Source: Azospirillum ramasamyi
GTDB taxonomy: Bacteria > Pseudomonadota > Alphaproteobacteria > Azospirillales > Azospirillaceae
Direction: 5' to 3'
Assembly: GCF_003233655.1 (NCBI RefSeq)
Contig: NZ_CP029833.1
Location: forward strand, 372,001-436,000
DNA length: 64,000 nucleotides
A program made the position numbers and the translations under genes. This document shows positions 1-64,000 of the stretch, piece by piece (the stretch's first letter is position 1; each line of letters opens with the position of its first letter). The notes under the pieces are model-generated. The model was not told the DNA's origin, searched no databases, and saw nothing but the letters and a program-made list of their open reading frames with translations.

Positions 1-1784
1 GCGCGGAGTGCCGGGGAGACCACGCGCTCGCGGCTGGCCGGCTTCCAGGCATCGAGGCCCTTGGCGTTCATCTCGTCGCGGCGGCGCTGCATCTCTTCAT
101 CGCCGACAGCGAGGCGGATGATGCGGTTGGGGATGTCGATCTCGATCCGGTCGCCGTCCTGCACCAGGCCGATGGCGCCGCCCTGCGCCGCTTCCGGCGA
201 GACGTGGCCGATCGACAGGCCCGAGGTGCCGCCGGAGAAACGGCCGTCGGTGACCAGCGCGCAAGCCTTGCCCAGTCCTTTCGACTTCAGGTAGCTGGTC
301 GGGTACAGCATTTCCTGCATGCCGGGGCCGCCGCGCGGACCCTCGTAGCGGATGACCACCACCTCGCCCGCCTTGACCACGTCGCCCAGGATGCCGGCGA
401 CGGCGTCGTCCTGGCTTTCGAAGACGCGGGCCGGGCCGGCGAAGACGAGGTTGGAGGCGTCGACGCCCGCCGTCTTCACGATGCAGCCGTTCTCCGCGAT
501 GTTGCCGTACAGCACGGCCAACCCGCCGTCCTGGCTGAAGGCGTTCTCGGCCTTGCGGATCACGCCCTTCTCGCGGTCGAGGTCGAGCTCGGGCCAGCGG
601 CGCTCCTGGCTGAAGGGGACGACCGTCGGGATGCCGCCGGGCGCGGCGCGGTACAGGGTGTGGACGGCGGAATCCTGGGTACGCATCACGTCCCAGCGGT
701 CCAGCGCCTCTCCCAGCGTCGGGGCATGGACGGTCGGAGCCTCGCGGTTCAGCAGGCCGGCGCGGTCCAGTTCGCCCAGGATGCCGAAGATGCCGCCGGC
801 GCGATGCACGTCCTCGATGTGGACGTCGGACACCGCCGGGGCGACCTTGCAGACGTTGGGGACGCGGCGCGACAGCCGGTCGATGTCGGCCATGGTGAAG
901 TCGATGCCGCCCTCCTGCGCCGCGGCCAGGATGTGCAGCACGGTGTTGGTCGAGCCGCCCATGGCGATGTCCAGCGTCATCGCGTTTTCGAACGCCGCCT
1001 TGCTGGCGATGCCGCGCGGCAGGGCGGTGGCGTCCTCCTCCTGATACCAGCGGCGGCAGAGGTCGACGGCGAGGCGGCCGGCGGCCAGGAACAGCTCCTT
1101 GCGGTCGGCATGGGTGGCCAGGATGGTGCCGTTGCCGGGCAGCGACAGGCCGAGCGCCTCGGTCAGGCAGTTCATCGAGTTGGCGGTGAACATGCCGGAG
1201 CAGGATCCGCAGGTCGGGCAGGACCCGCGCTCCATCTCCGCCGCCTCCTCGTCGGAGACGGTCGGGTCGGCGGCGGCGACCATGGCGTCGATCAGATCGA
1301 CCGACTTGACCTTGCCGCGCCAGTTGACCTTGCCGGCCTCCATCGGGCCGCCGGAGACGAAGACCGCCGGGATGTTCAGCCGCATCGCGGCCATCAGCAT
1401 GCCGGGGGTGATCTTGTCGCAGTTGGAGATGCAGACCAGCGCGTCGGCGCAATGGGCGTTCGCCATGTATTCGACCGCGTCGGCGATCAGCTCGCGCGAG
1501 GGCAGGCTGTAAAGCATGCCGCCATGGCCCATGGCGATGCCGTCGTCCACCGCGATGGTGTTGAACTCCTTCGCCACGCCGCCGGCCTTCTCGATCTCGC
1601 GCGCCACCAGCTGCCCCAGATCCTTCAGGTGGACGTGGCCGGGAACGAACTGGGTGAAGGAGTTGGCGATGGCGATGATCGGCTTGCCGAAATCGCCGTC
1701 CTTCATGCCGGTCGCCCGCCACAGGCCGCGCGCGCCCGCCATGTTGCGGCCATGGGTGGAGGTGCGGGAACGGTAGTGCGGCAT
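1..1784 (-). CDS. ilvD: Dihydroxy-acid dehydratase, 3' end missing
   Basis: Dehydrates 2,3-dihydroxy-isovalerate and 2,3-dihydroxy-3-methylvalerate in valine/isoleucine synthesis, using an Fe-S cluster in the cytoplasm. The minus-strand translation from 1784 begins [20 protein letters not shown] and carries the IlvD/Edd family blocks: [15 protein letters not shown], the cluster-binding stretch [45 protein letters not shown] and, near the left edge, [14 protein letters not shown]. About 594 codons are present and the window edge cuts the gene, probably only some 20 codons before its stop (the family is usually about 610-620 residues). The start is the ATG at 1784 with a weak GAGGA upstream. 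No neighbouring ilv genes are visible. Edd is the only close alternative, and the N-terminal sequence is of IlvD type. Confidence 0.95.
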
Positions 1785-1983
1785 GGATCGGTCCTCAGCT
1801 GGTCGATTTCGGCGAGTTGGCGAAAGGAATGGAACGAAATGGCTGGGCACCTTAGCAATCTCCTGTCGCGGACGCCAGAGGCGCGACAGCGGTGTTGCCC
1901 TGCCATGCACGCCGTGAGGACTGCGGCGGCGGAGGGCGCGGGGACGTGCTTTGCGTGAGGGGAATCCTGACGGCCGCCGTCCG

Positions 1984-2334
1984 TTACGCGGTCATCCGCG
2001 ACATCGCCCGGCAGCTTTCGGCACAGCGGCGGCACATGTCGGCGCAGCGCCTCATCATCGGGTCGTCGGACATGCGGTCGCAGTCGTCGGCGCAGGCCGC
2101 GCAGATCTCGGCACAGGCGCCGCAGGTGAGATGATGGAAGCGGGAGCCGCGGATCATGAAATCGGCACTGGCGCGGCAGATGTCGACGCAGTCCAGCATC
2201 AGGCGGATATGTCCGGCCTCCGCATGCGCACCGCCCTTGCCCAGGCAATACGCGACGGTTTCAAGGCAGATCGTATGGCAGTCGGTGCAGTCGCGGATGC
2301 AGTCGTCCATCGACGGCACGGCTGGGGCGGACAT
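1984..2334 (-). CDS. csp: Csp-type four-helix-bundle copper storage protein (DUF326)
   Basis: A 116-residue protein with 16 cysteines and no signal peptide. Cysteines sit at 12, 16, 19, 23, 30, 49, 53, 71, 74, 78, 81, 85, 97, 101, 104 and 108, mostly as CxxxC and CxxC steps that would line the inside of a four-helix bundle. This is the pattern of the Csp/DUF326 family, in which cysteines in the bundle core bind many Cu(I) ions. Lack of a signal peptide points to the cytosolic Csp3-like branch. A clear GGAGGA lies 7 nt before the ATG. No copper ATPase or CueR-like gene is adjacent, so it looks like a stand-alone gene. Copper is inferred from the family and is not shown by the sequence itself. 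Confidence 0.85.
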
Positions 2335-2421
2335 GATCGGTCCTCCGGGGAAGGTCGCAGGATAGACCTGCCAACCGGCCCCGGCGCCGCAGGGTTCCGA
2401 AATCGAATGCGGGTTTTGGCC

Positions 2422-2952
2422 TCAGCCGGCCGGAGCGGTCTTGCCGTTGTCCTTCTTCGCGGCGCGCGGCGGCTTGACGGAAGCAGTCTTGGCGGACGGA
2501 GATTTTGCAGACGGAGTCTTGGCTGCCGAAGCCTTGGCGGCGGATTTCGCCGGGGACTTCGCCGCAGGAGCTTTGGCAGGCTCGGGGGCCGGTTCGGGGG
2601 CCGGCGTCTCCTCCGCCGGGCTTGCTGCGGCTTTCGACTTGCCAGGCGGCTTGGCGGAGGCCTTCGCCTTGGGTGCCGCGGCGGTGTCAGGCCGGGCTTC
2701 CGCCGGGGCGTTCGCGACCTCCGACAGCGATTCGGCGGCGGCGCGGGTGCTCTTGCCCGAGGTTTTGGAGGTGCCGGCCTTCCTGCGCGACCCGGCGACC
2801 TTTTCGGTCGGCTCCAGCGCACCGGCCCCGCGGATTTCCGCTTCCGCCTGCGCCCAATGGTCGGCATCGCGGCCGTGCGGGTGGCCTTCGCTTTCCCACA
2901 GCTCATGGGCACGGCGTCGGATACGCTCCTGGATATCGTCGGTATCGGCCAT
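2422..2952 (-). CDS. DUF2934 protein with histone-H1-like Ala/Lys/Pro tail
   Basis: A 176-residue protein in two parts. Residues 1-40 (MADTDDIQERIRRRAHELWE and following) match the short DUF2934 module, which typically reads RIRxRAxxLWExEGxPxGxxxxHW. The remaining roughly 130 residues are almost only A, K, P, S, T and E, with repeated SAK/SPAK/PSAK units like bacterial histone-H1-like tails. The tail is very basic and should be disordered, possibly binding nucleic acid. I chose the ATG at 2952 because GGGGGA stands 4-5 nt before it; an in-frame ATG 12 codons upstream has no such site. DUF2934 proteins are often stress-related in Alphaproteobacteria, but the function is unknown. Confidence 0.75.
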   Translation of the reverse strand: MADTDDIQERIRRRAHELWESEGHPHGRDADHWAQAEAEIRGAGALEPTEKVAGSRRKAGTSKTSGKSTRAAAESLSEVANAPAEARPDTAAAPKAKASAKPPGKSKAAASPAEETPAPEPAPEPAKAPAAKSPAKSAAKASAAKTPSAKSPSAKTASVKPPRAAKKDNGKTAPAG

Positions 2953-3087
2953 CGAGTCCCCCATTTGTCTGCGCGGCGGGTCTGCCATACCGTATTTTGT
3001 GGCAGCGGCCCGTCAACATTGCAAAGCCACTCCTGTGAGGCACCACGAAAGAGGCGGAGACTCCCGACGCCGCCGTTCCATGAGGGC

Positions 3088-3112
3088 AACACCGTGGAAT
3101 CGGAGTGGTTCC
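3088..3112 (-). promoter_or_regulatory. Possible EcfG-type general-stress promoter
   Basis: On the minus strand GGAAC (3112-3108) is followed after 16 nt by TGTT (3091-3088). This is close to the GGAAC-N16/17-cGTT pattern recognised by EcfG sigma factors of Alphaproteobacteria. It lies about 135 nt before the DUF2934 gene start. One of the four -10 bases differs and the motif is short, so a chance match is quite possible. Confidence 0.25.
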
Positions 3113-3220
3113 CGCAGGGAACGGGGAGACGGTTTTCGGGCGGGACGGCAGACGGTTCCCAACCGGCGCATTCCATGCCACAAGGCGCCCGCCGACCTGA
3201 ACCGTGAGCGCAGGAAGCCG

Positions 3221-4849
3221 ATGAAGCCCGTTCCCTCCACCGCCAGCCCGTCCCTTCTCGACCGCGTCGCGGCGGCGCCCTGGTGGCTGCTTTGCGCCGG
3301 TTTGGCCGCGGCGATGGCGCTGTCGATCCTGCTGGTGGGTTTCCGGCTGCCCTACTGGGTGCATTCGGACCAGGATCTGGTGCTGGCCTATCATGGGCTT
3401 CTGTTCGGTGACGGGCTGCCGCAGGAGTACTTCGACCATCCCGGCTACGGCTATTTCCTGGTGATCGACGTCTGGTACCGGCTGCTGCACGCGCTTGGAT
3501 TCCTGCCGGTCGCCAGCCTGTCGGCCCTGCCGCCGGGCAGCGACGTCGCGGCGACGCAAGCCGCATGGCAATCGCTGATCCAGGCCGGGCGGGCGCTGTC
3601 GATCCTGCTGACCGCCGCCTTCGCCGTCAGCTACACCACCCTGCTGCGCGGGTTGGTGGACGACCGGCGGGTGGCGCTGCTGGCCGGCATCCTGCTGGCC
3701 TTCGGCGTCGGGCTGACGGCGCAGGGGCGGCAGATGCGCACCGACCTGCTGTCGGCCGGCTTCGTCGTGCTGGGACTGCTGCTGGTCCTGCGGGCGGTAC
3801 GGCCGGCCGATGGCCGCCCGTGCGATGGCGCGTCGCTCATTCGGTTGGCGTCGGGCGGTCTGCTGGTCGGGCTCGCCATGGTGACCAAGGTGCAGGCGGT
3901 GTTCCTGGCGATGGGGCTGCCGGTGGCGGCGATCCTGTTCGGGCGGCGGGCGGAGACTGATTTCCCATCGGGCAAGGGGAAGGGCTGGGGCGTCGCGGCG
4001 CTGGTCGGGCTGCTGGCGGCGGCTGCGGCGGTGCCGGCCTTCGCGCTGATCCAGGCCGGGCTGGCCGGCTGGGGGCGGGCGGTCTACCCCTACACCCCCG
4101 TCGGCGGGCTGTCGGGCGGCGGCTATCAGAGCATCGTCGCCGGCTGGGTGCTGGTCGGCATCCTGGTCCATGCGGTGGTGCATCGGGTGCCGGCGAGCCG
4201 GGCGGCGGCCGGGGCGGCGGCGGTGCTGCTGGGGCTGTCGGTCGGGCTGCTGGCGCTCGACATCCGCTGGAACGAGCAGAACGCCATCGCCGTGGCGAAT
4301 TTCGTCGAGCACATGTTCGTCTTCTCCTCCTGGCGGCATGGCGCGACGCTCAACGACCAGGGGAGCGTGGTCGGGCAGGGGACGCTGGGACTTCTGCTGG
4401 CCGGCATCGGCCGCACGCTGGCGATCCGCACCATCGTCCTCCACCCCGACAACATCCCGCAGACCATCGTCGTGGAGTGGTTCGCCATCGCCGGGGCGGT
4501 GGTGCTGTGGCGGCGCGGGCAGAGACTGGCAGCGGCGCAGGCGCTGTTCCTGCTGCTGGTGGCGTGGGGGCTGGAGGCGCTGTTCTCGCTGCGCGGATTC
4601 CAGCGCGCCTATGCCGCCTACACCGACCCGCTGGCGATTCTGTCCGCCGCCTGGGTGCTGGCGCGGATGCCGGAGCTGCTGGACCGGGCGAAGCCGCGGC
4701 GCTGGATCCTGGCGGGCGTGGCGTTGGTGGTGGCGGCGGCCCATGCCTGGCCGGTCATCGAGACCCGCCGCCTGCCCAACCCGGTGACCCATTGCGAATG
4801 GATCCCGATCTACATGCCCAAGGTCGAGCCGTTTCCCTTCTGCCGTTAG
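3221..4849 (+). CDS. Polytopic membrane protein, likely GT-C type glycosyltransferase
   Basis: A 542-residue protein with about ten or more hydrophobic segments. The first (about residues 14-40) is followed by a periplasmic-type loop containing YWVHSDQDLVLAYHG and DHPGYGYFLV. That layout, an acidic DxD-like loop right after TM1, is typical of GT-C fold enzymes (GT39/GT83/ArnT-like) that take sugars from polyprenyl-phosphate donors. The short C-terminal tail (ending FPFCR) has two cysteines (THCEW, PFCR). Start: the ATG at 3221, with AGGAAG just upstream. It is convergent with the GT9 gene, and the two stop codons overlap at 4846-4849. Function as a surface-glycan enzyme is inferred from fold and neighbours; the donor and acceptor are unknown. 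Confidence 0.7.
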   Translation: MKPVPSTASPSLLDRVAAAPWWLLCAGLAAAMALSILLVGFRLPYWVHSDQDLVLAYHGLLFGDGLPQEYFDHPGYGYFLVIDVWYRLLHALGFLPVASLSALPPGSDVAATQAAWQSLIQAGRALSILLTAAFAVSYTTLLRGLVDDRRVALLAGILLAFGVGLTAQGRQMRTDLLSAGFVVLGLLLVLRAVRPADGRPCDGASLIRLASGGLLVGLAMVTKVQAVFLAMGLPVAAILFGRRAETDFPSGKGKGWGVAALVGLLAAAAAVPAFALIQAGLAGWGRAVYPYTPVGGLSGGGYQSIVAGWVLVGILVHAVVHRVPASRAAAGAAAVLLGLSVGLLALDIRWNEQNAIAVANFVEHMFVFSSWRHGATLNDQGSVVGQGTLGLLLAGIGRTLAIRTIVLHPDNIPQTIVVEWFAIAGAVVLWRRGQRLAAAQALFLLLVAWGLEALFSLRGFQRAYAAYTDPLAILSAAWVLARMPELLDRAKPRRWILAGVALVVAAAHAWPVIETRRLPNPVTHCEWIPIYMPKVEPFPFCR

Positions 4850-5784
4850 GCCCCCGCCTCTCCGCGGGCGCGGTCCAGCGCCTCGATTACGCCGGCGCTG
4901 TCGATGTCGGCGAAGTCGGGACGGTGGTGGATCAGCACGCGCGGGCCGGTGCTGTGGATCGGGTTGGAGGCGTCGGAGAAGACGACCACGGTGGGACAGC
5001 CGACCGCGGCGATCAGATGGGTGGGGCCGGTGTCGTTGCCGACCGCCCCCCAGGCCCGGCGGGCCAGCCCGCCCAGTTCCGGCACGCTGGTGCGGTCGGT
5101 CAGGTCGACCGCCTGCGGGCAGGTGTCCGCAATCGCGCGGGCGAGGTCGCGCTCGATGCCCGTGCCGATCACCGCCGGCACGATGCCGCGCTCCGCCAGT
5201 GCCGCCGCCACCTCGGCATAGCGGCGCACCGGCCAGCGCTTGTCCGGCCGTCCGGGGGAGGAGCCGGGGACCAGCAGGGCGAAGCGCTCCGGCAGGCCGA
5301 ACTTCGAGATGTCGGCGTCGAGCCAGGACAGGTCCGGCGCCTCGTCCGGCACGATGCCGAAGGGGGCGAGCTGGCGGACATAGCGCTCGCGCACCGGCAC
5401 CTTGCGCCGTCCCTCGTAACGGTCGGGATGGCTGGCGCCGCGGGCGGTGCCCGACCATTCCGGCCAGGGGCCGGGGAACAGCAGCCGGTGGTACAGGTCG
5501 GTGCGCGTCTGCGCCTGGAGGTCGTAGACCCGGTCGAAGCGGTGGGCGCGCAGCGTCCTGCGGATCGCCAGATAGGCCGACAGCGAGCGGTCGCGCGGAT
5601 CCTCCAGCACCTCGTCGAACAGGCCGCTCATGCGGGCCAGCGGGGCGAGCGAGGGCAGGGTCAGCAGCGTCACCCGGTCGCCGGCATGATGGCGGCGGAT
5701 GGCGGCGAAGGCGGTCTGGGCCAGGAAGAAGTCGCCGAAGGCGCCCAGCTTGATGACCAGGATGCGGAGCGGACGCTTGCTCAT
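4846..5784 (-). CDS. Glycosyltransferase family 9 (heptosyltransferase-like)
   Basis: A 312-residue cytosolic or peripheral-membrane GT-B enzyme. The N-terminus (RILVIKLGAFGDFFLAQTAF) is the GT9 opening motif, and the C-terminal half has LLVPGSSPGRPDKRWP and GNDTGPTHLIAAVGCPTVVV, the nucleotide-sugar binding signature of heptosyltransferases WaaC/WaaF/RfaQ. It probably adds heptose or a related sugar to LPS core. The start at 5784 overlaps the stop of the preceding O-antigen-ligase-like gene by ATGA, so the two are translationally coupled. Length is slightly short for WaaF (about 350), which is common in Rhodospirillales. The exact sugar cannot be told from sequence. Confidence 0.9.
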   Translation of the reverse strand: MSKRPLRILVIKLGAFGDFFLAQTAFAAIRRHHAGDRVTLLTLPSLAPLARMSGLFDEVLEDPRDRSLSAYLAIRRTLRAHRFDRVYDLQAQTRTDLYHRLLFPGPWPEWSGTARGASHPDRYEGRRKVPVRERYVRQLAPFGIVPDEAPDLSWLDADISKFGLPERFALLVPGSSPGRPDKRWPVRRYAEVAAALAERGIVPAVIGTGIERDLARAIADTCPQAVDLTDRTSVPELGGLARRAWGAVGNDTGPTHLIAAVGCPTVVVFSDASNPIHSTGPRVLIHHRPDFADIDSAGVIEALDRARGEAGA

Positions 5785-7049
5785 CGTGTCTGTTCCCCGA
5801 TACGGGCGGCCAGCCGCAGCATCAGCGCGGCGGCAAGGAAGCCTGACATCCACCAGGGCTGCCAGATGCCGTAGGCGGTGCTGCCCATCGCCAGCGCCGA
5901 GGCGAACAGCGCCAATGCGAAGGGCTGGGCGCGGCGGTCGAGCCGCGCGGTGGCGGCCAGCAGCATCAGCAGCACGGCCAGCACCAGCGCCGCCCCCACC
6001 GCCCCGGTTTCCAGCCAGACCTGAAGGAAGGCGTTGTGCGGATGCAGCGGCAGCAGGCTGTCGCCGATCGGCGAGAATTCCGACACCGCCCCTTCCGGCG
6101 GCAGGGAGCGTGAGGCGTCGATGCCCTGGCCGAAGACAGGGGTGCGCAACGCCCGTTCCGCCGCATGGCCCCAGATCTCCACCCGGTGCTGGGCGGAGCG
6201 GAACAGCAGGCCGGAATTGTCGAGATCGAGCGGGCCGGAGAACAGCAGGGCGGCCGGCAGCACCAGCAGGAAGGCTGCCGTCACCGCGGCGGCGAACAGC
6301 CGGCGGGTCCAGCGGGCGGAGGCGCGGGCGGCGGCTAGCGTCGCCAGCCCGGCGGCGATGCCCAGCATGGCCGACCGGCTGGTCAGCGGCAGGCAGGCCA
6401 GCGCATAGCCCGCCGGCAGCAGCAGCGCCAGCGCCCGGCGTCCGTAGCGGTCCACCGCCAGGGCGGCCGGCCAGACCAGCAGGCAGAGCAGCGCCGCCGT
6501 CCGCTTCGGCACATTGCCGTTCAGCAGGTTGGGCAGCTGGTCGTCGGGGACTCCGTTCCACCAGCGGTTCAGCGGGAAGTCCAGCGCCGCCTCCGCCGCG
6601 AACAGCAGCCCGCCGGCCAGCCCGCCGGCCAGGAACAGCCCGGCCAGCCGCCGCACCTCCGGTCCCGGCAGCCCGGCGATCCAGGCGCCGCCGGCCAGCG
6701 CCCCCAGCGCGATGTAGCCGATCTCCCCCACCGTCGCCGCCGCGCGGTCGGACGGGCTCCACAGCGAGGAGGCCAGCGCCAGCGCCAGGAAGGCGGCGAC
6801 CGCCGCGACCGCAGGAGTCAGCCGCAGGATGCGCCCGAACGCGCCCTGCCGCGCCAGTCCCGCCAGCGACAGCACGAGCACCAGGATCGCCCACACCGGC
6901 AGCCCGCGCGGCGCGACCGCGGCGACAGGCCCCAGCAGCAGGGCGGCGGCCCCGGCCAGCACCCGCGGCACGGCATCGACCCCGCCAGCGGCGGGCGCCG
7001 AGGTCGGGTCGGGGCGGGGCGTCGTGAGGTCCGGGGAGTTGGCGGGCAT
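5781..7049 (-). CDS. O-antigen ligase / Wzy-like membrane protein
   Basis: A 422-residue inner-membrane protein with about eleven hydrophobic segments and the O-antigen ligase (WaaL/RfaL, Wzy_C) layout. The large periplasmic loop in the second half contains RVEIWGHAAERALRTPVFGQ and LLPLHPHNAFLQVWLETGAV; the HPHNAFLQ(x)WLE block is the diagnostic ligase motif. It would join O-antigen or a similar glycan from undecaprenyl pyrophosphate to lipid A-core, or polymerise it. The start at 7049 is the first ATG giving a normal N-terminus. The in-frame upstream extension runs through the TGRAAC repeat region and is probably not translated. It overlaps the downstream GT9 gene by 4 nt, supporting an LPS function for both. 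Confidence 0.85.
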   Translation of the reverse strand: MPANSPDLTTPRPDPTSAPAAGGVDAVPRVLAGAAALLLGPVAAVAPRGLPVWAILVLVLSLAGLARQGAFGRILRLTPAVAAVAAFLALALASSLWSPSDRAAATVGEIGYIALGALAGGAWIAGLPGPEVRRLAGLFLAGGLAGGLLFAAEAALDFPLNRWWNGVPDDQLPNLLNGNVPKRTAALLCLLVWPAALAVDRYGRRALALLLPAGYALACLPLTSRSAMLGIAAGLATLAAARASARWTRRLFAAAVTAAFLLVLPAALLFSGPLDLDNSGLLFRSAQHRVEIWGHAAERALRTPVFGQGIDASRSLPPEGAVSEFSPIGDSLLPLHPHNAFLQVWLETGAVGAALVLAVLLMLLAATARLDRRAQPFALALFASALAMGSTAYGIWQPWWMSGFLAAALMLRLAARIGEQTR

Positions 7050-7150
7050 GGACTCGGAGAGGATCAGCGGAAACCGGCGGGGACTTAACCGCACTCCCGC
7101 CGCGAAAGCAACGGCGCGCGGCCTGCGGCGCAGAGGCGCCGGATGGGACA

Positions 7151-7309
7151 TTTGGAACGCCGTGAAACAGGATGACGGGTGGCGTTCCACTGTTTCAACC
7201 GATGGCGGAGCGGCACGGGAGCGGTGCCGGACTGAACGTTTGAAACGCGGTGAAACAGGATTTCGGGGGGTGTTCCATCGTTTCATCCGGCGGCGGAGCG
7301 GCGGCAGGG
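7151..7309. repeat. Two copies of a roughly 70-bp repeat with eight TGRAAC boxes
   Basis: The 455-bp stretch 7050-7504 between the O-antigen-ligase-like gene (leftward) and the GNAT gene (rightward) holds no gene. Inside it a unit starting at 7151 is repeated, about four-fifths identical by eye, at 7239, a period of 88 bp. Each unit has TGRAAC-N4-TGAAAC, then about 15 bp, then GTTCCA-N2-GTTTCA. In unit 1 GGAACGCC (7154-7161) matches GGCGTTCC (7181-7188), and TGAAACAG (7163-7170) matches CTGTTTCA (7190-7197), so the arms interlock as A-B-A'-B'. Hexamers one helical turn apart suggest a cooperative operator for one or both divergent genes. RNA structure is another possibility. Confidence 0.7.
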
Positions 7310-7504
7310 TGGTGCATGGCGGTCCCTTCCCGGCGATTTTCGGGATGATATTCCTATCATGGATGCCGGGCTGTGGGAAAAGGGTGGGTGAAAATTGCGC
7401 GCGACTACCTCTCGCGCTCCGGGGAAGAGGGGATCCTTTCCGTGCCGCAAGCTGACGGTTACGCTGTGTCTCGCGGTGGGCGCCTGTTTGGAGGAGTCGC
7501 GGAG

Positions 7505-8371
7505 ATGCAGGGGAACGAAGAGCAGGGGACGGACGGTTACCGGATCCGCGTGATGAGCCGGGCCGAACTCGATCTGGCCGTCGACTGGGCGCGGGCGGAG
7601 GGCTGGAACCCCGGCCTGCACGATGCCGGCGCCTTCCATGCCGTCGATCCGGCGGGCTTTCTGGTCGGACTGCTCGACGGCCGGCCGGTGGCCTCGCTGT
7701 CCGTCGTGCGGTATCCGGGGAGCTTCGGCTTCCTCGGCTTCTACATCGTGCGGCCGGAGGCGCGCGGGCGGGGCCATGGCTGGCGGCTGTGGCAGGCGGG
7801 GCTGCGCTATCTCGAAGGCTGCACCGTCGGCCTCGACGGCGTGGTCGCCCAGCAGGAGAACTACCGCAAATCCGGCTTCGCGCTGTCCCATCGCAACATC
7901 CGCTTCGGTGGCGGCATCCCGGACGGCGGAGAGGCGCGGACCACGCTGGTGGACGCGAACACGGTGCCCTTCGACCGGCTGACGGCGCTGGATGCGGAAC
8001 TGTTCCCGGCGCCGCGCCCCGGCTTTCTCGCCAACTGGATCGCCCTTCCCGGCGCCACGGCGCTGGCGGCGGTGAGGGATGGCGAGGTGACGGGTTTCGG
8101 GGTGATCCGGCCTTGCCACAGCGGCTGCAAGATCGGCCCGCTCTATGCCGCCGATGCCGGGGTGGCGCGGGATCTGGTGGTGGCGCTGGGCCGGGCGGCC
8201 GGCGAGGGGCCGGTGTTCCTCGACGTGCCGGAACCGAACGGGGCCGGATTGCGGATGGCGGAGGAGTTGGGTCTGTCGCCGCAGTTCGAGACGGCGCGGA
8301 TGTATCTGGGGCCGGCGCCGGTGACCGATCCGGCGCGGGTGTTCGGGATCACGAGCTTCGAGTTGGGCTAG
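7505..8371 (+). CDS. GNAT-family N-acetyltransferase, two-domain
   Basis: A 288-residue cytosolic acetyltransferase. Residues about 15-130 form a GNAT domain with the acetyl-CoA loop seen as VRPEARGRGHGWRLWQAG, preceded by the strand GFLGFYIVRP. The C-terminal half (about 140-288) resembles the second, degenerate GNAT-like domain (family YitH/HolE-like) with GFGVIRPCHSGCKIGPLYA. The start is placed at the ATG at 7505 because GGAGGAG stands before it (12-14 nt upstream). An upstream in-frame ATG at 7373 would add 44 residues with no family resemblance. The substrate is unknown; small amines or amino acids are usual for this type. Confidence 0.8.
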   Translation: MQGNEEQGTDGYRIRVMSRAELDLAVDWARAEGWNPGLHDAGAFHAVDPAGFLVGLLDGRPVASLSVVRYPGSFGFLGFYIVRPEARGRGHGWRLWQAGLRYLEGCTVGLDGVVAQQENYRKSGFALSHRNIRFGGGIPDGGEARTTLVDANTVPFDRLTALDAELFPAPRPGFLANWIALPGATALAAVRDGEVTGFGVIRPCHSGCKIGPLYAADAGVARDLVVALGRAAGEGPVFLDVPEPNGAGLRMAEELGLSPQFETARMYLGPAPVTDPARVFGITSFELG

Positions 8372-8452
8372 ACAATATTGCTTGGGCCCCCTCGTTCCGC
8401 GTGTGAATCCTGAATCGATACACCTTCGGAACCAAGCCTTTCCAATCGTCTG

Positions 8453-9328
8453 TCACCCCGCCGTCTTCTCCAGCGAGCGGATGATGTGTTCGGCCAGCAG
8501 GTCCGCCGCCTTGGGCTGGGGGCCGGGCTGACGGTAGAGGGCGATTTCGATGTCGGGCAGGGCGGGCAGGCCGTGTTCGGCGTTCACGATGCGGAAGCCG
8601 GGGGCCAGCATGTCCTTGGGCAGGATGGTCACCCCCAGCCCGGCGGTCACCGCCGCCTTGATGCCGGCGAGGCTGGGGCTGGTGTAGGCCATGCGCCAGG
8701 GACGGCCGCGGGCGTCGAGCGCGTCGATGGCGCGCTTGCGGTGGATGTCCGGCGGCGGGGCGAGGACCAGCGGGACCGGGGCGCCCGCGTCGAGGATCAG
8801 GCGGTCGGAGGCCACCCAGAACAGCGGCTCGCGCCAGACCTTCACGCCGCCGGCCGGACCCTGCGGCTCCCGCTTGCACAGCACCAAATCGTATTCGCCG
8901 CGGGCGAAGCGGTCGAGCAGGTTGACGGTGAAGTCGCACTGAACCTCCAGCGCCACCTGGGGATGGGCGCGGGAGAAGCGCCACAGCACGTCGGGCAGAT
9001 GGGTGGTGGCGAAATCCTCCGGCGTGCCGAGGCGCACCACGCCGCCCACCTCCGGCTCCATCAGCAGGGCGCAGGCCTCGCCCGCCATGCCCAGCAGGCG
9101 GCGGGCGTAGGTCAGCAGTACCTCGCCGTCGGGGGTCAGGTCCAGGCCGCGGCCCTCGCGCAGGAACAGGCGCTTGCCCAGCCCGTCCTCCAGCCGCTTG
9201 ATCTGCAGGCTGATGGTGGACTGGGTGCGGCCCAGCCGCTCCGCCGCCCGGGTGAAGCCGCCGCTGTCCACGATGGTCACGAAGGTGCGCAGCAGGTCGA
9301 GGTCGAAGGGCGGCAGCGGGGCGGGCAT
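8453..9328 (-). CDS. LysR-family transcriptional regulator
   Basis: A 291-residue regulator with an N-terminal winged HTH (about residues 8-66: LLRTFVTIVDSGGFTRAAER and STISLQIKRLEDGLGKRLF) and a C-terminal periplasmic-binding-like effector domain (about 90-285, starting VRLGTPEDFATTHLP). It lies 23 nt downstream of the sbtA-like permease gene on the same strand, so the two are probably co-transcribed and the regulator likely controls the permease. This differs from the usual divergent LysR arrangement. The co-inducer is not known. Start: ATG at 9328, which gives the normal LysR N-terminus. Confidence 0.9.
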   Translation of the reverse strand: MPAPLPPFDLDLLRTFVTIVDSGGFTRAAERLGRTQSTISLQIKRLEDGLGKRLFLREGRGLDLTPDGEVLLTYARRLLGMAGEACALLMEPEVGGVVRLGTPEDFATTHLPDVLWRFSRAHPQVALEVQCDFTVNLLDRFARGEYDLVLCKREPQGPAGGVKVWREPLFWVASDRLILDAGAPVPLVLAPPPDIHRKRAIDALDARGRPWRMAYTSPSLAGIKAAVTAGLGVTILPKDMLAPGFRIVNAEHGLPALPDIEIALYRQPGPQPKAADLLAEHIIRSLEKTAG

Positions 9329-9351
9329 GGCGGTGGTTCCGGCTCGGCCGG

Positions 9352-10374
9352 TCAGGTCAGCACCGCCCGGCTCACTGCGAGGTAGAGTGGAATACCGACG
9401 AGGATGTTGAAAGGAAATGTGATGCCCAGCGACAGCGGAAGCGACAGGCCCGGCTCCGCCGTCGGCAGGGCATGGCGCAGCGCCGCCGGCACCGCGATGT
9501 AGGAGGCGCTGGCGCACAGCGTCACCAGCAGGGCGGCGTCGCCGAGGCCGAGCCCCAGGGCCGAGGCGGCGGCAAGGCCGATGCCGGCGCCGATCAGCGG
9601 CATGGCGATGCCGAAGGCGACCAGCCGCGGGCTGAGCGAGGCCGCTTCCCGCAGGCGGGAGGTGGCGAGATAGCCCATTTCCAGCAGGAACAGGCACAGC
9701 ACGCCGTCCCAGGGGGCGATGAACAGGCCGTGCAGGCTCTGCAGGCCGGGCTTGCCGATGACGAGGCCGACCAGCAGCGACCCGGCCAGCAGCAGGACCG
9801 AGCCGTTGAAGGCCGCCTCGCGGATCGCGTCCTTGATCGAACCGCCCTGGTCCGGCCCGCCGCGGCCCGCGTCGCCGAGCGGGACCGGCATTGTGCCGCC
9901 GTTTCCGCCCGCCGCGGCCCCGGACACCATCCCGGTGGCGCCGGCCAGCAGCAGGCCGCTGACGATGGCCGGGGCTTCCATGATCGCCAGCGCCGCGACC
10001 ATGTGGCCGCCGAAGGTGACGCCCTGGCTTTCCAGCAGCTTGGTGGCGGTGACGAAGGTGACGAGGCTGACCGATCCGTAATGGGCGGCGACGGCGGCCG
10101 AATTGACCTGATCCAGCCCGACCGCCGAGCGCAGCAGGGCGAAGCCCAGGATCGGCATCAGCAGGCTGAGCAGCCCCGCCGTCAGCAGCAGCGGCAGCAC
10201 GGAGCCGACATCGGCGCCGGCCAGCGCGACGCCGCCCTTCAGGCCGATGGCGACCAGCAGATAGGCGGCGAGCGCCTTGCCGAATCCTTCCGGGAATGGA
10301 ATGCGCGCCCCGGTCAGCGCGATCGCGGCTCCGAGGCCGAAGAACAGAATCGGTGCGGACAGCAGCGCGTCCAT
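9352..10374 (-). CDS. sbtA: SbtA-like sodium-dependent bicarbonate transporter family permease
   Basis: A 340-residue inner-membrane protein with about ten transmembrane segments, matching the SbtA/DUF897 family: N-terminal ILFFGLGAAIALTGARIPFP, LLVAIGLKGGVALAG, SAAVAAHYGSVSLVTFVTA and C-terminal VTLCASASYIAVPAALRHAL. The hydrophilic loop between the two halves (GGNGGTMPVPLGDAGRGGPD) sits where cyanobacterial SbtA has its cytosolic loop. Cyanobacterial SbtA imports HCO3- with Na+. In heterotrophic proteobacteria the substrate has rarely been tested, so bicarbonate is a family-based guess. No SbtB-like PII gene or carbonic anhydrase is adjacent. It is followed by a LysR gene in the same orientation. 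Confidence 0.85.
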   Translation of the reverse strand: MDALLSAPILFFGLGAAIALTGARIPFPEGFGKALAAYLLVAIGLKGGVALAGADVGSVLPLLLTAGLLSLLMPILGFALLRSAVGLDQVNSAAVAAHYGSVSLVTFVTATKLLESQGVTFGGHMVAALAIMEAPAIVSGLLLAGATGMVSGAAAGGNGGTMPVPLGDAGRGGPDQGGSIKDAIREAAFNGSVLLLAGSLLVGLVIGKPGLQSLHGLFIAPWDGVLCLFLLEMGYLATSRLREAASLSPRLVAFGIAMPLIGAGIGLAAASALGLGLGDAALLVTLCASASYIAVPAALRHALPTAEPGLSLPLSLGITFPFNILVGIPLYLAVSRAVLT

Positions 10375-10411
10375 AATGGATCATCCCTCGTCAAGATCGC
10401 TGGTGCGGGTT

Positions 10412-10428
10412 TTGCCGCACTGCGGCAA
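10412..10428. promoter_or_regulatory. 17-bp perfect palindrome upstream of the sbtA-like gene
   Basis: TTGCCGCACTGCGGCAA (10412-10428) is a perfect inverted repeat with 8-bp arms and a single central base, 38 nt before the permease start. CATCCCTCGT (10382-10391) and ACGAGGGATG (10447-10456) flank it as a second, outer inverted repeat. The position fits an operator overlapping the promoter or leader of the permease-lysR operon. Confidence 0.5.
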
Positions 10429-10489
10429 CCCATTGGGCGGACGCTAACGAGGGATGGCCTTCATGGGAAATTGATAGTTTTCGGGGCTT

Positions 10490-10508
10490 CCATTGATTTT
10501 CTCAATGG
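10490..10508. promoter_or_regulatory. LysR-type box upstream of the sbtA-like gene
   Basis: CCATTGA-TTTTC-TCAATGG is a perfect 7-bp inverted repeat. Its core TTGATTTTCTCAA (10493-10505) fits the T-N11-A pattern with dyad symmetry that LysR regulators bind. It lies about 120 nt upstream of the permease start and just after the stop of the small GNAT gene. A terminator is less likely because no T-run follows on the minus strand. Confidence 0.4.
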
Positions 10509-10521
10509 GAGGCGGAGGGCC

Positions 10522-10794
10522 TCACGCCAGCAGGTCGTCCTGCCGGTTGCGGCGCATCCACATGGCGGCGTAGCTGCACAGGGGCACGATCTTCAGCCCT
10601 TCGGCGCGGGCGGCCTCCATAACGCCTTCCATCAGGCGGCCGGCGGCGCCGGTGCCGCGCAGCGAGGGCGGGGCCTCGACATAGGAAATCACCAGCGTCC
10701 CTCCGTTGCGGCGGTAATCGGCGTAGACCGTCTGGTTGCCGACCGCCAGTTCGAACCGGTTCATGGCTTGGTTGTCGGTGACCGCCTGTCCCAT
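10522..10794 (-). CDS. Small GNAT-like acetyltransferase (YidJ/NATD1 type)
   Basis: A 90-residue protein of the minimal GNAT family (Gcn5-related, YjdJ/NATD1-like). It has the β-strands NRFELAVGNQTVYADYR and GTLVISYVEAPPSLRGTGAA, the acetyl-CoA loop LRGTGAAGRLMEGVM, and the tail LKIVPLCSYAAMWMRRN, where the family usually shows CxYAxxxxxRxP. It lacks the N-terminal half of ordinary GNATs, which is normal for this family. Start ATG at 10794 with AGCGATCAGG before it. Stand-alone between the rluA-like gene and the permease operon. Substrate unknown. Confidence 0.8.
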   Translation of the reverse strand: MGQAVTDNQAMNRFELAVGNQTVYADYRRNGGTLVISYVEAPPSLRGTGAAGRLMEGVMEAARAEGLKIVPLCSYAAMWMRRNRQDDLLA

Positions 10795-10885
10795 CCTGAT
10801 CGCTCCGTCGGTTGTGGGGTTCTCGACCTCTAACAGTGGAATGCGTCGAACAGGGCGGCAGCCCTCCTTTTGCGTGGAAACTCCC

Positions 10886-11605
10886 TTATCCGCCCGGCCA
10901 GCCGCAGGCCGACAGAGCGTCCCTCATATGCGCCGGCGCTGGGGCGGCGGCATCGACCGCCGCATATTCGAAGGCCATGCGGAATGCGACGGAGCGGGCC
11001 AGCAGGTGCAGGGTGCCGGGGGGCAGGCGTTCGGGGCCGTAGAAGGGCTCCCCCACCAGCGGACAGCCGATGGCGGCGCAATGGACGCGGATCTGGTGGG
11101 TGCGGCCGGTGCGCGGGCGAAGCTCCAGCCAGGAACGGCCATCGGCGCTGGTGCCCAGGACGCGGTATTCGGTGACCGCCGGCTGCCCGGCCGGATCGGG
11201 CAGGATGGTCCAGGAGGAGCGGCCGGCCCCCGCGGCGGATTTGGGTTCGATACGCTTCAGCAGCGGCAGGTCGATCACCCCGGATTCGGCCTTCGGGATG
11301 CCGTCGGCGACCGCCCAATAGGTCTTCTCCACATGGCCGGCGGCGAACATCTGGCCGAGACGCTTCAGCGCCCAGGGGGTGCGGCCCAGGATCAGGCAGC
11401 CGGCCGTGTCGCGGTCCAGCCGGTGGGCCAGCTTCGGCGGCTCCCCGTCCGGTCCGCCGAGGAAAGGCAGGTAAAGCTCCAGATGGTCGGTGATGCGTCC
11501 GGCCTTGTGGACGGCCAGGCCGGCCGGCTTGTCGATGACGAAGCAGAGCTCGTCCTGGTGGAGCACGCGGGCGCGCAGCGAGTCGGGGGTCATGGCGCGC
11601 AACAT
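10886..11605 (-). CDS. RluA-family RNA pseudouridine synthase
   Basis: Isomerises uridine to pseudouridine in rRNA or tRNA. The roughly 239-residue catalytic domain has the opening block CFVIDKPAGLAVHKAG, the catalytic-Asp motif PKLAHRLDRDTAGCLILG, and RTGRTHQIRVHCAAIGCPLVGEPFYG near the end, all typical of RluA. There is no N-terminal S4 domain, so it is nearer to RluA/TruC than to RluC/RluD. Several in-frame ATGs exist (11593, 11605, 11617). GGGAGG stands at 11620-11625, 14 nt before the one at 11605 and only 2 nt before 11617, so the start is uncertain by a few codons. The target base cannot be deduced. Confidence 0.85.
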   Translation of the reverse strand: MLRAMTPDSLRARVLHQDELCFVIDKPAGLAVHKAGRITDHLELYLPFLGGPDGEPPKLAHRLDRDTAGCLILGRTPWALKRLGQMFAAGHVEKTYWAVADGIPKAESGVIDLPLLKRIEPKSAAGAGRSSWTILPDPAGQPAVTEYRVLGTSADGRSWLELRPRTGRTHQIRVHCAAIGCPLVGEPFYGPERLPPGTLHLLARSVAFRMAFEYAAVDAAAPAPAHMRDALSACGWPGG

Positions 11606-12007
11606 GGCCGCCGCCATGCCTCCCGCGCAAGGGCCGTGAACCGCATGACCCACGGATTGCGGGCGGGCTCAGCGATGGCGGCGGGATGGACCGCTGCCGG
11701 CAGCGGCACGGTGTCGCGCCTTTGATTTTCCAACCTTTTACAATCGATACTGCCTATGAGAAAGGTCCGGGGCGGCGTCGGACCTTGCGGATAAAGACCG
11801 GACTGAACGAGGACATTCGGCCGGTTTTCATTTGATTTCGGCCGCCAGGACTAGCCTTTTGCCCGGTCTCGGAAGGTTTGTTGCGCAGTCGGGGAAGGCG
11901 TGGCAGAAAGCCCGTAACCACGGTAGTGCTTCCGCCGGCTCCGCTTGCGGTCGGGCAATGCCGTGGAACCATGGATTTGACTTCGCCTCAACCACAAGAG
12001 ACGTCCA
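11606..12007. other. Gene-free divergent region between rluA-like gene and galU
   Basis: About 400 bp without a credible gene. It contains AAGGTCCG (11762-11769) and CGGACCTT (11779-11786), a perfect 8-bp inverted repeat with a 9-nt loop and no T-run after it. An AT-rich stretch 11722-11760 (TTGATT, then CGATAC after 17 nt) could be a sigma-70-like promoter for galU with a long leader. Short ORFs here have no family resemblance. Confidence 0.4.
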
Positions 12008-12877
12008 ATGCGGAAACCCGTGCGCAAGGTGGTGTTCCCGGTCGCCGGTCTCGGCACGCGCTTCCTGCCGGCCACCAAGGCAATCCCGAAAGAGATGCTG
12101 CCCCTGGTCGACCGCCCCCTGCTGCAGCACGCCGTCGAAGAGGCGCGCGCCGCCGGCATCGAGGATTTCGTTTTCGTCACCGGCCGTTCCAAGCGCGCCA
12201 TCGAAGACCATTTCGACGCCGACACCGAACTGAACCGCACGCTTGAGGAGCGCGGCAAGATGGACGCGCTGGAGGAGGTCCGCCACAGCGAGATCGCCCC
12301 CGGCCGCTGCTTCTACACCCGCCAGCAGGTTCCGCTGGGCCTCGGCCACGCCGTCTGGTGCGCCCGCGCCCTGATCGGCAACGACCCCTTCGCCATCGTG
12401 CTGCCCGACGACTTCGTCCAGGGCAAGACCCCCTGCCTGAAGCAGATGGTCGAGGCGTATGAGGAGGTCGGCGGCAACATCGTCGCCGTCGTCGACGTGC
12501 CGCGCGAACGCACCAGCAGCTACGGCATCCTGGACGTCGAGAAGGACGACGGCCGTCTGGCCACCGTCCGCGGTCTGGTGGAGAAGCCGAAGCCGGCCGA
12601 AGCGCCCTCGACCCTGTCGATCATCGGCCGCTACATCCTGCAGCCGGAAATCTTCGACCATCTGGAAAAGCAGCAGCGCGGCGCCGGCAACGAGATCCAG
12701 CTGACCGACGCCATGGCCAAGCTGATCGGCAACCAGCCTTTCCACGGCCTGCGCTTCGAAGGCACCCGCTACGACTGCGGCGACAAGGTCGGCTTCATCG
12801 AGGCGACGCTTGCCCACGCGCTGAACCGGCCGGACATGGCCGACAAGGTGCGCGAGATGCTGCGCAAATATTGCTGA
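12008..12877 (+). CDS. galU: UTP-glucose-1-phosphate uridylyltransferase
   Basis: Makes UDP-glucose from UTP and glucose-1-phosphate in the cytoplasm, feeding exopolysaccharide, LPS and cell-envelope synthesis. The 289-residue protein has the nucleotide-binding motif VVFPVAGLGTRFLPATKAIP near residue 9-28 with Lys in KEMLPLVDRPLLQ, the FVFVTGRSKRAIEDHFD block, and YDCGDKVGFIEATL near the C-terminus, all typical of bacterial GalU. Length is normal. It is followed after 193 nt by ugd on the same strand, the next enzyme for its product. Confidence 0.97.
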   Translation: MRKPVRKVVFPVAGLGTRFLPATKAIPKEMLPLVDRPLLQHAVEEARAAGIEDFVFVTGRSKRAIEDHFDADTELNRTLEERGKMDALEEVRHSEIAPGRCFYTRQQVPLGLGHAVWCARALIGNDPFAIVLPDDFVQGKTPCLKQMVEAYEEVGGNIVAVVDVPRERTSSYGILDVEKDDGRLATVRGLVEKPKPAEAPSTLSIIGRYILQPEIFDHLEKQQRGAGNEIQLTDAMAKLIGNQPFHGLRFEGTRYDCGDKVGFIEATLAHALNRPDMADKVREMLRKYC

Positions 12878-13070
12878 CCGACGGGCAGCATCCCTGATGC
12901 CGCGCCCGCCCCGTCCCCTGATCCGGACGGCGGCGGGCACGTGCGTTTGGACCGACGCATTCAAAAAGAACCGGCCGCGCGAACAAGGCCGGACGTGAGG
13001 AACGCCCCCGCCGGGGTAATCCAATGATTGACGGGTTTTCTGATTTTTCAAGGACTTGAGGGGGGACGCG

Positions 13071-14402
13071 ATGCGCATAGCGATGATCGGTACGGGCTAT
13101 GTCGGCCTGGTCTCCGGCGCCTGCTTTTCCGAGTTCGGCGTGCATGTCGCCTGCGTCGACAAGGACGCCGGCAAGATCGAGCGGCTGAAGCGCGGGGAGA
13201 TTCCGATCTACGAGCCCGGGCTGGACGACCTCGTCGCCCGCAACGTCGCCGCCGGCCGCCTGTCCTTCACCATGGATCTGAAGGAGGCGATGCAGGGCGT
13301 CGATGCCGTGTTCATCGCGGTGGGCACCCCGTCGCGCCGCGGCGACGGCCACGCCGACCTGTCCTATGTCTATGGCGCCGCCGAGGAGATCGCCCGGCAT
13401 CTCGACCACTACACGGTGGTGGTGACGAAATCGACGGTCCCGGTCGGCACCGGCCGCGAGGTCGAGGCGATCATCCGCCGCGCCCGCCCCGACGCCGAGT
13501 TCGACGTCGCCTCCAACCCCGAGTTCCTGCGCGAAGGCTCCGCCATCGGCGACTTCATGCGGCCCGACCGCGTCGTCATCGGCGCCACCTCCGACCGCGC
13601 GGGCGACGTGATGCGCCGGCTCTACCGCCCGCTCTACCTGATCGAGACGCCGATCGTGGTGACCTCGCTGGAGACGGCGGAGCTGACCAAATACGCCGCC
13701 AACACCTTCCTGGCCGCCAAGATCACCTTCATCAACGAGATCGCCGACCTCTGCGAGAAGGTCGGCGCCAACGTCCACGACGTGGCGCGCGGCATCGGGC
13801 TGGACGGACGCATCGGCAGGAAGTTCCTGCACCCCGGTCCGGGCTATGGCGGCTCCTGCTTCCCGAAGGACACGCTGGCGCTGGTCCGCACCGCCCAGCA
13901 GGTCGGCAGCCCGCTGCGCATCATCGAGACGGTGGTGGACATCAACGACAAGCGCAAGAAGCAGATGGCCGAGCGCATCATCGCCGCCTGCGGCGGGTCG
14001 GTGGACGGCAAGACCGTCGCGGTGCTGGGCGTCGCCTTCAAGCCGAACACCGACGACATGCGCGACAGCCCGTCGCTGGACATCGTCCCGGCGCTGCAGG
14101 CGGCGGGCGCCCATGTGCGCGCCTTCGATCCCGCCGCGATGCACGAGGCCGAAAAGCTGCTGCCCGGCGTGGAGTGGGCCAAGGACGCCTACGGCACCTT
14201 GGAAGGGGCCGATTGCGTCGCTATTCTCACGGAGTGGAACGAATTCCGCGCGCTCGACCTGCGTCGGGTCAAGTCGATGCTGAAGCGGCCGGTTATGATC
14301 GACCTGCGCAACATCTACAACCCAGAGGACATGGCAAAGGCCGGCTTCACCTATACCTCCATCGGCCGGCCGTCGCCGGCCGGCGGGATGGACCGCGGTT
14401 AA
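13071..14402 (+). CDS. ugd: UDP-glucose 6-dehydrogenase
   Basis: Oxidises UDP-glucose to UDP-glucuronate with two NAD+, in the cytoplasm. The 443-residue protein starts with the Rossmann motif MRIAMIGTGYVGLVSGACF. Further blocks are FIAVGTPSRRGDGHADLSYV, KSTVPVGTG, SNPEFLREGSAI, the catalytic cysteine at 263 in GYGGSCFPKD, and GVAFKPNTDDMRDSPSL. The ATG at 13071 is preceded by GGGGGA at good spacing. Located between galU and a phosphohexomutase, giving a compact nucleotide-sugar unit for acidic exopolysaccharide or LPS glucuronate. Confidence 0.97.
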   Translation: MRIAMIGTGYVGLVSGACFSEFGVHVACVDKDAGKIERLKRGEIPIYEPGLDDLVARNVAAGRLSFTMDLKEAMQGVDAVFIAVGTPSRRGDGHADLSYVYGAAEEIARHLDHYTVVVTKSTVPVGTGREVEAIIRRARPDAEFDVASNPEFLREGSAIGDFMRPDRVVIGATSDRAGDVMRRLYRPLYLIETPIVVTSLETAELTKYAANTFLAAKITFINEIADLCEKVGANVHDVARGIGLDGRIGRKFLHPGPGYGGSCFPKDTLALVRTAQQVGSPLRIIETVVDINDKRKKQMAERIIAACGGSVDGKTVAVLGVAFKPNTDDMRDSPSLDIVPALQAAGAHVRAFDPAAMHEAEKLLPGVEWAKDAYGTLEGADCVAILTEWNEFRALDLRRVKSMLKRPVMIDLRNIYNPEDMAKAGFTYTSIGRPSPAGGMDRG

Positions 14403-14440
14403 GGTCCTAAGACGACGTCCAACAGAGGACTAACGAGATC

Positions 14441-15841
14441 ATGAGCGAAGCCCATACCTTCCACCCCACGGTGCTGCGCGAGTACGACATCCGCGGCATC
14501 GTCGGCAAGACGCTGACTCCCGCCGACGCCCGCGCGGTCGGCCGCTCCTTCGGCACCGTGGTGGTGCGCCAGGGCGGCAAGACGGTCTGCGTCGGCTATG
14601 ACGGCCGTCTGTCCTCGCCGGAACTGGAGGAGGCGCTGGTCGAGGGGCTGGTTTCCACCGGCCTGCACGTCCTGCGCATCGGGCTCGGCCCCACGCCGAT
14701 GCTGTATTTCGCCACCCGCGACCGCGATGCGGCGGCCGGCATCATGATCACCGGCTCGCACAACCCGCCGGACTACAACGGCATCAAGATGATGTTGGGC
14801 AAGGGCCCGGTCTATGGCCAGCAGATCCTCGATCTCGGCACCATGGCGGCCAAGGCCGACTGGGTGCAGGGCCAGGGCTCGTCGGAGAAGATCGACGTCC
14901 AGGACGAGTATGTCGCCCGTCTGCTGAAGGACTATGACGGCACGCGCGACCTGAAGGTCGCCTGGGACGCCGGCAACGGCGCGGCGGGCGAAATCCTGCG
15001 CCGCCTGACCGCCAAGCTGCCGGGCGAGCATATCCTGCTGTTCGACGAGATCGACGGCAACTTCCCCAACCACCATCCCGATCCGACGGTCGAGGCCAAT
15101 CTGGTCGACCTGAAGAAGGCGGTGGCGGAGCATGGCTGCGACCTCGGCATCGGCTTCGACGGCGACGGCGACCGCATCGGCGCCATCGACCACAAGGGCC
15201 GCGTGGTGTGGGGCGACCAGCTGGTCGCGCTCTATGCCGCCGACGTGCTGAAGAGCCATCCGGGCGCCACCATCATCGCCGACGTCAAGGCCAGCCAGGC
15301 CCTGTTCGACGAGATCGCCAAGCATGGCGGCAACCCGCTGATGTGGAAGACCGGCCACTCGCTGCTCAAGGCCAAGATGGCGGAGACCGGTTCGCCGCTG
15401 GCCGGCGAGATGTCGGGCCACATCTTCTTCGCCGACAAGTGGTACGGCTTCGACGACGCGCTGTATTGCGGCGTCCGCCTCGTCGGGCTGGTCAGCAAGC
15501 TGAACACCACGCTGGCCGCGCTGCGCGACGCCCTGCCGGACATGCTCAACACCCCGGAGACCCGCTTCCAGATCGACGAGGAACGCAAGTTCGCTGTGGT
15601 CGAGGAGGTCAAGGGCCGGGTCAAGGCGTCGGGCGCCAAGGTCAACGACATCGACGGCGTCCGCGTGACGACCGACGACGGCTGGTGGCTGCTGCGCGCG
15701 TCCAACACTCAGGACGTTCTGGTGGCCCGCGCCGAGTCCTACAGCCAGGAAGGTCTGGAGCGGCTGAAGACCGCGCTGATCGAGCAGCTGGTGGCCTCGG
15801 GGCTGAGCGCGCCGTCCTTCGAGGGCGGCGGATCGCACTGA
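14441..15841 (+). CDS. pgmG: Phosphoglucomutase/phosphomannomutase (PgmG/AlgC type)
   Basis: Interconverts hexose-6-phosphates and hexose-1-phosphates (glucose and/or mannose). The 466-residue α-D-phosphohexomutase has the phosphoserine loop at Ser106 ([17 protein letters not shown]), the Mg-binding loop [13 protein letters not shown], the sugar loop [15 protein letters not shown] and the C-terminal phosphate-binding [15 protein letters not shown]. Placement 38 nt after ugd, and with galU upstream, suggests it supplies glucose-1-phosphate to GalU. It is of the dual-specificity AlgC/PgmG class, so mannose-1-phosphate for GDP-mannose is equally possible. It has an [11 protein letters not shown]-terminus, normal for the family. 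Confidence 0.93.
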
Positions 15842-15887
15842 GGTTCAGGGGGTGGGGGAATCGTCGGTTGACGGTGCCCCCACCTAA

Positions 15888-15971
15888 CCTCCCCCCGCTC
15901 TCAGCGGACCCACGGTCCGCCTGTCGCGTCAGCACAAAGCGAAGCTTTGTGCGAGAGCTGGGCGGGGGAGG
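15888..15971. repeat. Large nested palindromic element between convergent genes
   Basis: The space between the phosphohexomutase stop and the convergent ABC permease stop holds a nested hairpin. The outer arms CCTCCCCCCGCTCTC (15888-15902) and GAGAGC...CGGGGGAGG (15953-15971) enclose GCGGACC-cac-GGTCCGC (15904-15920) and GCACAAAGC-gaa-GCTTTGTGC (15932-15952), both perfect. It probably ends transcription from both sides, and it looks like a member of a dispersed intergenic family. Confidence 0.6.
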
Positions 15972-15998
15972 GTCGGGGAGGGGGGCAGGGCGCCGCCC

Positions 15999-17126
15999 TC
16001 ACCGGAAGCTCGCCAGATGCCGCCTGAATCGCGCCAGGCTCCAGGCGAAGAACAGCGCGCCGATGCCGGCGGTCGCCGCGAAGCGCGGCCATACCACGTC
16101 GAAGCCCGCTCCGCGGAACAGGATGGCCTGGGCGAAGGCGACGAAATGGGTCGAGGGTGACAGCTGCATCGCCATCTGCAGCCATTCCGGCTCGCTTTCC
16201 AGCGGGGTGAAGCCGCCGGAGAGCATGTTCATCGGCAGCACGATCAGGATGAACAGCAGCCCCAGCTGCGGCATCGACCGCGCCACGGTGCCGAGGAAGA
16301 TGCCGAGCGCCGTCGCGAAGAACAGGTAGAGCGCCGTCCCGACCAGGAACAGCGGGACCGATCCGGCCAGCGGCACCGACAGCATGCCGCGCAGCACCAC
16401 GTAGAGCGACACCAGCGTCAGCAGCAGGATCACCGAGCCGTTGGCCAGCACCTTGGCGGTCATGATCTCGGCCGGGCGGACCGGCATCACCAGCAGATGC
16501 TCCAGCGTGCCGTGCTCGCGCTCGCGGATCAGGGCGGCGCCGGCCAGCAGCACCGCCAGCATGGTGATGTTGCTGACCACCGACATGGTGCCGGTGAACC
16601 ATTTCGTATCCAGCCCCTCGTTGTAGGCGATGCGGAGCTGGAGATCGACCGGAGCGGCGCTGCCGTCGGCCTCGCGGCGGACGAAGCGGCCGACCTCGTC
16701 CTCGATTATGCCCTGGATGGTGCCGGCGCCGATGCCGGCCTGCATCATCGCGGTGGCGTCGATCAGCAGCTGGATCGTCGGGCTGCGGCCGGCCAGCACG
16801 TCGGCCTGGAAGTTCGGCGGGATGTCGAGGACGAAGGTGTAGCGCGCGGCATCCATCGCCGGATCGACCTCGGCATGGCCGATCATGGCCGGCCTCTGGA
16901 ACTCCGGCGCGCGGAAGCTGGAGATCAGCCGCTGCGACAGGGTGGAATTGTCCTCGTCGACGATGGCGATGGCGGCGTTGTGCAGATCGTGCGAGATGCC
17001 GGTCGCCTGGGAATAGACCGAGAAGGTGAAGGAATAGACGACGAAGGCCAGCATGAAGACGTCGCGCAGCAGGCTGATCCATTCCTTGCGCGCCAATGTC
17101 AGGCTGTTGCGGAGGAAGCGCATCAT
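15999..17126 (-). CDS. yhhJ: ABC-2 type export permease (YhhJ/YbhR-like)
   Basis: A 375-residue inner-membrane permease with the ABC-2 plan: TM1 near residues 22-42 (LLRDVFMLAFVVYSFTFSVY), a large periplasmic domain (about 45-170) and five C-terminal TM segments beginning near TMSVVSNITMLAVLLAGAAL, with the conserved cytosolic EREHGTLEHLLVMPVRPAE loop. It starts 3 nt after the RbbA-like gene, so it should be the second permease half of the same exporter. Together with HlyD this matches the RbbA-YhhJ-YhiI and YbhFSR-YbhG exporters. The substrate is unknown; related systems export drugs or other hydrophobic compounds. Confidence 0.9.
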   Translation of the reverse strand: MMRFLRNSLTLARKEWISLLRDVFMLAFVVYSFTFSVYSQATGISHDLHNAAIAIVDEDNSTLSQRLISSFRAPEFQRPAMIGHAEVDPAMDAARYTFVLDIPPNFQADVLAGRSPTIQLLIDATAMMQAGIGAGTIQGIIEDEVGRFVRREADGSAAPVDLQLRIAYNEGLDTKWFTGTMSVVSNITMLAVLLAGAALIREREHGTLEHLLVMPVRPAEIMTAKVLANGSVILLLTLVSLYVVLRGMLSVPLAGSVPLFLVGTALYLFFATALGIFLGTVARSMPQLGLLFILIVLPMNMLSGGFTPLESEPEWLQMAMQLSPSTHFVAFAQAILFRGAGFDVVWPRFAATAGIGALFFAWSLARFRRHLASFR

Positions 17127-17129
17127 GGT

Positions 17130-20006
17130 TCAGCGCTCCTGCTTCGGCAGGAAGGCGACGCCCAGCGCCAGGAAGACGGGGACGAAGGCGGCGGTCGCCA
17201 GGATGAAGGGGAGGAGTTCCGTCAGGCCCAGGCCCTTGGTGAAGGCGCCGACCGACAGCTTCAGGAAATGGGTGGTCGGGAACAGCGTGCCGAACAGCCA
17301 CGCCCCGCCTTCCAGGGTCGAGACCGGCTGAAGCATCCCGGAGAACTGGGTGGCCGGCAGCATGGTGACGATGGCGGTGCCGAACACCGCCGCCGTCTGG
17401 GTCGAGGTGAAGACGGAGATCAGCAGCCCCAGCGCCGTGGTCGCCACCACATAGATCAGCCCGCCCAGCAACAGCCCCACGAGACTGCCCTTCACCGACA
17501 CGCCGAACAGCAGGACGGCCATCACCACCATCAGCAGCAGGTTGAAGGTGGCGAGCGCGATGTAGGGCAACTGCTTGCCCAGCAGGAATTCCAGCCGCGT
17601 CACCGGGGTGACGTAGAGGTTGGTGATGGAGCCCAGCTCCTTCTCCCGCACCACGCCGAGCGCGGCGAGGATGGCGGGGATGAAGACCAGCAGCAGGCCG
17701 ATGACGGCCGGGACCATGGCGTCGAGGCTGCGGAAGGCCTGGTTGTAGCGGTAGCGCATCTCCACGGTGGCCGCCGCGGTGGGCAGGGAGACGCCGGCGG
17801 CGAGGGCGGCGTCCTGGATGAAGCGCTGGTGCAGGCCGGAGACGTAGCCCTGGATGGTCTCCGCCCGGAAAGGCATGGCGCCGTCGATGCGCACCGCCAC
17901 CTCCGGCACCCGGCCGCGGCGCAGGTCGCGGCCGAAGCCCTCGGGGATCTCGATGGTCAGCGACGCCTCGCCCCGCTGCAGGCGCAGCGCGAGGTCGCGG
18001 GCATCCACGGCCGGCGGGGTGGCGCGGAAGCTGCGCGAGCCGTCGAACTGCTCGATATAGGCGCGGCTTTCCGGCGTGCGGTCGTGGTCGAGCACGGCGA
18101 AGCTCAGATTCTCCACGTCCATGGTGATGCCGAAGCCGAAGACCAGCATCAGCAGCACGGTGCCGAGCAGGGCGACGGTCAGGCGGACGGGATCGCGGCG
18201 CAGCTCCAGCGTCTCGCGCCATGCGTAGGCCAGCAGGCGGCGGCGGGAGAAGGAGGAGCCTCCCTCTCCCGCCCCGGGAGAGGAAAGGGGCCCATGCGGA
18301 GCATGGGAAGGGTGAGGGGAGAGGCCGGAAGCCATGGGGGGCTGGGCCATGGGGATCTGGTCCATGGGGATCTGGTCCATGGGGTTCGGGATGCTTGGAA
18401 CACCCCTCACACTCCCCACTTCGTGGGGCCCCTCCCTCTCCCGGGGCGGGAGAGGGCGATTCTCCTCGGTTTGCTCCCCCTCCGCCTGGCGCATGAAACC
18501 GATGAAGGCGTCGTCCAGGCTGTCGGCCTGCTGTTGGCGGCGCAGCTCGTCGGGGGGGCCGGAGGCGATGACGCGGCCGGCGTTCATGAAGGCCACCCGG
18601 TCGCAGCGCGCCGCCTCGTTCATGAAATGGGTGGAAACGAAGATCGTCACCCCCTGGTCGCGCGAAAGCGCGATCAGGTCGCGCCAGAACTGGTCGCGCG
18701 CCACCGGATCGACGCCGGAGGTCGGCTCGTCGAGGATCAGCAGTTCCGGCCCGTGCAGGATGGCGACGGCCAGGGACAGCCGCTGCCGCACGCCGAGCGG
18801 AAGCCTGTCGGCCACCGCGTCGATGTAGGGCGACAGGCCGAAGCGCTTGACCAGCGCCGCCAGCCGGCTGTCGGCGTCGGCGAGGTCGAACAGGCGGGCG
18901 TGCAGGTCCAGGTTCTGGCGCACCGTCAGCTCGCCATAGAGCGAGAAGGCCTGCGCCATGTAGCCGACGCGGCGGCGGCTTTCCAGATCGCCGGCGTCCA
19001 CCGGCTTGCCGAACAGCCTCGCCTCGCCGGCGCTGGCGGGCAGGAGGCCGGTCAGCATCTTCATCGTGGTGGTCTTGCCGCAGCCGTTGGACCCCAGGAA
19101 GCCGAAGATCTCGCCGCGGCCGATGCGGAAGCTGACGTCCGACACCGCGGTGAAATCGCCGAAGCGGCGGGTCAGGCCGATCGCCTCGATCGCCGGCTCC
19201 GCGCCGACGGGCTCGGGCGGGCGGGGCGGAACGGTCAGGCGTTCGTAGCCGCGCCGGGCATTCTCCGGCAGCAGGGCGACGAACGCCCCCTCCAGATCGG
19301 CGGCGCCGGTCTGCGCCTTCACCGCGGCGGGGGTATCGTAGGCCAGCAGGCGGCCGGCGTTCATCATCACCACCTGGTCGAAGCGCTCGGCCTCGTCCAT
19401 GTAGGAGGTGGCGACCAGCACCGTCATGCCGGGACGGCCGGCGCGGATGCGGTCGATCAGCTCCCAGAACTGGCGGCGGGAGAGCGGATCGACGCCGGTC
19501 GTCGGCTCGTCGAGGATCAGCAGGTCGGGGTCGTGCAGCAGGGCGCAGCACAGGCCGAGCTTCTGCTTCATGCCGCCGGACAGCTTGCCGGCTGGGCGGT
19601 CGGGAAAAGGGGCGAGGCCGGTGGATTCCAGCAGGTCGGCGATGCGGCGCCGGCGCTCCGCGGCGTCGAGGCCGAACAGGCGGCCGAAGAACTGGAGATT
19701 CTCGGCGACGGTCAGCTCGGCGTAGAGGTTGCGGCCGAGCCCCTGCGGCATGTAGGCGATGCGCGGCTGGAGCGCGGCGCGGCCATGGCGGTCGGAAACG
19801 TCGGTGCCGAGCACGCGGACGCTGCCCTCTTGGATCTTCTTGGCGGTGGAGATCAGGCCGAGCAGGGTCGATTTGCCGACGCCGTCCGGGCCGATGATCG
19901 CGACGCTGGTGCCGGTGGGAATGTCGAGAGCCACATGCTCCAGCGCCACCGTCCCGCCATAGCGGTGCCGCACGCCGGACAGCGAGACGGCGGAGGCGGG
20001 GGTCAT
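17130..20006 (-). CDS. rbbA: RbbA-like ABC transporter: two ATPase domains fused to an ABC-2 permease
   Basis: A 958-residue fusion. NBD1 (about 5-245) has Walker A GPDGVGKST at 39-47, signature LSGGMKQKL at 142-150 and Walker B LLILDEPTT. NBD2 (about 272-505) has Walker A GSNGCGKTT near 305-313 and Walker B LLILDEPTS, but its signature is altered to LPLGVRQRL. A low-complexity linker (about 510-587) follows, then an ABC-2 permease (about 590-958) with one N-terminal TM, a periplasmic domain and five TMs. This is the RbbA/YhiH plan, or YbhF plus YbhS joined. It overlaps hlyD by ATGA upstream and is followed after 3 nt by the second permease. The linker is encoded by two inverted intergenic-type palindromes with 15-bp repeats between them. 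Confidence 0.9.
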   Translation of the reverse strand: MTPASAVSLSGVRHRYGGTVALEHVALDIPTGTSVAIIGPDGVGKSTLLGLISTAKKIQEGSVRVLGTDVSDRHGRAALQPRIAYMPQGLGRNLYAELTVAENLQFFGRLFGLDAAERRRRIADLLESTGLAPFPDRPAGKLSGGMKQKLGLCCALLHDPDLLILDEPTTGVDPLSRRQFWELIDRIRAGRPGMTVLVATSYMDEAERFDQVVMMNAGRLLAYDTPAAVKAQTGAADLEGAFVALLPENARRGYERLTVPPRPPEPVGAEPAIEAIGLTRRFGDFTAVSDVSFRIGRGEIFGFLGSNGCGKTTTMKMLTGLLPASAGEARLFGKPVDAGDLESRRRVGYMAQAFSLYGELTVRQNLDLHARLFDLADADSRLAALVKRFGLSPYIDAVADRLPLGVRQRLSLAVAILHGPELLILDEPTSGVDPVARDQFWRDLIALSRDQGVTIFVSTHFMNEAARCDRVAFMNAGRVIASGPPDELRRQQQADSLDDAFIGFMRQAEGEQTEENRPLPPREREGPHEVGSVRGVPSIPNPMDQIPMDQIPMAQPPMASGLSPHPSHAPHGPLSSPGAGEGGSSFSRRRLLAYAWRETLELRRDPVRLTVALLGTVLLMLVFGFGITMDVENLSFAVLDHDRTPESRAYIEQFDGSRSFRATPPAVDARDLALRLQRGEASLTIEIPEGFGRDLRRGRVPEVAVRIDGAMPFRAETIQGYVSGLHQRFIQDAALAAGVSLPTAAATVEMRYRYNQAFRSLDAMVPAVIGLLLVFIPAILAALGVVREKELGSITNLYVTPVTRLEFLLGKQLPYIALATFNLLLMVVMAVLLFGVSVKGSLVGLLLGGLIYVVATTALGLLISVFTSTQTAAVFGTAIVTMLPATQFSGMLQPVSTLEGGAWLFGTLFPTTHFLKLSVGAFTKGLGLTELLPFILATAAFVPVFLALGVAFLPKQER
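18264..18454. repeat. Inverted pair of palindromic mosaic elements inside the rbbA-like gene
   Basis: CTCTCCC-GCCCC-GGGAGAG (18264-18282) with a hairpin CCCATGC-gga-GCATGGG beside it, and in opposite orientation CCCCAC-ttc-GTGGGG followed by CTCTCCCGGGGCGGGAGAG (18436-18454). Between them lie three 15-bp units starting CCATGGGG at 18347, 18362 and 18377; the first two are identical. The same palindrome family is intergenic at 27.2 and 42.3-42.5 kb. Here it is in frame and encodes the linker of the ABC fusion, including the pentapeptide repeats PMDQI, PMDQI, PMAQP. Confidence 0.85.
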
Positions 20007-21196
20007 GACCTCGACCCTTGCGAGGGATCCCCTCTCCCCCCCGGGGAGAGGGTTAGGGTGAGGGGGTTGCGTGGGGTGGATTGGGAAGCGGAGGGTGTCT
20101 GATTATCGGCGAAGTCATGCGGCGCGCCCCCCTCACCCCGACCCTCTCCCCGGGGGGGAGAGGGGGATTGAGGCGGGGGAGAGGGGGGGATAAGGGATGA
20201 GGACGAGGTCTCTGCCCGCGTCAGCCTCGATTCCAGCCAGTCCGGCCAGACCGCCGCGTCGTCCAGCTTCACATAGGCCATGCCGGTCAGGCCGGTCTTC
20301 ACCCGGTCGATGTAGCGGGTGACCAGCGATTCCGGGACGCGGGCCTTGACGCGGAACATCATGCGGTCGCGTTCGGACTTGGTTTCCACCTGCTTGGGCG
20401 TGAACTGGGCGCGGGGCGCGACGAAGGTGACGGCGGCGGGGATCGCGGTGTCGGGAACCGCGTCCAGCAGGATGCGGGCGTCGGCGCCCAGCGCGAGGTT
20501 TCCCGCGGTGTCGGTCGGCAGGAAGAAGGTCATGTAGACGTTCGACAGGTCGAGCAGAGTCGCCACCTTGCCGCCGGCCCCGAGAACCTCGCCGGGTTCG
20601 GCCAAGCGGTAGAGGACGCGGGACTTGCGCGGAGCCCTCAGCACGCCGTCGGCGACCAGAGTGGTCAGCCGGTCCACGTCGCCGGCCGCGGCGTCGATGG
20701 CCTCGTCGGCGCTGGCGAGGCGGCTCTTGGCGGCCTCCAGCGCGGCGTCGGCGGTGCGGCGGGCGTTGCGGGCCTGATCGACGCGCTGTTCGGCGATATG
20801 GCCCTTGCCGAACAGGACCAGCGCCCGCTCCATCTCCTTGGCGGCGTAGTCGGCCTCGCTGCTGCGCTGGGCGACCAGGGCGGCGGCTTCCTCGCGGGCG
20901 CGCCGGGTCTGGCGCAGCTGGGCCTCGGCGGAACGGAGCTGCGCCTCCAGGTCGCGGGTGTCGAGCGTGGCGATGACGGCGCCGGCCTCCACCAGATCGC
21001 CCTCCTGCACCGGGATGGTCTGGACGCGGGCGGCGTATTTGGTGGCGACGTCGATCTCGTTCGCCTCGATCCGGCCGTTGCCGGAGGCGAATCCGGCGGG
21101 CAGGCGGTTGCCCTGCATCGCCCGCCAGCCATAGGCGGCCCCGGCACCGAGGATCGCCAGCAGGACGACGGCGATGAGAAGGCGTCTGACGGTCAT
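20003..21196 (-). CDS. HlyD-family membrane fusion protein of the ABC exporter
   Basis: A 397-residue periplasmic adaptor (YbhG/YhiI-like). Residues 1-28 hold the N-terminal membrane anchor (LLIAVVLLAILGAGAAYGW). The first lipoyl half follows (IPVQEGDLVEAGAVIATLD), then a long α-hairpin (about 80-180, rich in A/E/R: QLRSAEAQLRQTRRAREEAA), the second lipoyl half (VLRAPRKSRVLYRLAEPGEV) and a β-barrel (about 215-325). The last roughly 70 residues (about 328-397), rich in S, P and G, come from two inverted palindromic elements and do not belong to the family. The start is 2 nt after the stop of the beta-CASP gene, and its stop overlaps the RbbA-like start. Confidence 0.9.
   Translation of the reverse strand: MTVRRLLIAVVLLAILGAGAAYGWRAMQGNRLPAGFASGNGRIEANEIDVATKYAARVQTIPVQEGDLVEAGAVIATLDTRDLEAQLRSAEAQLRQTRRAREEAAALVAQRSSEADYAAKEMERALVLFGKGHIAEQRVDQARNARRTADAALEAAKSRLASADEAIDAAAGDVDRLTTLVADGVLRAPRKSRVLYRLAEPGEVLGAGGKVATLLDLSNVYMTFFLPTDTAGNLALGADARILLDAVPDTAIPAAVTFVAPRAQFTPKQVETKSERDRMMFRVKARVPESLVTRYIDRVKTGLTGMAYVKLDDAAVWPDWLESRLTRAETSSSSLIPPSPPPQSPSPPRGEGRGEGGAPHDFADNQTPSASQSTPRNPLTLTLSPGGRGDPSQGSRS
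20030..20164. repeat. Inverted pair of CCCTCTCCCC palindromes at the 3' end of hlyD
   Basis: CCCTCTCCCC-ccc-GGGGAGAGGG at 20030-20052 and again at 20142-20164, with the adjoining GTGAGGGG/CCCCTCAC sequences facing each other. The pair, with about 90 bp between, lies inside the hlyD reading frame and makes its non-conserved C-terminal tail. It belongs to the same family as the elements at 18.3, 27.2 and 42.3-42.5 kb. Confidence 0.8.
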
Positions 21197-21198
21197 GG

Positions 21199-22797
21199 CT
21201 ACGCTCCCTTGCCTGCGTTGCCGGTGGTGTCGAGCGCGCCCATCACGCCGGCCAGGATGCGTTCCCGCGCCGCGTCGTCGGGCGCGGCATCCAGCGTGCG
21301 ACGCAGGGTCAACAGCGCTTCGGCATAATGGTTGTGCCAGTCCCGTCCGCCGAGGTCGGCGGGGGCGAGGCGCGGGTGGCGTTCGGCCGGCTCCAGCGGG
21401 CGCGGGGCGGCGAGATCGAGCCGGTCGTCCAGCGCCGGCTGCGCGATGGAATCCGGCGCCCAACCCCTGTCGATCAGCGCCTGCCGGATGGAGGCGCGGG
21501 CGGATTCCTCGCCATGGACCAGGAACAGGCCATGGCCGACGCCCTTGCGCGCCTCCACCCAGTCCAGCAGCGTGGAGCGGTCGGCATGGCCGGAATAGAC
21601 GTCGATGGAGCGTATCTTCGCCTTGATGGCGATCTCCTCGCCATGGATGCGGACGCGGGGGGCGCCCTCCTGCAGCAGGCGGCCCATCGTGCCGGGGGCC
21701 TGGTAGCCGACCAGCAGCACGGTGTCCTGCGGGCGCCACAGCCGGTTCTTGAGATGGTGGCGGATGCGGCCGGCGTCGCACATGCCGCTGGCCGCCATGA
21801 TGATGGCGCCGCCGGAGACGCTGTTCAGGCGCTGACTCTCCTGCACGCTGCGGACATGGTGGAAATTGCTGCGGGTGAAGGGATCGCCGTCGGTCTCCAG
21901 ATCGTCGAGATGGCGGCGGAAGACGCCGGTCACCGCGTCGGCGAGCGGCGAGTCGAGGAAGACGTCCACCGCCGGCAGCTGGCCGCTGTCGAACAGGCAG
22001 TCGAGGTCGTAGAGCAGTTCCTGCGTGCGCTCCACCGCGAAGACCGGGATCAGCAGGACGCCGCCGGCCGCCAGGGCGGTGGACACCTCGGCGCGCAGCA
22101 CCGCCTGCCGGCCCGCCTCGTCCAGGTCGGTGCGGTCGCGGTCGCCATAGGTGGTCTCCAGCACCATCCAGTCCGGCCGCTCCGGCCCGTCGGCATCGGC
22201 GTGGAAGCTCTTGCCGCCGGGGCCGAGGTCGCCGGAGAACAGGATGCGGGTGGGGCCGGAGGCGCCGTTCCTGGCCTCGACTTCGATGGAGGCCGAGCCC
22301 AGGATGTGGCCGGCCTGCCAGAAGCGGGCGCGCAGGCCCGGCAGGATCTCGGTCCAGCGGTCGTACTCGACTCGGCGGAGCCGGCGCAGGCTGCGGATGG
22401 CGTCGTCCTGGGTGTAGATCGCCTGGACCGGCGGACGGCCGCGCTGGCGGTTGCGGCGGTTCAGGCGCTCGACCTCGCCCTCCTGGATGTAGCCGCTGTC
22501 GGGCAGCATGTATTCCAGCAGGTCCACCGTGCCGGCGGTGGCGTGGATGCGGCCGCGGAAGCCGAGACGGGTCAGCTTGGGCAGCAGGCCGGAATGGTCG
22601 ATGTGGGCATGGGTCAGCAGGACGGCCTTGATCGAGGCCGGATTGAAGGGAAAGGGGCGGTAGTTCAGTTCCCGGATCGTCTTGGTGCCCTGGAACATGC
22701 CGCAATCGATCAGCACGTCGCCTTCGGGCGTGGAGAGGCGGAAGCAGGAACCGGTCACCGTTCCGGCGGCGCCATGGAAGGTCAGCGACAGGGACAT
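21199..22797 (-). CDS. Metallo-beta-lactamase/beta-CASP family RNase
   Basis: A 532-residue enzyme of the Ysh1/CPSF-73-like bacterial branch. The zinc motif 2 THAHIDHSG lies at residues 62-70 (His63, His65, Asp67, His68). The beta-CASP motifs follow: ETTYGDRDR (A), VFAVERTQELLYDLDCLFDS (B region) and VGYQAPGTMGRLLQ (C), with the RMMBL-type DVYSGHADRSTLLDW near the C-terminus. Such proteins cut or trim RNA; bacterial members are usually annotated as MBL-fold exonucleases. An AAGGAG stands 8 nt before the ATG. It lies between a nucleoside/nucleotide phosphorylase and an ABC exporter, all on one strand, so an RNA/nucleotide salvage or stress role is an inference. Confidence 0.88.
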   Translation of the reverse strand: MSLSLTFHGAAGTVTGSCFRLSTPEGDVLIDCGMFQGTKTIRELNYRPFPFNPASIKAVLLTHAHIDHSGLLPKLTRLGFRGRIHATAGTVDLLEYMLPDSGYIQEGEVERLNRRNRQRGRPPVQAIYTQDDAIRSLRRLRRVEYDRWTEILPGLRARFWQAGHILGSASIEVEARNGASGPTRILFSGDLGPGGKSFHADADGPERPDWMVLETTYGDRDRTDLDEAGRQAVLRAEVSTALAAGGVLLIPVFAVERTQELLYDLDCLFDSGQLPAVDVFLDSPLADAVTGVFRRHLDDLETDGDPFTRSNFHHVRSVQESQRLNSVSGGAIIMAASGMCDAGRIRHHLKNRLWRPQDTVLLVGYQAPGTMGRLLQEGAPRVRIHGEEIAIKAKIRSIDVYSGHADRSTLLDWVEARKGVGHGLFLVHGEESARASIRQALIDRGWAPDSIAQPALDDRLDLAAPRPLEPAERHPRLAPADLGGRDWHNHYAEALLTLRRTLDAAPDDAARERILAGVMGALDTTGNAGKGA

Positions 22798-22874
22798 GGT
22801 TCGGCTCCTTCGGTTTGCATCCCTCGCCCCCGGAGGAGAAAGAGCCCCCCGGGGAGAAGGAGATTGGTTCCTGC

Positions 22875-24368
22875 TCACCCCACCCCCAGCACCACCCCGC
22901 TGCTTTCCGCAGCATGGGCCTGGGCGAAGGTGAAGTCGGCGTTGGTGCTGGCGTGGATGCGGTAGAGCGGTTCGCCCCGGCGCACCGGGTCGCCGACCTT
23001 GCGCAGCAGGTCGATACCGGCGCCCTTGTCGGTGGGCGCGCCGGCCAGCCGGGCGATGCGGGCCAGGCGGTAGCAGTCGAGCGACGACACCACCCCGTCG
23101 GCGGGGGCGGCGACCTCCGCGACCAGGGAGCCCAGCGTCGCCACCGCGGGCGGCGGGCCCTGCATGGCGATGATGCGCTCCATGGCGGCGAGCGCCGCGC
23201 CCGACTCCAGAAGCTCGCGCGCCCGGCGGTTGCCGCTGCCGCCGCGGACGGCGGGGTCGAATTCCAGGATGCGGCCGGCCAGCAGCAGGGCGCGCTCCCT
23301 CAGGTCGGCGGGGGATGCCGGATCGTTGCGCAGCACCGCCATCACGTCGCGCGCCTCCAGCACCGGGCCGATGCCGCGCCCGACCGGCTGCGAACCGTCG
23401 GTGATCGCCACCTCCAGCGTCAGGCCGAGGCTGTCGCCGACATGCTCGAACAGCTTGCGCAGGCGGACCGCCTCGCCCGCCGTGCGGATCTTGGCGCTGG
23501 GGCCGACGGGGATGTCGATCAGCAGATGGGTGGAGCCGGCCGCCACCTTCTTCGACAGGATGGAGGCGACCAGCTGCTCGCGCGTGTCGATGGCGAGCGG
23601 GCGCTCGACCGAGATCAGGATGTCGTCGGCCGGCGACAGCCGGACATGGCCGCCCCAGACCAGGCAGCCCTTGGCCTCGCGCACCAGCGCCTGCATGCGC
23701 TCCATCGGCACGTCGACATTCGCCAGCACCTCCATGGTGTCGGCGGTGCCGGCGGGGGAGGTGATGGCGCGCGACGAGGTCTTGGGGATCGGCAGGCCGT
23801 GGGCGGCGACGATCGGCACCACGATCATCGAGGTGCGGTTGCCGGGAATGCCGCCGATGCAGTGCTTGTCGGCGATGGTGCCCAAATCCCGCCACTGCAG
23901 CCGGGTGCCGGCGGCGATCATGGCGCGGGTCAGCCCCAGCACCTCCGCCGTCGTCATGAAGCTGGCGCAGGCGATCAGGAAGGCGGCGATCTCGATCTTC
24001 GAATAGCGCTGGTCGGCGATGTCGCGGATGATCGCCGCCAGCTGCGCGTCGCTCAGGGCGGCGCCGCCGACCTTGGCGCGCACCAGCTCGAAACTCTCAG
24101 GCGGGGTCGGCGGGACGAGATGGACGGCGGAACCCTCGGCCAGCCCCAATTGGGCGAAGGCGGGGTCGGACAGGCCGATCTCGTCGGGGGCGACGATGGC
24201 GGGGTCGTCGACGATGTTCAGCACCGCCAGCAGGGAACGGCCGTCGGCCCGCACCTCCACCCGGCCCAGACCGAGGAAATCCTCGACATGGTACCGGGCG
24301 CAGCGCCGGTTGAGGAAGGCGACGTTCTCCCGGACGGTGTCGATCGCCAGATGTCGAAGCGTCAGCAT
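22875..24368 (-). CDS. Long-form thymidine phosphorylase / AMP phosphorylase family protein
   Basis: A 497-residue phosphorylase of the archaeal-type DeoA2 family, with an extra N-terminal domain (about 1-90) compared with ordinary DeoA (about 440). The family signature is seen as [20 protein letters not shown]. Further blocks are [20 protein letters not shown] (phosphate/substrate binding), [20 protein letters not shown] and a C-terminal domain ending [15 protein letters not shown]. Archaeal relatives turn AMP and phosphate into ribose-1,5-bisphosphate and adenine; bacterial relatives are named thymidine phosphorylase but are little studied. It is the first gene of the phosphorylase-RNase-exporter operon, 77 nt before the beta-CASP gene. 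Which base it uses cannot be decided from sequence. Confidence 0.88.
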
Positions 24369-24497
24369 GGGAACAGTCTACGATAGACCGCGCCGAACAG
24401 AGACGCCCAGCCCGCGCCTCAGCCATACCTGCCCTCATGCCTCGCATTTGATCCCGATCATTGGCAGGGCGGGGCGGGCGTGCTTAAGGGAGCGGGG

Positions 24498-24974
24498 CTA
24501 TAGCCCCAGCGTCTGCCTGACCCATCCCACCAGCGCCGGCAGCGGCATGGCGCCGGCCGTGCGGGCGATCTCGCGGCCGTGATGGACCAGAACCAGCGAC
24601 GGAATGCTGCGGATGCCGAAACGGGCGGCAAGGTCCGGCGAGGCTTCCGTGTCGATCTTGGCGAGTCGGACCCGCGGTTCCAGCTGTGCCGCCGCCTGGG
24701 TGAAGACCGGGGCCATCATGCGGCAGGGACCGCACCATTCGGCCCAGAAGTCGATCAGCACGGGCAGGTCGCCGCGTTCGGCATGGGCGGCGAAGCGTCG
24801 GGCGTCGAGCGCCACCGGCTTGCCTTCGAACAGGGTATTGCCGCAGCGGCCGCATTTGCCGCCGCCGAGCCGGGCCGGAGGCACGCGGTTCAGGGTGTCG
24901 CAATGCGGGCAGGCGACGAGCAGGCTGTCGGCGCCTGTGGATGACTGACCTGAAGCTTGGGCGGTGGTCGGCAT
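24498..24974 (-). CDS. trxC: Thioredoxin 2
   Basis: A 158-residue cytosolic thiol-disulfide reductase. An N-terminal zinc ribbon holds two CxxC pairs (Cys22/25 and Cys41/44), and the thioredoxin domain has the active site WAEWCGPCRMMAP with Cys81 and Cys84, IDTEASPDLAARFGIRSIPS with the cis-Pro, and the VHHGREIARTAGA edge. This zinc-ribbon-plus-CGPC design is typical of TrxC, which is often induced by oxidative stress. GGAAGGAG lies 8 nt before the ATG at 24974; an in-frame upstream extension has no family match. TrxC has no clear functional link to the neighbours. Confidence 0.95.
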   Translation of the reverse strand: MPTTAQASGQSSTGADSLLVACPHCDTLNRVPPARLGGGKCGRCGNTLFEGKPVALDARRFAAHAERGDLPVLIDFWAEWCGPCRMMAPVFTQAAAQLEPRVRLAKIDTEASPDLAARFGIRSIPSLVLVHHGREIARTAGAMPLPALVGWVRQTLGL

Positions 24975-25051
24975 GGCGGGGCTCCTTCCCCTGGCAGCGG
25001 TTCCACCGTCGATGTATGGGGCCGGAGCCGTCCGCTCAAGGCGTGCGGAGC

Positions 25052-25306
25052 CTATTCCCGCCGGCCCATCAGCCCTTCCAGCTTGGCGAGATCCACATAT
25101 TGCGCCGGCCGGTCCTTCAACAGGTCCGGGGCGGCCAGGGCGTTCTCCCGCGCGCATTCGGCGACATAGCGGGCCAAGAGGTCGCGCATGACCTCGGCCA
25201 ATGGCGTTTGCCGCTGGCGTGCGTAATTCTTGGCGACATCTTTGATTCGGCGATCAACGCGCAAAGAGATCGTCGCCTTCTTTGGATGAAACGGATCTCC
25301 GATCAT
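25052..25306 (-). CDS. Orphan ribbon-helix-helix protein
   Basis: An 84-residue basic protein. Residues about 10-50 (ATISLRVDRRIKDVAKNYAR, then QTPLAEVMRDLLARYV) have the β-strand then two helices of Arc/MetJ/CopG-type DNA-binding proteins, including many antitoxins. A good site, GGAGGA, stands 6 nt before the ATG. No toxin-like gene (PIN, RelE, MazF) lies beside it, so an antitoxin role is unsupported; it may be an autoregulator. The DnaA-box cluster lies directly upstream. Confidence 0.7.
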   Translation of the reverse strand: MIGDPFHPKKATISLRVDRRIKDVAKNYARQRQTPLAEVMRDLLARYVAECARENALAAPDLLKDRPAQYVDLAKLEGLMGRRE

Positions 25307-25414
25307 GACGATCCTCCACCAGTCTTGCCGATCCTCGTTATTTGGATATGCCGGATCGGCGGTGGATACAAGGATCGTCGGGAAGAGGGCCGATAAAACT
25401 TGGGGATGATAACT

Positions 25415-25540
25415 TGTGGATTTGTGTGGATAAATTTTCCGCCGGTTTTCTTCTCCACAGAATCTGTGGATAGATGTGTGCGCAATCCCCGAACAGAATC
25501 ATCCACATCCTTCCTGCCGGCCTGTCCGGCCTGTGGATGA
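25415..25540. promoter_or_regulatory. Cluster of six DnaA-box-like sequences
   Basis: Within 126 bp there are TGTGGATTT (25415), TGTGGATAA (25425, perfect complement of TTATCCACA), TTCTCCACA (25451), TGTGGATAG (25465), TCATCCACA (25499) and TGTGGATGA (25532). One is perfect, one has two mismatches and the others have one mismatch to TTATCCACA. Two GANTC (CcrM) sites, GAATC at 25460-25464 and 25496-25500, lie among them, and T-rich DNA follows at 25545-25560. The 244 bp between the RHH gene and the sensor gene hold nothing else. It may be a replication origin of one replicon, a DnaA-titration site or a DnaA-controlled promoter. Confidence 0.6.
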
Positions 25541-25550
25541 CTGGGTTTGC

Positions 25551-26045
25551 TTATTTTTTAGGCATAGCTGGCGTGGCGGGGGAACCCGGACCGCCGACCA
25601 GCCGCAGGCGTCCCGCGGGAGACAGGTCGGGCAGGATCGACAGGACGGTTTCCTCCGTCAGTTCGCCCATCTGGCGGCGCTTGGCGCGGGCCGCTTCGGT
25701 CGCGGCGCGCAGGGAGTCGTAGTCGACGGGATCGGCCTGCAGCAGGGCACGCACCCGCTGTCCGGCCTCGTGGTATTCCCGGGTCAGCGTGTCGTAGCGC
25801 GGGCGCAGCGGCTCGAAGGCGGCGCGCAGGCGCCGGGCGTCGGCGTCGGACAGGTCGGCGACCATCCGCTCGACGAAGCGGTCGGGCATCGGCTGGTACG
25901 CCGGCTGGCGGGACGGCGGGGCGGGATGGCGGAAGGTCGCGACCAGCATCGCCGCCAGGAACAGGTTCAGCGCCAGCGAGGCCAGCGCCAGAGCGCGCAG
26001 GCCCGGCCGCCGCAGAATCCGGCGGGGCGCGGTGAAACCGCTCAT
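25551..26045 (-). CDS. Periplasmic heavy-metal sensor (CnrX/CpxP-like)
   Basis: A 164-residue protein with an N-terminal membrane anchor (about 17-40: LRALALASLALNLFLAAMLV) and a periplasmic helical-hairpin domain (about 55-140) of the heavy-metal-sensor/CpxP family, e.g. MVADLSDADARRLRAAFEPL and LTREYHEAGQRVRALLQADP. In the Cnr system CnrX passes a metal signal to anti-sigma CnrY and sigma CnrH, and here the three genes stand in the order sigma, anti-sigma, sensor. Only a few histidines are present (one in FRHPAPP, one in REYHEAG), so the metal site of CnrX is not clearly conserved. Its start overlaps the anti-sigma stop by 4 nt. Confidence 0.75.
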   Translation of the reverse strand: MSGFTAPRRILRRPGLRALALASLALNLFLAAMLVATFRHPAPPSRQPAYQPMPDRFVERMVADLSDADARRLRAAFEPLRPRYDTLTREYHEAGQRVRALLQADPVDYDSLRAATEAARAKRRQMGELTEETVLSILPDLSPAGRLRLVGGPGSPATPAMPKK

Positions 26046-26482
26046 TGGGAGTCTCCGTCGAACAGCGTGACGACGTCATCGTGCAGCAGGGCCAGTTCCT
26101 GGCCGCGCGGCGCCTGGATGGGGGCCGGCAGCGTCCCGGCGAGCCAGCCGCCGGTCAGCCAGCCGAGCGCCAGCAGCGCGGCGCAGAAGCCCGCCACGGT
26201 CCGCCGCGGCATCCGTCCCAGCAACAGCAGCATCAGCCCGTCCTGCGGCACGGCGCGGGCGCCGGCGCCGACGGCGGACAGCAGGCGGTCGATGCGGGCA
26301 TCCTCCACCGCCGGGGGGCTGCCGGCCAGCAGCCGGTCGAAGGACATCGCCTCGTCCACCGCCGCCCGCAAGGCGGGGGAGCGGGCGAGCGCGGCCTCGG
26401 CCCCGGCGCGCAGTTCGGACGGCCAGCGTTCCGGCGAGGCGCCATACGCGTCCAGGTGACGGAGGAACCGCTCGTCGGTCAT
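26042..26482 (-). CDS. Putative anti-sigma factor
   Basis: A 146-residue protein, with one clear TM segment (about 98-120: RTVAGFCAALLALGWLTGGW) between a cytosolic N-terminal part (TDERFLRHLDAYGASPERWP, which would hold sigma) and a short periplasmic tail ending DDVVTLFDGDSQ. This is the common layout of small single-span anti-sigma proteins next to ECF genes. It has no classic zinc HxxxCxxC motif. It starts 28 nt after the sigma stop and overlaps the sensor gene. A second ATG five codons upstream (26497) also has a fair ribosome site (GGAGG), so the start is uncertain. The function is inferred mainly from position. Confidence 0.65.
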   Translation of the reverse strand: MTDERFLRHLDAYGASPERWPSELRAGAEAALARSPALRAAVDEAMSFDRLLAGSPPAVEDARIDRLLSAVGAGARAVPQDGLMLLLLGRMPRRTVAGFCAALLALGWLTGGWLAGTLPAPIQAPRGQELALLHDDVVTLFDGDSQ

Positions 26483-26510
26483 TGCTTCATCCCTCATGGG
26501 GCATCCTCCT

Positions 26511-27077
26511 TCACGGATCCTCTCCGGCGGCGAGCGCGGCCTTCAGCGCCGAGCGGGCGCGGGCGAGCAGCGAGGCGAAGGCGCTTTCGCCCATGTTCAG
26601 CACCTCGGCCGCCTGCCGCAGGCTGAGCCCCTCCTGGTGGAACAGCACCACCGCGGCGCGCTGGCGGTCGGGCAGGGCGGCCAGCGCCCGGTTGACGCGC
26701 TCCGCCGTCTGGCGCTCGGCGATGCGGGCGAGCGCGTCGGGCGACTCGTCGGGCGGATCGCCGGCCTCCTCCAGCGGCGACCAGCCGGGACGCCGGCCGC
26801 GGTCGATGGCGAGGTTCATCACGATGCGGTAGAGCCAGGTGGTGAAGGAGGCCCGCCCGCCGTCCCAGCGCCCGGCATGCTGCCAGACCCGCAGAAAGGC
26901 CTCCTGCGCGATCTCGTCGGCGTCGGACGGGTTGCCGGTCATCCGCTGGGCCAGAGCCACGGCGCGGCGCATGTGGCGGACGGCCAGCCGGTCGAAGGCC
27001 GCGGCGTCGCCGCCGGCCACGCGGGCCATCAACTCGTCGTCCGTGCCGCTGGCCTCGATCACCGGGGTTCCGCTCAT
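26511..27077 (-). CDS. ECF RNA polymerase sigma factor
   Basis: A roughly 188-residue sigma-70 family protein. Region 2 shows DAAAFDRLAVRHMRRAVALA and DADEIAQEAFLRVWQHAGRW with SFTTWLYRIVMNLAIDRGRR. Region 4 shows NRALAALPDRQRAAVVLFHQ, EGLSLRQAAEVLNMGESAFA and SLLARARSAL. I placed the start at ATG 27077 (MSGTPVIEAS) because longer in-frame versions read through an intergenic palindrome at 27.16-27.22 kb. The true start could be a few codons away, and no strong ribosome site is seen. With the following anti-sigma and CnrX-like genes it forms an envelope- or metal-stress regulatory unit, placed downstream of mdtABC on the same strand. Confidence 0.88.
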   Translation of the reverse strand: MSGTPVIEASGTDDELMARVAGGDAAAFDRLAVRHMRRAVALAQRMTGNPSDADEIAQEAFLRVWQHAGRWDGGRASFTTWLYRIVMNLAIDRGRRPGWSPLEEAGDPPDESPDALARIAERQTAERVNRALAALPDRQRAAVVLFHQEGLSLRQAAEVLNMGESAFASLLARARSALKAALAAGEDP

Positions 27078-27160
27078 GCCGTGGGCCAGAACTATGCCGA
27101 AGAGCGCGAGGGGGTGCCAGGGGGTCATCCAAGGAACCATGCGGTTCGGGAGTCTTGACT

Positions 27161-27222
27161 CACCCCTCACCCTCCCCGCGCCTTCGGCGCGGCTCCTCTC
27201 CCTCTCCCGGGGCGGGAGAGGG
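27161..27222. repeat. Palindromic mosaic element between mdtC and the sigma gene
   Basis: CCGCGCC-ttc-GGCGCGG (27176-27192) followed by CTCTCCC-GGGGC-GGGAGAG (27202-27220), framed by CCCTCACCCTCC. It is the same family as the elements inside rbbA and at 42.3-42.5 kb. It separates the RND operon from the sigma operon and could act as a terminator or mRNA-stabilising structure for the mdtABC transcript. Confidence 0.75.
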
Positions 27223-27260
27223 CGCTTATCCCCGAGGAGCACCGCGCCCATCGCCGCCTC

Positions 27261-30200
27261 CTATTCCGCGGGGGCGGCGATGGCGGCGCGGCGGCGGCGG
27301 CGCATGGCCAGCCGTTCCAGCGTCAGATAGACCACCGGCGTGGTGTAGAGCGTCAGCATCTGGCTGACCAGCAGGCCGCCGATGATGGCGACGCCCAGCG
27401 GGCGGCGGATCTCGCCGCCGGTGCCGTAGTCGAAGGCCAGCGGCACCGCGCCCAGAAGCGCCGTGACCGTCGTCATCATGATCGGGCGGAAGCGGACCAG
27501 CCCGGCCTCGCGGATCGCCTCCAGCGGCGACAGGCCGCGCTCGCGCTCCGCCTCCAGGGCGAAGTCGATCATCATGATGGCGTTCTTCTTGACGATGCCG
27601 ATCAGCAGGATGATGCCGATCAGCGCCACGATCGACAGGTCGTAGCCGGTCAGGATCAGCGCGATCAGCGCCCCCAGCCCGGCCGAGGGCAGGGTCGACA
27701 GGATGGTCAGCGGGTGGATCAGGCTCTCGTACAGAATGCCCAGCACGATGTAGATGGTGATGAGCGCCGCCAGGATCAGCAGCGGCTGGCTGGACGAGGA
27801 TTGCTGGAAGGCGCGCGCGTCGCCCTGGAAGCCGGCGCGGATGCTGGCCGGCATGCCGATGTCCTCCGCCGCGCGCTGGATCACCTCGGTCGCCTGGGAC
27901 AGCGAGACGCCGGGGGCGAGGTTGAAGGTCAGGTTGGCGACCGGGAAGCCGTTCTGGTGCTGGATGCTGGCCGCCTGGTTGCCGATGGTGACGCGCGCCA
28001 CCGTCGACAGCGGCACCATGCCGTCGCGGCCCGACACATGGATGCGCTTCAGGTCGTCGGGGCCGAGCGCCTCGCGCGGGTCGACCTCCAGCACCACCTT
28101 GTGCTGGTTCTGCGCCAGATACATGGTGGAGACCTGCCGCTGGCCGAAGGCGTCGTAGAGCGTCGCCGCCAGCTCGCTCAGGGACACGCCCAGCCGCGCG
28201 GCGGCGTCGCGGTCGACGATCACGTTGGCCTGGATGCCGCCGTTCTGCCGGTCGTTGGCGACGTCCACCAGCTCCGGCAGGGTGCGCATCTTCTCCACCA
28301 GCTTGGGCGCCCATTCGTTCAGCGCGCCGATGTCGGGATCCTGCAGGCTGTAGCGGTACTGGCTGCGGCCCTGGAAACCGCCGACGCGGATGTCCTGCAC
28401 CGGCGACAGGAACAGCTGCACCCCCGGCACCCGGCCGGCGCGCATGCGCAGCCGCTGGGTGACGGTCGCCAGATCCTCGCGCTCCGCCTTCGGTTTCAGG
28501 GCGATGTAGATCTGGCCGGAATAGCTGCCGCCCGGCCCGCCGCCGCCGATGGTGCCGCCGACGCTGGCCACCGCCGGATCGCCGGCCACCGCCTCCTGAA
28601 GCGCGCGCTGGCGCGTGACCATGGCCTGGAAGGAGATGTCCGGCGGCGGGTCGCTGAAGCCCATCAGCAGGCCGGTGTCCTGCTGCGGCACCAGGCCCTT
28701 CGGCACCTGCCCGTAGAGCCAGACGCTGACGCCGATGATGGCGAAGGTCGCCGCCAGCATGGTGCGGCGGTGGGCCAGCACCCAGTCCAGCCCGTCGGCA
28801 TAGAGGCCGAACAGCCGGTCGCCGATCCAGCTCAGCCCGCGGGCGAGCCGTCCGGGCGGTTTGCGCTCCGCCTCCGGCAGCAGCAGGTGGGCGCACATCA
28901 TCGGGGTCAGGGTCAGCGACACCACCGCCGACACGGCGATGGCGACCGACAGCACCACGGCGAACTCGCGGAACAGCCGGCCCTGGAGGCCGCCCATGAA
29001 CAGGATGGGGATGAAGACGGCGACCAGCGACAGGCTGATCGACACCACGGTGAAGGCGACCTGCCGGGATCCCTTGATCGCCGCCTCCAGCGGCCGGACG
29101 CCCTTCTCGATGTGGCGGACGATGTTCTCGATGACGACGATGGCGTCGTCCACCACGAAGCCGACCGAGATGGTCAGCGCCATCAGCGAGAAATTGTCCA
29201 GGCTGTAGCCGGCGATCCACATCACCCCGAAGGTGCCGGCCAGCGACAGCGGCACCGAGGCCGCCGGGATGACCGTCGCCCACAGGCGGCGCAGGAACAG
29301 CGCCATCACCATCACCACCAGCGCCACGGTGATCGCCAGCGTCTTCTGCACGTCGTCGATCGAGGCGCGGATGGTCGGCGTGCGGTCGGTGCGCACCGAC
29401 AGCTCCACACCGGGCGGCATCCAGCTGCGCAGGGTCGGCAGTTCGGCGTTCACCCGGTCCACCGTCTCCACCACGTTGGAGCCCGGCTGCTTCTGGATGT
29501 TGATGAGGACCGCGCGCTGGCCGTCCTGCCAGGCGGCGGTGCGGCTGTTCTCCGGCGCCTCGATCACCTCGGCGACATCGCCGAGGCGGATGGTGGCGCC
29601 GTCCTTCTGCGCCACGATCAGCCGGCGGTAGGCGTCCGCGCCGAACAGCTGGTCGCTGGCGCCGATCGACCAGAACTCGTGCGGGCCGTCGAAGCTGCCC
29701 TTCGGGCCGTTGGCGTTGGCGCGCGAGATGGCGCTGCGGATCGTCTCCAGGCTGACGCCCATGTTGGCGGCGGCGGTGGCGTTGACCCGCACGCGCACCG
29801 CCGTCTTCTCCGCCCCGTTGATGGAGACCTGGGCCACCCCCTCGATCTGGCTCAGCCGCTGGCCGATCACGCTGTCGGCCAGATTGTACAGCTCCGACGG
29901 CGCCAGGGTGGTGGAGGTCATGGCGAGCGTCAGCACCGGCGCGTCGGCCGGGTTGATGCGCCGCATCTTCGGCGGGCTCGGCAGGTCGGCCGGCAGGTCG
30001 CCGCCGGCGGCGTTGATCGCCGCCTGAACGTCGCGCGACGCCGCCTCGACGTCGCGGTCCAGGTCGAACTGCACGATGACCGACGTGCTGCCGAGCCTGC
30101 TGTTCGACGTCATCTCGGTGATGCCGGCGATGCGGGACAGCCGCCGTTCCAGCGGCGTGGCGACGGAGGCGGCCATCGTCTCCGGGCTGGCGCCGGGAAG

Positions 30201-30380
30201 CGAGGCGGAGACCACGATGGTCGGGAACTCCACCTGCGGCAGCGGCGCCACCGGCAGGAAGCGGTAGGCGACCATGCCGAGGATCATCAGCCCGATCATC
30301 AGCAGCGAGGTGCCGACCGGCCGTGCGATGAAGGGGGCGGAGAGCGACAGCTTGGACGGAGAGTTTGCGGGGGATGCCAT
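27261..30380 (-). CDS. mdtC: RND multidrug efflux permease, MdtC-like
   Basis: A 1039-residue inner-membrane proton/drug antiporter of the HAE1/AcrB family. It has TM1 (GTSLLMIGLMILGMVAYRFL), two large periplasmic loops, and the TM4 proton-relay motif ISVGFVVDDAIVVIENIVRH with paired Asp. The C-terminal repeat has GIVKKNAIMMIDFALEAERE and IMMTTVTALLGAVPLAFDYG. It is the second of two RND subunits encoded in a row, as in MdtBC, which form a mixed trimer. It starts 7 nt after the mdtB stop. Length is normal. Drugs or metals exported are unknown. Confidence 0.92.
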   Translation of the reverse strand: MASPANSPSKLSLSAPFIARPVGTSLLMIGLMILGMVAYRFLPVAPLPQVEFPTIVVSASLPGASPETMAASVATPLERRLSRIAGITEMTSNSRLGSTSVIVQFDLDRDVEAASRDVQAAINAAGGDLPADLPSPPKMRRINPADAPVLTLAMTSTTLAPSELYNLADSVIGQRLSQIEGVAQVSINGAEKTAVRVRVNATAAANMGVSLETIRSAISRANANGPKGSFDGPHEFWSIGASDQLFGADAYRRLIVAQKDGATIRLGDVAEVIEAPENSRTAAWQDGQRAVLINIQKQPGSNVVETVDRVNAELPTLRSWMPPGVELSVRTDRTPTIRASIDDVQKTLAITVALVVMVMALFLRRLWATVIPAASVPLSLAGTFGVMWIAGYSLDNFSLMALTISVGFVVDDAIVVIENIVRHIEKGVRPLEAAIKGSRQVAFTVVSISLSLVAVFIPILFMGGLQGRLFREFAVVLSVAIAVSAVVSLTLTPMMCAHLLLPEAERKPPGRLARGLSWIGDRLFGLYADGLDWVLAHRRTMLAATFAIIGVSVWLYGQVPKGLVPQQDTGLLMGFSDPPPDISFQAMVTRQRALQEAVAGDPAVASVGGTIGGGGPGGSYSGQIYIALKPKAEREDLATVTQRLRMRAGRVPGVQLFLSPVQDIRVGGFQGRSQYRYSLQDPDIGALNEWAPKLVEKMRTLPELVDVANDRQNGGIQANVIVDRDAAARLGVSLSELAATLYDAFGQRQVSTMYLAQNQHKVVLEVDPREALGPDDLKRIHVSGRDGMVPLSTVARVTIGNQAASIQHQNGFPVANLTFNLAPGVSLSQATEVIQRAAEDIGMPASIRAGFQGDARAFQQSSSSQPLLILAALITIYIVLGILYESLIHPLTILSTLPSAGLGALIALILTGYDLSIVALIGIILLIGIVKKNAIMMIDFALEAERERGLSPLEAIREAGLVRFRPIMMTTVTALLGAVPLAFDYGTGGEIRRPLGVAIIGGLLVSQMLTLYTTPVVYLTLERLAMRRRRRAAIAAPAE

Positions 30381-30387
30381 GGGCGGT

Positions 30388-33300
30388 CTACTCCGCCGCC
30401 GCGCGGCCGGGCGCCCGGTCGTTGCCCGGCAGGGCCGCCGCCTTCGCCCCCGGCCGCAGCCAGCGCCGCAGGCGGGTGCCCATCCGGTCCATGTAGAGAT
30501 AGACCACCGGCGTGGTGTAGAGCGTCAGCACCTGGCTCAGCACCAGCCCGCCGACGATGGCGATGCCCATCGGCTTGCGCAGCTCCGATCCGGTGCCGTT
30601 CTCCAGCGCCAGCGGCAGGGCGCCGAGCAGGGCCGCCATCGTCGTCATCATGATCGGGCGGAAGCGCAGCAGCGACGCCTCGTAGATCGAGCGCTCCGGC
30701 GCCATGCCCTGGTGGCGTTCGGCCTCCAGCGCGAAGTCGATCATCATGATGGCGTTCTTCTTGACGATGCCGATCAGCAGCACGATGCCGACCAGCGCGA
30801 TCAGCGACAGGTCGTGGCCGGTCGCCATCAGCGCCAGAAGCGCGCCGATGCCCGCCGACGGCAGGGTCGACAGGATGGTGATGGGGTGGATCGTGCTCTC
30901 GTACAGGATGCCGAGCACGATGTAGACCGCGACCACCGCCGCCAGGATCAGCCAGGGCTGGTTTTCCAGCGAGGTGCGGAACTCCGCGGCGGTGCCGGCG
31001 AAGCGGGCGGTCGCGGTTTCGGGCATGCCGATGCTTTCGCGCGCCTCCTGGATGGCCGCCACCGCCGCCCCCAGCGAGACGCCGGGCGCCACGTTGAAGG
31101 ACAGCGTGACGGAGGGGAACTGCCCCTGGTGGGTGATGACCAGGGGGGCGGTCCTGCGCTCCATCGACACCACCGCGCCCAAGGGCACCACGCCGCCGTT
31201 GCCCGATTTCACATAGATCTTGGACAGGGAGGACGGGTCCATCTGGAAGGACGGCTCCACCTCCAGGATCACGCGGTACTGGTTGGTCTGGGTGTAGATG
31301 GTGGACACCTGCCGCTGGCCGAAGGCGTCGTACAGCGTGTCGTCGATGGCCTGCGGCAGCACATTCAGGCGGGACGCGGCGTCGCGGTCGATGTCCAGGT
31401 AGACCTGCAGCCCGTCCGGCTGCTGGTCGGTCGCCACGTCGGTCAGCTCCGGCCTCGCGCGCAGCGCCTCCAGCAGGCGCGGGGTCCAGTTCTCCAGCTC
31501 CTTCGGGTCGGCGTCCTGCAGGACGTATTGATACTGGGTGCGGCTGACGCGGCTGTCGATCTGCACGTCCTGCACCGCCTGCATGAACAGCGAGACGCCT
31601 TTCAGGTCGGCGGTGGCGGCGCGCAGCCGGGCGATGATCTCCTCGGCCGAGGCGCTGCGCTGGTCGCGCGGCTTCAGCGCGATGGTCAGGCTGCCGGTGT
31701 TGGTGGTGGCGTTCACCGTGCCGGTGCCGACGAAGCTCGCCACCCCCGCCACGTCGGGGTCGCGGCGCACGATGTCGGCGACCTCGCGCTGGCGCTCCGC
31801 CATCGCCTTGACCGAGATGGACGGCGCGGCGTCGGTGACGCCGATGATGACGCCGGTGTCCTGCTGCGGCAGGAAGCCCTTGGGCACCACGGTGTAGAGG
31901 TAGAGCGTGGCGGCAAGCGTCGCGATGGTGAACAGCAGGGTCGCCAATTGGTGGCGCAGCACGACGCGCAGCGAGGCGGCGTAGCCGTTCAGCAGCGCCT
32001 CGAAGCCGCGTTCGGTCCAGCGGAAGAAGGCGTTGGGTTTGCTCTCCGTCTCGGGCTTGAGCAGGCGGGCGCACATCATCGGCGTCAGCGTCAGCGAGAT
32101 CACCGCCGACACCAGCACCGCGATGGAGAGCGTCATGGCGAATTCGCGGAACAGCCGGCCGACCACGCCGCCCATGAACAGCAGCGGGATGAACACGGCG
32201 ATCAGCGACAGGGTCAGCGACACGATCGTGAAGCCGATCTGGCGCGCGCCCTTCAGCGCCGCCTGCAGCGGCTTCTCGCCCTTCTCGATGTAGCGGACGA
32301 TGTTCTCGATCATCACGATGGCGTCGTCGACGACGAAGCCCGCCGCGATGGTCAGCGCCATCAGCGACAGATTGTCCAGGCTGAAGCCGCACAGCGCCAT
32401 GATGCCGAAGGTGCCGATCAGCGACAGCGGCAGCACCGCCGCCGGGATCACCGTCGCCCACGCCTTGCGCAGGAACAGGAAGATCACCATCACCACCAGC
32501 CCGGCGGTCAGCACCAGCGTCTTCTGCACGTCGGCGACCGAGGCGCGGATGGTTTCCGTCCGGTCGGTCAGCACCGCCATCTTGATCTGCGGCGGCAGCG
32601 TGGCCTCCAGCGAGGGCAGCAGCTCGTGGATGCGGTCCACCGTCTCGATGATGTTGGCGCCGGGCTGGCGCAGCACGTTCAGCAGAACCGCCGGCCTGCC
32701 GTCATGCCAGGCGGCCAGCCGGGTGTTCTCCACCGAATCGACCACGGTGCCGATGTCGGACAGCCGCACCGGGCCGCCGTTCTTGTAGGCGACGATGATC
32801 GGGCGGTAGGCGGCTGCGGTCTCGATCTGGTCGTTGACGCCGATCGACCAGGACTGGCGCGGCCCGTCGAAGCTGCCCTTCGGCGCGTTGACGTTGGCCT
32901 GGGTGATGGTGGTCCGCACATCCTCCAGCGTCAGCCCGAGACCGGCGACGGCGGCGGGGTTGACCTGCACGCGCACGGCCGGGCGCAGGCCGCCCTCGAT
33001 CCCGACATAGCCGACGCCCTCGACCTGGGACAGCTTCTGCGCCAGCAGCGTGTCGGCGGCGTCGCTGACGGTTTCCAGCCGCAGGGAGTCCGAGCTCAGC
33101 GCCAGCACCATGACCGGCGTGTCGGCCGGGTTGACCTTGTCGTAGACCGGCGGGTTCGGCAGCCCCCTGGGCAGCGTGCCGGATGCGGCGCTGATCGCCG
33201 ACTGCACGTCCTGCGAGGCGGCGTCGATGTCGCGGGAGAGGTCGAACTGCAGGGTGATGACCGACAGCCCGAAGGAACTGGTCGAGATCATCGAGGAGAT

Positions 33301-33528
33301 GCCGGGGATCTGCCCGAGCTGCCGTTCCAGCGGCGCGGTGACGGAGGAGGCCATCACGTCCGGGGCCGCCCCCGGCAGCTGGGTGGTGACGCGCACCGTC
33401 GGGAAATCGACCGTCGGCAGCGACGAGATCGGCAGCGTGCTGTAGCCCAGCAGGCCGAGCAGCACGACCGCCAGCATCAGCAGCCCGGTGGCGACCGGCC
33501 TCAGGATGAAGGGGGCGGAGATGTTCAT
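30388..33528 (-). CDS. mdtB: RND multidrug efflux permease, MdtB-like
   Basis: A 1046-residue HAE1-type RND permease. The N-terminus MNISAPFILRPVATGLLMLA is the standard start, the TM4 motif reads IAAGFVVDDAIVMIENIVRY, and the C-terminal half has GIVKKNAIMMIDFALEAERH and IMMTTMAALLGALPLALENG. It overlaps the adaptor gene mdtA by ATGA (33525-33528) and is followed directly by mdtC, the MdtABC operon plan. The outer-membrane TolC partner is not in the window. The two permeases are clearly related to each other but differ in the linker and tails, so they are not a recent duplicate. Confidence 0.92.
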   Translation of the reverse strand: MNISAPFILRPVATGLLMLAVVLLGLLGYSTLPISSLPTVDFPTVRVTTQLPGAAPDVMASSVTAPLERQLGQIPGISSMISTSSFGLSVITLQFDLSRDIDAASQDVQSAISAASGTLPRGLPNPPVYDKVNPADTPVMVLALSSDSLRLETVSDAADTLLAQKLSQVEGVGYVGIEGGLRPAVRVQVNPAAVAGLGLTLEDVRTTITQANVNAPKGSFDGPRQSWSIGVNDQIETAAAYRPIIVAYKNGGPVRLSDIGTVVDSVENTRLAAWHDGRPAVLLNVLRQPGANIIETVDRIHELLPSLEATLPPQIKMAVLTDRTETIRASVADVQKTLVLTAGLVVMVIFLFLRKAWATVIPAAVLPLSLIGTFGIMALCGFSLDNLSLMALTIAAGFVVDDAIVMIENIVRYIEKGEKPLQAALKGARQIGFTIVSLTLSLIAVFIPLLFMGGVVGRLFREFAMTLSIAVLVSAVISLTLTPMMCARLLKPETESKPNAFFRWTERGFEALLNGYAASLRVVLRHQLATLLFTIATLAATLYLYTVVPKGFLPQQDTGVIIGVTDAAPSISVKAMAERQREVADIVRRDPDVAGVASFVGTGTVNATTNTGSLTIALKPRDQRSASAEEIIARLRAATADLKGVSLFMQAVQDVQIDSRVSRTQYQYVLQDADPKELENWTPRLLEALRARPELTDVATDQQPDGLQVYLDIDRDAASRLNVLPQAIDDTLYDAFGQRQVSTIYTQTNQYRVILEVEPSFQMDPSSLSKIYVKSGNGGVVPLGAVVSMERRTAPLVITHQGQFPSVTLSFNVAPGVSLGAAVAAIQEARESIGMPETATARFAGTAAEFRTSLENQPWLILAAVVAVYIVLGILYESTIHPITILSTLPSAGIGALLALMATGHDLSLIALVGIVLLIGIVKKNAIMMIDFALEAERHQGMAPERSIYEASLLRFRPIMMTTMAALLGALPLALENGTGSELRKPMGIAIVGGLVLSQVLTLYTTPVVYLYMDRMGTRLRRWLRPGAKAAALPGNDRAPGRAAAE

Positions 33529-34889
33529 GAGGGCTGCCGTCCCTCACGCGGGGCGTCGCCGGCAGGGGAGGCTGCAGGGGAGGCTGCAGGGGCGGGGGCG
33601 GGCGGGGCGCCGGTGTTCTCGCGCTGCTGCTGGCGCTCGCGCCGCCGCTCCTCGCGCGCGGCCGGGTCGGACGCGGCGCCGGCGGGCGGTGCCATCGCGG
33701 GGGCGGCGGTGCCGGCGGTGCCGACGGGGGCGGCCGACGCGATGGGCTCGACGATGCGGATCTTGGAGCCGGGCTGCAGGCGGTACTGGCCGTCCACCAC
33801 CACGCGCTCGCCGGGGGTCAGGCCCTCGTCGATGATGGCCTTGTTCTCCTCCTGGTGGGCGACCTTGATCGGGCGCTGCTCCACCGTCAGGTCGTCCTTG
33901 ATGACATAGGCGTAGGTGCCTTGCGGCCCGCGCTGCACCACCGTCGAGGGCACCGTGGTGGCGTCGCGGCGGATGGTGGACAGCAGGCGGACATTGACGA
34001 ACTGGCCGGGCCACAGCTTCTGCGGGTCGTTGGGCATCTGCGCCTTCAGGCGGATGGTGCCGGTGCCGCTGTCGATCAGGTTGTCCACCACGGCGAGGGA
34101 GCCGGTGTCGAGCACGCGCCGGCCGTCGCGGTCCCGCACCTCCACCGTGACCGGCCCCTGCGCCTGGGCGGCCAGCACGGCGGGGAGCTGCTTCTCCGGC
34201 AGGGTGAAGAGCACGGTGATGGGCTGGATCTGGGTGATGGTGGCGATGCCGCTCTGGTCGCTGGCCCGCACCACGTTGCCCTGGTCGACGTTGCGCAGGC
34301 CGATGCGCCCGCTGATCGGCGCGGTGATGGTGGTGTAGTTCAGCTGGACCCGCACCGCCTCGATCGCCGCCTCGTCGGCGCGGATCTGCGCTTCGTACTG
34401 GGCGACCTGCGCGCGCTGGGTGTCGACCGTCTGGCGCGACGCGAATTCCTTCAGGCTCATGTTGCGCTCGAGGTCGCGCCGGGCGTTGGCGAGCAGCGCC
34501 TCGTTCTGCGCCTTCTTCGCCTCGGCCTGGGCGAGCTGGGCCTGGAGCGCGCGGGAATCGATGGTCGCCAGCAGGTCGCCGGCCTTCACCAGCTGACCTT
34601 CCTGGAGCGAGACGCGCTGCAGCTCGCCATCGACGCGGGCGCGCACGGTGACGGTGTTGAAGGCCTGGATCGTGCCGATGCCGTCGAACCAGATCGGAAC
34701 GTCCTCGCGCGCGACGGTGCCGGCCTGGACCGCCACCACGGCGTTGCCGGCGCCGCGGGGACCGGGAGGGGCGCCCGCGGCGGGTGGTGCCGCGGGAGGG
34801 GCCAGCTTCTGCTGAACCGCGTAGCCGACGCCGCCGACCAGACCGGCGAGAACCACACCGGTGACCACCGGCTTCCAACGAATCGTCAT
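33525..34889 (-). CDS. mdtA: RND efflux membrane fusion protein, MdtA-like
   Basis: A 454-residue periplasmic adaptor. It has an N-terminal anchor (about 8-27: VVTGVVLAGLVGGVGYAVQQ) and then a P/A/G-rich stretch. The lipoyl halves TVRARVDGELQRVSLQEGQL and TITAPISGRIGLRNVDQGNV surround an α-hairpin (AQAEAKKAQNEALLANARRD), followed by β-barrel and membrane-proximal domains (to about 390: LTPGERVVVDGQYRLQPGSK). The last roughly 60 residues are low-complexity (A/P with an ERRRERQQQREN patch), longer than in MdtA of enterics. Start ATG at 34889 (MTIRWKPVVTG); the long in-frame upstream extension has no family match. First gene of the mdtABC operon, divergent from gntR. Confidence 0.9.
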   Translation of the reverse strand: MTIRWKPVVTGVVLAGLVGGVGYAVQQKLAPPAAPPAAGAPPGPRGAGNAVVAVQAGTVAREDVPIWFDGIGTIQAFNTVTVRARVDGELQRVSLQEGQLVKAGDLLATIDSRALQAQLAQAEAKKAQNEALLANARRDLERNMSLKEFASRQTVDTQRAQVAQYEAQIRADEAAIEAVRVQLNYTTITAPISGRIGLRNVDQGNVVRASDQSGIATITQIQPITVLFTLPEKQLPAVLAAQAQGPVTVEVRDRDGRRVLDTGSLAVVDNLIDSGTGTIRLKAQMPNDPQKLWPGQFVNVRLLSTIRRDATTVPSTVVQRGPQGTYAYVIKDDLTVEQRPIKVAHQEENKAIIDEGLTPGERVVVDGQYRLQPGSKIRIVEPIASAAPVGTAGTAAPAMAPPAGAASDPAAREERRRERQQQRENTGAPPAPAPAASPAASPAGDAPREGRQPS

Positions 34890-35075
34890 GACTTTCCCGA
34901 CGCTTGCCGGAAGGGCCGCAGGGCCGCCCCGGTCTTTCCGTATGCCCTTGATACGGGGCGGCGGTGCGGATTCGTCGGGACGCGCCGCAAAAAATTTCCG
35001 GGTTCGGCCGCGGCGCCCCGCCAAACGCATACACCGATATGCATTGCCTTGACCGCCGACGGGGTAACGGGCATG

Positions 35076-35087
35076 ATGATGCATCAT
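35076..35087. promoter_or_regulatory. Palindromic operator upstream of gntR
   Basis: ATGATGCATCAT is a perfect 12-bp palindrome 43 nt before the gntR start and about 190 nt from the divergent mdtA start. The same core (GATGATGCATCA) is found again at 35872-35883 before the kinase gene, and I noticed no other copy in the window. A shared, symmetric site at both genes of the cluster is what is expected of the GntR operator, with autoregulation. Confidence 0.6.
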
Positions 35088-35130
35088 ACAACGAACGGCG
35101 ACAGCCGGCGACGGCGCAAGGAGGGGGAAG

Positions 35131-35814
35131 ATGAGCGGGTTCGATCTGACCCTTCTCGACCATGACAACCTCGGCGGCACGATCTATCAGAAGCTGTGCG
35201 AGGCGCTGATGAAGGGGGCGTTCAAGCCGAACGACCGCCTCAAGATCCGCGATCTGGCCGAACGGCTGGGGACCAGCGTCACCCCGGTGCGCGACGCCAT
35301 CCTGCGTCTGGTGCAGGATCAGGCCCTGGTGCTGCGCTCGCCGCGCGACATCCGCGTTCCGATGCTGACCCGCGCCGCCTATCTGGAAATCCGCGACATC
35401 CGCGTCAGCCTGGAGGGGATGGCCGCCGCCCGCGCCGCCGGGATGGCCACGCCCGCCCAGATCGCCGCGCTGGAGGCGCTGCTGGCGCGCAACGAGGATG
35501 CGATGGCCGCCGGCAACACCGCGCTGGCCACCGAACTCAACCAGATCTTCCACTTCAAGCTGGCGGAGATCGCCGACATGCCGGTGCTCGGCGACATCCT
35601 GCGGCGTTTGTGGCTGCAGATGGGACCGCTGATCGCCGACGTCTATGGCGGGGCCGGGCGCACGATGATCGACCATCACTATCCGCTGATGGACGCCATC
35701 CGCCGCCATGACGGCCCGGCCGCCGCCATCGCCATCCAGGCCGACATCCTGCTGGCCAGCGGCCCGATCCTGGAGCGGATCGACGCGGAGTCCCCGGAAT
35801 CCCCCGCCTCCTGA
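35131..35814 (+). CDS. GntR-family (FadR/FCD) transcriptional regulator
   Basis: A 227-residue regulator. The N-terminal winged helix (about 12-75) has GTIYQKLCEALMKGAFKPND, LAERLGTSVTPVRDAILRLV and a short wing. The all-helical FCD ligand domain (about 85-215) contains LEIRDIRVSLEGMAAARAAG, the metal/ligand-type LNQIFHFKLAEIADMPVLGD and the closing DHHYPLMDAIRRHDGPAAAI with conserved His. A strong GGAGGGG lies before the ATG. It precedes a kinase and a phospho-lyase on the same strand, after a 106-nt gap with its own palindrome, so it likely senses their substrate or product. It most likely represses, but activation cannot be excluded. Confidence 0.92.
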   Translation: MSGFDLTLLDHDNLGGTIYQKLCEALMKGAFKPNDRLKIRDLAERLGTSVTPVRDAILRLVQDQALVLRSPRDIRVPMLTRAAYLEIRDIRVSLEGMAAARAAGMATPAQIAALEALLARNEDAMAAGNTALATELNQIFHFKLAEIADMPVLGDILRRLWLQMGPLIADVYGGAGRTMIDHHYPLMDAIRRHDGPAAAIAIQADILLASGPILERIDAESPESPAS

Positions 35815-35871
35815 CCCGATCGCCGCATCGCCGGCCCCCGGACCTCCCCGCCTCCCCAGTCCATCCATGAC

Positions 35872-35883
35872 GATGATGCATCA
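35872..35883. promoter_or_regulatory. Second copy of the GntR-cluster palindrome
   Basis: GATGATGCATCA contains the perfect 10-bp palindrome TGATGCATCA (35874-35883), 37 nt before the kinase start and 60 nt after the gntR stop. It repeats the site at 35076-35087. Its position suggests a separate regulated promoter for the two enzyme genes. Confidence 0.6.
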
Positions 35884-35920
35884 AACATTGAACGCCTCGA
35901 ACGACAAGGAGACATCGGAC

Positions 35921-36958
35921 ATGATCCCCGGTGACGTTCTGACCACCGCCGCGCCGCCGATCTCCCCCGACGAGGCCGGCGCCATGATGCGGCGCTGTTT
36001 CGGCGTGACCGGCAGCGTCCGCAGCTTGAGCAGCGAGCGCGACCGCAACTTCCACATCGCCGCCGCCGGAGGGCAGGGCTATGTGCTGAAGTTCACCAAC
36101 CCGGCGGAACCGCAGCCCGTCACCAGCTTCCAGACCGGGGCGATGCAGCATGTCACCGCGCGCGATCCCTCCCTGCCGGTGCCGCGCGTGGTGCCGACCC
36201 TGGACGGCGAGGCCCAGACGACCGTCCAGGTCGACGGCCAGACCATGGTGCTGCGGCTGCTGACCTATCTCGAAGGCACGCCGCTCCATGCCGCGCCGGC
36301 CTCGCCGGGGCTGATGCGGTCGCTGGGGGCGACGCTGGCCCGGCTGGATCTGGCGCTGGCCGACTACGCGCATCCCGGTTCGGAGCGCGATCTGCTGTGG
36401 GACATCACGCGCACCGCCAGCGTCGCCGACCGGCTGCATTACCTGCCCGACGGCCCGCGCCGCCGGATGGTGGAGCGCTTCGTCGACCGCTTCACCGGAC
36501 AGGTGGCGCCGCGGCTGCCCGCCCTGCGGCATCAGGTGATCCACAACGACCTCAACCCGCACAACGCGGTGGTCGATCCGGTCGGGCACGAGACCGTCAC
36601 CGGCATCATCGATTTCGGCGACGCGCTGAAGGCGCCGCTGGTCAACGACCTGGCGACGGCGCTCGCCTACCACGTCACCAGCGGCGAGACGCCCTTCGGC
36701 TCCCTGGTCGAGATGACCCGCGCCTACAATGCCGTGCTGCCGCTGACCCCGGAGGAGGTGGAACTGCTGCCCGATCTGGTGGCGGCCCGGCTGGCCCTGA
36801 CCATCGGCATCACCAGCTGGCGGGCGGCCGAATATCCGGCGAACGCCCCCTATATCCTGCGGAATTCCGAACGCGCCTTCGCCGGGCTGGAAAAGCTGAC
36901 CGGCGACGAGGCCGCCACCGCGCACCGCCTGCTCCATCTCGCCTGCCAGAGAGTGTGA
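35921..36958 (+). CDS. Hydroxylysine kinase-like aminoglycoside-phosphotransferase family kinase
   Basis: A 345-residue small-molecule kinase of the APH/choline-kinase fold, closest in style to hydroxylysine kinase (HYKK/AGPHD1). The N-lobe has the ATP-binding strand SLSSERDRNFHIAAAGGQGY with Lys in YVLKFTNPAE. The catalytic loop is VIHNDLNPHNAVVD (His208, Asp210) and the metal motif GIIDFGDALKA (Asp231). The DRNFHI...YVLKFTN block and IDFGDAL are typical of the HYKK/homoserine-kinase-II-like branch. AAGGAG stands 9 nt before the ATG at 35921, which excludes longer versions. It is followed after 6 nt by a phospho-lyase-type class III enzyme. Substrate: 5-hydroxylysine, ethanolamine or another amino alcohol. 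Confidence 0.8.
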   Translation: MIPGDVLTTAAPPISPDEAGAMMRRCFGVTGSVRSLSSERDRNFHIAAAGGQGYVLKFTNPAEPQPVTSFQTGAMQHVTARDPSLPVPRVVPTLDGEAQTTVQVDGQTMVLRLLTYLEGTPLHAAPASPGLMRSLGATLARLDLALADYAHPGSERDLLWDITRTASVADRLHYLPDGPRRRMVERFVDRFTGQVAPRLPALRHQVIHNDLNPHNAVVDPVGHETVTGIIDFGDALKAPLVNDLATALAYHVTSGETPFGSLVEMTRAYNAVLPLTPEEVELLPDLVAARLALTIGITSWRAAEYPANAPYILRNSERAFAGLEKLTGDEAATAHRLLHLACQRV

Positions 36959-36964
36959 ACCGTC

Positions 36965-38281
36965 ATGACCATGATCAACGCCTATGCGCCCGCCTCCGCC
37001 GGTTCCCTGCCGGAGCGCGAGCGCGCCCTGATCGCCCGCCGCGAGAAGCTGCTCGGCCCGGCCTACCGCCTGTTCTACGCCGACCCCATCCATGTGGTGC
37101 GGGGGGAGGGCTCCTACCTCTATGACGCCGACGGCAACCGCTATCTGGACGCCTACAACAACGTCGCCTCGGTCGGGCATTCGCGGCCCGAGGTGGTGGA
37201 GGCGATGGCGAAGCAGGCGGCGGTGCTGAACACCCACACGCGCTATCTGACCGACGGCATCCTCGACTTCGCCGAAGCCTTCCTGGCGGAGTTCCCGCCC
37301 GAACTGTCGCACCTGATGCTGACCTGCACCGGCAGCGAGGCCAACGATCTGGCCCTGCGCGTCGCCCGCGTCCACACCGGCGGCACCGGCGTCGTCATCG
37401 CCCACAACGCCTATCACGGCGTCACCTCGGCGCTGGCGGAGATGTCGCCCTCGTTGGGCGCCGCGGTGAAGCTGGGCGACCATGTCCGCGTGGTGCCGTC
37501 GCCCGACAGCTACCGCATCCCGGAGGCGGAGGTCGGCGCCGCCTTCGCCCGCTCGGTCGAGGAGGCCATCGCCGATCTGCGCGAGAAGGGGATCGCCCCG
37601 GCGGCGCTGCTGGTCGACACCATCTTCTCCAGCAGCGGCGTCTTCACCGATCCGGCCGGCTTCCTCGCCCCGGCGGTGGAGGCGATGCGCAAGGCCGGCG
37701 GCATCTTCATCGCCGACGAGGTGCAGCCCGGTTTCGGCCGGCTCGGCACCGATATGTGGGGCTTCGCGCGCCATGGGCTGGTGCCCGACATCGTGACGGT
37801 CGGCAAGCCGATGGGCAACGGCCACCCGGTGGCGGGGGCCATCTTCCGGCCGGAGGTGGTCGAGGCGTTCGGCAAGAACCAGCGCTATTTCAACACCTTC
37901 GGCGGCAACCCGGTGTCCTGCGCCGCGGCTCATGCGGTGCTGCGCGTCATCAAGACCGACCGGCTGCAGGAGAATGCCCTGGCCGTCGGCACCGAGATGA
38001 TCGACGGCCTGCGCGCACTGGCCGCCAAGCACGACCTGATCGGCGACGTGCGCGGCAGCGGCCTGTTCATCGGCGTCGAGATGGTGCGCGACCGCACCCT
38101 CAAGACCCCGGCGCCGGAGGAGACCGCCCGCGTGGTGAACGACATGCGCCGGCGCCGGGTGCTGATCAGCGCCACCGGGCAGGAAGGGCACATCCTGAAG
38201 ATCCGCCCGCCGCTGGTGTTCTCCTCCGACGACGCCAAGCTGTTCCTCGCCACGCTGGACGAGGTGCTGGCGGCGCTGTGA
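36965..38281 (+). CDS. Class III PLP enzyme of the phospho-lyase (AGXT2L) branch
   Basis: A 438-residue PLP enzyme of the class III aminotransferase fold. PLP lysine is Lys281 in the block VGKPMGNGHPVAGAI. That GKPMGNGHP form, together with FNTFGGNPVSCAA, is typical of ethanolamine-phosphate and 5-phosphohydroxylysine phospho-lyases rather than of true aminotransferases. Other family blocks are LTCTGSEANDLALRVARVHT, HNAYHGVTSALAEMSP and GGIFIADEVQPGFGRLG. It would remove phosphate and ammonia from the kinase product, giving an aldehyde (2-aminoadipate semialdehyde from hydroxylysine). The gene starts 6 nt after the kinase. An ordinary ω-aminotransferase activity cannot be excluded. Confidence 0.85.
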   Translation: MTMINAYAPASAGSLPERERALIARREKLLGPAYRLFYADPIHVVRGEGSYLYDADGNRYLDAYNNVASVGHSRPEVVEAMAKQAAVLNTHTRYLTDGILDFAEAFLAEFPPELSHLMLTCTGSEANDLALRVARVHTGGTGVVIAHNAYHGVTSALAEMSPSLGAAVKLGDHVRVVPSPDSYRIPEAEVGAAFARSVEEAIADLREKGIAPAALLVDTIFSSSGVFTDPAGFLAPAVEAMRKAGGIFIADEVQPGFGRLGTDMWGFARHGLVPDIVTVGKPMGNGHPVAGAIFRPEVVEAFGKNQRYFNTFGGNPVSCAAAHAVLRVIKTDRLQENALAVGTEMIDGLRALAAKHDLIGDVRGSGLFIGVEMVRDRTLKTPAPEETARVVNDMRRRRVLISATGQEGHILKIRPPLVFSSDDAKLFLATLDEVLAAL

Positions 38282-38288
38282 TAGCGCC

Positions 38289-38312
38289 GGGCGTAGGTTC
38301 CGGCTTACGCCC
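38289..38312 (+). terminator. Hairpin after the phospho-lyase gene
   Basis: GGGCGTA (38289-38295) and TACGCCC (38306-38312) form a perfect 7-bp stem with a 10-nt loop, 8 nt after the stop at 38281. No T-run follows, so it is at best a weak terminator. The 66-bp dispersed repeat lies just downstream and may help. Confidence 0.4.
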
Positions 38313-38331
38313 CATGGTAAGGGCCGCGACT

Positions 38332-38397
38332 GCGGCCCCGCAGGCCCGTGCCTGCGAAGGCAAGCGGCCGGACGGCCGCGCCCGCCGTTTGCGGGCA
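38332..38397 (+). repeat. 66-bp dispersed repeat, copy 1
   Basis: This stretch (GCGGCCCCGCAGGCCCGTGC and following, to ...GCGGGCA) is found again in reverse orientation at 51585-51650 with only two differences. It contains nested palindromes (GCGGCCG-ga-CGGCCGC; TGCCT-gcga-AGGCA). Both copies lie just after the stop codon of a gene. It is a REP-like intergenic element. Confidence 0.85.
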
Positions 38398-38434
38398 TGA
38401 CGCGACTTCGGCGGCGGGATCCGCATGGATCCCG

Positions 38435-39085
38435 TCAGCCGGCCAGCCCGGCGGCCAGATTGACCCCCAGCGCCAGCACCGCCGTGTTGAACAGGAAGGA
38501 CAATGTGCCGTGCATCAGCACCAGCCGGCGCATGGCGGCGTTGCGGGTGGTGACGTCGGATACCTGCGCCGTCATGCCGATGGTGAAGCTGAAATAGAGG
38601 AACTCCAGATAGTCGGGAGCGTCGTTGCCGGGAAAATCCAGCGGCCGCCCCCCTTGCGGTTCACCGTTCAGCCAATAGTCATGGGCGTAATGCTGGGCGA
38701 AGAAGATGTGCAGGAAGCCCCAGGACAGCAGGACCGTCGCCGCCGCCAGCCCCGCCGACAGCCCTTCGTCGGAGGAACCCTTGGCCGACATCAACTCGAC
38801 CACGATGGAGGCCAGCGCGATCAGGGAGGCCAGCACCGCCCCGGTCAGCACGCCCCATTTGCCGGGATCGAGCAGCTTGGCCCGGCGGCGCATCGACGCC
38901 ACGGTCGCCCGGCTCATCTGGATGCCGGCCATCACGATGTAGACGACGACGCCCGAATCCCACCCGATCAGCAGGGTGGTGGACAGGCGCAGCCACGCTG
39001 CCCCGGCAGCGCCGACGGCGAACGCCACCGCCAGCGCGCCCACCAGGGACGGGCGGTTGCGGAGATGGGCGAGGCTGTGGCGCAT
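38435..39085 (-). CDS. DUF1345 family membrane protein
   Basis: A 216-residue inner-membrane protein with about five hydrophobic segments. The family blocks are seen: WDSGVVVYIVMAGIQMSRAT near the N-terminus, ILLSWGFLHIFFAQHYAHDY-like sequence (here VLLSWGFLHIFFAQHYAHDY), and the C-terminal DYLEFLYFSFTIGMTAQVSD followed by HGTLSFLFNTAVLALGVNLA. DUF1345 has no known biochemical role. It lies 43 nt downstream of the DedA-ATP-grasp gene on the same strand and may be co-transcribed with it. Confidence 0.88.
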   Translation of the reverse strand: MRHSLAHLRNRPSLVGALAVAFAVGAAGAAWLRLSTTLLIGWDSGVVVYIVMAGIQMSRATVASMRRRAKLLDPGKWGVLTGAVLASLIALASIVVELMSAKGSSDEGLSAGLAAATVLLSWGFLHIFFAQHYAHDYWLNGEPQGGRPLDFPGNDAPDYLEFLYFSFTIGMTAQVSDVTTRNAAMRRLVLMHGTLSFLFNTAVLALGVNLAAGLAG

Positions 39086-39128
39086 CGCGCCCCCATGCGA
39101 TTTCCGCCGGGTGCTTCCGGCCGACAGA

Positions 39129-40907
39129 TCAGTTGGAGGCCGGGTAGAGCGGAAGCAAGCTCTGCTGGCGGCGCTGGTAGCTGACCAGCTCCCAGGCGGT
39201 CAGCGGCTTCGCGCCCTGCGCCCGGCAGGCGTCGGCCACCTCGAACATCAGGGCCTGCTGGTGGAACAGGGTGGCGTAGGCGGCGCCCAGCCGGAATTCC
39301 GGATCCCACATGTGGATGGCCTCGGCGCCTGCGCCGTTCACCTCGATGATGCGGAAATCCTCGCCCATCGCCAGCCGCTCCACCGAGGCGAAGCGCACGT
39401 CGAAGCGGCCGAAATGGAAGCCCGGCATCTGGTCGGCGATCTCGTCGAAACGCGCGGTCAGCGTCGCGGTGACGTGTCCGCAGGCATCCTTGTAGAGCCC
39501 GCCGACCCGGCTGCTGCCGACCAGAGACAGCCGCACCGTCCGGCCCGCCGCCGGCACCTCGTCCAGCCGGCCGGCCAGCGCCTCGTGATGCAGGTCGGCC
39601 TTCCAGGAGGCGCGGGGGTCGGCGGCGATCAACTCGCGCAGGCTGGACCGGCCGTCGCCCACCACATGGGGGAAATAGCGGAAGGTCATGGAGAAGATGC
39701 GGCCGTGCCGCTCGCCGGGCTTGCGGACGTAGAAGATGCCGGCCTCGCCCGCATACTCCACATGCTCCTGCAGGATCACCCGCGCTTCGGCCGGGAAGCC
39801 GGCGAGATAGGCGCGCAGGTCGGCCGCATCGCGCACCAGCCGCACGCCGATGCCGCGCCAGCCGATGTCCGGCTTGGCGACCAGCGGGAAGGACAGGCCG
39901 GCGCCGGACGCCAGCCGGTCGAGCGCCGCCGGGGTCAGCGACGGGCGGTTGGTCAGCGCCATGGAACGCGCCGCCCACCGGCGCGCCGCCGGGCCGATCA
40001 GGTCCATGCAGGCGATCTTCGATTCGCCCAGCAGCCCGCCGGCCTCGATGGAGGGGTTGGCGGCGGTCGGCAGGGTGACGCTGCGGTAGCGGACGCCCAG
40101 GGCCAACCACTGGACGGCCAGCGGGATGTAGAACAGCAGCGGCGGAATGCGCTCCGCCCAGCCGATGGTGGGGGCGCCGGCCGGCACCACCGGCAGGCCG
40201 GGCAGGGCGAGGGCGCGCGGCGCGGGATTGCAGTGCAGCGCCTCGCGCAGGCCGCTGGGCAGATGCGGCTCGACCCTGGCCCGGAGGCGGGCGAACGCCG
40301 CGCCGGCGATGGACTGCGCCCGTTTGGTGCGCAGGACGACCAGCAGGGCCGCGCAGCCGATGCCGATCACCTGCACCTGGACCGCCGCCGCCTCCAGCGA
40401 CGAGGTCATCAGCGTCAGCAGAAGCCCGACATGCACCCCCGCCGTCACCAGGGTGATGACGATGAAGCGCAGGAACGGCACCCGCATCACGCCGCAGGCG
40501 AAGTAGGTCGGGAACAGGACGCCGGGAACAATCCGGCAAGTCACCAGCGTCGGCAGCAGGTTCTTCTGCAATGCCACGCGGCAGCGCTCAAGCATCGGAC
40601 CCTCGCTCCGCCGCCGGATCCAGCCGACCCGCAGGGACAACAGCCCAAGGACATAAATGAAAAGGTCGCCGATAACGATTCCGCACAGCAACGTAATGGC
40701 GGTTACGCCGATGCTGACCGTACCGACGCTGACCAGACTGGCCCCCACCGCAATTGCAACGTCTTCGTGCAGAAGCGTAAGCAAAGCAAGGCCCAGCAAC
40801 AGAGGAAAACCGGCGAGGGCGGTTATTGGTTGCAATGCAGCAAACACGGGCGGGATGTCCAAGGATGAACGGCGATCAGTGCGCCATCGGCAAAATTGCA
40901 TAGGCAA
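39129..40907 (-). CDS. DedA-like membrane domain fused to an ATP-grasp domain
   Basis: A 592-residue fusion. Residues about 25-195 are a DedA/VTT (SNARE-associated) membrane domain: EDVAIAVGASLVSVG, GIVIGDLFIYVLGLL with Gly80-Asp81, the re-entrant RIVPGVLFPTYFACGVMRVP with Arg125 and Pro128, and a last TM to about 192. Residues about 325-570 form an ATP-grasp domain: FPLVAKPDIGWRGIGVRLVR (Lys345), RVILQEHVEYAGEAGIFYVR, the loop GDGRSSLRELI, FHFGRFDVRFAS and the metal-binding Glu522/Asn524 in IIEVNGAGAE. All expected ATP-grasp residues seem present, so the domain should be active, making an amide, peptide or thioester bond. DedA proteins move or flip lipids. The substrate is unknown. The first roughly 95 codons and upstream DNA are more AT-rich than the rest. 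Confidence 0.8.
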   Translation of the reverse strand: MPMQFCRWRTDRRSSLDIPPVFAALQPITALAGFPLLLGLALLTLLHEDVAIAVGASLVSVGTVSIGVTAITLLCGIVIGDLFIYVLGLLSLRVGWIRRRSEGPMLERCRVALQKNLLPTLVTCRIVPGVLFPTYFACGVMRVPFLRFIVITLVTAGVHVGLLLTLMTSSLEAAAVQVQVIGIGCAALLVVLRTKRAQSIAGAAFARLRARVEPHLPSGLREALHCNPAPRALALPGLPVVPAGAPTIGWAERIPPLLFYIPLAVQWLALGVRYRSVTLPTAANPSIEAGGLLGESKIACMDLIGPAARRWAARSMALTNRPSLTPAALDRLASGAGLSFPLVAKPDIGWRGIGVRLVRDAADLRAYLAGFPAEARVILQEHVEYAGEAGIFYVRKPGERHGRIFSMTFRYFPHVVGDGRSSLRELIAADPRASWKADLHHEALAGRLDEVPAAGRTVRLSLVGSSRVGGLYKDACGHVTATLTARFDEIADQMPGFHFGRFDVRFASVERLAMGEDFRIIEVNGAGAEAIHMWDPEFRLGAAYATLFHQQALMFEVADACRAQGAKPLTAWELVSYQRRQQSLLPLYPASN

Positions 40908-41119
40908 TCGTAATCATCACGTTAAAACTTTTGATGAACCGCTCAGAACACCGAAAGTTTCTTTTAAGTCATATCGCATCGTTATGGCTAGGATAGAAAA
41001 TATGTGTTTGCAGGTATGGCATCGGCACGGCACAGTGCGCTTCAATCGATGACCGGCCACTTGGCAGCCGGCCGGCAACCGGCGGCGCACCGCCATACGA
41101 CATGACCAGGAGACGCACC

Positions 41120-42298
41120 GTGCAGAGCATCCAGTGGGACGACGCCTTCCTCCTTGAAGCCCAGCTGACCGAGGATGAGAAGCTGGTGCGCGACAGCGCC
41201 CGCGCCTACTGCCAGGACCGGCTGCAGCCCCGCGTCATCTCCGCCTTCCGCGAGGAGCGGTTCGACCGCGAGATCATGAGCGAGATGGGCGAGCTGGGCC
41301 TGCTGGGTCCGACCATCCCGGAGGAGTACGGCGGGCCGGGCGTCAGCCACGTCGCCTACGGGCTGGTCGCCCGCGAGGTGGAGCGGGTCGACAGCGGCTA
41401 TCGCTCCGCCATGTCGGTGCAGTCCTCGCTGGTCATGCACCCGATCTACGCCTATGGCAGCGAAGAGCAGAAGAAGAAGTGGCTGCCGCGCCTGGCCACC
41501 GGCGAGCTGGTCGGCTGCTTCGGCCTGACCGAGCCGGACCACGGCTCCGACCCCAACGGCATGAAGACCCGCGCCACCAAGGTCGACGGCGGCTATCTGC
41601 TGTCGGGCTCCAAGATGTGGATCACCAACTCCCCCATCGCCGACCTCGCCATCGTCTGGGCGAAGTCGGACGCCCATGACAACAAGATCAAGGGCTTCGT
41701 GGTGGAGCGCGGGACCAAGGGCTTCTCCACGCCGAAGATCGAGGGCAAGCTGTCTCTGCGCGCTTCGGTCACCGGCGAGATCGTTCTGGACGAGGCCTTC
41801 GTTCCCGACGAGAACCTGCTGCCCAACGTGGCCGGCCTGGGCGGTCCGTTCGGCTGCCTGAACAAGGCGCGCTACGGGATCGCCTGGGGCGTGATGGGGG
41901 CCGCCGAGTTCTGCTGGCACGCCGCCCGCCAGTACACGCTGGACCGCAAGCAGTTCGGCCGTCCGCTGGCCCAGACCCAGCTGGTCCAGAAGAAGCTGGC
42001 CGACATGATGACGGAGATCACGCTGGGCCTGCAGGCCTGCCTGCGGGTCGGCCGCATGATGGACGACGGCAGCTGGTCGCCGGAGGCGATCTCGCTGATC
42101 AAGCGCAACAACTGCGGCAAGGCGCTCGACATCTCCCGCGTCGCCCGCGACATGCACGGCGGCAACGGCATCTCCGAGGAATTCCAGGTCATCCGCCACA
42201 TGGTGAACCTGGAGACGGTGAACACCTACGAGGGCACCCACGACGTCCACGCCCTGATCCTGGGCCGGGCGCAGACGGGCCTGCAGGCCTTCTCGTAA
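41120..42298 (+). CDS. gcdH: Glutaryl-CoA dehydrogenase
   Basis: FAD enzyme that oxidises and decarboxylates glutaryl-CoA to crotonyl-CoA in lysine, hydroxylysine and tryptophan degradation. The 392-residue protein has the acyl-CoA dehydrogenase blocks [40 protein letters not shown] and [11 protein letters not shown]-like (here [20 protein letters not shown]), plus GCDH-specific [20 protein letters not shown] and [20 protein letters not shown] with the catalytic Glu371. Start is the GTG at 41120: AGGAG stands 7 nt before it, whereas the ATG at 41102 has no ribosome site. It is separated by about 210 bp of AT-rich DNA from the divergent DedA fusion gene. Confidence 0.95.
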
Positions 42299-42314
42299 GG
42301 TCTTGAGACTCGCC

Positions 42315-42467
42315 CTCTCCCGCCCCGGGAGAGGGAGGGGCCCACCGTGAAACGGCGGGGGGGGAGGGTTAGGGGCGAGCCGAGACTCGGTGTGGTTGCG
42401 GATTCTCGGACCGACCCTCATCCTTCCCACGTCGTGGGTCCCCTCCTTCTCCTGGGGCGGGAGAGGG
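42315..42467. repeat. Inverted pair of palindromic mosaic elements between gcdH and mcp
   Basis: CTCTCCC-GCCCC-GGGAGAG (42315-42333) and, in opposite orientation, CCCACG-t-CGTGGG followed by a TTCTCCTGGGGCGGGAGAG copy ending near 42467. About 80 bp lie between. The two convergent genes gcdH and mcp end at the edges of this element, so it probably serves as a two-way terminator. Confidence 0.75.
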
Positions 42468-42472
42468 TGTTT

Positions 42473-44158
42473 TTACGCCGCTTTCACATCCCCGTTCGCC
42501 TGCTGGCGAACCTCGCCCAGGAAGCGGTCGACCTCGGCCGCCAGCGCGCGGGTCTGGCCGGACAGGCCGCGGGCGGCGTCCTGGACGCCCAGCGCGGTGC
42601 TGCCGGCGCTCTCCGCCGTGTGGGCAAGTGCCGCGATGGTCGCCGACACGTCCTGGGTGACCGCCGCCGCCGTCTCCACCGCCCGCGCGATCGCCTTGGT
42701 GGCGGCGTTCTGTTCCTGCACCGACCGGGTGATGGTGCCGGCGATGCCGTCGATCTCGGTGATGGTGCTGCCGATGGTGCCGATGGCGTCGGCCGCCTCG
42801 CGGGTCACCGACTGCATGGCGTTGACCTGGGCGGCGATCTCGTCGGTCGCCTTGGCGGTCTGGTCGGCCAGACCCTTCACCTCGGTCGCCACCACGGCGA
42901 AGCCCTTGCCGGCCTCGCCGGCCCGCGCCGCCTCGATGGTGGCGTTGAGCGCCAGCAGGTTGGTCTGCTTGGCGATGGCGTGGATCAGCCCGACCACCTG
43001 GCCGATGCGCTCGGCATTGGCGATCAGCCCCTGCACCGTGGCGTTGGTGCGGTCGGCGTGGGACACCGCCTCCCCGGCGATGCGGGCGGAATGGCCGACC
43101 TGTTCGGAGATGCCGCCGATGGAGCCGGCCAGTTGGGTCGCCGCCGCCGCGGCGGAGCGGACGTTGGACTGGATGTCATCCGATTCGCGGGCGACGTTGC
43201 GGGTCTGGCTCGACGCCTCCCCCACCACCACCGCCATGCGGTCGGCGCTGTCGGCCATGCCGGATGCCGACTCGGCGATGCCCTCCACCAAGCGCTTCAC
43301 CGTGCCCTGGAAACGGTCGGCGAGGTCGAGCAATGCTGCGCGCTTGGCCTCCTCCGCCTTGGCGTCGGCTTCGGCCTGGGCCGCGTGCATGCGGTCGATG
43401 GCGCGGGCGTTGTCGCGGAAGACGGTGACGGAGCCGGCCATCGCGCCGATCTCGTCGGAGCGGCCGGTGCCGGGCACCTCCACCGTGGTGTCGCCGCCGG
43501 CGAGCCTCGCCATCGCCGCCGACATGGCGCGCAGCGGGCGGATGACGATGCGGCCGAGCAGGACGTTCAGCAGGCCGATCTGAACCGCCAGGGCGATCAG
43601 GCAGATGGCGATCTGGTTGCGCATCTGGGTGGCGATGGCGTCGATCTGCTGGTCCAGGCTCCAGGCGATCTGCAGGGCGCCGACCAGCCGGTTGCTCTTG
43701 CCGGTCACCACCGGCACCGTCACGACGATGTGGCCTTTGGCCGAACGGGTCTGCGCCCCTTTGCCGGCCAGAACCGCCTCGACCAGATCCTGGTCGGCCT
43801 TCAGGTCGTATCGGGCGAAGCGCGGGTTGGAAAAATCGGCCAGCGTGCCCGATGCGCTCGCGGCGCGCAGCGAGGCCAGCTGCACCTCGCCGCTGTCGGC
43901 CAGCGGCATGAACTCCGTCTCGATGGAGGCGCCGTCGCCGGCGACGAAGCTGGTCTTGGTGGCATTCGCCAGCATGTCCGTCTTGACGCGGGCGTCTTGC
44001 GTGGCCAGCCGCACCGCGTCGTCATACTGCATCTTGGCCTGCAGCCCCATGATGACGACGAAGCCGCCGACGATGGCCGCGACGAAGGCCGCCGTCACCT
44101 TGCGGCCGATACTCCGGAACCGACGCGGCCGGGATACGGCCGCCTTGTCCACTGCCAT
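42473..44158 (-). CDS. Methyl-accepting chemotaxis protein
   Basis: A 561-residue membrane chemoreceptor. TM1 (about 17-40: [20 protein letters not shown]), a roughly 120-residue periplasmic sensor (about 41-165), TM2 (about 168-188: [20 protein letters not shown]), HAMP (about 188-245: [20 protein letters not shown]) and a signalling domain with the hairpin tip [46 protein letters not shown] stands 8 nt before the ATG at 44158, which fixes the start. It lacks a C-terminal CheR-binding pentapeptide. The ligand is unknown. Stand-alone gene. Confidence 0.93.
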
Positions 44159-44412
44159 GCTCTTGCCCCTTCCCATGCCGCCTTCGCTCCACTTCGGGCG
44201 TCGTCCTCCAGGGCAATGACCGCCGGCCGCGAGGGCACGGCGATGCACCGCCGGCAGGACCGGCGCTCACTATCGAAGCGTCAACGAATTGCTTGGTTTA
44301 AATACTATTGTAACGACATGCCATGGCTTGCGCCACGATCTTCTTCTCTGACTTTCGGATGCTGCCGATCGTCACAGAAAACCTAAAGTCACGCTTTGGC
44401 CCGGACAAAAGG

Positions 44413-44446
44413 AAGGCGCCGCCGTCACTTTGACGAACGGCGCCTT
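44413..44446 (-). terminator. Terminator hairpin of the liv operon
   Basis: AAGGCGCCG (44413-44421) pairs with CGGCGCCTT (44438-44446), and the inner CGTCA-ctt-TGACG extends the stem. On the minus strand CCTTTTG follows the stem. It lies about 60 nt beyond the stop of the DUF6867 gene and can also stop plus-strand transcription (TTTT at 44445-44448). Confidence 0.75.
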
Positions 44447-44503
44447 TTCATGCCGAGAGTCCGGATTCAGGTCTTTCCGGTCGTGGCTTGTTCCGGTGCC
44501 GGC

Positions 44504-44857
44504 TCAGCCGCGGGCCGGATCGCGCGCCCGCCATGCGAATGGTCCGGCGCGCTCGTAGAGCCAGGGATACTGGTTGACCATGCGGCGGGCGGTGGCGATG
44601 CGGTGGGCGGTCAGGGTGATCAGCGCGATCACCGCGGTGTGGACGGCGAAGCCCCACAGCGACAGCAGCTGCTCGCCGAACAGGCCCCAGGCCAGGAAGC
44701 GGTCGCCCACCCCCAGCAGGAGCGAATAGGCCAGCACGCTCGACACCGGCTTCCACCCCTCCGCCAGGGTCTGGCCGGTCAGCACGCCGCAGCCGCCGAA
44801 CACCAGAACCGTCAGGAACACGAACACCGGAACCGACGAGCCCAGGATCGTCTCCAT
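44504..44857 (-). CDS. Small membrane protein of liv operons (DUF6867-like)
   Basis: A 117-residue protein with about three hydrophobic segments (VFVFLTVLVFGGCGVLTGQT, then LAYSLLLGVGDRFLAWGLFG and WGFAVHTAVIALITLTAHRI) and a basic tail ending VNQYPWLYERAGPFAWRARD. Proteins of this kind (DUF6867) are often found as the last gene of branched-chain amino-acid ABC operons in Alphaproteobacteria. Here it starts 1 nt after the livF stop. It may be an accessory membrane subunit, but its role is not known. The family name is from memory of context and is moderately sure. Confidence 0.7.
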   Translation of the reverse strand: METILGSSVPVFVFLTVLVFGGCGVLTGQTLAEGWKPVSSVLAYSLLLGVGDRFLAWGLFGEQLLSLWGFAVHTAVIALITLTAHRIATARRMVNQYPWLYERAGPFAWRARDPARG

Positions 44858-44858
44858 C

Positions 44859-45569
<711 letters not shown>

Positions 45570-45572
45570 GGC

Positions 45573-46466
45573 TCAGGCCCCCTTCTGCGCTTCTTGCGGC
45601 ATGTTCAGGTCGGCCGCCACCTCCGGCGGCAGCGCCTCGTCCTCGTCCTCGCCCAGATAGGCGCGGATCACCGCCGGGTCGTTCTTCACATGCTCCGGAT
45701 CGCCGTCGGAAATCTTCCGGCCATAGTCCAGCACCACCACATGGTCGGAAATGCGCATCACCACGCTCATGTCATGCTCGATCAGCAGCACGCCCGTGCG
45801 GTGCCCCTGCGGGGTCTGGACGTCGCGGATGAAGGTCAGGATCTCGGCCAGCTCCGCCGACTCGCGCGGGTTCAGCCCGGCCGCCGGCTCGTCCAGGCAG
45901 AGCAGGACCGGCTCCGAGCACATCGCCCGCGCGATCTCCAGGCGGCGCTGGGCGCCATAGGGCAGGTTGCCGGCCTCCCAGTCGGCGAACTCGGTCAGAC
46001 GCACCCGGTCCAGCCAGTATTTCGCCAGCTCCACCGCATCGTGCTCGGCCTTGCGGTAGCTGGGCAAGCCCAGCAGCCCGGCGATGGCGAATTTGGAGGC
46101 GCGCATCAGCTTGTTGTGCTGGGCGACGATCAGGTTCTCCAGAACGCTCATGCCGCTGAACAGCCGGATGTTCTGGAAGGTGCGCGCCACCCCGGCCAGC
46201 TGGGCGATGCGGTAGCCCGGCATCCGCTCCAGCAGGAACTCCCGGCCCTCCGGGTGGCGCAGCGTCAGCCGGCCCACGGTGGGGGTGTAGAAGCCGGTGA
46301 CGCAGTTGAACAGCGTGGTCTTGCCGGCGCCGTTCGGGCCGATCAGCGCGGTGATCTCGCCGGCCCGCGCCTCGAACGACACGTCGTTGTTCGCCACCAG
46401 ACCGCCGAAGCGCATGGTCAGGTGTTCGACGGTGAGCAGGGGCTTTTCACTCATGACGGCGCTCAT
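45573..46466 (-). CDS. livG: Branched-chain amino-acid ABC transporter ATPase LivG
   Basis: A 297-residue ATPase, about 40 residues longer than E. coli LivG because of an acidic C-terminal tail ([20 protein letters not shown]). Walker A is [10 protein letters not shown], the LivG marker is [17 protein letters not shown] and [20 protein letters not shown], the signature is [20 protein letters not shown], and Walker B is [14 protein letters not shown] chose ATG 46466 because it overlaps the livM stop as ATGA; a second ATG four codons downstream is possible. Confidence 0.95.
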
Positions 46467-47971
46467 TTCGCGGCTCCCGTCGCGGCGGGGGGCTTGTTGC
46501 CGCCATGGGAGCCGCCATGCAGGAGGATGGTCGGGTCGCGGTGGGCCAGCAGGCCGCGCGGACGCCACAGCATGATCAGCACCATGCCGCCGCCGAAGGC
46601 CAGCATGCGGTAGTCGGCCAGCTCGCGGAACGCCTCGGGCAGGCCGATCACCAGCAGCGTGGCGACCACCACGCCGATCTGGCTGCCCATGCCGCCCAGC
46701 ACCACGATGGCCAGGATGATCGCCGACTCGATGAAGGTGAAGCTCTCCGGGCTGATGAAGCCCTGGCGCGTGGCGAAGAAGGAGCCGGCGAAGCCGCCGA
46801 ACATCGCGGCGATGGCGAAGGCCGCCAGCTTCATGTTGGTGCGGTTGATGCCGAGCGAGGCGCAGGCGATGTCGTCCTCGCGCAGGGCCTCCCACGCCCG
46901 GCCCAGCGGCAGCTTGCGCACCCTCAGCGTGAACAGGTTCACCACCAGCGCCAGGGCCAGGATGAGGTAGTAGAGGAAGATGATGCGGTGCAGCGGCGAG
47001 AATTCCAGCCCGAACATCTCGTGGAAGGCGGCCATGCCGTCGGCCGGGCTGCGCGAGAAGTCGGCGATGCCGAAGAAGCTCGGCCGCGGAATGCCGGAGA
47101 TGCCGTTGGGCCCGCCGGTGAACTGGTACCAGTTGACCAGGATGATGCGGATGATCTCGCCGAAGCCCAGGGTGACGATGGCGAAATAGTCGCCGCGCAG
47201 CCGCAGAACCGGGAAGCCGAGCAGCACGCCGGAGATGGCGGCGAGCAGGCCGGCCAGCGGCAGGCAGACCCAGAAGCTGAGGCCGAAGTAATGGGCCAGC
47301 AGGGCGTAGGAATAGGCGCCGACGGCGTAGAAGGCGACATAGCCGAGGTCGAGCAGGCCGGCCAGCCCGACGACGATGTTCAGGCCCCAGCCCAGCATGA
47401 TGTAGGTCAGCAGCAGGATGCCGATGTCCAGGATCATGCGGTCGGCCATCGGGGTCAGCGGCAGGACGGCGGCGAAGGCGACGGCGACCGGGCCGATGTA
47501 GCGGCTGGCGTGCTGCACCTTGGCGGCGATGCGGTCCATGCGCTTGTCGCGGTCGGCCTGCGACAGCTTGGAGCGGCCGGTGGCCACCGTCAGCGCGGCG
47601 CGGATGGCGATGACGCCGCCGCCCAGCACCAGCACCAGGCGCAGCACCTGGGTCGGCATCGGCAGCAGCAGCCCGACGCCGGCGCAAACCAGCGCCAGGA
47701 TCAGCACCGGCAGCGCCAGGCCATGGCGGATCAGCCCGAGCCCGAGGCGGCCGAGGAAGACCAGGACGATGGAGGCGACGACCTCCTCCGGCCGGGCTTC
47801 GATGCCCAGCCCGGTGGGGCGGTCCACCGTGCGCAGGCCGACCAGCGGCACGGTCAGCAGCAGGGCGACGAAGGCGGCGAGCCCGGCCTCCCTGACGGCG
47901 GCGGCCCAGTCGACGCCGCGCGCCTTGCCGCCCGCGGCGGCGGACGGGACGGTGTTGGAGTGCAGGGTCAT
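46463..47971 (-). CDS. livM: Branched-chain amino-acid ABC transporter permease LivM
   Basis: A 502-residue inner-membrane permease. The C-terminal roughly 320 residues are the standard LivM domain ([60 protein letters not shown] and [20 protein letters not shown]). The first about 180 residues form an extra region with several TM segments ([20 protein letters not shown] and following), typical of the long LivM of Alphaproteobacteria. It starts 5 nt after the livH stop. Confidence 0.95.
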
Positions 47972-47976
47972 GGCGC

Positions 47977-48882
47977 TTACACCTTCTCGATCTCGGGCCG
48001 GCCGAGCAGGCCGGTGGGCCGGAAGATCAGGACGAGGACGAGGATGGAGAAGGTTGCGACGTCCTTCCATTCGGAGCCGACATAGCCGGACCAGAAGGCC
48101 TCGATCAGGCCGATGACCACGCCGCCGAGCATGGCGCCGGGCAGCGAGCCGACGCCGCCGAGCACGGCGGCGGTGAAGCTTTTCACCCCGGCGAGGAAGC
48201 CGATGTAGAAGTCGATGACGCCGTAGATCAGCAGCACCATCATGCCGGCGACGGCGGCGAGCGCGGCGCCCATGACGAAGGTCAGCGAGATGACGCGGTC
48301 GACGTTGACGCCGAGCAGCCCGGCCATCTTCTTGTCCTGCTCGCAGGCGCGCTGGGCGCGTCCCAGCGAGGTGCGGTTGATCAGCATGGTGAAGCCGACC
48401 ATGAGGACCAGGGTGATGACGATGGTGGCCAGGCGCACGTAGCTGACGGAGACGGCGCCGTCCATCAGGGTGAGGTTGCCGGGCAGGATGGGCTGCAGCG
48501 GCTTGGAGCGGGCGCCCTGGAGGAGCTGGATGTAGTTCTGCAGGAAGATCGACATGCCGATGGCGGAGATCAGCGGCGCCAGCCGGGGCGAGGAGCGCAG
48601 GGGCCGGTAGGCGATGCGCTCGACCGTCCAGCCGTAGACGCTGGTGAACAGCATGGAGGCGAGCAGCATGACCAGCAGGGCCAGAGGCACCCAGGTGATA
48701 CCGAGCGCGCCGATGGCCAGGAAGGTGATCAGCGCCACGAAGGAGCCGATCATGTAAATCTCGCCATGCGCGAAGTTGATCATCCCGATGATGCCGTACA
48801 CCATCGTGTAGCCGATCGCGATCAGGCCGTAAATCGCCCCAAGCGACAAGCCGTTGATCAATTGTTGTAGAAAATAATCCAT
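47977..48882 (-). CDS. livH: Branched-chain amino-acid ABC transporter permease LivH
   Basis: A 301-residue inner-membrane permease with about eight TM segments. Family blocks: [60 protein letters not shown] and [20 protein letters not shown]. The ATG at 48882 follows a GGGAGAAGAG site; a GTG-like or ATG start 6 codons upstream is less good. First gene of the operon livH-livM-livG-livF-DUF6867. The usual substrate-binding gene livK is not found up to ald. Confidence 0.96.
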
Positions 48883-48923
48883 CAGGCGCTCTTCTCCCAC
48901 TCTCCCAGATCACCGAATAGGCA

Positions 48924-48979
48924 GGCACTCGAAAACTGGCACTCGAAGCTTTTCAATCGAATCTTGGCACTCGAAACCT
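48924..48979. repeat. Four 14-bp tandem repeats upstream of livH
   Basis: Units GGCACTCGAAAACT (48924), GGCACTCGAAGCTT (48938), a degenerate TTCAATCGAATCTT (48952) and GGCACTCGAAACCT (48966) follow one another without gaps. They lie 42-97 nt before the livH start, in the promoter or leader region. Direct repeats of this length could be a multi-copy activator or repressor site for the liv operon. Confidence 0.7.
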
Positions 48980-49695
48980 GGATTGAGCCGTGTGCGGCGG
49001 CGGAGTTCCGATCCGGATGAACGGGGGAGAACATCCAGGACCAAGGCAGGGGACGCTTGGAACCCCGCCGCCGCACCCGGTTCTTGCCAAAGCCCCGCCG
49101 GATGCGGGATCCGGCGGGGCTTCGGTCAAAGGCGGTATGGGGAACCCTTGCGGGTCTGCATGTGGAGGTCCGGCGTGGTCCGGCGGCCCGAAATCGGACC
49201 GGCGGCCAACAGGACGAACGGCGGCAGGACGAGCGGCGGCATCATCCGGACGCGCGACACTGTCGCGGGGGTGCGGCTCCGCACCCGGGCGGCATTCCGT
49301 CGTTCGGCCATGGTCAACAGCTCCCACTTGCGCGGCACGGCTTGCGGCCGTGGCGTCCCCACCGGCATGGCTGCCGGGCAAACCTGTCGTGAAGCGGCCG
49401 GATCGGACGGAACAGCCGTCCGGCCCAGCCCAGTCGGCGAAAGGCGCCGAGCCTTACCCTGTTCGAATCTGTTCTTGGCCTCACCCCCCGGCACTTTGGT
49501 GCCGGTGGCGGATGCTGCCCTTTTTCTTGTCACAGACAGGTAAAGCAACTTGATCCGTAGGCGCAACACTCTCTTTCCTGCAGCGAAAAAAAACAACATT
49601 CCTCGCGCCGCCATCGCCGATTTCAGAATGAAATTTCTAAAAAGAGAGCGTCGGCCAAATTCCATTCACTTTTCTGTCAACAGCTGTTCACATGT
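48980..49695. other. Gene-free region between livH and ald, with strong hairpins
   Basis: About 0.7 kb with no credible gene; the open frames here have arginine/proline-rich shadow-like translations. Notable are AAGCCCCGCCGGAT-gcggg-ATCCGGCGGGGCTT (49090-49122), a perfect 14-bp stem, and CCGGCAC-TTTG-GTGCCGG (49488-49505). The last 140 bp before the ald stop are AT-rich, with A8 near 49584-49591 and CTCTCTTT/AAAAGAGAG arms. The hairpins may terminate ald read-through or belong to a long liv leader or an unannotated small RNA. Confidence 0.5.
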
Positions 49696-50832
<1,137 letters not shown>

Positions 50833-50986
50833 GCGAGATCTCCTCGATCCAATCCTTCGCCCAAGCGGTTCAGCCCGGTAGTTCAGTTAAGCGCTCCGGC
50901 CGAACGCTCCGGTCCCAAGTGAAACCATCGGTTGGACTGATTGTCTCACAAAAGCCACTATAAGACCGGCGAACGGGGTGAATCTC

Positions 50987-51000
50987 TGCAAAGCCTTGCA
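50987..51000. promoter_or_regulatory. Candidate Lrp/AldR operator between ald and lrp
   Basis: TGCAA-AGCC-TTGCA is a perfect 5-bp inverted repeat, 62 nt before the lrp start and 155 nt before the ald start. GAATC and GATTC-like sequences surround it (50980, 51035). Lrp-family sites are short, AT-leaning inverted repeats, so this is a reasonable but unproven candidate in the 229-bp divergent region. Confidence 0.3.
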
Positions 51001-51061
51001 TGAATCCCCCATAGTGTGCTGGAGCTTTCGCAGAATCCTCCATGTCTTCGAATAAAGTTGC

Positions 51062-51541
51062 ATGCACGCCCTGGACGCCCTGGACCACAAGATCCTGCGC
51101 CTTCTCCGCAAGGACGGCCGGATGAGCAACGCCAAGCTGGCGGCGGAGGTCGGGCTGTCGCCATCGGCCTGCCTGCGCCGCCTGCACATGCTGGAGCATT
51201 CCGGCGTGATCCGCGGCTATACCGCCATCATCGAGACGATGGACGAGGAACGGTCGGTCACCGTCATCGTCCAGATCACGCTGGAACGCCAGACCGAGGA
51301 GTATCTGCGCCGGTTCGACGCCGCCGTCCGCCGCTGCCCGGAGGTGCGGGAATGCTATCTGCTGTCGGGCAGTTCGGATTATCTGCTGCGGGTGGTGGCG
51401 CAGAACCCCGCCGATTACGACCGCATCTACAAGGATTCGCTGTCGCGCCTGCCCGGCGTCCAGCGCATCCAGTCCAGCTTCGCCATCCGCAGCGTCGTGC
51501 GGCCCGGCAGCCGGTCGGCGCTGGAGGACACCGGCGACTGA
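51062..51541 (+). CDS. Lrp/AsnC-family regulator, likely of ald
   Basis: A 159-residue regulator. The N-terminal HTH (about 3-62) has LDALDHKILRLLRKDGRMSN and LAAEVGLSPSACLRRLHMLE. The RAM ligand domain (about 65-150) has VTVIVQITLERQTEEYLRRF, CPEVRECYLLSGSSDYLLRV and PGVQRIQSSFAIRSVV. It is transcribed away from ald across a 229-bp region, the layout of AldR/BkdR-type regulators that activate ald when alanine is present. A strong terminator hairpin follows 9 nt after its stop. Confidence 0.93.
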   Translation: MHALDALDHKILRLLRKDGRMSNAKLAAEVGLSPSACLRRLHMLEHSGVIRGYTAIIETMDEERSVTVIVQITLERQTEEYLRRFDAAVRRCPEVRECYLLSGSSDYLLRVVAQNPADYDRIYKDSLSRLPGVQRIQSSFAIRSVVRPGSRSALEDTGD

Positions 51542-51550
51542 TATCATCGA

Positions 51551-51580
51551 GCATAAAGCCTGACCCATCAGGCTTTATGC
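51551..51580 (+). terminator. Strong terminator after the lrp-like gene
   Basis: GCATAAAGCCTGA-ccca-TCAGGCTTTATGC is a perfect 13-bp stem with a 4-nt loop, followed by TCTTT. It lies 9 nt after the lrp stop and may also stop dinB transcripts arriving from the other side. Confidence 0.85.
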
Positions 51581-51584
51581 TCTT

Positions 51585-51650
51585 TGCCCTCAAACGGCGG
51601 GCGCGGCCGTCCGGCCGCTTGCCTTCGCAGGCATGGGCCTGCGGGGCCGC
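51585..51650 (-). repeat. 66-bp dispersed repeat, copy 2
   Basis: Reverse complement of the element at 38332-38397 with two differences (G to A and C to A when read in the same sense). It ends 5 bp before the dinB stop codon. It contains the GCGGCCG-ga-CGGCCGC palindrome. Both copies stand at 3' ends of genes, read in the direction of those genes. Confidence 0.85.
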
Positions 51651-51654
51651 GTGC

Positions 51655-52842
51655 TCAGCCGAACAGGTCGAGTTCGGGGTCGGGCGCGGTTTCCGGGTGG
51701 GTCAGGTCGGTGCAGCCGATGCCGATCAGGCGGAAGGCGCGGCCGTCCGCCTCGCGCTCCAGCAGGGACAGGCCGGCGGCGAGGATCGCCTCGGGCGAGC
51801 GGGTCGGCTCCACCCGGCGGGAGCGGGTCAGCTGCTGGAAATCCCTGGTCTTCAGCTTCAGCACCACGCTGCGGCCCAGCAGCCCTTCGCGCTCCAGCCG
51901 GCGGGCGACCTTGTCGGCCAGCGGGCGCAGCTCCTGCGCCAGGGCGGGCAGGGTGGTGACGTCCCAGTCGAAGGTTTCCTCCGACGAGATGCTCTTGCTC
52001 GGCGCTTCCGGCGTCACCCGGCGGGAATCCTCGCCGCGGGCATAGTTGAACAGCACCCGGCCCATGGCGCCGTAACGCTTGACCAGCCAATGCTCGTCCT
52101 TGTCCTGCAGGTCGCCGACGCGGGTGATGCCGTCGGCGAACAGCTTGCGCTCCAGCGCCGGGCCGACGCCCCACAGGATGGTGACGCGCTTGGGCGCCAG
52201 AAAGCCCGCCGCCTCCGCCCGGCCCAGCGCCGAGAAGCCGCGCGGCTTGTCGAGGTCCGACGCGATCTTCGCCAGCAGCTTGTTGTAGCTGAGGCCGATG
52301 GAGGCGGTGATGCGCAGTTCCCGCTCGAAGCGGCGGACGATCTCCACCAGCGCCTGGGCCGGGCTGATGCTGAGGCGGTCCTCGACGCCGGTCAGGTCGA
52401 GATAGGCCTCGTCGATGCTGATCGGTTCCACCAGGGGGGTGAAGGCCTCCATGATCGCGCGGGCCCGATGGCCGACCTCTTTGTATTTGGCGATGTCGGG
52501 GCGGATGATGGTGGCGTCGGGGCAGCGGTCCAGCGCCTCGCGGATCGTCATGGCTGAGCGCACGCCGGAGATGCGCGCGACATAGCAGCAGGCGGCCACC
52601 ACCCCGCGATGGTCGTCGCCGCCGACGATCACCGGCCGGCTGGCCAGCTCCGGCCGGTCGCGCTTTTCCACGGTGGCATAGAAGCTGTCGCAGTCGATGT
52701 GGCCGATGGACAGGCTGTGCAGCTCCGCATGGCGGAACAGCCGCCGGCTGCCGCATTTCGGGCAGCGCGTGACGTCGCCCGCTTCTGCGCTTGGCAGGGC
52801 GGCGGCGCAGTCGCGGCAGACGCTGTGCAGGGGCGCGGTCAT
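51655..52842 (-). CDS. dinB: DNA polymerase IV with N-terminal zinc-ribbon-like extension
   Basis: A 395-residue Y-family translesion polymerase. The catalytic residues are Asp50 and Asp52 in IGHIDCDSFYATVEK, and Asp144/Glu145 in ISIDEAYLDLTG. Little-finger and helix-hairpin-helix parts follow (VTILWGVGPALERKLFADGI). The first about 45 residues before the palm are an extension with four cysteines (Cys9, Cys12, Cys27, Cys30; VCRDC and CPKC), like a zinc ribbon, which E. coli DinB lacks. There is no β-clamp motif at the extreme C-terminus as clear as in E. coli (tail ETAPDPELDLFG, where DLFG may serve as one). Usually SOS-controlled; no clear LexA box seen. Confidence 0.93.
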   Translation of the reverse strand: MTAPLHSVCRDCAAALPSAEAGDVTRCPKCGSRRLFRHAELHSLSIGHIDCDSFYATVEKRDRPELASRPVIVGGDDHRGVVAACCYVARISGVRSAMTIREALDRCPDATIIRPDIAKYKEVGHRARAIMEAFTPLVEPISIDEAYLDLTGVEDRLSISPAQALVEIVRRFERELRITASIGLSYNKLLAKIASDLDKPRGFSALGRAEAAGFLAPKRVTILWGVGPALERKLFADGITRVGDLQDKDEHWLVKRYGAMGRVLFNYARGEDSRRVTPEAPSKSISSEETFDWDVTTLPALAQELRPLADKVARRLEREGLLGRSVVLKLKTRDFQQLTRSRRVEPTRSPEAILAAGLSLLEREADGRAFRLIGIGCTDLTHPETAPDPELDLFG

Positions 52843-52913
52843 GATGGCGGCAGCTTAGCAAAGGAGCGCGCAAACCGCCAGCCGATGCGTACAAAGGAAG
52901 AACGTACGGACGA

Positions 52914-53234
52914 TCAGCGTGACGGCGTCTTCGCCCGGTCGCCGGCGGCGATGCGGGACGCGATGGCCTGCAGACCGCCCAGCAGAAGCTTCGTCATCGC
53001 CCAATGATAGAGCGCCGAACCGGCGAGGACCGACAGCAGGGCGCTCCATCCGCCGATCCAGCCGGCGAGCAGGGCCACGACGAGGGAGGCGGCGGCCGAG
53101 ACGATCAGCGCCACCAGGATGGTCAGGCCGTTCGCCCCGTTGATCCGGCCGAGGATCGCCGCCCGCTCCATCGCCGCGGCGCCGAGCAGGAGGATCAGCG
53201 ACAGGGCGAGCGAAAGGCTCAGCAGAAGGAGCAT
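52914..53234 (-). CDS. Small membrane protein of unknown function
   Basis: A 106-residue protein with about three hydrophobic stretches: LLLLSLSLALSLILLLGAAA at the N-terminus, LTILVALIVSAAASLVVALL in the middle and a third near GGWSALLSVLAGSALYHWAM. It ends in a basic tail (GDRAKTPSR). I do not recognise the family; a loose resemblance to MrpF-like small subunits is not convincing. There is no clear ribosome site. It lies 40 nt after the response regulator stop on the same strand and could be the end of that operon. Confidence 0.5.
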   Translation of the reverse strand: MLLLLSLSLALSLILLLGAAAMERAAILGRINGANGLTILVALIVSAAASLVVALLAGWIGGWSALLSVLAGSALYHWAMTKLLLGGLQAIASRIAAGDRAKTPSR

Positions 53235-53274
53235 GGGGGCACCGCAGGGTCGGTCATGGGAGTGAGGTTCATCC

Positions 53275-53946
53275 TCACCGCAGCACGTCGCCGCCCACCG
53301 CCAGCCGGCCGGCGACCACGGCGGCCTGGGTGCGGCTGACCACGTTCAGCTTGCGCAGGATGCTGGAGACGTGGACCTTCACCGTCTGCTCCGACACGTT
53401 CAGCTCGCCGGCGATCTGCTTGTTCAGCTTGCCGTCGACGATCATCGTCAGGATGCGCAGCTGCTGCGGCGATAGGGAGGCGAAGCGGCGGGCGGCCTCG
53501 GCCTCCTCGGCTTCCGATGAGGCGGCGGACAGCGGCGGCGCCCAGGTCTCGCCGGACAGGATGGCGCGGATGGCATCGGCCATCGCCGGCATCGACAGCG
53601 ATTTGGGAATGTAGCCCGAGGCGCCATAGGCCAGGGCCCGGCGGATGGTGTCGGAATCCTGGAGCGCCGACAGGATGGCGACCGGCACGGTCGGGTGGTG
53701 GGCCAGCATCATGAACAGGCCGGCGAAGCCGTGGGTGCCGGGCATGTTGAGGTCGAGCAGCACGAGGTCGATGCGGTCCGGCCGCTCCCCCACCGTGGCC
53801 ATCACCGAATCGAGGTCCGGGCATTCGATCACCCGCACCTCGGGCATCGCCTTGCCCAGCGCGTCGCGCAGCGCCGCCTGGACCAGCGGGTGGTCGTCGC
53901 CGATGACGATGGTCGTTCCTTCTCCCTCTGCGCTGTCCTCGCCCAT
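53275..53946 (-). CDS. LuxR-family (NarL type) response regulator
   Basis: A 223-residue regulator. The receiver (about 12-130) has the phospho-acceptor Asp65 in DLVLLDLNMPG, the acidic pair in VIGDDHPLVQ, and a conserved Lys in YIPKSLSM. The C-terminal HTH (about 155-215) reads LSPQQLRILTMIVDGKLNKQ, IAGELNVSEQTVKVHVSSIL and RKLNVVSRTQA. It is 53 nt downstream of the hybrid histidine kinase, which makes the two a likely pair. Similar kinase-regulator pairs in other proteobacteria control growth on alcohols or organic acids, but the target here is unknown. Confidence 0.92.
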   Translation of the reverse strand: MGEDSAEGEGTTIVIGDDHPLVQAALRDALGKAMPEVRVIECPDLDSVMATVGERPDRIDLVLLDLNMPGTHGFAGLFMMLAHHPTVPVAILSALQDSDTIRRALAYGASGYIPKSLSMPAMADAIRAILSGETWAPPLSAASSEAEEAEAARRFASLSPQQLRILTMIVDGKLNKQIAGELNVSEQTVKVHVSSILRKLNVVSRTQAAVVAGRLAVGGDVLR

Positions 53947-53999
53947 GGCTTCCGCATTCCCCCCATTCGCGGCCGTCCGGCTTTTATCCGGTTCCAGCC

Positions 54000-56900
54000 T
54001 TACCGTTCGGCCACCGCAGACGTCTGCAGGGCCGCCCCGTTCAGGAAGCGGCGCAGCGACGCCGGCTTCACCGGTTTGTAGAGCACGCCGCAGCCGCAAC
54101 GCTCCGCCTCGGCCCGCACCGCTTCGGAGCGGTCGGCGGTCAGCAGAAGCCCCTTGACCGGACGGCCCCACAATTCCCGCAACCGCTGCAGAACCGCAAG
54201 CCCCGTCTGCCCGCCTCCCACGTGATAATCCACGCAGACCACGTCGGGAAGCGCGCCGTCGAAGGGGGCGAGCGCCGCCAGCGCGCCGGACACGTCCGAC
54301 GCCGTCGCCACCCGGCAGCCCCATTGGCCGAGCAGGGCGCGCAAGCCGGCCAGGATCGGCTCCTCATTGTCGATGCACAGCACCAGCAGCCCGGCCGACA
54401 GGGCGGTGGGGACGGAGACCGGACGGTCGACCGCGGCGGCGCGCGCCCGCTCCACCGGCACCTCCACGGTGAATCCGGTGCCGCGCCCGACCGTGGACCG
54501 CATCGTGACCGGATGGCCGAGCAGTCGGGCGATGCGGTCGACGATGGCGAGGCCCAGCCCCAGCCCCTTGTCGGTCGGGTCGCCGTTGCCGTCCTCGCCG
54601 CCCAGCCGGCGGAACTCCTGGAACACCTCGTGGTGCCTGGCCTCGGGGATGCCGGGGCCGGTGTCCCACACCTCGATGCGCAGCCGGTCCCCCAGCATGG
54701 GATCGCGGCGCCGCCGGCAGCCCAGCAGGACCCGGCCCTTCGGCGTGTAGCGGACGGAATTGGACAGGAAATTCTGCAGAACCCGGCGCAGCAGCTGCGG
54801 GTCCGACCGCACCGTGGCGCCGCAGCCGACCACCCTCAGCGTCAACCCGCGTTCCTGCGCCAGGGCGGAGAACTCCACCCCCAGCCCGCCCAGCAGCTCG
54901 TCGATGGCGAAGCTGCGCATCTGCACCCGGACATTGCCGGCATCCAGCGAGGAGATGTCGAGCAGCCCGCCCAGCAGCATCTCGGTGGAGCGCAGGGCGG
55001 CGGCGGCATTGTCGATCATGCCGCATTCGGACAGCCGCTGCTCCGCCGTCGGCAGGGGGACGCGGATGCTCTCCTCCAGCGCCGAGACGAACAGGCGGGC
55101 GGCGTTCAGCGGCTGCAGCAGATCGTGGCTGGCGGCGGCGAGGAAGCGGGTCTTGCTGGCGTTGGCCGCCTCGGCCTCCGCCTTGGCCTGCTGCAGGGCG
55201 TCGGTGCGTTCCCGCACCCGGTGCTCCAGGCTTTCGTTGGCCTCGCGCAGGGCCTCCGCCGCCCGGTAGCGCTCGGTCACGTCGGTGTAGGTGGAGACGT
55301 AGCCGCCCTCCGGCAGCGGGTTGGCGACGATCTCCAGCACCGTGCCGTCGGGCCGGCGCCGCTCGTAGCGGTAGGGCCATTCCTGGTTGGCCGTGTCGCG
55401 GTTGGTCAGCAGCGCCTTCATGTCGTGGGCGCTGTATTCGCCGCGCCGCTCGTTGAAGCGGATCAGCTCGGCGAAGGGCACGCCCACCCGCACCATGTCC
55501 GCCGGCAGGTCGAGCAGTTCCAGATAGCGGTGGTTCCAGGCGGCGATGCGGTGGTCGGCGTCGATCACGCAGATGCCCTGGCCGATGTTCTCCAGCGTCG
55601 CCTGCAGCAGCTTGCGGTTGAAGCGCAGCGCCTCCGACGCCTCGTCCAGCATCGCCATGGCGTCGCCGCGCGACAGCGAGCGTCCCTGGAGCGAGGCCGC
55701 CATCACCACCCGCGCCGACGCCGCGCCGATGGCGCCGGCGATCAGCGTCTCGGTGAAGCGGACGGCGTCGAGGTCGGCCGGGCCGGCCTCGCCCTTGCGG
55801 CCGGCGGCGTAAGCGTCGAAGGCGGCGTTGCCGCGCTCCGCCCCGACGAAGCGGATGGCGAGTGCCCGCAGGTCGGCCAGCTTGGCGAGCGCCTGCGGGG
55901 TATCGTCGTCGTCCTGGTCGGCGGTGGCGGTGGTGTAGAAGACGGCCTGCGTGCGCTCCACCGCGCTGGGGCGGGCGAGCAGAGAGCCGGCGACGAAGGC
56001 GATCACGTTGGCCAGCAGGCTCCACAGGCTGGCGTGGGAGATCGGGTCCAGCCCCTCGATCCCGAACAGCGCCTGCGGGCGCAGCCAGCCGATGCCCCAG
56101 GGGCCGACCTCGAACAGCGCGTCGGGCACCGGGACGATGCGGGCCATCGACGGCACCATCAGCGTGTAGACCCACAGCAGGAAGCCGGCACCCAGCCCCG
56201 CCAGCGCCCCCACCCGGTTGGCACGCGGCCAGTAGAGCCCGCCGAAGAAGGCCGGCCCGAACTGCGCCACCGCGACGAAGGACAGCAGGCCGATGACGGT
56301 CAGCGGGTAATCGCGGTCGACCAGCCGGTGCATCACATAGGCCAGCAGCAGGATGCCCAGCACCGACAGCCGCCGCACAAGCAGCAGCGTGCCGACCATG
56401 TCGCGCCGGCCGACGCGGGCGGCGAAGCGCGGGCGGCTGAGCAGCAGCGGCATCACCACGTCGTTGCACAGCATGGTGCTGAGCGACACCGCGGCGACGA
56501 TCACCATGCCGGTCGCCGCCGACAGCCCGCCGATGAAGGACAGCAGGCTGAAGCCGCCGGCCCCCGCCGCGATCGGCAGGGTGATCATGAAGGTGTCGGG
56601 GTTGATGCCGTCACCGAAGGTGATCAGGCCGGCCACGGCGATGGGGATCATCAGCGCGCTCAAGGCCAGCAGATATGCCGGATACATCCAGGCGGCGGCG
56701 CGCAGATGGCGGGGGTTGTCGTTCTCCACCGTCATCACATGGTACATCTGCGGCAGGCAGAGGAAGGCGATCAGCGAGATCGCCGTGTTCGACCACCATG
56801 TCGGGTCGGAGAAGCTGGGCGACAGCAGCGGTTCCGCCTGCGGCCGGGAGATCAGGTCGGTGTAGCCGTCGAACATGCCCCAGACGATGAAGGCCGCCAC

Positions 56901-57542
56901 GGCCAGGAAGACGGTCAGCTTCACCAGGCTTTCGAAGGCGATGGCCAGCATCAGGCCGCGGTGATGCTCGCTGGCGTTGATGTGGCGGACGCCGAACAGG
57001 ATGGTGAAGACCGCCATCGACAGGGCGACAGCGAAGGCGGTGTCGCCCCAGATCGGCGGCGGCAGGGCTGCCGGGGCCGCCAGCGAGGGGGCCGTCAGCA
57101 CGTCGAAGCTCGCCGCCACCGCCTTCAACTGGAGCGCGATGTAGGGCAGCACGCCCACCAGCGCCGTCAGCGTCACCAGCGCCGCCACCGCCTGGCTCTT
57201 GCCATAGCGCGCGCCGATGAAGTCGGCGATGGAGGTGACGTTCTGCGCCTTGGTGATGGCGATGATCTTGGTCAGCACCGGCCGCGCCGCCAGCAGCAGG
57301 AACATCGGCGCCAGATAGATCGGCAGGAAATCGAAGCCGCTGGCCGATGCCCGCCCGACCGACCCGTAGAAGCTCCAGCTGGTGTTGTAGATGCAGAGCG
57401 TCAGCGCATAGAGGATGCCGGCCGCGCGCGGCGAGGACAGCACCAGCGTTCCGCCCGCGGTGCGCCGGTCGCCCCACCAGGCGATGGCGAACAGCACGCC
57501 CAGATAGGCCGCCGACACGGCCAGGACCAGCCAACTCTGCAC
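54000..57542 (-). CDS. Sodium:solute-symporter-type hybrid histidine kinase
   Basis: A 1180-residue membrane kinase. Residues about 1-520 form a Na+/solute symporter-like domain with 13 or so TM segments (VSAAYLGVLFAIAWWGDRRT; CIYNTSWSFYGSVGRASASG; KAQNVTSIADFIGARYGKSQ). A PAS domain follows (about 650-760: ENIGQGICVIDADHRIAAWN), then a coiled coil, HisKA with His806 in AASHDLLQPLNAARLFVSAL, HATPase (GLGLGLAIVDRIARLLGHPV) and a C-terminal receiver with Asp1105 in CVDYHVGGGQTG. It resembles the CbrA/NahK-ErcS type. Start is the GTG at 57542. The kinase precedes the LuxR regulator on the same strand. The transporter-like part may import a substrate or only sense it. Confidence 0.92.
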   Translation of the reverse strand: MQSWLVLAVSAAYLGVLFAIAWWGDRRTAGGTLVLSSPRAAGILYALTLCIYNTSWSFYGSVGRASASGFDFLPIYLAPMFLLLAARPVLTKIIAITKAQNVTSIADFIGARYGKSQAVAALVTLTALVGVLPYIALQLKAVAASFDVLTAPSLAAPAALPPPIWGDTAFAVALSMAVFTILFGVRHINASEHHRGLMLAIAFESLVKLTVFLAVAAFIVWGMFDGYTDLISRPQAEPLLSPSFSDPTWWSNTAISLIAFLCLPQMYHVMTVENDNPRHLRAAAWMYPAYLLALSALMIPIAVAGLITFGDGINPDTFMITLPIAAGAGGFSLLSFIGGLSAATGMVIVAAVSLSTMLCNDVVMPLLLSRPRFAARVGRRDMVGTLLLVRRLSVLGILLLAYVMHRLVDRDYPLTVIGLLSFVAVAQFGPAFFGGLYWPRANRVGALAGLGAGFLLWVYTLMVPSMARIVPVPDALFEVGPWGIGWLRPQALFGIEGLDPISHASLWSLLANVIAFVAGSLLARPSAVERTQAVFYTTATADQDDDDTPQALAKLADLRALAIRFVGAERGNAAFDAYAAGRKGEAGPADLDAVRFTETLIAGAIGAASARVVMAASLQGRSLSRGDAMAMLDEASEALRFNRKLLQATLENIGQGICVIDADHRIAAWNHRYLELLDLPADMVRVGVPFAELIRFNERRGEYSAHDMKALLTNRDTANQEWPYRYERRRPDGTVLEIVANPLPEGGYVSTYTDVTERYRAAEALREANESLEHRVRERTDALQQAKAEAEAANASKTRFLAAASHDLLQPLNAARLFVSALEESIRVPLPTAEQRLSECGMIDNAAAALRSTEMLLGGLLDISSLDAGNVRVQMRSFAIDELLGGLGVEFSALAQERGLTLRVVGCGATVRSDPQLLRRVLQNFLSNSVRYTPKGRVLLGCRRRRDPMLGDRLRIEVWDTGPGIPEARHHEVFQEFRRLGGEDGNGDPTDKGLGLGLAIVDRIARLLGHPVTMRSTVGRGTGFTVEVPVERARAAAVDRPVSVPTALSAGLLVLCIDNEEPILAGLRALLGQWGCRVATASDVSGALAALAPFDGALPDVVCVDYHVGGGQTGLAVLQRLRELWGRPVKGLLLTADRSEAVRAEAERCGCGVLYKPVKPASLRRFLNGAALQTSAVAER

Positions 57543-57812
57543 GACCGACGGACCTCTCGGGAGGGGAGGAAAGGGGGAGGGAACGGGGAATGATGAAGCC
57601 GGTCGACCCTATCCCAATCGCCCCGCCGGCAACAATGACCGGCGCTCCGCGGCTGGAACAATCGGGGGTCTCCATAGGTTTACTGCGACGCCGCCGCTGG
57701 GAAAGCGTCGCGAAACGCCCAATCTGTGGCAAGATGGCTTATCGTGAAGGAGCCCGGCCCGTGGTGCCGGCCCCGGTGCGTGGCCTGAAACGGAAGACGG
57801 ACACCCAACAGA

Positions 57813-58061
57813 ATGCTGATAGACGCCTATTTGGGGTTCCGGGTCGGGGACGTGGTCCTGGATCGCGCGGAGCTTGCCGCCGGTACCGCCACCATCAAGG
57901 AGATCCACGTCGTCCCGTGCGACTGGGCGCATGGCCTGACCGGCATCGCCGTCATGGAGAACGGCGCCGAGCGCTTCATCGTCCAGCTGAAGAAGGTGCG
58001 CCCGACCGAAGAGGTCGAGACCGAGAGCAACGTCCGGCCCCTGCGCCACCGCGCGCGTTGA
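57813..58061 (+). CDS. Small protein of unknown function
   Basis: An 82-residue protein (MLIDAYLGFRVGDVVLDRAE...) of mixed β-strand character, e.g. VGDVVLDRAELAAGTATIKE and GIAVMENGAERFIVQLKKVR, ending in a basic tail PLRHRAR. I do not recognise a family. Its amino-acid composition is that of a real protein and not of a shadow frame, and a strong terminator follows 28 nt after its stop. No good ribosome site is seen, so the start is uncertain. It is divergent from the large hybrid kinase gene. Confidence 0.55.
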   Translation: MLIDAYLGFRVGDVVLDRAELAAGTATIKEIHVVPCDWAHGLTGIAVMENGAERFIVQLKKVRPTEEVETESNVRPLRHRAR

Positions 58062-58088
58062 GCGGAAACGTCATTCGCTGAGAACGGC

Positions 58089-58123
58089 AAGGCCCGCCGC
58101 CCCGGATCGGAGCGGCGGGCCTT
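58089..58123 (+). terminator. Terminator hairpin after the 82-residue protein gene
   Basis: AAGGCCCGCCGC (58089-58100) pairs perfectly with GCGGCGGGCCTT (58112-58123) around an 11-nt loop, followed by CGTTCTT. It stands between convergent genes and could act both ways. Directly after it, CGTTCTTGCGGTGAC is repeated in tandem (58124-58138, 58139-58153). Confidence 0.75.
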
Positions 58124-58183
58124 CGTTCTTGCGGTGACCGTTCTTGCGGTGACGTCCGCGCCGGCCGGCGAGCCGGGGCGGCG

Positions 58184-58474
58184 TCAGTGGCGAAGCTGGA
58201 CGCGCCCGCCGCCCATGCGCGCGTCGTCGACGCGGGCGATGGCGGGCAGGCCGCGCAGGAAGGCGGCGCCGGTGTCGGTCGCCTCGAACAGGACATGGCC
58301 CTGGCGGTCCTGGCCGCGGAAACGGGCCTCGGTCGCCATGCCGGCATTGCGGACGGCGGCCGACAGCTCGGACACGGCCTTCCAGATGCGGGCACGGTGT
58401 TCGGCGGCGCTGGAACAGCCGGCGGAATCCGCGACGGCCAGCGTTACGGTAAAGGAATGAAGCTCGATCGCCAT
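58184..58474 (-). CDS. Small protein of unknown function
   Basis: A 96-residue protein beginning MAIELHSFTVTLAVADSAGC, with a helical middle (HRARIWKAVSELSAAVRNAG) and a C-terminal part FLRGLPAIARVDDARMGGGR. I do not recognise it. No clear ribosome site precedes the ATG at 58474, and longer in-frame starts exist (for example at 58531), so both the start and the reality of the gene are moderately sure. It ends convergently to the terminator at 58.1 kb. Confidence 0.45.
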   Translation of the reverse strand: MAIELHSFTVTLAVADSAGCSSAAEHRARIWKAVSELSAAVRNAGMATEARFRGQDRQGHVLFEATDTGAAFLRGLPAIARVDDARMGGGRVQLRH

Positions 58475-58568
58475 GGTGGCACCACGGAACAGGAATTGCG
58501 GGAGTGAAAGTACCCGGATCGTTCCGGCCATCGGCCGGATACGGCGCCGGCCCTTGGGATCGAGAAAC

Positions 58569-58817
58569 TCAGTCGTAGCGGGGAAGCTTCGACAGGACGA
58601 TGTCGCTGATGAGGCCGCGGAGCTGGCTGACCGGAAGCTGTTCGACCGGTATGCTGACGGCGCGGGCGTAGGTCTCGCAAACGTGCCAGGCATGGTCGGG
58701 TTCGACCAGGATGTGCCGGGCGAGATCATATTCATCGGCGTTCGCCCGACCGGGGAGCGCCTTTTCACAGGCCAGAGCGGTTTGCACCATGTCGCTGGCC
58801 AGACTGTGCAGATTCAT
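58569..58817 (-). CDS. Small acidic helical protein of unknown function
   Basis: An 82-residue protein starting MNLHSLASDMVQTALACEKA and rich in helix (LARHILVEPDHAWHVCETYA; LPVSQLRGLISDIVLSKLPR). The ATG at 58817 has GGAAGG 8 nt upstream; a GTG three codons earlier is less well placed. It has its own probable promoter at 58.86 kb. I do not recognise the family. Composition and ribosome site make it a likely real gene. Confidence 0.6.
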   Translation of the reverse strand: MNLHSLASDMVQTALACEKALPGRANADEYDLARHILVEPDHAWHVCETYARAVSIPVEQLPVSQLRGLISDIVLSKLPRYD

Positions 58818-58848
58818 GGATGGCACCTTCCCATGTTCGGGAATTGGT

Positions 58849-58887
58849 TGGGAACACGAACAGATTATACCTTCGGACCAGTTCCCA
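58849..58887 (-). promoter_or_regulatory. Promoter with perfect TATAAT flanked by an inverted repeat
   Basis: On the minus strand TATAAT is at 58869-58864, about 47 nt before the 82-residue protein start, with a weak -35 candidate TTGTGG 15 nt upstream. GTTCCCA (58881-58887) and TGGGAAC (58849-58855) form an inverted repeat on both sides of the -10 box, a typical place for a repressor. Confidence 0.45.
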
Positions 58888-59116
58888 CAACGGTGCCTAT
58901 GACGTTCGGCTGTGACAATTGAACGGTTGCGTCACAGCGGGCGCGTCGGCAAAGCTGACGGTGGCCGGCCTCTAACCTGTATCAACATAGGTTGAGGCGG
59001 TTTATTCCGCCCGTGACCGTTTCGCGGGTCAGACGCGGCAAATTCCGGCGAACTCCTGCGACAATCCCCTCTTGCGCCGGACGCGGTTTTGCCCATCGGG
59101 GCGGGGAGGCCGAGGG

Positions 59117-59150
59117 GGCTCCCGACCCCGCAGGGGCAGGATCGGGAGCC
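59117..59150 (-). terminator. Hairpin after the TerB-like gene
   Basis: GGCTCCCGA (59117-59125) pairs with TCGGGAGCC (59142-59150), and the inner CCCC-gca-GGGG also pairs. It lies 16 nt beyond the TerB-like stop on the minus strand. No T-run follows. The rest of the 58.82-59.16 kb stretch, apart from the promoter above, shows no gene. Confidence 0.6.
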
Positions 59151-59165
59151 GGTTCGACCCGGCCC

Positions 59166-59591
59166 TCAGGCGTCCAGCACGGTCCGGCTGTTCTTCACCA
59201 CCAGGGCCTGGAAATAGGGCTGCAGCTTGGCGTCGTCGAAGCCGAAGGCCTGCTGGAAGCGGACGATCAGGTCGCGTTCGCCCTGCTCCGCCTCGCCGTC
59301 GGCCATGGCGCTGTCGATCATGTTCAGCAGGATGCACAGGCGCTGCTGCTCGTTCAGCTTCGGCGCGACCTCGCCCAGGAACGTGTCGGGCGGGGTGCTG
59401 CGCGCGAACTTGAAGCAGCGGTCCAGTTCCTCGCGCGTGGAGTTGCGGCCGAGGACGGAGACCAGATGGCCCACCTCCTCCGGATCGATCTCGCCGTCCG
59501 ACGCCATGCAGTAGATCAGCGAGACGACGAGCGCCCGGCGCGGGTTCATCTCCAGCGGAGCGTTGCCCTTGAACATATCGAACAGACCCAT
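59166..59591 (-). CDS. TerB-like tellurite-resistance family protein
   Basis: A 141-residue all-helical protein of the TerB/DjlA N-domain type: MNPRRALVVSLIYCMASDGE followed by IDPEEVGHLVSVLGRN, and LNEQQRLCILLNMIDSAMAD followed by GEAEQGERDLIVRFQQAFG. The two acidic D-G-E-x-D/E loops (SDGEIDPEE, ADGEAEQGE) are the family metal-binding signature. A strong GGGGAGG precedes the ATG at 59591. No other ter genes are close, so tellurite resistance is not implied; stress sensing at the membrane is the usual proposal. Confidence 0.8.
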   Translation of the reverse strand: MGLFDMFKGNAPLEMNPRRALVVSLIYCMASDGEIDPEEVGHLVSVLGRNSTREELDRCFKFARSTPPDTFLGEVAPKLNEQQRLCILLNMIDSAMADGEAEQGERDLIVRFQQAFGFDDAKLQPYFQALVVKNSRTVLDA

Positions 59592-59853
59592 GTTCCTACC
59601 TCCCCAATGGTCAAGTCGCCCGCGCATTTGGGCCCGTGGGGTACCCCGTGCAAGATGGGGGGAGGGGCGATTTTTTGCGGATGCTGTGCTCTGCCGTCCC
59701 GGCGCCCGCCATAGGGAAAAACCCTGAGACGGGCCGCCGTCGAATAGCGCGCCGGCCCGGCGGGTTTCGTGATAGTTTGGACTTGAAGCTTTGGGTTGGC
59801 CGTGACGATCGGGCTGCATCGCGCGGCGTGTCGGGGGAATTCCGGGAGGATCT

Positions 59854-62547
59854 GTGGGACGCTTCGTCCGGGGCGCTCTGGTTGTGGTGGTCGTCCTGGC
59901 CGCATTGGCCGGCAACGCGGCGCACAGAATCTATTACGACTACCAGGACACTCAGCAGCACCGCTTCGCCATGGTCCGCGACATGGCCCGGCTGGTGGAC
60001 GACCATGTCCACCGGACGGTGCGCGCGGCCGACATCGCGCTCGACCAGACGGCCGCGATGGTGGCGGAGGCCGGCGGGCCGCAGAGGATGCGCGACCTGA
60101 AGCATTGGACCCGCCTGCGCGAATACGCCGCCCATGTCGAGGGCGCGGACGCGATCTGGATCTTCGACGCCGACGGGCGGGCCATCCTGGAATCAGCCAG
60201 CTTTCCCAACCGCATCGCCGGCTTCGCCGATCCGGCCGGGCTGGAGGCCATGCGGAACGGCATGCGCCTGCATATCGGCGCCGGGCAGCCGGGCCGCACC
60301 GGCAGCCAGCCGATGGTCTTTCCGGTGTCCCGTCCCCTGCATGACGACCAGGGGCGCTTCGTCGGCGTGGCGTCCGCGTCGATCCGGGTCGATACCCTCA
60401 CCGACTTCTACAACATGCTGGGGTTCGAGTTCGACCCGCTGATCGGCGTCTACCGTCCGAACGGGGAGGTCGTCGCCCGCCGCCCGGCGACCGAGGCTTC
60501 GGCGGGTCGGTCGGTGGCCGGCGGGCTGCTGTTCCAGACCCAGCTGCGCGAGGCGCCGGACGGGCATTATCTGTCGCCGTCGATGCTGGACGGGGTGCTG
60601 CGCATCGCCGCCTACCGCACGATGCGCGATTACGGTCTGGTGGTGGTGACCGGCATCGACCGGACCGAGGCGATGGCGGAATGGCGCACCCGCACCCTCT
60701 ACACGGTGGTGGAGACCGCCGTCGGGCTGCTGGCGATCCTGGCGGCGCTGGCCTGGGGCCTGCGTTACCTGGACCGCGAGCGCAAGGCGCAGGTGGCGCT
60801 GGCCGAAGCGCGCAACGCGGTGGAGCGGACCAGCGCCGAGCGCGACGAGAGCGCCCGGCTGGCCGCGGCGCTCGACCATGCCCGCGACATGGCGGAGACC
60901 GCGCGGCAGGCCGCCGAGGCCGCCAACCGCGCCAAGGGCGAATTCCTGGCCGGGCTGAGCCACGAGCTGCGCACCCCGCTGAACGCGGTGATCGGCTTCG
61001 CCGACCTGATGGCGCGCGAGGCGGAAGGGCCGGTCGGCAACCCGGTCTACCGGCAATATGCCGCCAATGTCCGCGATTCCGGCCAGCATGTGCTGGAACT
61101 GATCAACGAGATCCTCGACCAGGCGCGGGCGGAGGCCGGCGCGCTTTCGATCGAAGAGGGGCGCTGCGATCTGGAGGCGGCGGCCGACTTCGCCCTCCGC
61201 ATGCTGATCCCGCGGGCGGAGCGGGCCGGCGTGCGGCTGTCGGCGGCGGTGGCGCCCGAGCTGCGGCATCTGCGCGGCGACGACCGGCGCATCCGCCAGA
61301 TCCTGCTGAACCTGATCGCCAACGGGGTGAAATACACGCCGTCGGGCGGCTCCGTGACCGTGACGGCCGCGGTCGAAGAGGGTGTTCCGGTGATCCGCGT
61401 CACCGACACCGGCCTCGGCATCCCCGCCGAGGATGTCGATCGTGTGCTGGAGCCCTTCGCCCGCGTGCACAGCGCCGCCAACCGCGGCATCGAGGGCGCC
61501 GGACTGGGGCTGCCGCTGACCAAGCGGCTGGTGGAGCTGCATGGCGGCGCCCTGGCGCTGCACAGCAGGCTGGGCGTCGGGACCACGGTGACGGTGCGCC
61601 TGCCTGCCGGCCGCCTGCTGCCGCCGGAAGCCCGGCCGGCGCCTGCTCCGGCCCCTGCCCCCGCCCCGGGGCCGGCCCCGTCACCGGAGCCGGCCCCGGC
61701 GGTGCAGCCGCTGTCGGTCCTGCTGGTGGACGACGATGCGACCGTGCGCGACATGGTGGCCGGGCTGCTGCGCGGCTGGGGGCACCGCGTGATCGCGGCG
61801 TCCAATGCCAACGAGGCGCTGGTGATCCTGGACGGGCCGGAGCCGCTGGACCTGATGCTGAGCGACGTGGTCATGCCGCCGGGCATGGACGGTACGGAGC
61901 TGGCGCGGCAGGCCGCCCGCATGCGGCCCGGCCTGCCGGTGCTGCTGGCCTCCGGCTTCGCCGCGCATGCCGTCGGCAACCCCGCCGCCTTCGGACCCGA
62001 GGTGGCGATGATCGCCAAGCCCTTCTCCATCGACGAACTGCGCCTGCAACTGGCCCGCATCACCGGCGCGCGCGTGGCGGCGGCGGTGCCATCCTCCGCC
62101 CCGGCGTCCCCACTGGTTTCCGTGCCGGCTCCCGCCCCGCCCCGGCCGGCCGGACCGCCGCGCCTGCTGATCGCCGAGGATCTGTCGATCAACCGCGAGC
62201 TGCTGGCCGCCCTGTTCCGTGACAGCGGCTATCGGATCGATATGGTCGCCGACGGTGCCGCGGCGGTGGAGGCGGTGCAGGCCGGCGACCATGATCTCGT
62301 GCTGATGGACGTGCAGATGCCGGTCATGGACGGGCTGGAGGCCAGCCGGGCCATCCGCGCGATGCCGCCGCCCCGCGGCGACCTGCCGATCCTGGCGCTG
62401 ACCGCCGGCTCCTCCGAAGAGGAACGGCGCCAGTGCCGCGAGGCCGGCATGAACGGGCATATCGGCAAGCCCTATGACCGCGAGGTCCTGCTGCGTCAGA
62501 TCGCCCGCATCCTCGACTCCGGCCGCAGCCGGACGGGCGTTGCGTGA
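59854..62547 (+). CDS. Hybrid histidine kinase with two receiver domains
   Basis: An 897-residue membrane kinase. TM1 (about 6-24), a periplasmic dCache/PDC-type sensor (about 30-285: DHVHRTVRAADIALDQTAAM; YRTMRDYGLVVVTGIDRTEA) and TM2 (about 288-308). After a coiled coil comes HisKA with His370 in GEFLAGLSHELRTPLNAVIG, then HATPase (GIEGAGLGLPLTKRLVELHG), a Pro/Ala-rich linker, receiver 1 with Asp671 (LMLSDVVMPPGMDG) and receiver 2 with Asp819 (LVLMDVQMPVMDG). The start is a GTG at 59854 with GGGAGGA upstream. No output domain and no adjacent regulator, so its partner is elsewhere. Ligand unknown; the PDC/dCache type often binds small organic molecules. Confidence 0.9.
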   Translation: MGRFVRGALVVVVVLAALAGNAAHRIYYDYQDTQQHRFAMVRDMARLVDDHVHRTVRAADIALDQTAAMVAEAGGPQRMRDLKHWTRLREYAAHVEGADAIWIFDADGRAILESASFPNRIAGFADPAGLEAMRNGMRLHIGAGQPGRTGSQPMVFPVSRPLHDDQGRFVGVASASIRVDTLTDFYNMLGFEFDPLIGVYRPNGEVVARRPATEASAGRSVAGGLLFQTQLREAPDGHYLSPSMLDGVLRIAAYRTMRDYGLVVVTGIDRTEAMAEWRTRTLYTVVETAVGLLAILAALAWGLRYLDRERKAQVALAEARNAVERTSAERDESARLAAALDHARDMAETARQAAEAANRAKGEFLAGLSHELRTPLNAVIGFADLMAREAEGPVGNPVYRQYAANVRDSGQHVLELINEILDQARAEAGALSIEEGRCDLEAAADFALRMLIPRAERAGVRLSAAVAPELRHLRGDDRRIRQILLNLIANGVKYTPSGGSVTVTAAVEEGVPVIRVTDTGLGIPAEDVDRVLEPFARVHSAANRGIEGAGLGLPLTKRLVELHGGALALHSRLGVGTTVTVRLPAGRLLPPEARPAPAPAPAPAPGPAPSPEPAPAVQPLSVLLVDDDATVRDMVAGLLRGWGHRVIAASNANEALVILDGPEPLDLMLSDVVMPPGMDGTELARQAARMRPGLPVLLASGFAAHAVGNPAAFGPEVAMIAKPFSIDELRLQLARITGARVAAAVPSSAPASPLVSVPAPAPPRPAGPPRLLIAEDLSINRELLAALFRDSGYRIDMVADGAAAVEAVQAGDHDLVLMDVQMPVMDGLEASRAIRAMPPPRGDLPILALTAGSSEEERRQCREAGMNGHIGKPYDREVLLRQIARILDSGRSRTGVA

Positions 62548-62616
62548 AACGTCGCGAATTTTCCGGGGTGAATTTTGGGGGTGAATCCCGCAGGGGGAGG
62601 TGACTGCCGGCAGCCG

Positions 62617-62931
62617 TCAGGGCTGTTCGAAGACCTGCGGGAAATGGGCGAGGCGGCGGCCGAACAGGCTTTGCGGCGCGGCCTCTCCCGACGTCTTGGT
62701 CTGGACCTGGGTCATCGCGGCCGGCATCCCTGCGGGCAAGTCCGGGGTGACAGGCAGGGCGCGCGCGGAGGTCGGGCGGGGCCGGCGTTCCGACTTGTCG
62801 GGCGGGGCGTAGAAATGAAGGGTCAGCTGACCGTCGGCTTCCGCCGCATAGGGCAAGCCGGGAGCCGTCCGGCGTTCGGTGCCGGGAAGCACATACTGCT
62901 CGCCTTGGTCGGTGCGTTCGATATGCGGCAT
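62617..62931 (-). CDS. Small protein of unknown function
   Basis: A 104-residue protein starting MPHIERTDQGEQYVLPGTER, with ADGQLTLHFYAPPDKSERRP in the middle and FGRRLAHFPQVFEQP at the end. It is proline- and arginine-rich and probably mostly unfolded. I do not recognise it. The ATG at 62931 has a weak AGGATA site. It is 142 nt downstream of the pit stop on the same strand. It could be a short partner gene, but a chance frame is not fully excluded. Confidence 0.45.
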   Translation of the reverse strand: MPHIERTDQGEQYVLPGTERRTAPGLPYAAEADGQLTLHFYAPPDKSERRPRPTSARALPVTPDLPAGMPAAMTQVQTKTSGEAAPQSLFGRRLAHFPQVFEQP

Positions 62932-63073
62932 GACCGGTATCCTGTCTCCACCGCACCGATCCTGCCGTTCCGGCCCTTCCGGGTCAAGGCTGCGCTGCTG
63001 AACGAAGGGTTTATCCGTTCGCGTCGCGTTCCTGCCCCGGATTTCCCGCCCCGCCGGGCGGCCGGCGGCCCGA

Positions 63074-64000
63074 TCAGGGGGCCAGCAGGCCGGCAACCAG
63101 CAGGTAGGACAGGGCGGCGACGATGCCGGCGGCGGGAATCGTCAGCACCCAGGCCCAGACGATTCGGCCGGCCAGACCCCAGCGCACCGCCGAGGTGCGG
63201 CGGGCGGAGCCGACGCCGACGATGGCGCCCGTGATGGTGTGGGTGGTCGACACCGGGATGCCCATCCATGTCGCGCCGAACAGCGTGATGGCGCCCGCGG
63301 TCTCGGCGCAGAAACCCTGATAGGGCTTCAGGTCGGTGATGCGCGAGCCCATGGTGCGGACGATGCGCCAGCCGCCCATCATCGTGCCCAGCCCCATCGC
63401 CGCCTGACAGGTGATGATGACCCAGAAGGGCACGTGGAAGGTGTCGCCCAGCATGCCCTGGCTGAACAGCAGGACGGCGATGATGCCCATCGTCTTCTGC
63501 GCGTCGTTGCCGCCGTGGCCCAGGCTGTAGAGCGCGGCCGAGACGAGCTGGAGATGGCGGAACTGCCGGTCGACCGCGAAGGGCGCGGCGCGGCGCAGGA
63601 CCCAGGACACCACCAGCATCAGCGCCAGCGCCAGCAGCAGGCCGATGCCCGGCGACGCCACGATGGCGACCGCCGTCTTGATGAAGCCGCTGGCGACGAT
63701 GGCGTCGATCCCGGCCTTGGCGATGCCGGCGCCGGCGATGCCGCCCACCAGCGCGTGGGACGAGGAGGACGGCAGCCCGAGATACCAGGTGATGAGGTTC
63801 CAGCCGATGGCGCCGATCAGCGCCGCCAGGATCACCGCCGGGTCCATCACCAGCGGGTCGACCAGACCGGTGCCGATGGTGGTGGCGACATGCAGGCCGA
63901 AGAACAGGAAGGCGATGAAGTTGAAGAAGGCCGCCCACAGGACGGCCACCTTGGGCGACAGCACGCGGGTGGACACCACCGTGGCGATGGAGTTCGCCGC
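63074..64000 (-). CDS. pitA: Inorganic phosphate transporter, PiT family, 5' end missing
   Basis: Low-affinity phosphate (metal-phosphate)/H+ symporter in the inner membrane. The right window edge cuts the N-terminus; the visible part begins AANSIATVVSTRVLSP, the first PiT repeat signature. It continues through YLGLPSSSSHALVGGIAGAG, the second repeat YSLGHGGNDAQKTMGIIAVL and GIPVSTTHTITGAIVGVGSA. About 308 codons are present of a usual 330-420 or so. The C-terminal tail is short (SYLLVAGLLAP). No phoU-like gene follows downstream on this side. Confidence 0.94.
   Translation of the reverse strand, partial: AANSIATVVSTRVLSPKVAVLWAAFFNFIAFLFFGLHVATTIGTGLVDPLVMDPAVILAALIGAIGWNLITWYLGLPSSSSHALVGGIAGAGIAKAGIDAIVASGFIKTAVAIVASPGIGLLLALALMLVVSWVLRRAAPFAVDRQFRHLQLVSAALYSLGHGGNDAQKTMGIIAVLLFSQGMLGDTFHVPFWVIITCQAAMGLGTMMGGWRIVRTMGSRITDLKPYQGFCAETAGAITLFGATWMGIPVSTTHTITGAIVGVGSARRTSAVRWGLAGRIVWAWVLTIPAAGIVAALSYLLVAGLLAP

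Follow-up and report, generated by a model that had tools for sequence, protein, structure and literature searches.

DedA proteins are nearly universal, and the cargo is known for few of them. The question raised by the locus considered here is what a DedA protein might be doing when found within the same polypeptide as an ATP-grasp ligase, i.e., an amide-forming enzyme. That locus lies within a 64,000-nucleotide stretch of the Azospirillum ramasamyi genome, the whole of which is referred to here as the window. An earlier note had described positions 39129-40907 as a single frame encoding both domains, which is borne out, with the frame, for which no strand had been given, found on the minus strand. 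As counted from an upstream TTG, it encodes 592 amino acids and is open throughout. Its start position is uncertain, codon 16 being ACG (a non-start) in most relatives. A GTG at codon 21 (40847), which is common to the gene's close relatives, is the likely start. The gene and its parts are thus:

39129-40907, minus strand: fused DedA/VTT - ATP-grasp gene, a 592-codon frame with likely start GTG 40847, codon 21
40323-40820, minus strand: DedA/VTT domain, residues about 30-195 (PF09335, helices in the model, partner-DedA profile)
40761-40766, minus strand: E48-D49, acidic tip of the first re-entrant helix (conservation in alignment)
40665-40667, minus strand: D81, the conserved DedA acidic residue (of G80-D81), invariant in 46 of 46 DedA rows
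40533-40535, minus strand: R125, second re-entrant helix (R-x-x-P-G), from the alignment; the second Arg of undecaprenyl phosphate (UndP) types is Leu131 here
40173-40322, minus strand: variable linker, residues about 196-245, Arg-rich and probably cytosolic (low conservation, mostly raised dN/dS, charge count)
39132-40172, minus strand: ATP-grasp ligase module, residues about 246-592 (separate relatives at 41-49% identity; cyanophycin synthetase/Ddl fold match)
40089-40142, minus strand: hydrophobic helix 256-273, a possible membrane contact, seen in the model and also in stand-alone ligases
39873-39875, minus strand: K345 of VAKPD, the Lys predicted to bind ATP, invariant in all 82 ligases
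39651-39659, minus strand: G417-D418-G419 loop (GDGRSSL), both Gly invariant and the Asp in 81 of 82
39399-39401, minus strand: D503 of FGRFDVRF, predicted to be a ligand of Mg, invariant in all 82 ligases
39336-39344, minus strand: E522-x-N524 of EVNGAG, likewise predicted to be ligands of Mg, invariant in all 82 ligases
38435-39085, minus strand: DUF1345 membrane protein (PF07077, E=1.5e-57), 43 nt downstream of the fusion and on the same strand

The residues which had been singled out previously, i.e., G80-D81, R125-x-x-P128-G129, K345, GDGRSSL (417-423), E522, and N524, are all found at these positions. The DUF1345 gene adjoins the fusion in most Azospirillum loci and, as based on the neighbor table, does not do so in other lineages.

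Is this one gene, or instead two genes joined by a frameshift or assembly error? Genomes of 61 relatives, 37 of them Azospirillum, were searched, and the fusion is present in 20 of those 37, consisting of one intact frame in 18. That openness, along with dN/dS values of about 0.3-0.45 in both domains (pairwise, Nei-Gojobori; mostly higher in the linker), rules out an artefact, and both domains are, as judged from these same sequence comparisons, under purifying selection. The two misgivings attached to the earlier note, that is, that such an error might join two genes or that key ligase residues might be lost among relatives, are both answered, with 18 open Azospirillum frames and catalytic residues kept in 82 of 82 ligases. 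Two copies nevertheless are broken, one (L013) having an in-frame TGA and the other, from A. thermophilum (L038:6003-7733), having its parts in two overlapping frames. The gene is also dispensable, since it is absent from about half of the Azospirillum genomes sampled. Surveying more widely for the same fusion, as had been proposed, found it in other Alphaproteobacteria (Magnetospirillum and Hyphomicrobiales), in Burkholderiales, in three Bacteroidota bins, and in one Paceibacterota bin. Phages and E. coli, searched for the protein, gave no match.

As to the ligase, the full ATP-grasp set that had been placed at residues about 325-570 is indeed complete, but that extent is too small, the conserved unit spanning residues about 246-592. 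With Pfam this part scores below threshold against RimK (15.5 bits vs. 21), while NCBIfam and PDB sequence searches yield weak matches to cyanophycin synthetase and to glutathione-synthase-like ATP-grasp proteins. The NCBIfam cyanophycin synthetase equivalog, for example, gives 18 bits vs. a cut-off of 850, with only residues 337-445 aligned. The Pfam cut-off is missed because the ATP-grasp part is too divergent, and fold is the stronger test. A structure was predicted from an alignment of 18 fused homologues; alignments of 106 and 94 rows, mixing fused and separate proteins, were not used for this since in these the rows of separate DedAs ran on into the ligase part. Mean pLDDT is 82, with values of about 90-97 across most of the ligase core. 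The predicted ligase half matches cyanophycin synthetase, GshAB, and Ddl structures at E of 5e-10 to 1e-6 and at 10-23% identity, with a Foldseek probability of 1.00 versus 7ta5, 7txv, 3ln6, and Ddl structures, i.e., the model has an ATP-grasp fold. K345, E388, G417, G419, D503, E522, and N524, which include the predicted ATP-binding Lys and Mg ligands, are invariant in all 82 ligases. The family is marked as well by a GGLLGESK motif and by an N-terminal hydrophobic helix of its own. Retention of that helix in stand-alone ligases suggests a membrane-associated substrate, and the Arg-rich segments that follow the DedA helices, by charge count, would place the ligase in the cytosol, which is where ATP is found.

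The membrane half matches PF09335 (VTT/DedA) over residues 58-165 (E=1.2e-9; 39.2 bits vs. a cut-off of 33.9), and it is thus a DedA-family domain. E48 is kept in every alignment row covering it, as is D49 except for two rows which have Glu instead, and R125 and P128 are conserved in all rows covering those sites. What might such a domain carry? According to the DedA survey of Todor et al. 2023 (PMC10127716), DedA proteins that flip undecaprenyl phosphate need two Arg at the tip of re-entrant helix 2, i.e., R130 and R136 of YghB, the second of which is thought to bind the phosphate of that lipid. The acidic residues at the tip of re-entrant helix 1 that also are expected of these UndP flippers are present in the window's DedA domain. 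Of the two Arg, R125 is kept, but Leu131 is found at the second position. Among the fused proteins of the alignment, 20 of 22 lack that second Arg, whereas 22 of its 24 separate DedAs have it. The NCBIfam UptA model scores 11.6 bits, which is below its cut-off of 250. With the second phosphate-binding Arg absent, and as based on the criterion of PMC10127716, undecaprenyl phosphate is an unlikely cargo, and the earlier note's naming of it as a possible DedA substrate loses ground as a consequence. A lipid lacking phosphate would seem, from these residues, to fit better. The DedAs partnering this ligase in fact represent a subfamily of their own, with an H/L-E-D-x-A motif and with profile E-values of 1e-37 or lower for separate partners vs. 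8e-18 for the best of eight paralogues tested from the window's own genome.

Komagataeibacter, Paracoccus, Variovorax, and Photobacterium are among the bacteria in which the ligase module (about 246-592) is found also as a separate protein. When 85,000 species genomes were scanned, at least 276 ligase relatives were found, of which the best 80 were kept as loci, and to these seven more were added, for a total of 87. By DedA profile, DedA and ATP-grasp are fused in 21 of the 87; a separate DedA gene sits directly upstream of the ligase in 28, often overlapping by a few bases; three Paracoccus loci have a DedA gene about 1 kb off and convergent; and 35, a few of them cut off by a contig end, are without a DedA nearby. 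On a maximum-likelihood tree of ligases, two of the fused loci (L111 and L113) fall inside of a separate-DedA clade, away from the other fusions, which implies that fusion arose at least twice. Given 28 loci in which the genes adjoin and two or more origins of the fusion, DedA and ligase form a conserved functional pair.

Neighboring genes supply a hint as to what that pair acts upon. Genes in the 87 loci were called by codon usage, which closely reproduced the Paracoccus annotation, and then were clustered and named; this approach was used because shadow frames of GC-rich genes swamp neighbor clustering. PF13444, i.e., the OlsB/OlsF acyltransferase of ornithine-lipid synthesis, lies no more than four genes from the ligase in 24 loci and is its immediate neighbor in six separate arrangements, namely Comamonadaceae, L074, L092, and the fused L058, L111, and L113, with matches to OlsB down to E=2.4e-51 and to OlsF down to 3e-130. 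In L111 and L113 the order is fused DedA~ATP-grasp, OlsB, and then an OlsA-like acyltransferase. By our own informal estimate, these six adjacencies are not due to chance since a genome of several thousand genes has one or two such genes. Other lipid translocases also stand in DedA's place. That is, LplT lies beside the ligase in DedA-less Comamonadaceae (E=2e-134), and a stand-alone MprF flippase domain (E=9e-54, flippase part only) lies beside it, convergent rather than co-directional, in a DUF1989 clade lacking DedA. Those Ols-type neighbors, together with this swapping of LplT or MprF for DedA, point to aminolipids. In several lineages the pair is accompanied by an alpha/beta hydrolase, which in 8 of 34 dereplicated loci lies no more than two genes away and in some has a lipobox-like N-terminus.

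Various other neighborhoods can be described as well. The MprF flippase domain without its synthase part is seen at L074:7508-8422 and in L109, L114, and L117, with DUF1989 and OlsB/OlsF-like genes near some of these. An operon consisting of a PF14518 diiron-type oxidase, a PrmC-like methyltransferase, the ATP-grasp, an OlsB-like protein, and LplT is found at L041:7092-12077 and in other Variovorax, Ramlibacter, and Polaromonas, and looks like an undescribed aminolipid pathway that makes do without DedA; the window's own genome, searched for the PF14518 protein, has none. YHS-domain, DinB-like, and TANGO2-like genes follow DedA plus ATP-grasp in eight loci (L078, L082, L091, L107, L116, L087, L120, and L123). 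In Acidiphilium a large TPR-sulfotransferase comes straight after the pair (L080:9129-10844 and L084:9093-10907), and could have to do with a sulfated or sulfonated product. A Komagataeibacter ABC transporter was considered as a lipid exporter and rejected, its best matches being FetAB iron exporter models.

Turning to the window's own genome, OlsB (E=1e-90) and then OlsA (E=4e-84) are found side by side on another contig, both scoring slightly below curated cut-offs, and the proposed lipid substrate, given that pair, is probably available. PF13444 is present in all 14 of the sampled ligase-bearing genomes vs. 245 of 398 (62%) overall, a co-occurrence that lends slight support, given how common OlsB is and given that the 14 genomes include several which are mutually related. 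Within the window, positions 27261-35180 encode two tandem RND permeases plus a membrane-fusion protein (MdtABC-like from sequence). Positions 35708-38281 encode, separately, an APH-type kinase and a class-III aminotransferase which correspond to opposite ends of PRK06148, a long fused protein, and which likely represent a kinase/phospho-lyase pair. A link between these two genes and the fusion was considered and rejected: a similar-looking Burkholderiales neighbor in L058 is only 28% identical, lies beside Phos_pyr_kin, and reads as housekeeping, and the adjoining kinases are unrelated.

The reading that we favor, tentatively and at not quite an even chance, is by analogy with MprF: the fusion would be a tRNA-independent counterpart which ligates an amino group or amino acid onto the head of an aminolipid and then flips the product. 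What we infer, that is, is the chemistry of ligation, the identity of the lipid, and flipping along with its direction, as follows. Synthesis of ornithine lipid by OlsB and OlsA, at the inner leaflet, would come first. The cytosolic ATP-grasp domain would activate a carboxylate as an acyl phosphate and couple that acyl phosphate to an amine, the head group so changed being that of a membrane lipid of the ornithine-lipid type, i.e., an N-acyl amino acid. The ligase would amidate the free carboxylate of this lipid, e.g., with taurine or an amino acid, or would instead add an amino acid to its free amine. The DedA domain would then move the product to the outer leaflet. The earlier note's suggestion of a lipid or lipid-linked molecule being modified with an amino acid or similar group at the membrane is, in this limited sense, strengthened by OlsB/OlsF neighbors, by DedA swaps, and by the genome's own OlsB-OlsA.

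A number of observations do not sit comfortably with aminolipid modification. The fusion's neighbors in the window are not lipid genes, with OlsB-OlsA found on another replicon, and OlsB is adjacent in only three fused loci, two of which are from the separately fused clade. The recurrent YHS, DinB-like, TANGO2-like, DUF1989, and Haem_oxygenas_2 neighbors are unexplained, and then there is the absence of the gene from about half of the sampled Azospirillum genomes. That absence, along with the two broken copies, might even be read as indicating a DedA and a ligase joined by chance and merely tolerated, with no shared function. Such an accident is hardly credible, however, being largely refuted by the pair's recurrence, with 28 loci of adjacent genes and two or more independent fusions, and by purifying selection on both domains. 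An ordinary phospholipid head such as that of phosphatidylglycerol (PG) could instead be what the ligase aminoacylates, with DedA flipping the product. This would be the direct functional analogue of MprF/LpiA, and diacylglycerol kinase-like and PlsC-like genes are found near some pairs, the former following one adjacent pair. The nearby acyltransferases nonetheless are mostly of the OlsB/OlsF type and, as PG has neither carboxylate nor amine, an ester would be needed, which is unusual for this ATP-grasp group, leaving a phospholipid substrate improbable.

Similarly improbable is a soluble product of the ligase, be it an N-acyl amide, a dipeptide, or a small natural product, with DedA serving in export or in ion/pH balance. 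In Variovorax and Komagataeibacter the ligase does keep company with a PF14518 diiron oxidase-type protein and a methyltransferase, resembling small-molecule biosynthesis. Those PF14518 clades, however, are without DedA, the Comamonadaceae ones still have OlsB and LplT following, and the hydrophobic helix of stand-alone ligases suggests a substrate which is membrane bound. Quite improbable, lastly, is action on an undecaprenyl-linked or peptidoglycan-related molecule, much as with a membrane D-Ala-D-Ala ligase, and with DedA recycling undecaprenyl phosphate. UptA-group DedA proteins flip that lipid, according to PMC10127716, the window's DedA has a weak UptA similarity, and the ligase fold is Ddl-like; furthermore, one adjacent pair has a UppP/BacA gene after it, and several of the Acidocella pairs have DacA-type peptidases ahead of them. 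Against this, the second phosphate-binding Arg is missing in nearly all of the fused proteins, the window's included, the DacA neighbors occur in only one syntenic group, and Mur genes are not recurrent.

How does the favored reading, i.e., that of ligation onto an aminolipid followed by flipping, compare with known systems? Like MprF and LpiA, the fusion combines in one chain a membrane translocase, which is N-terminal, with a cytosolic enzyme, which is C-terminal and would modify a lipid head. Unlike with these, its translocase is DedA, its enzyme is an ATP-grasp which should need no tRNA, and its probable substrate is an aminolipid; Pfam and NCBIfam searches of the fusion for LPG_synthase_TM and aminoacyl-tRNA-dependent transferase domains found no match. 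By analogy it would work like MprF, yet it lies outside of the MprF family. LpiA is accompanied by a periplasmic lipid hydrolase, AcvB (PMC13135905), just as an alpha/beta hydrolase accompanies some relatives of the fusion or pair. Like bacterial DedA proteins (COG0586, UptA, YqjA/YghB), the fusion has the VTT domain, the acidic re-entrant helix 1, and the first Arg of helix 2. It differs from them in that Leu, in its own subfamily, and in being joined to an ATP-grasp. Among the DedA fusions named by Todor et al. (PMC10127716) are those with rhodanese, PAP2, and disulfide oxidoreductase. Ligase fold and catalytic residues are shared with cyanophycin synthetase, GshAB, and D-Ala-D-Ala ligase, but without the partner domains of CphA or GshAB. 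As with OlsB-OlsA or OlsF, OlsE, and OlsG, the fusion would act on the same lipid, with synthesis genes beside the ligase in several lineages, and Ols family models give no match to the fusion protein itself.

Among described ornithine-lipid head-group modifiers, the literature searched revealed no ATP-grasp ligase, and in a 2024 review of aminolipids it is only with acyl-histidine that ATP-grasp enzymes come up. The ornithine-taurine lipid of Gluconobacter (cerilipin) is a known lipid and, by analogy, is of a kind within reach of such a ligase; that literature revealed no enzyme producing it. Within full-text literature, subscription papers and preprints lying outside of this, no description of a DedA~ATP-grasp architecture was found, the sole match to the terms being a cyanobacterial genome paper, nor was DedA found along with ornithine lipid. 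This agrees with the earlier note's knowing of no described function for the architecture.

A DedA covalently joined to an amide-forming enzyme points to that DedA's own pathway, and its cargo thereby becomes testable. If aminolipids indeed are what is modified, then this would be a further class of membrane-lipid modification, as found in plant-associated, marine, and acid-dwelling bacteria, with an enzyme that could be found from sequence alone and with the make-and-flip strategy of MprF invented again using different parts. A broader possibility, which we consider to be somewhat unlikely, is that of a widespread, tRNA-independent lipid synthase-flippase, one in which an ATP-grasp conjugates ornithine-type lipids with an amino acid or with an amine, e.g., taurine, and is fused or coupled to DedA in one group but to an MprF-type flippase or LplT elsewhere. 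If true, then this would supply the missing enzyme for lipids of the ornithine-taurine type, and aminolipids would be the cargo of some DedA proteins.
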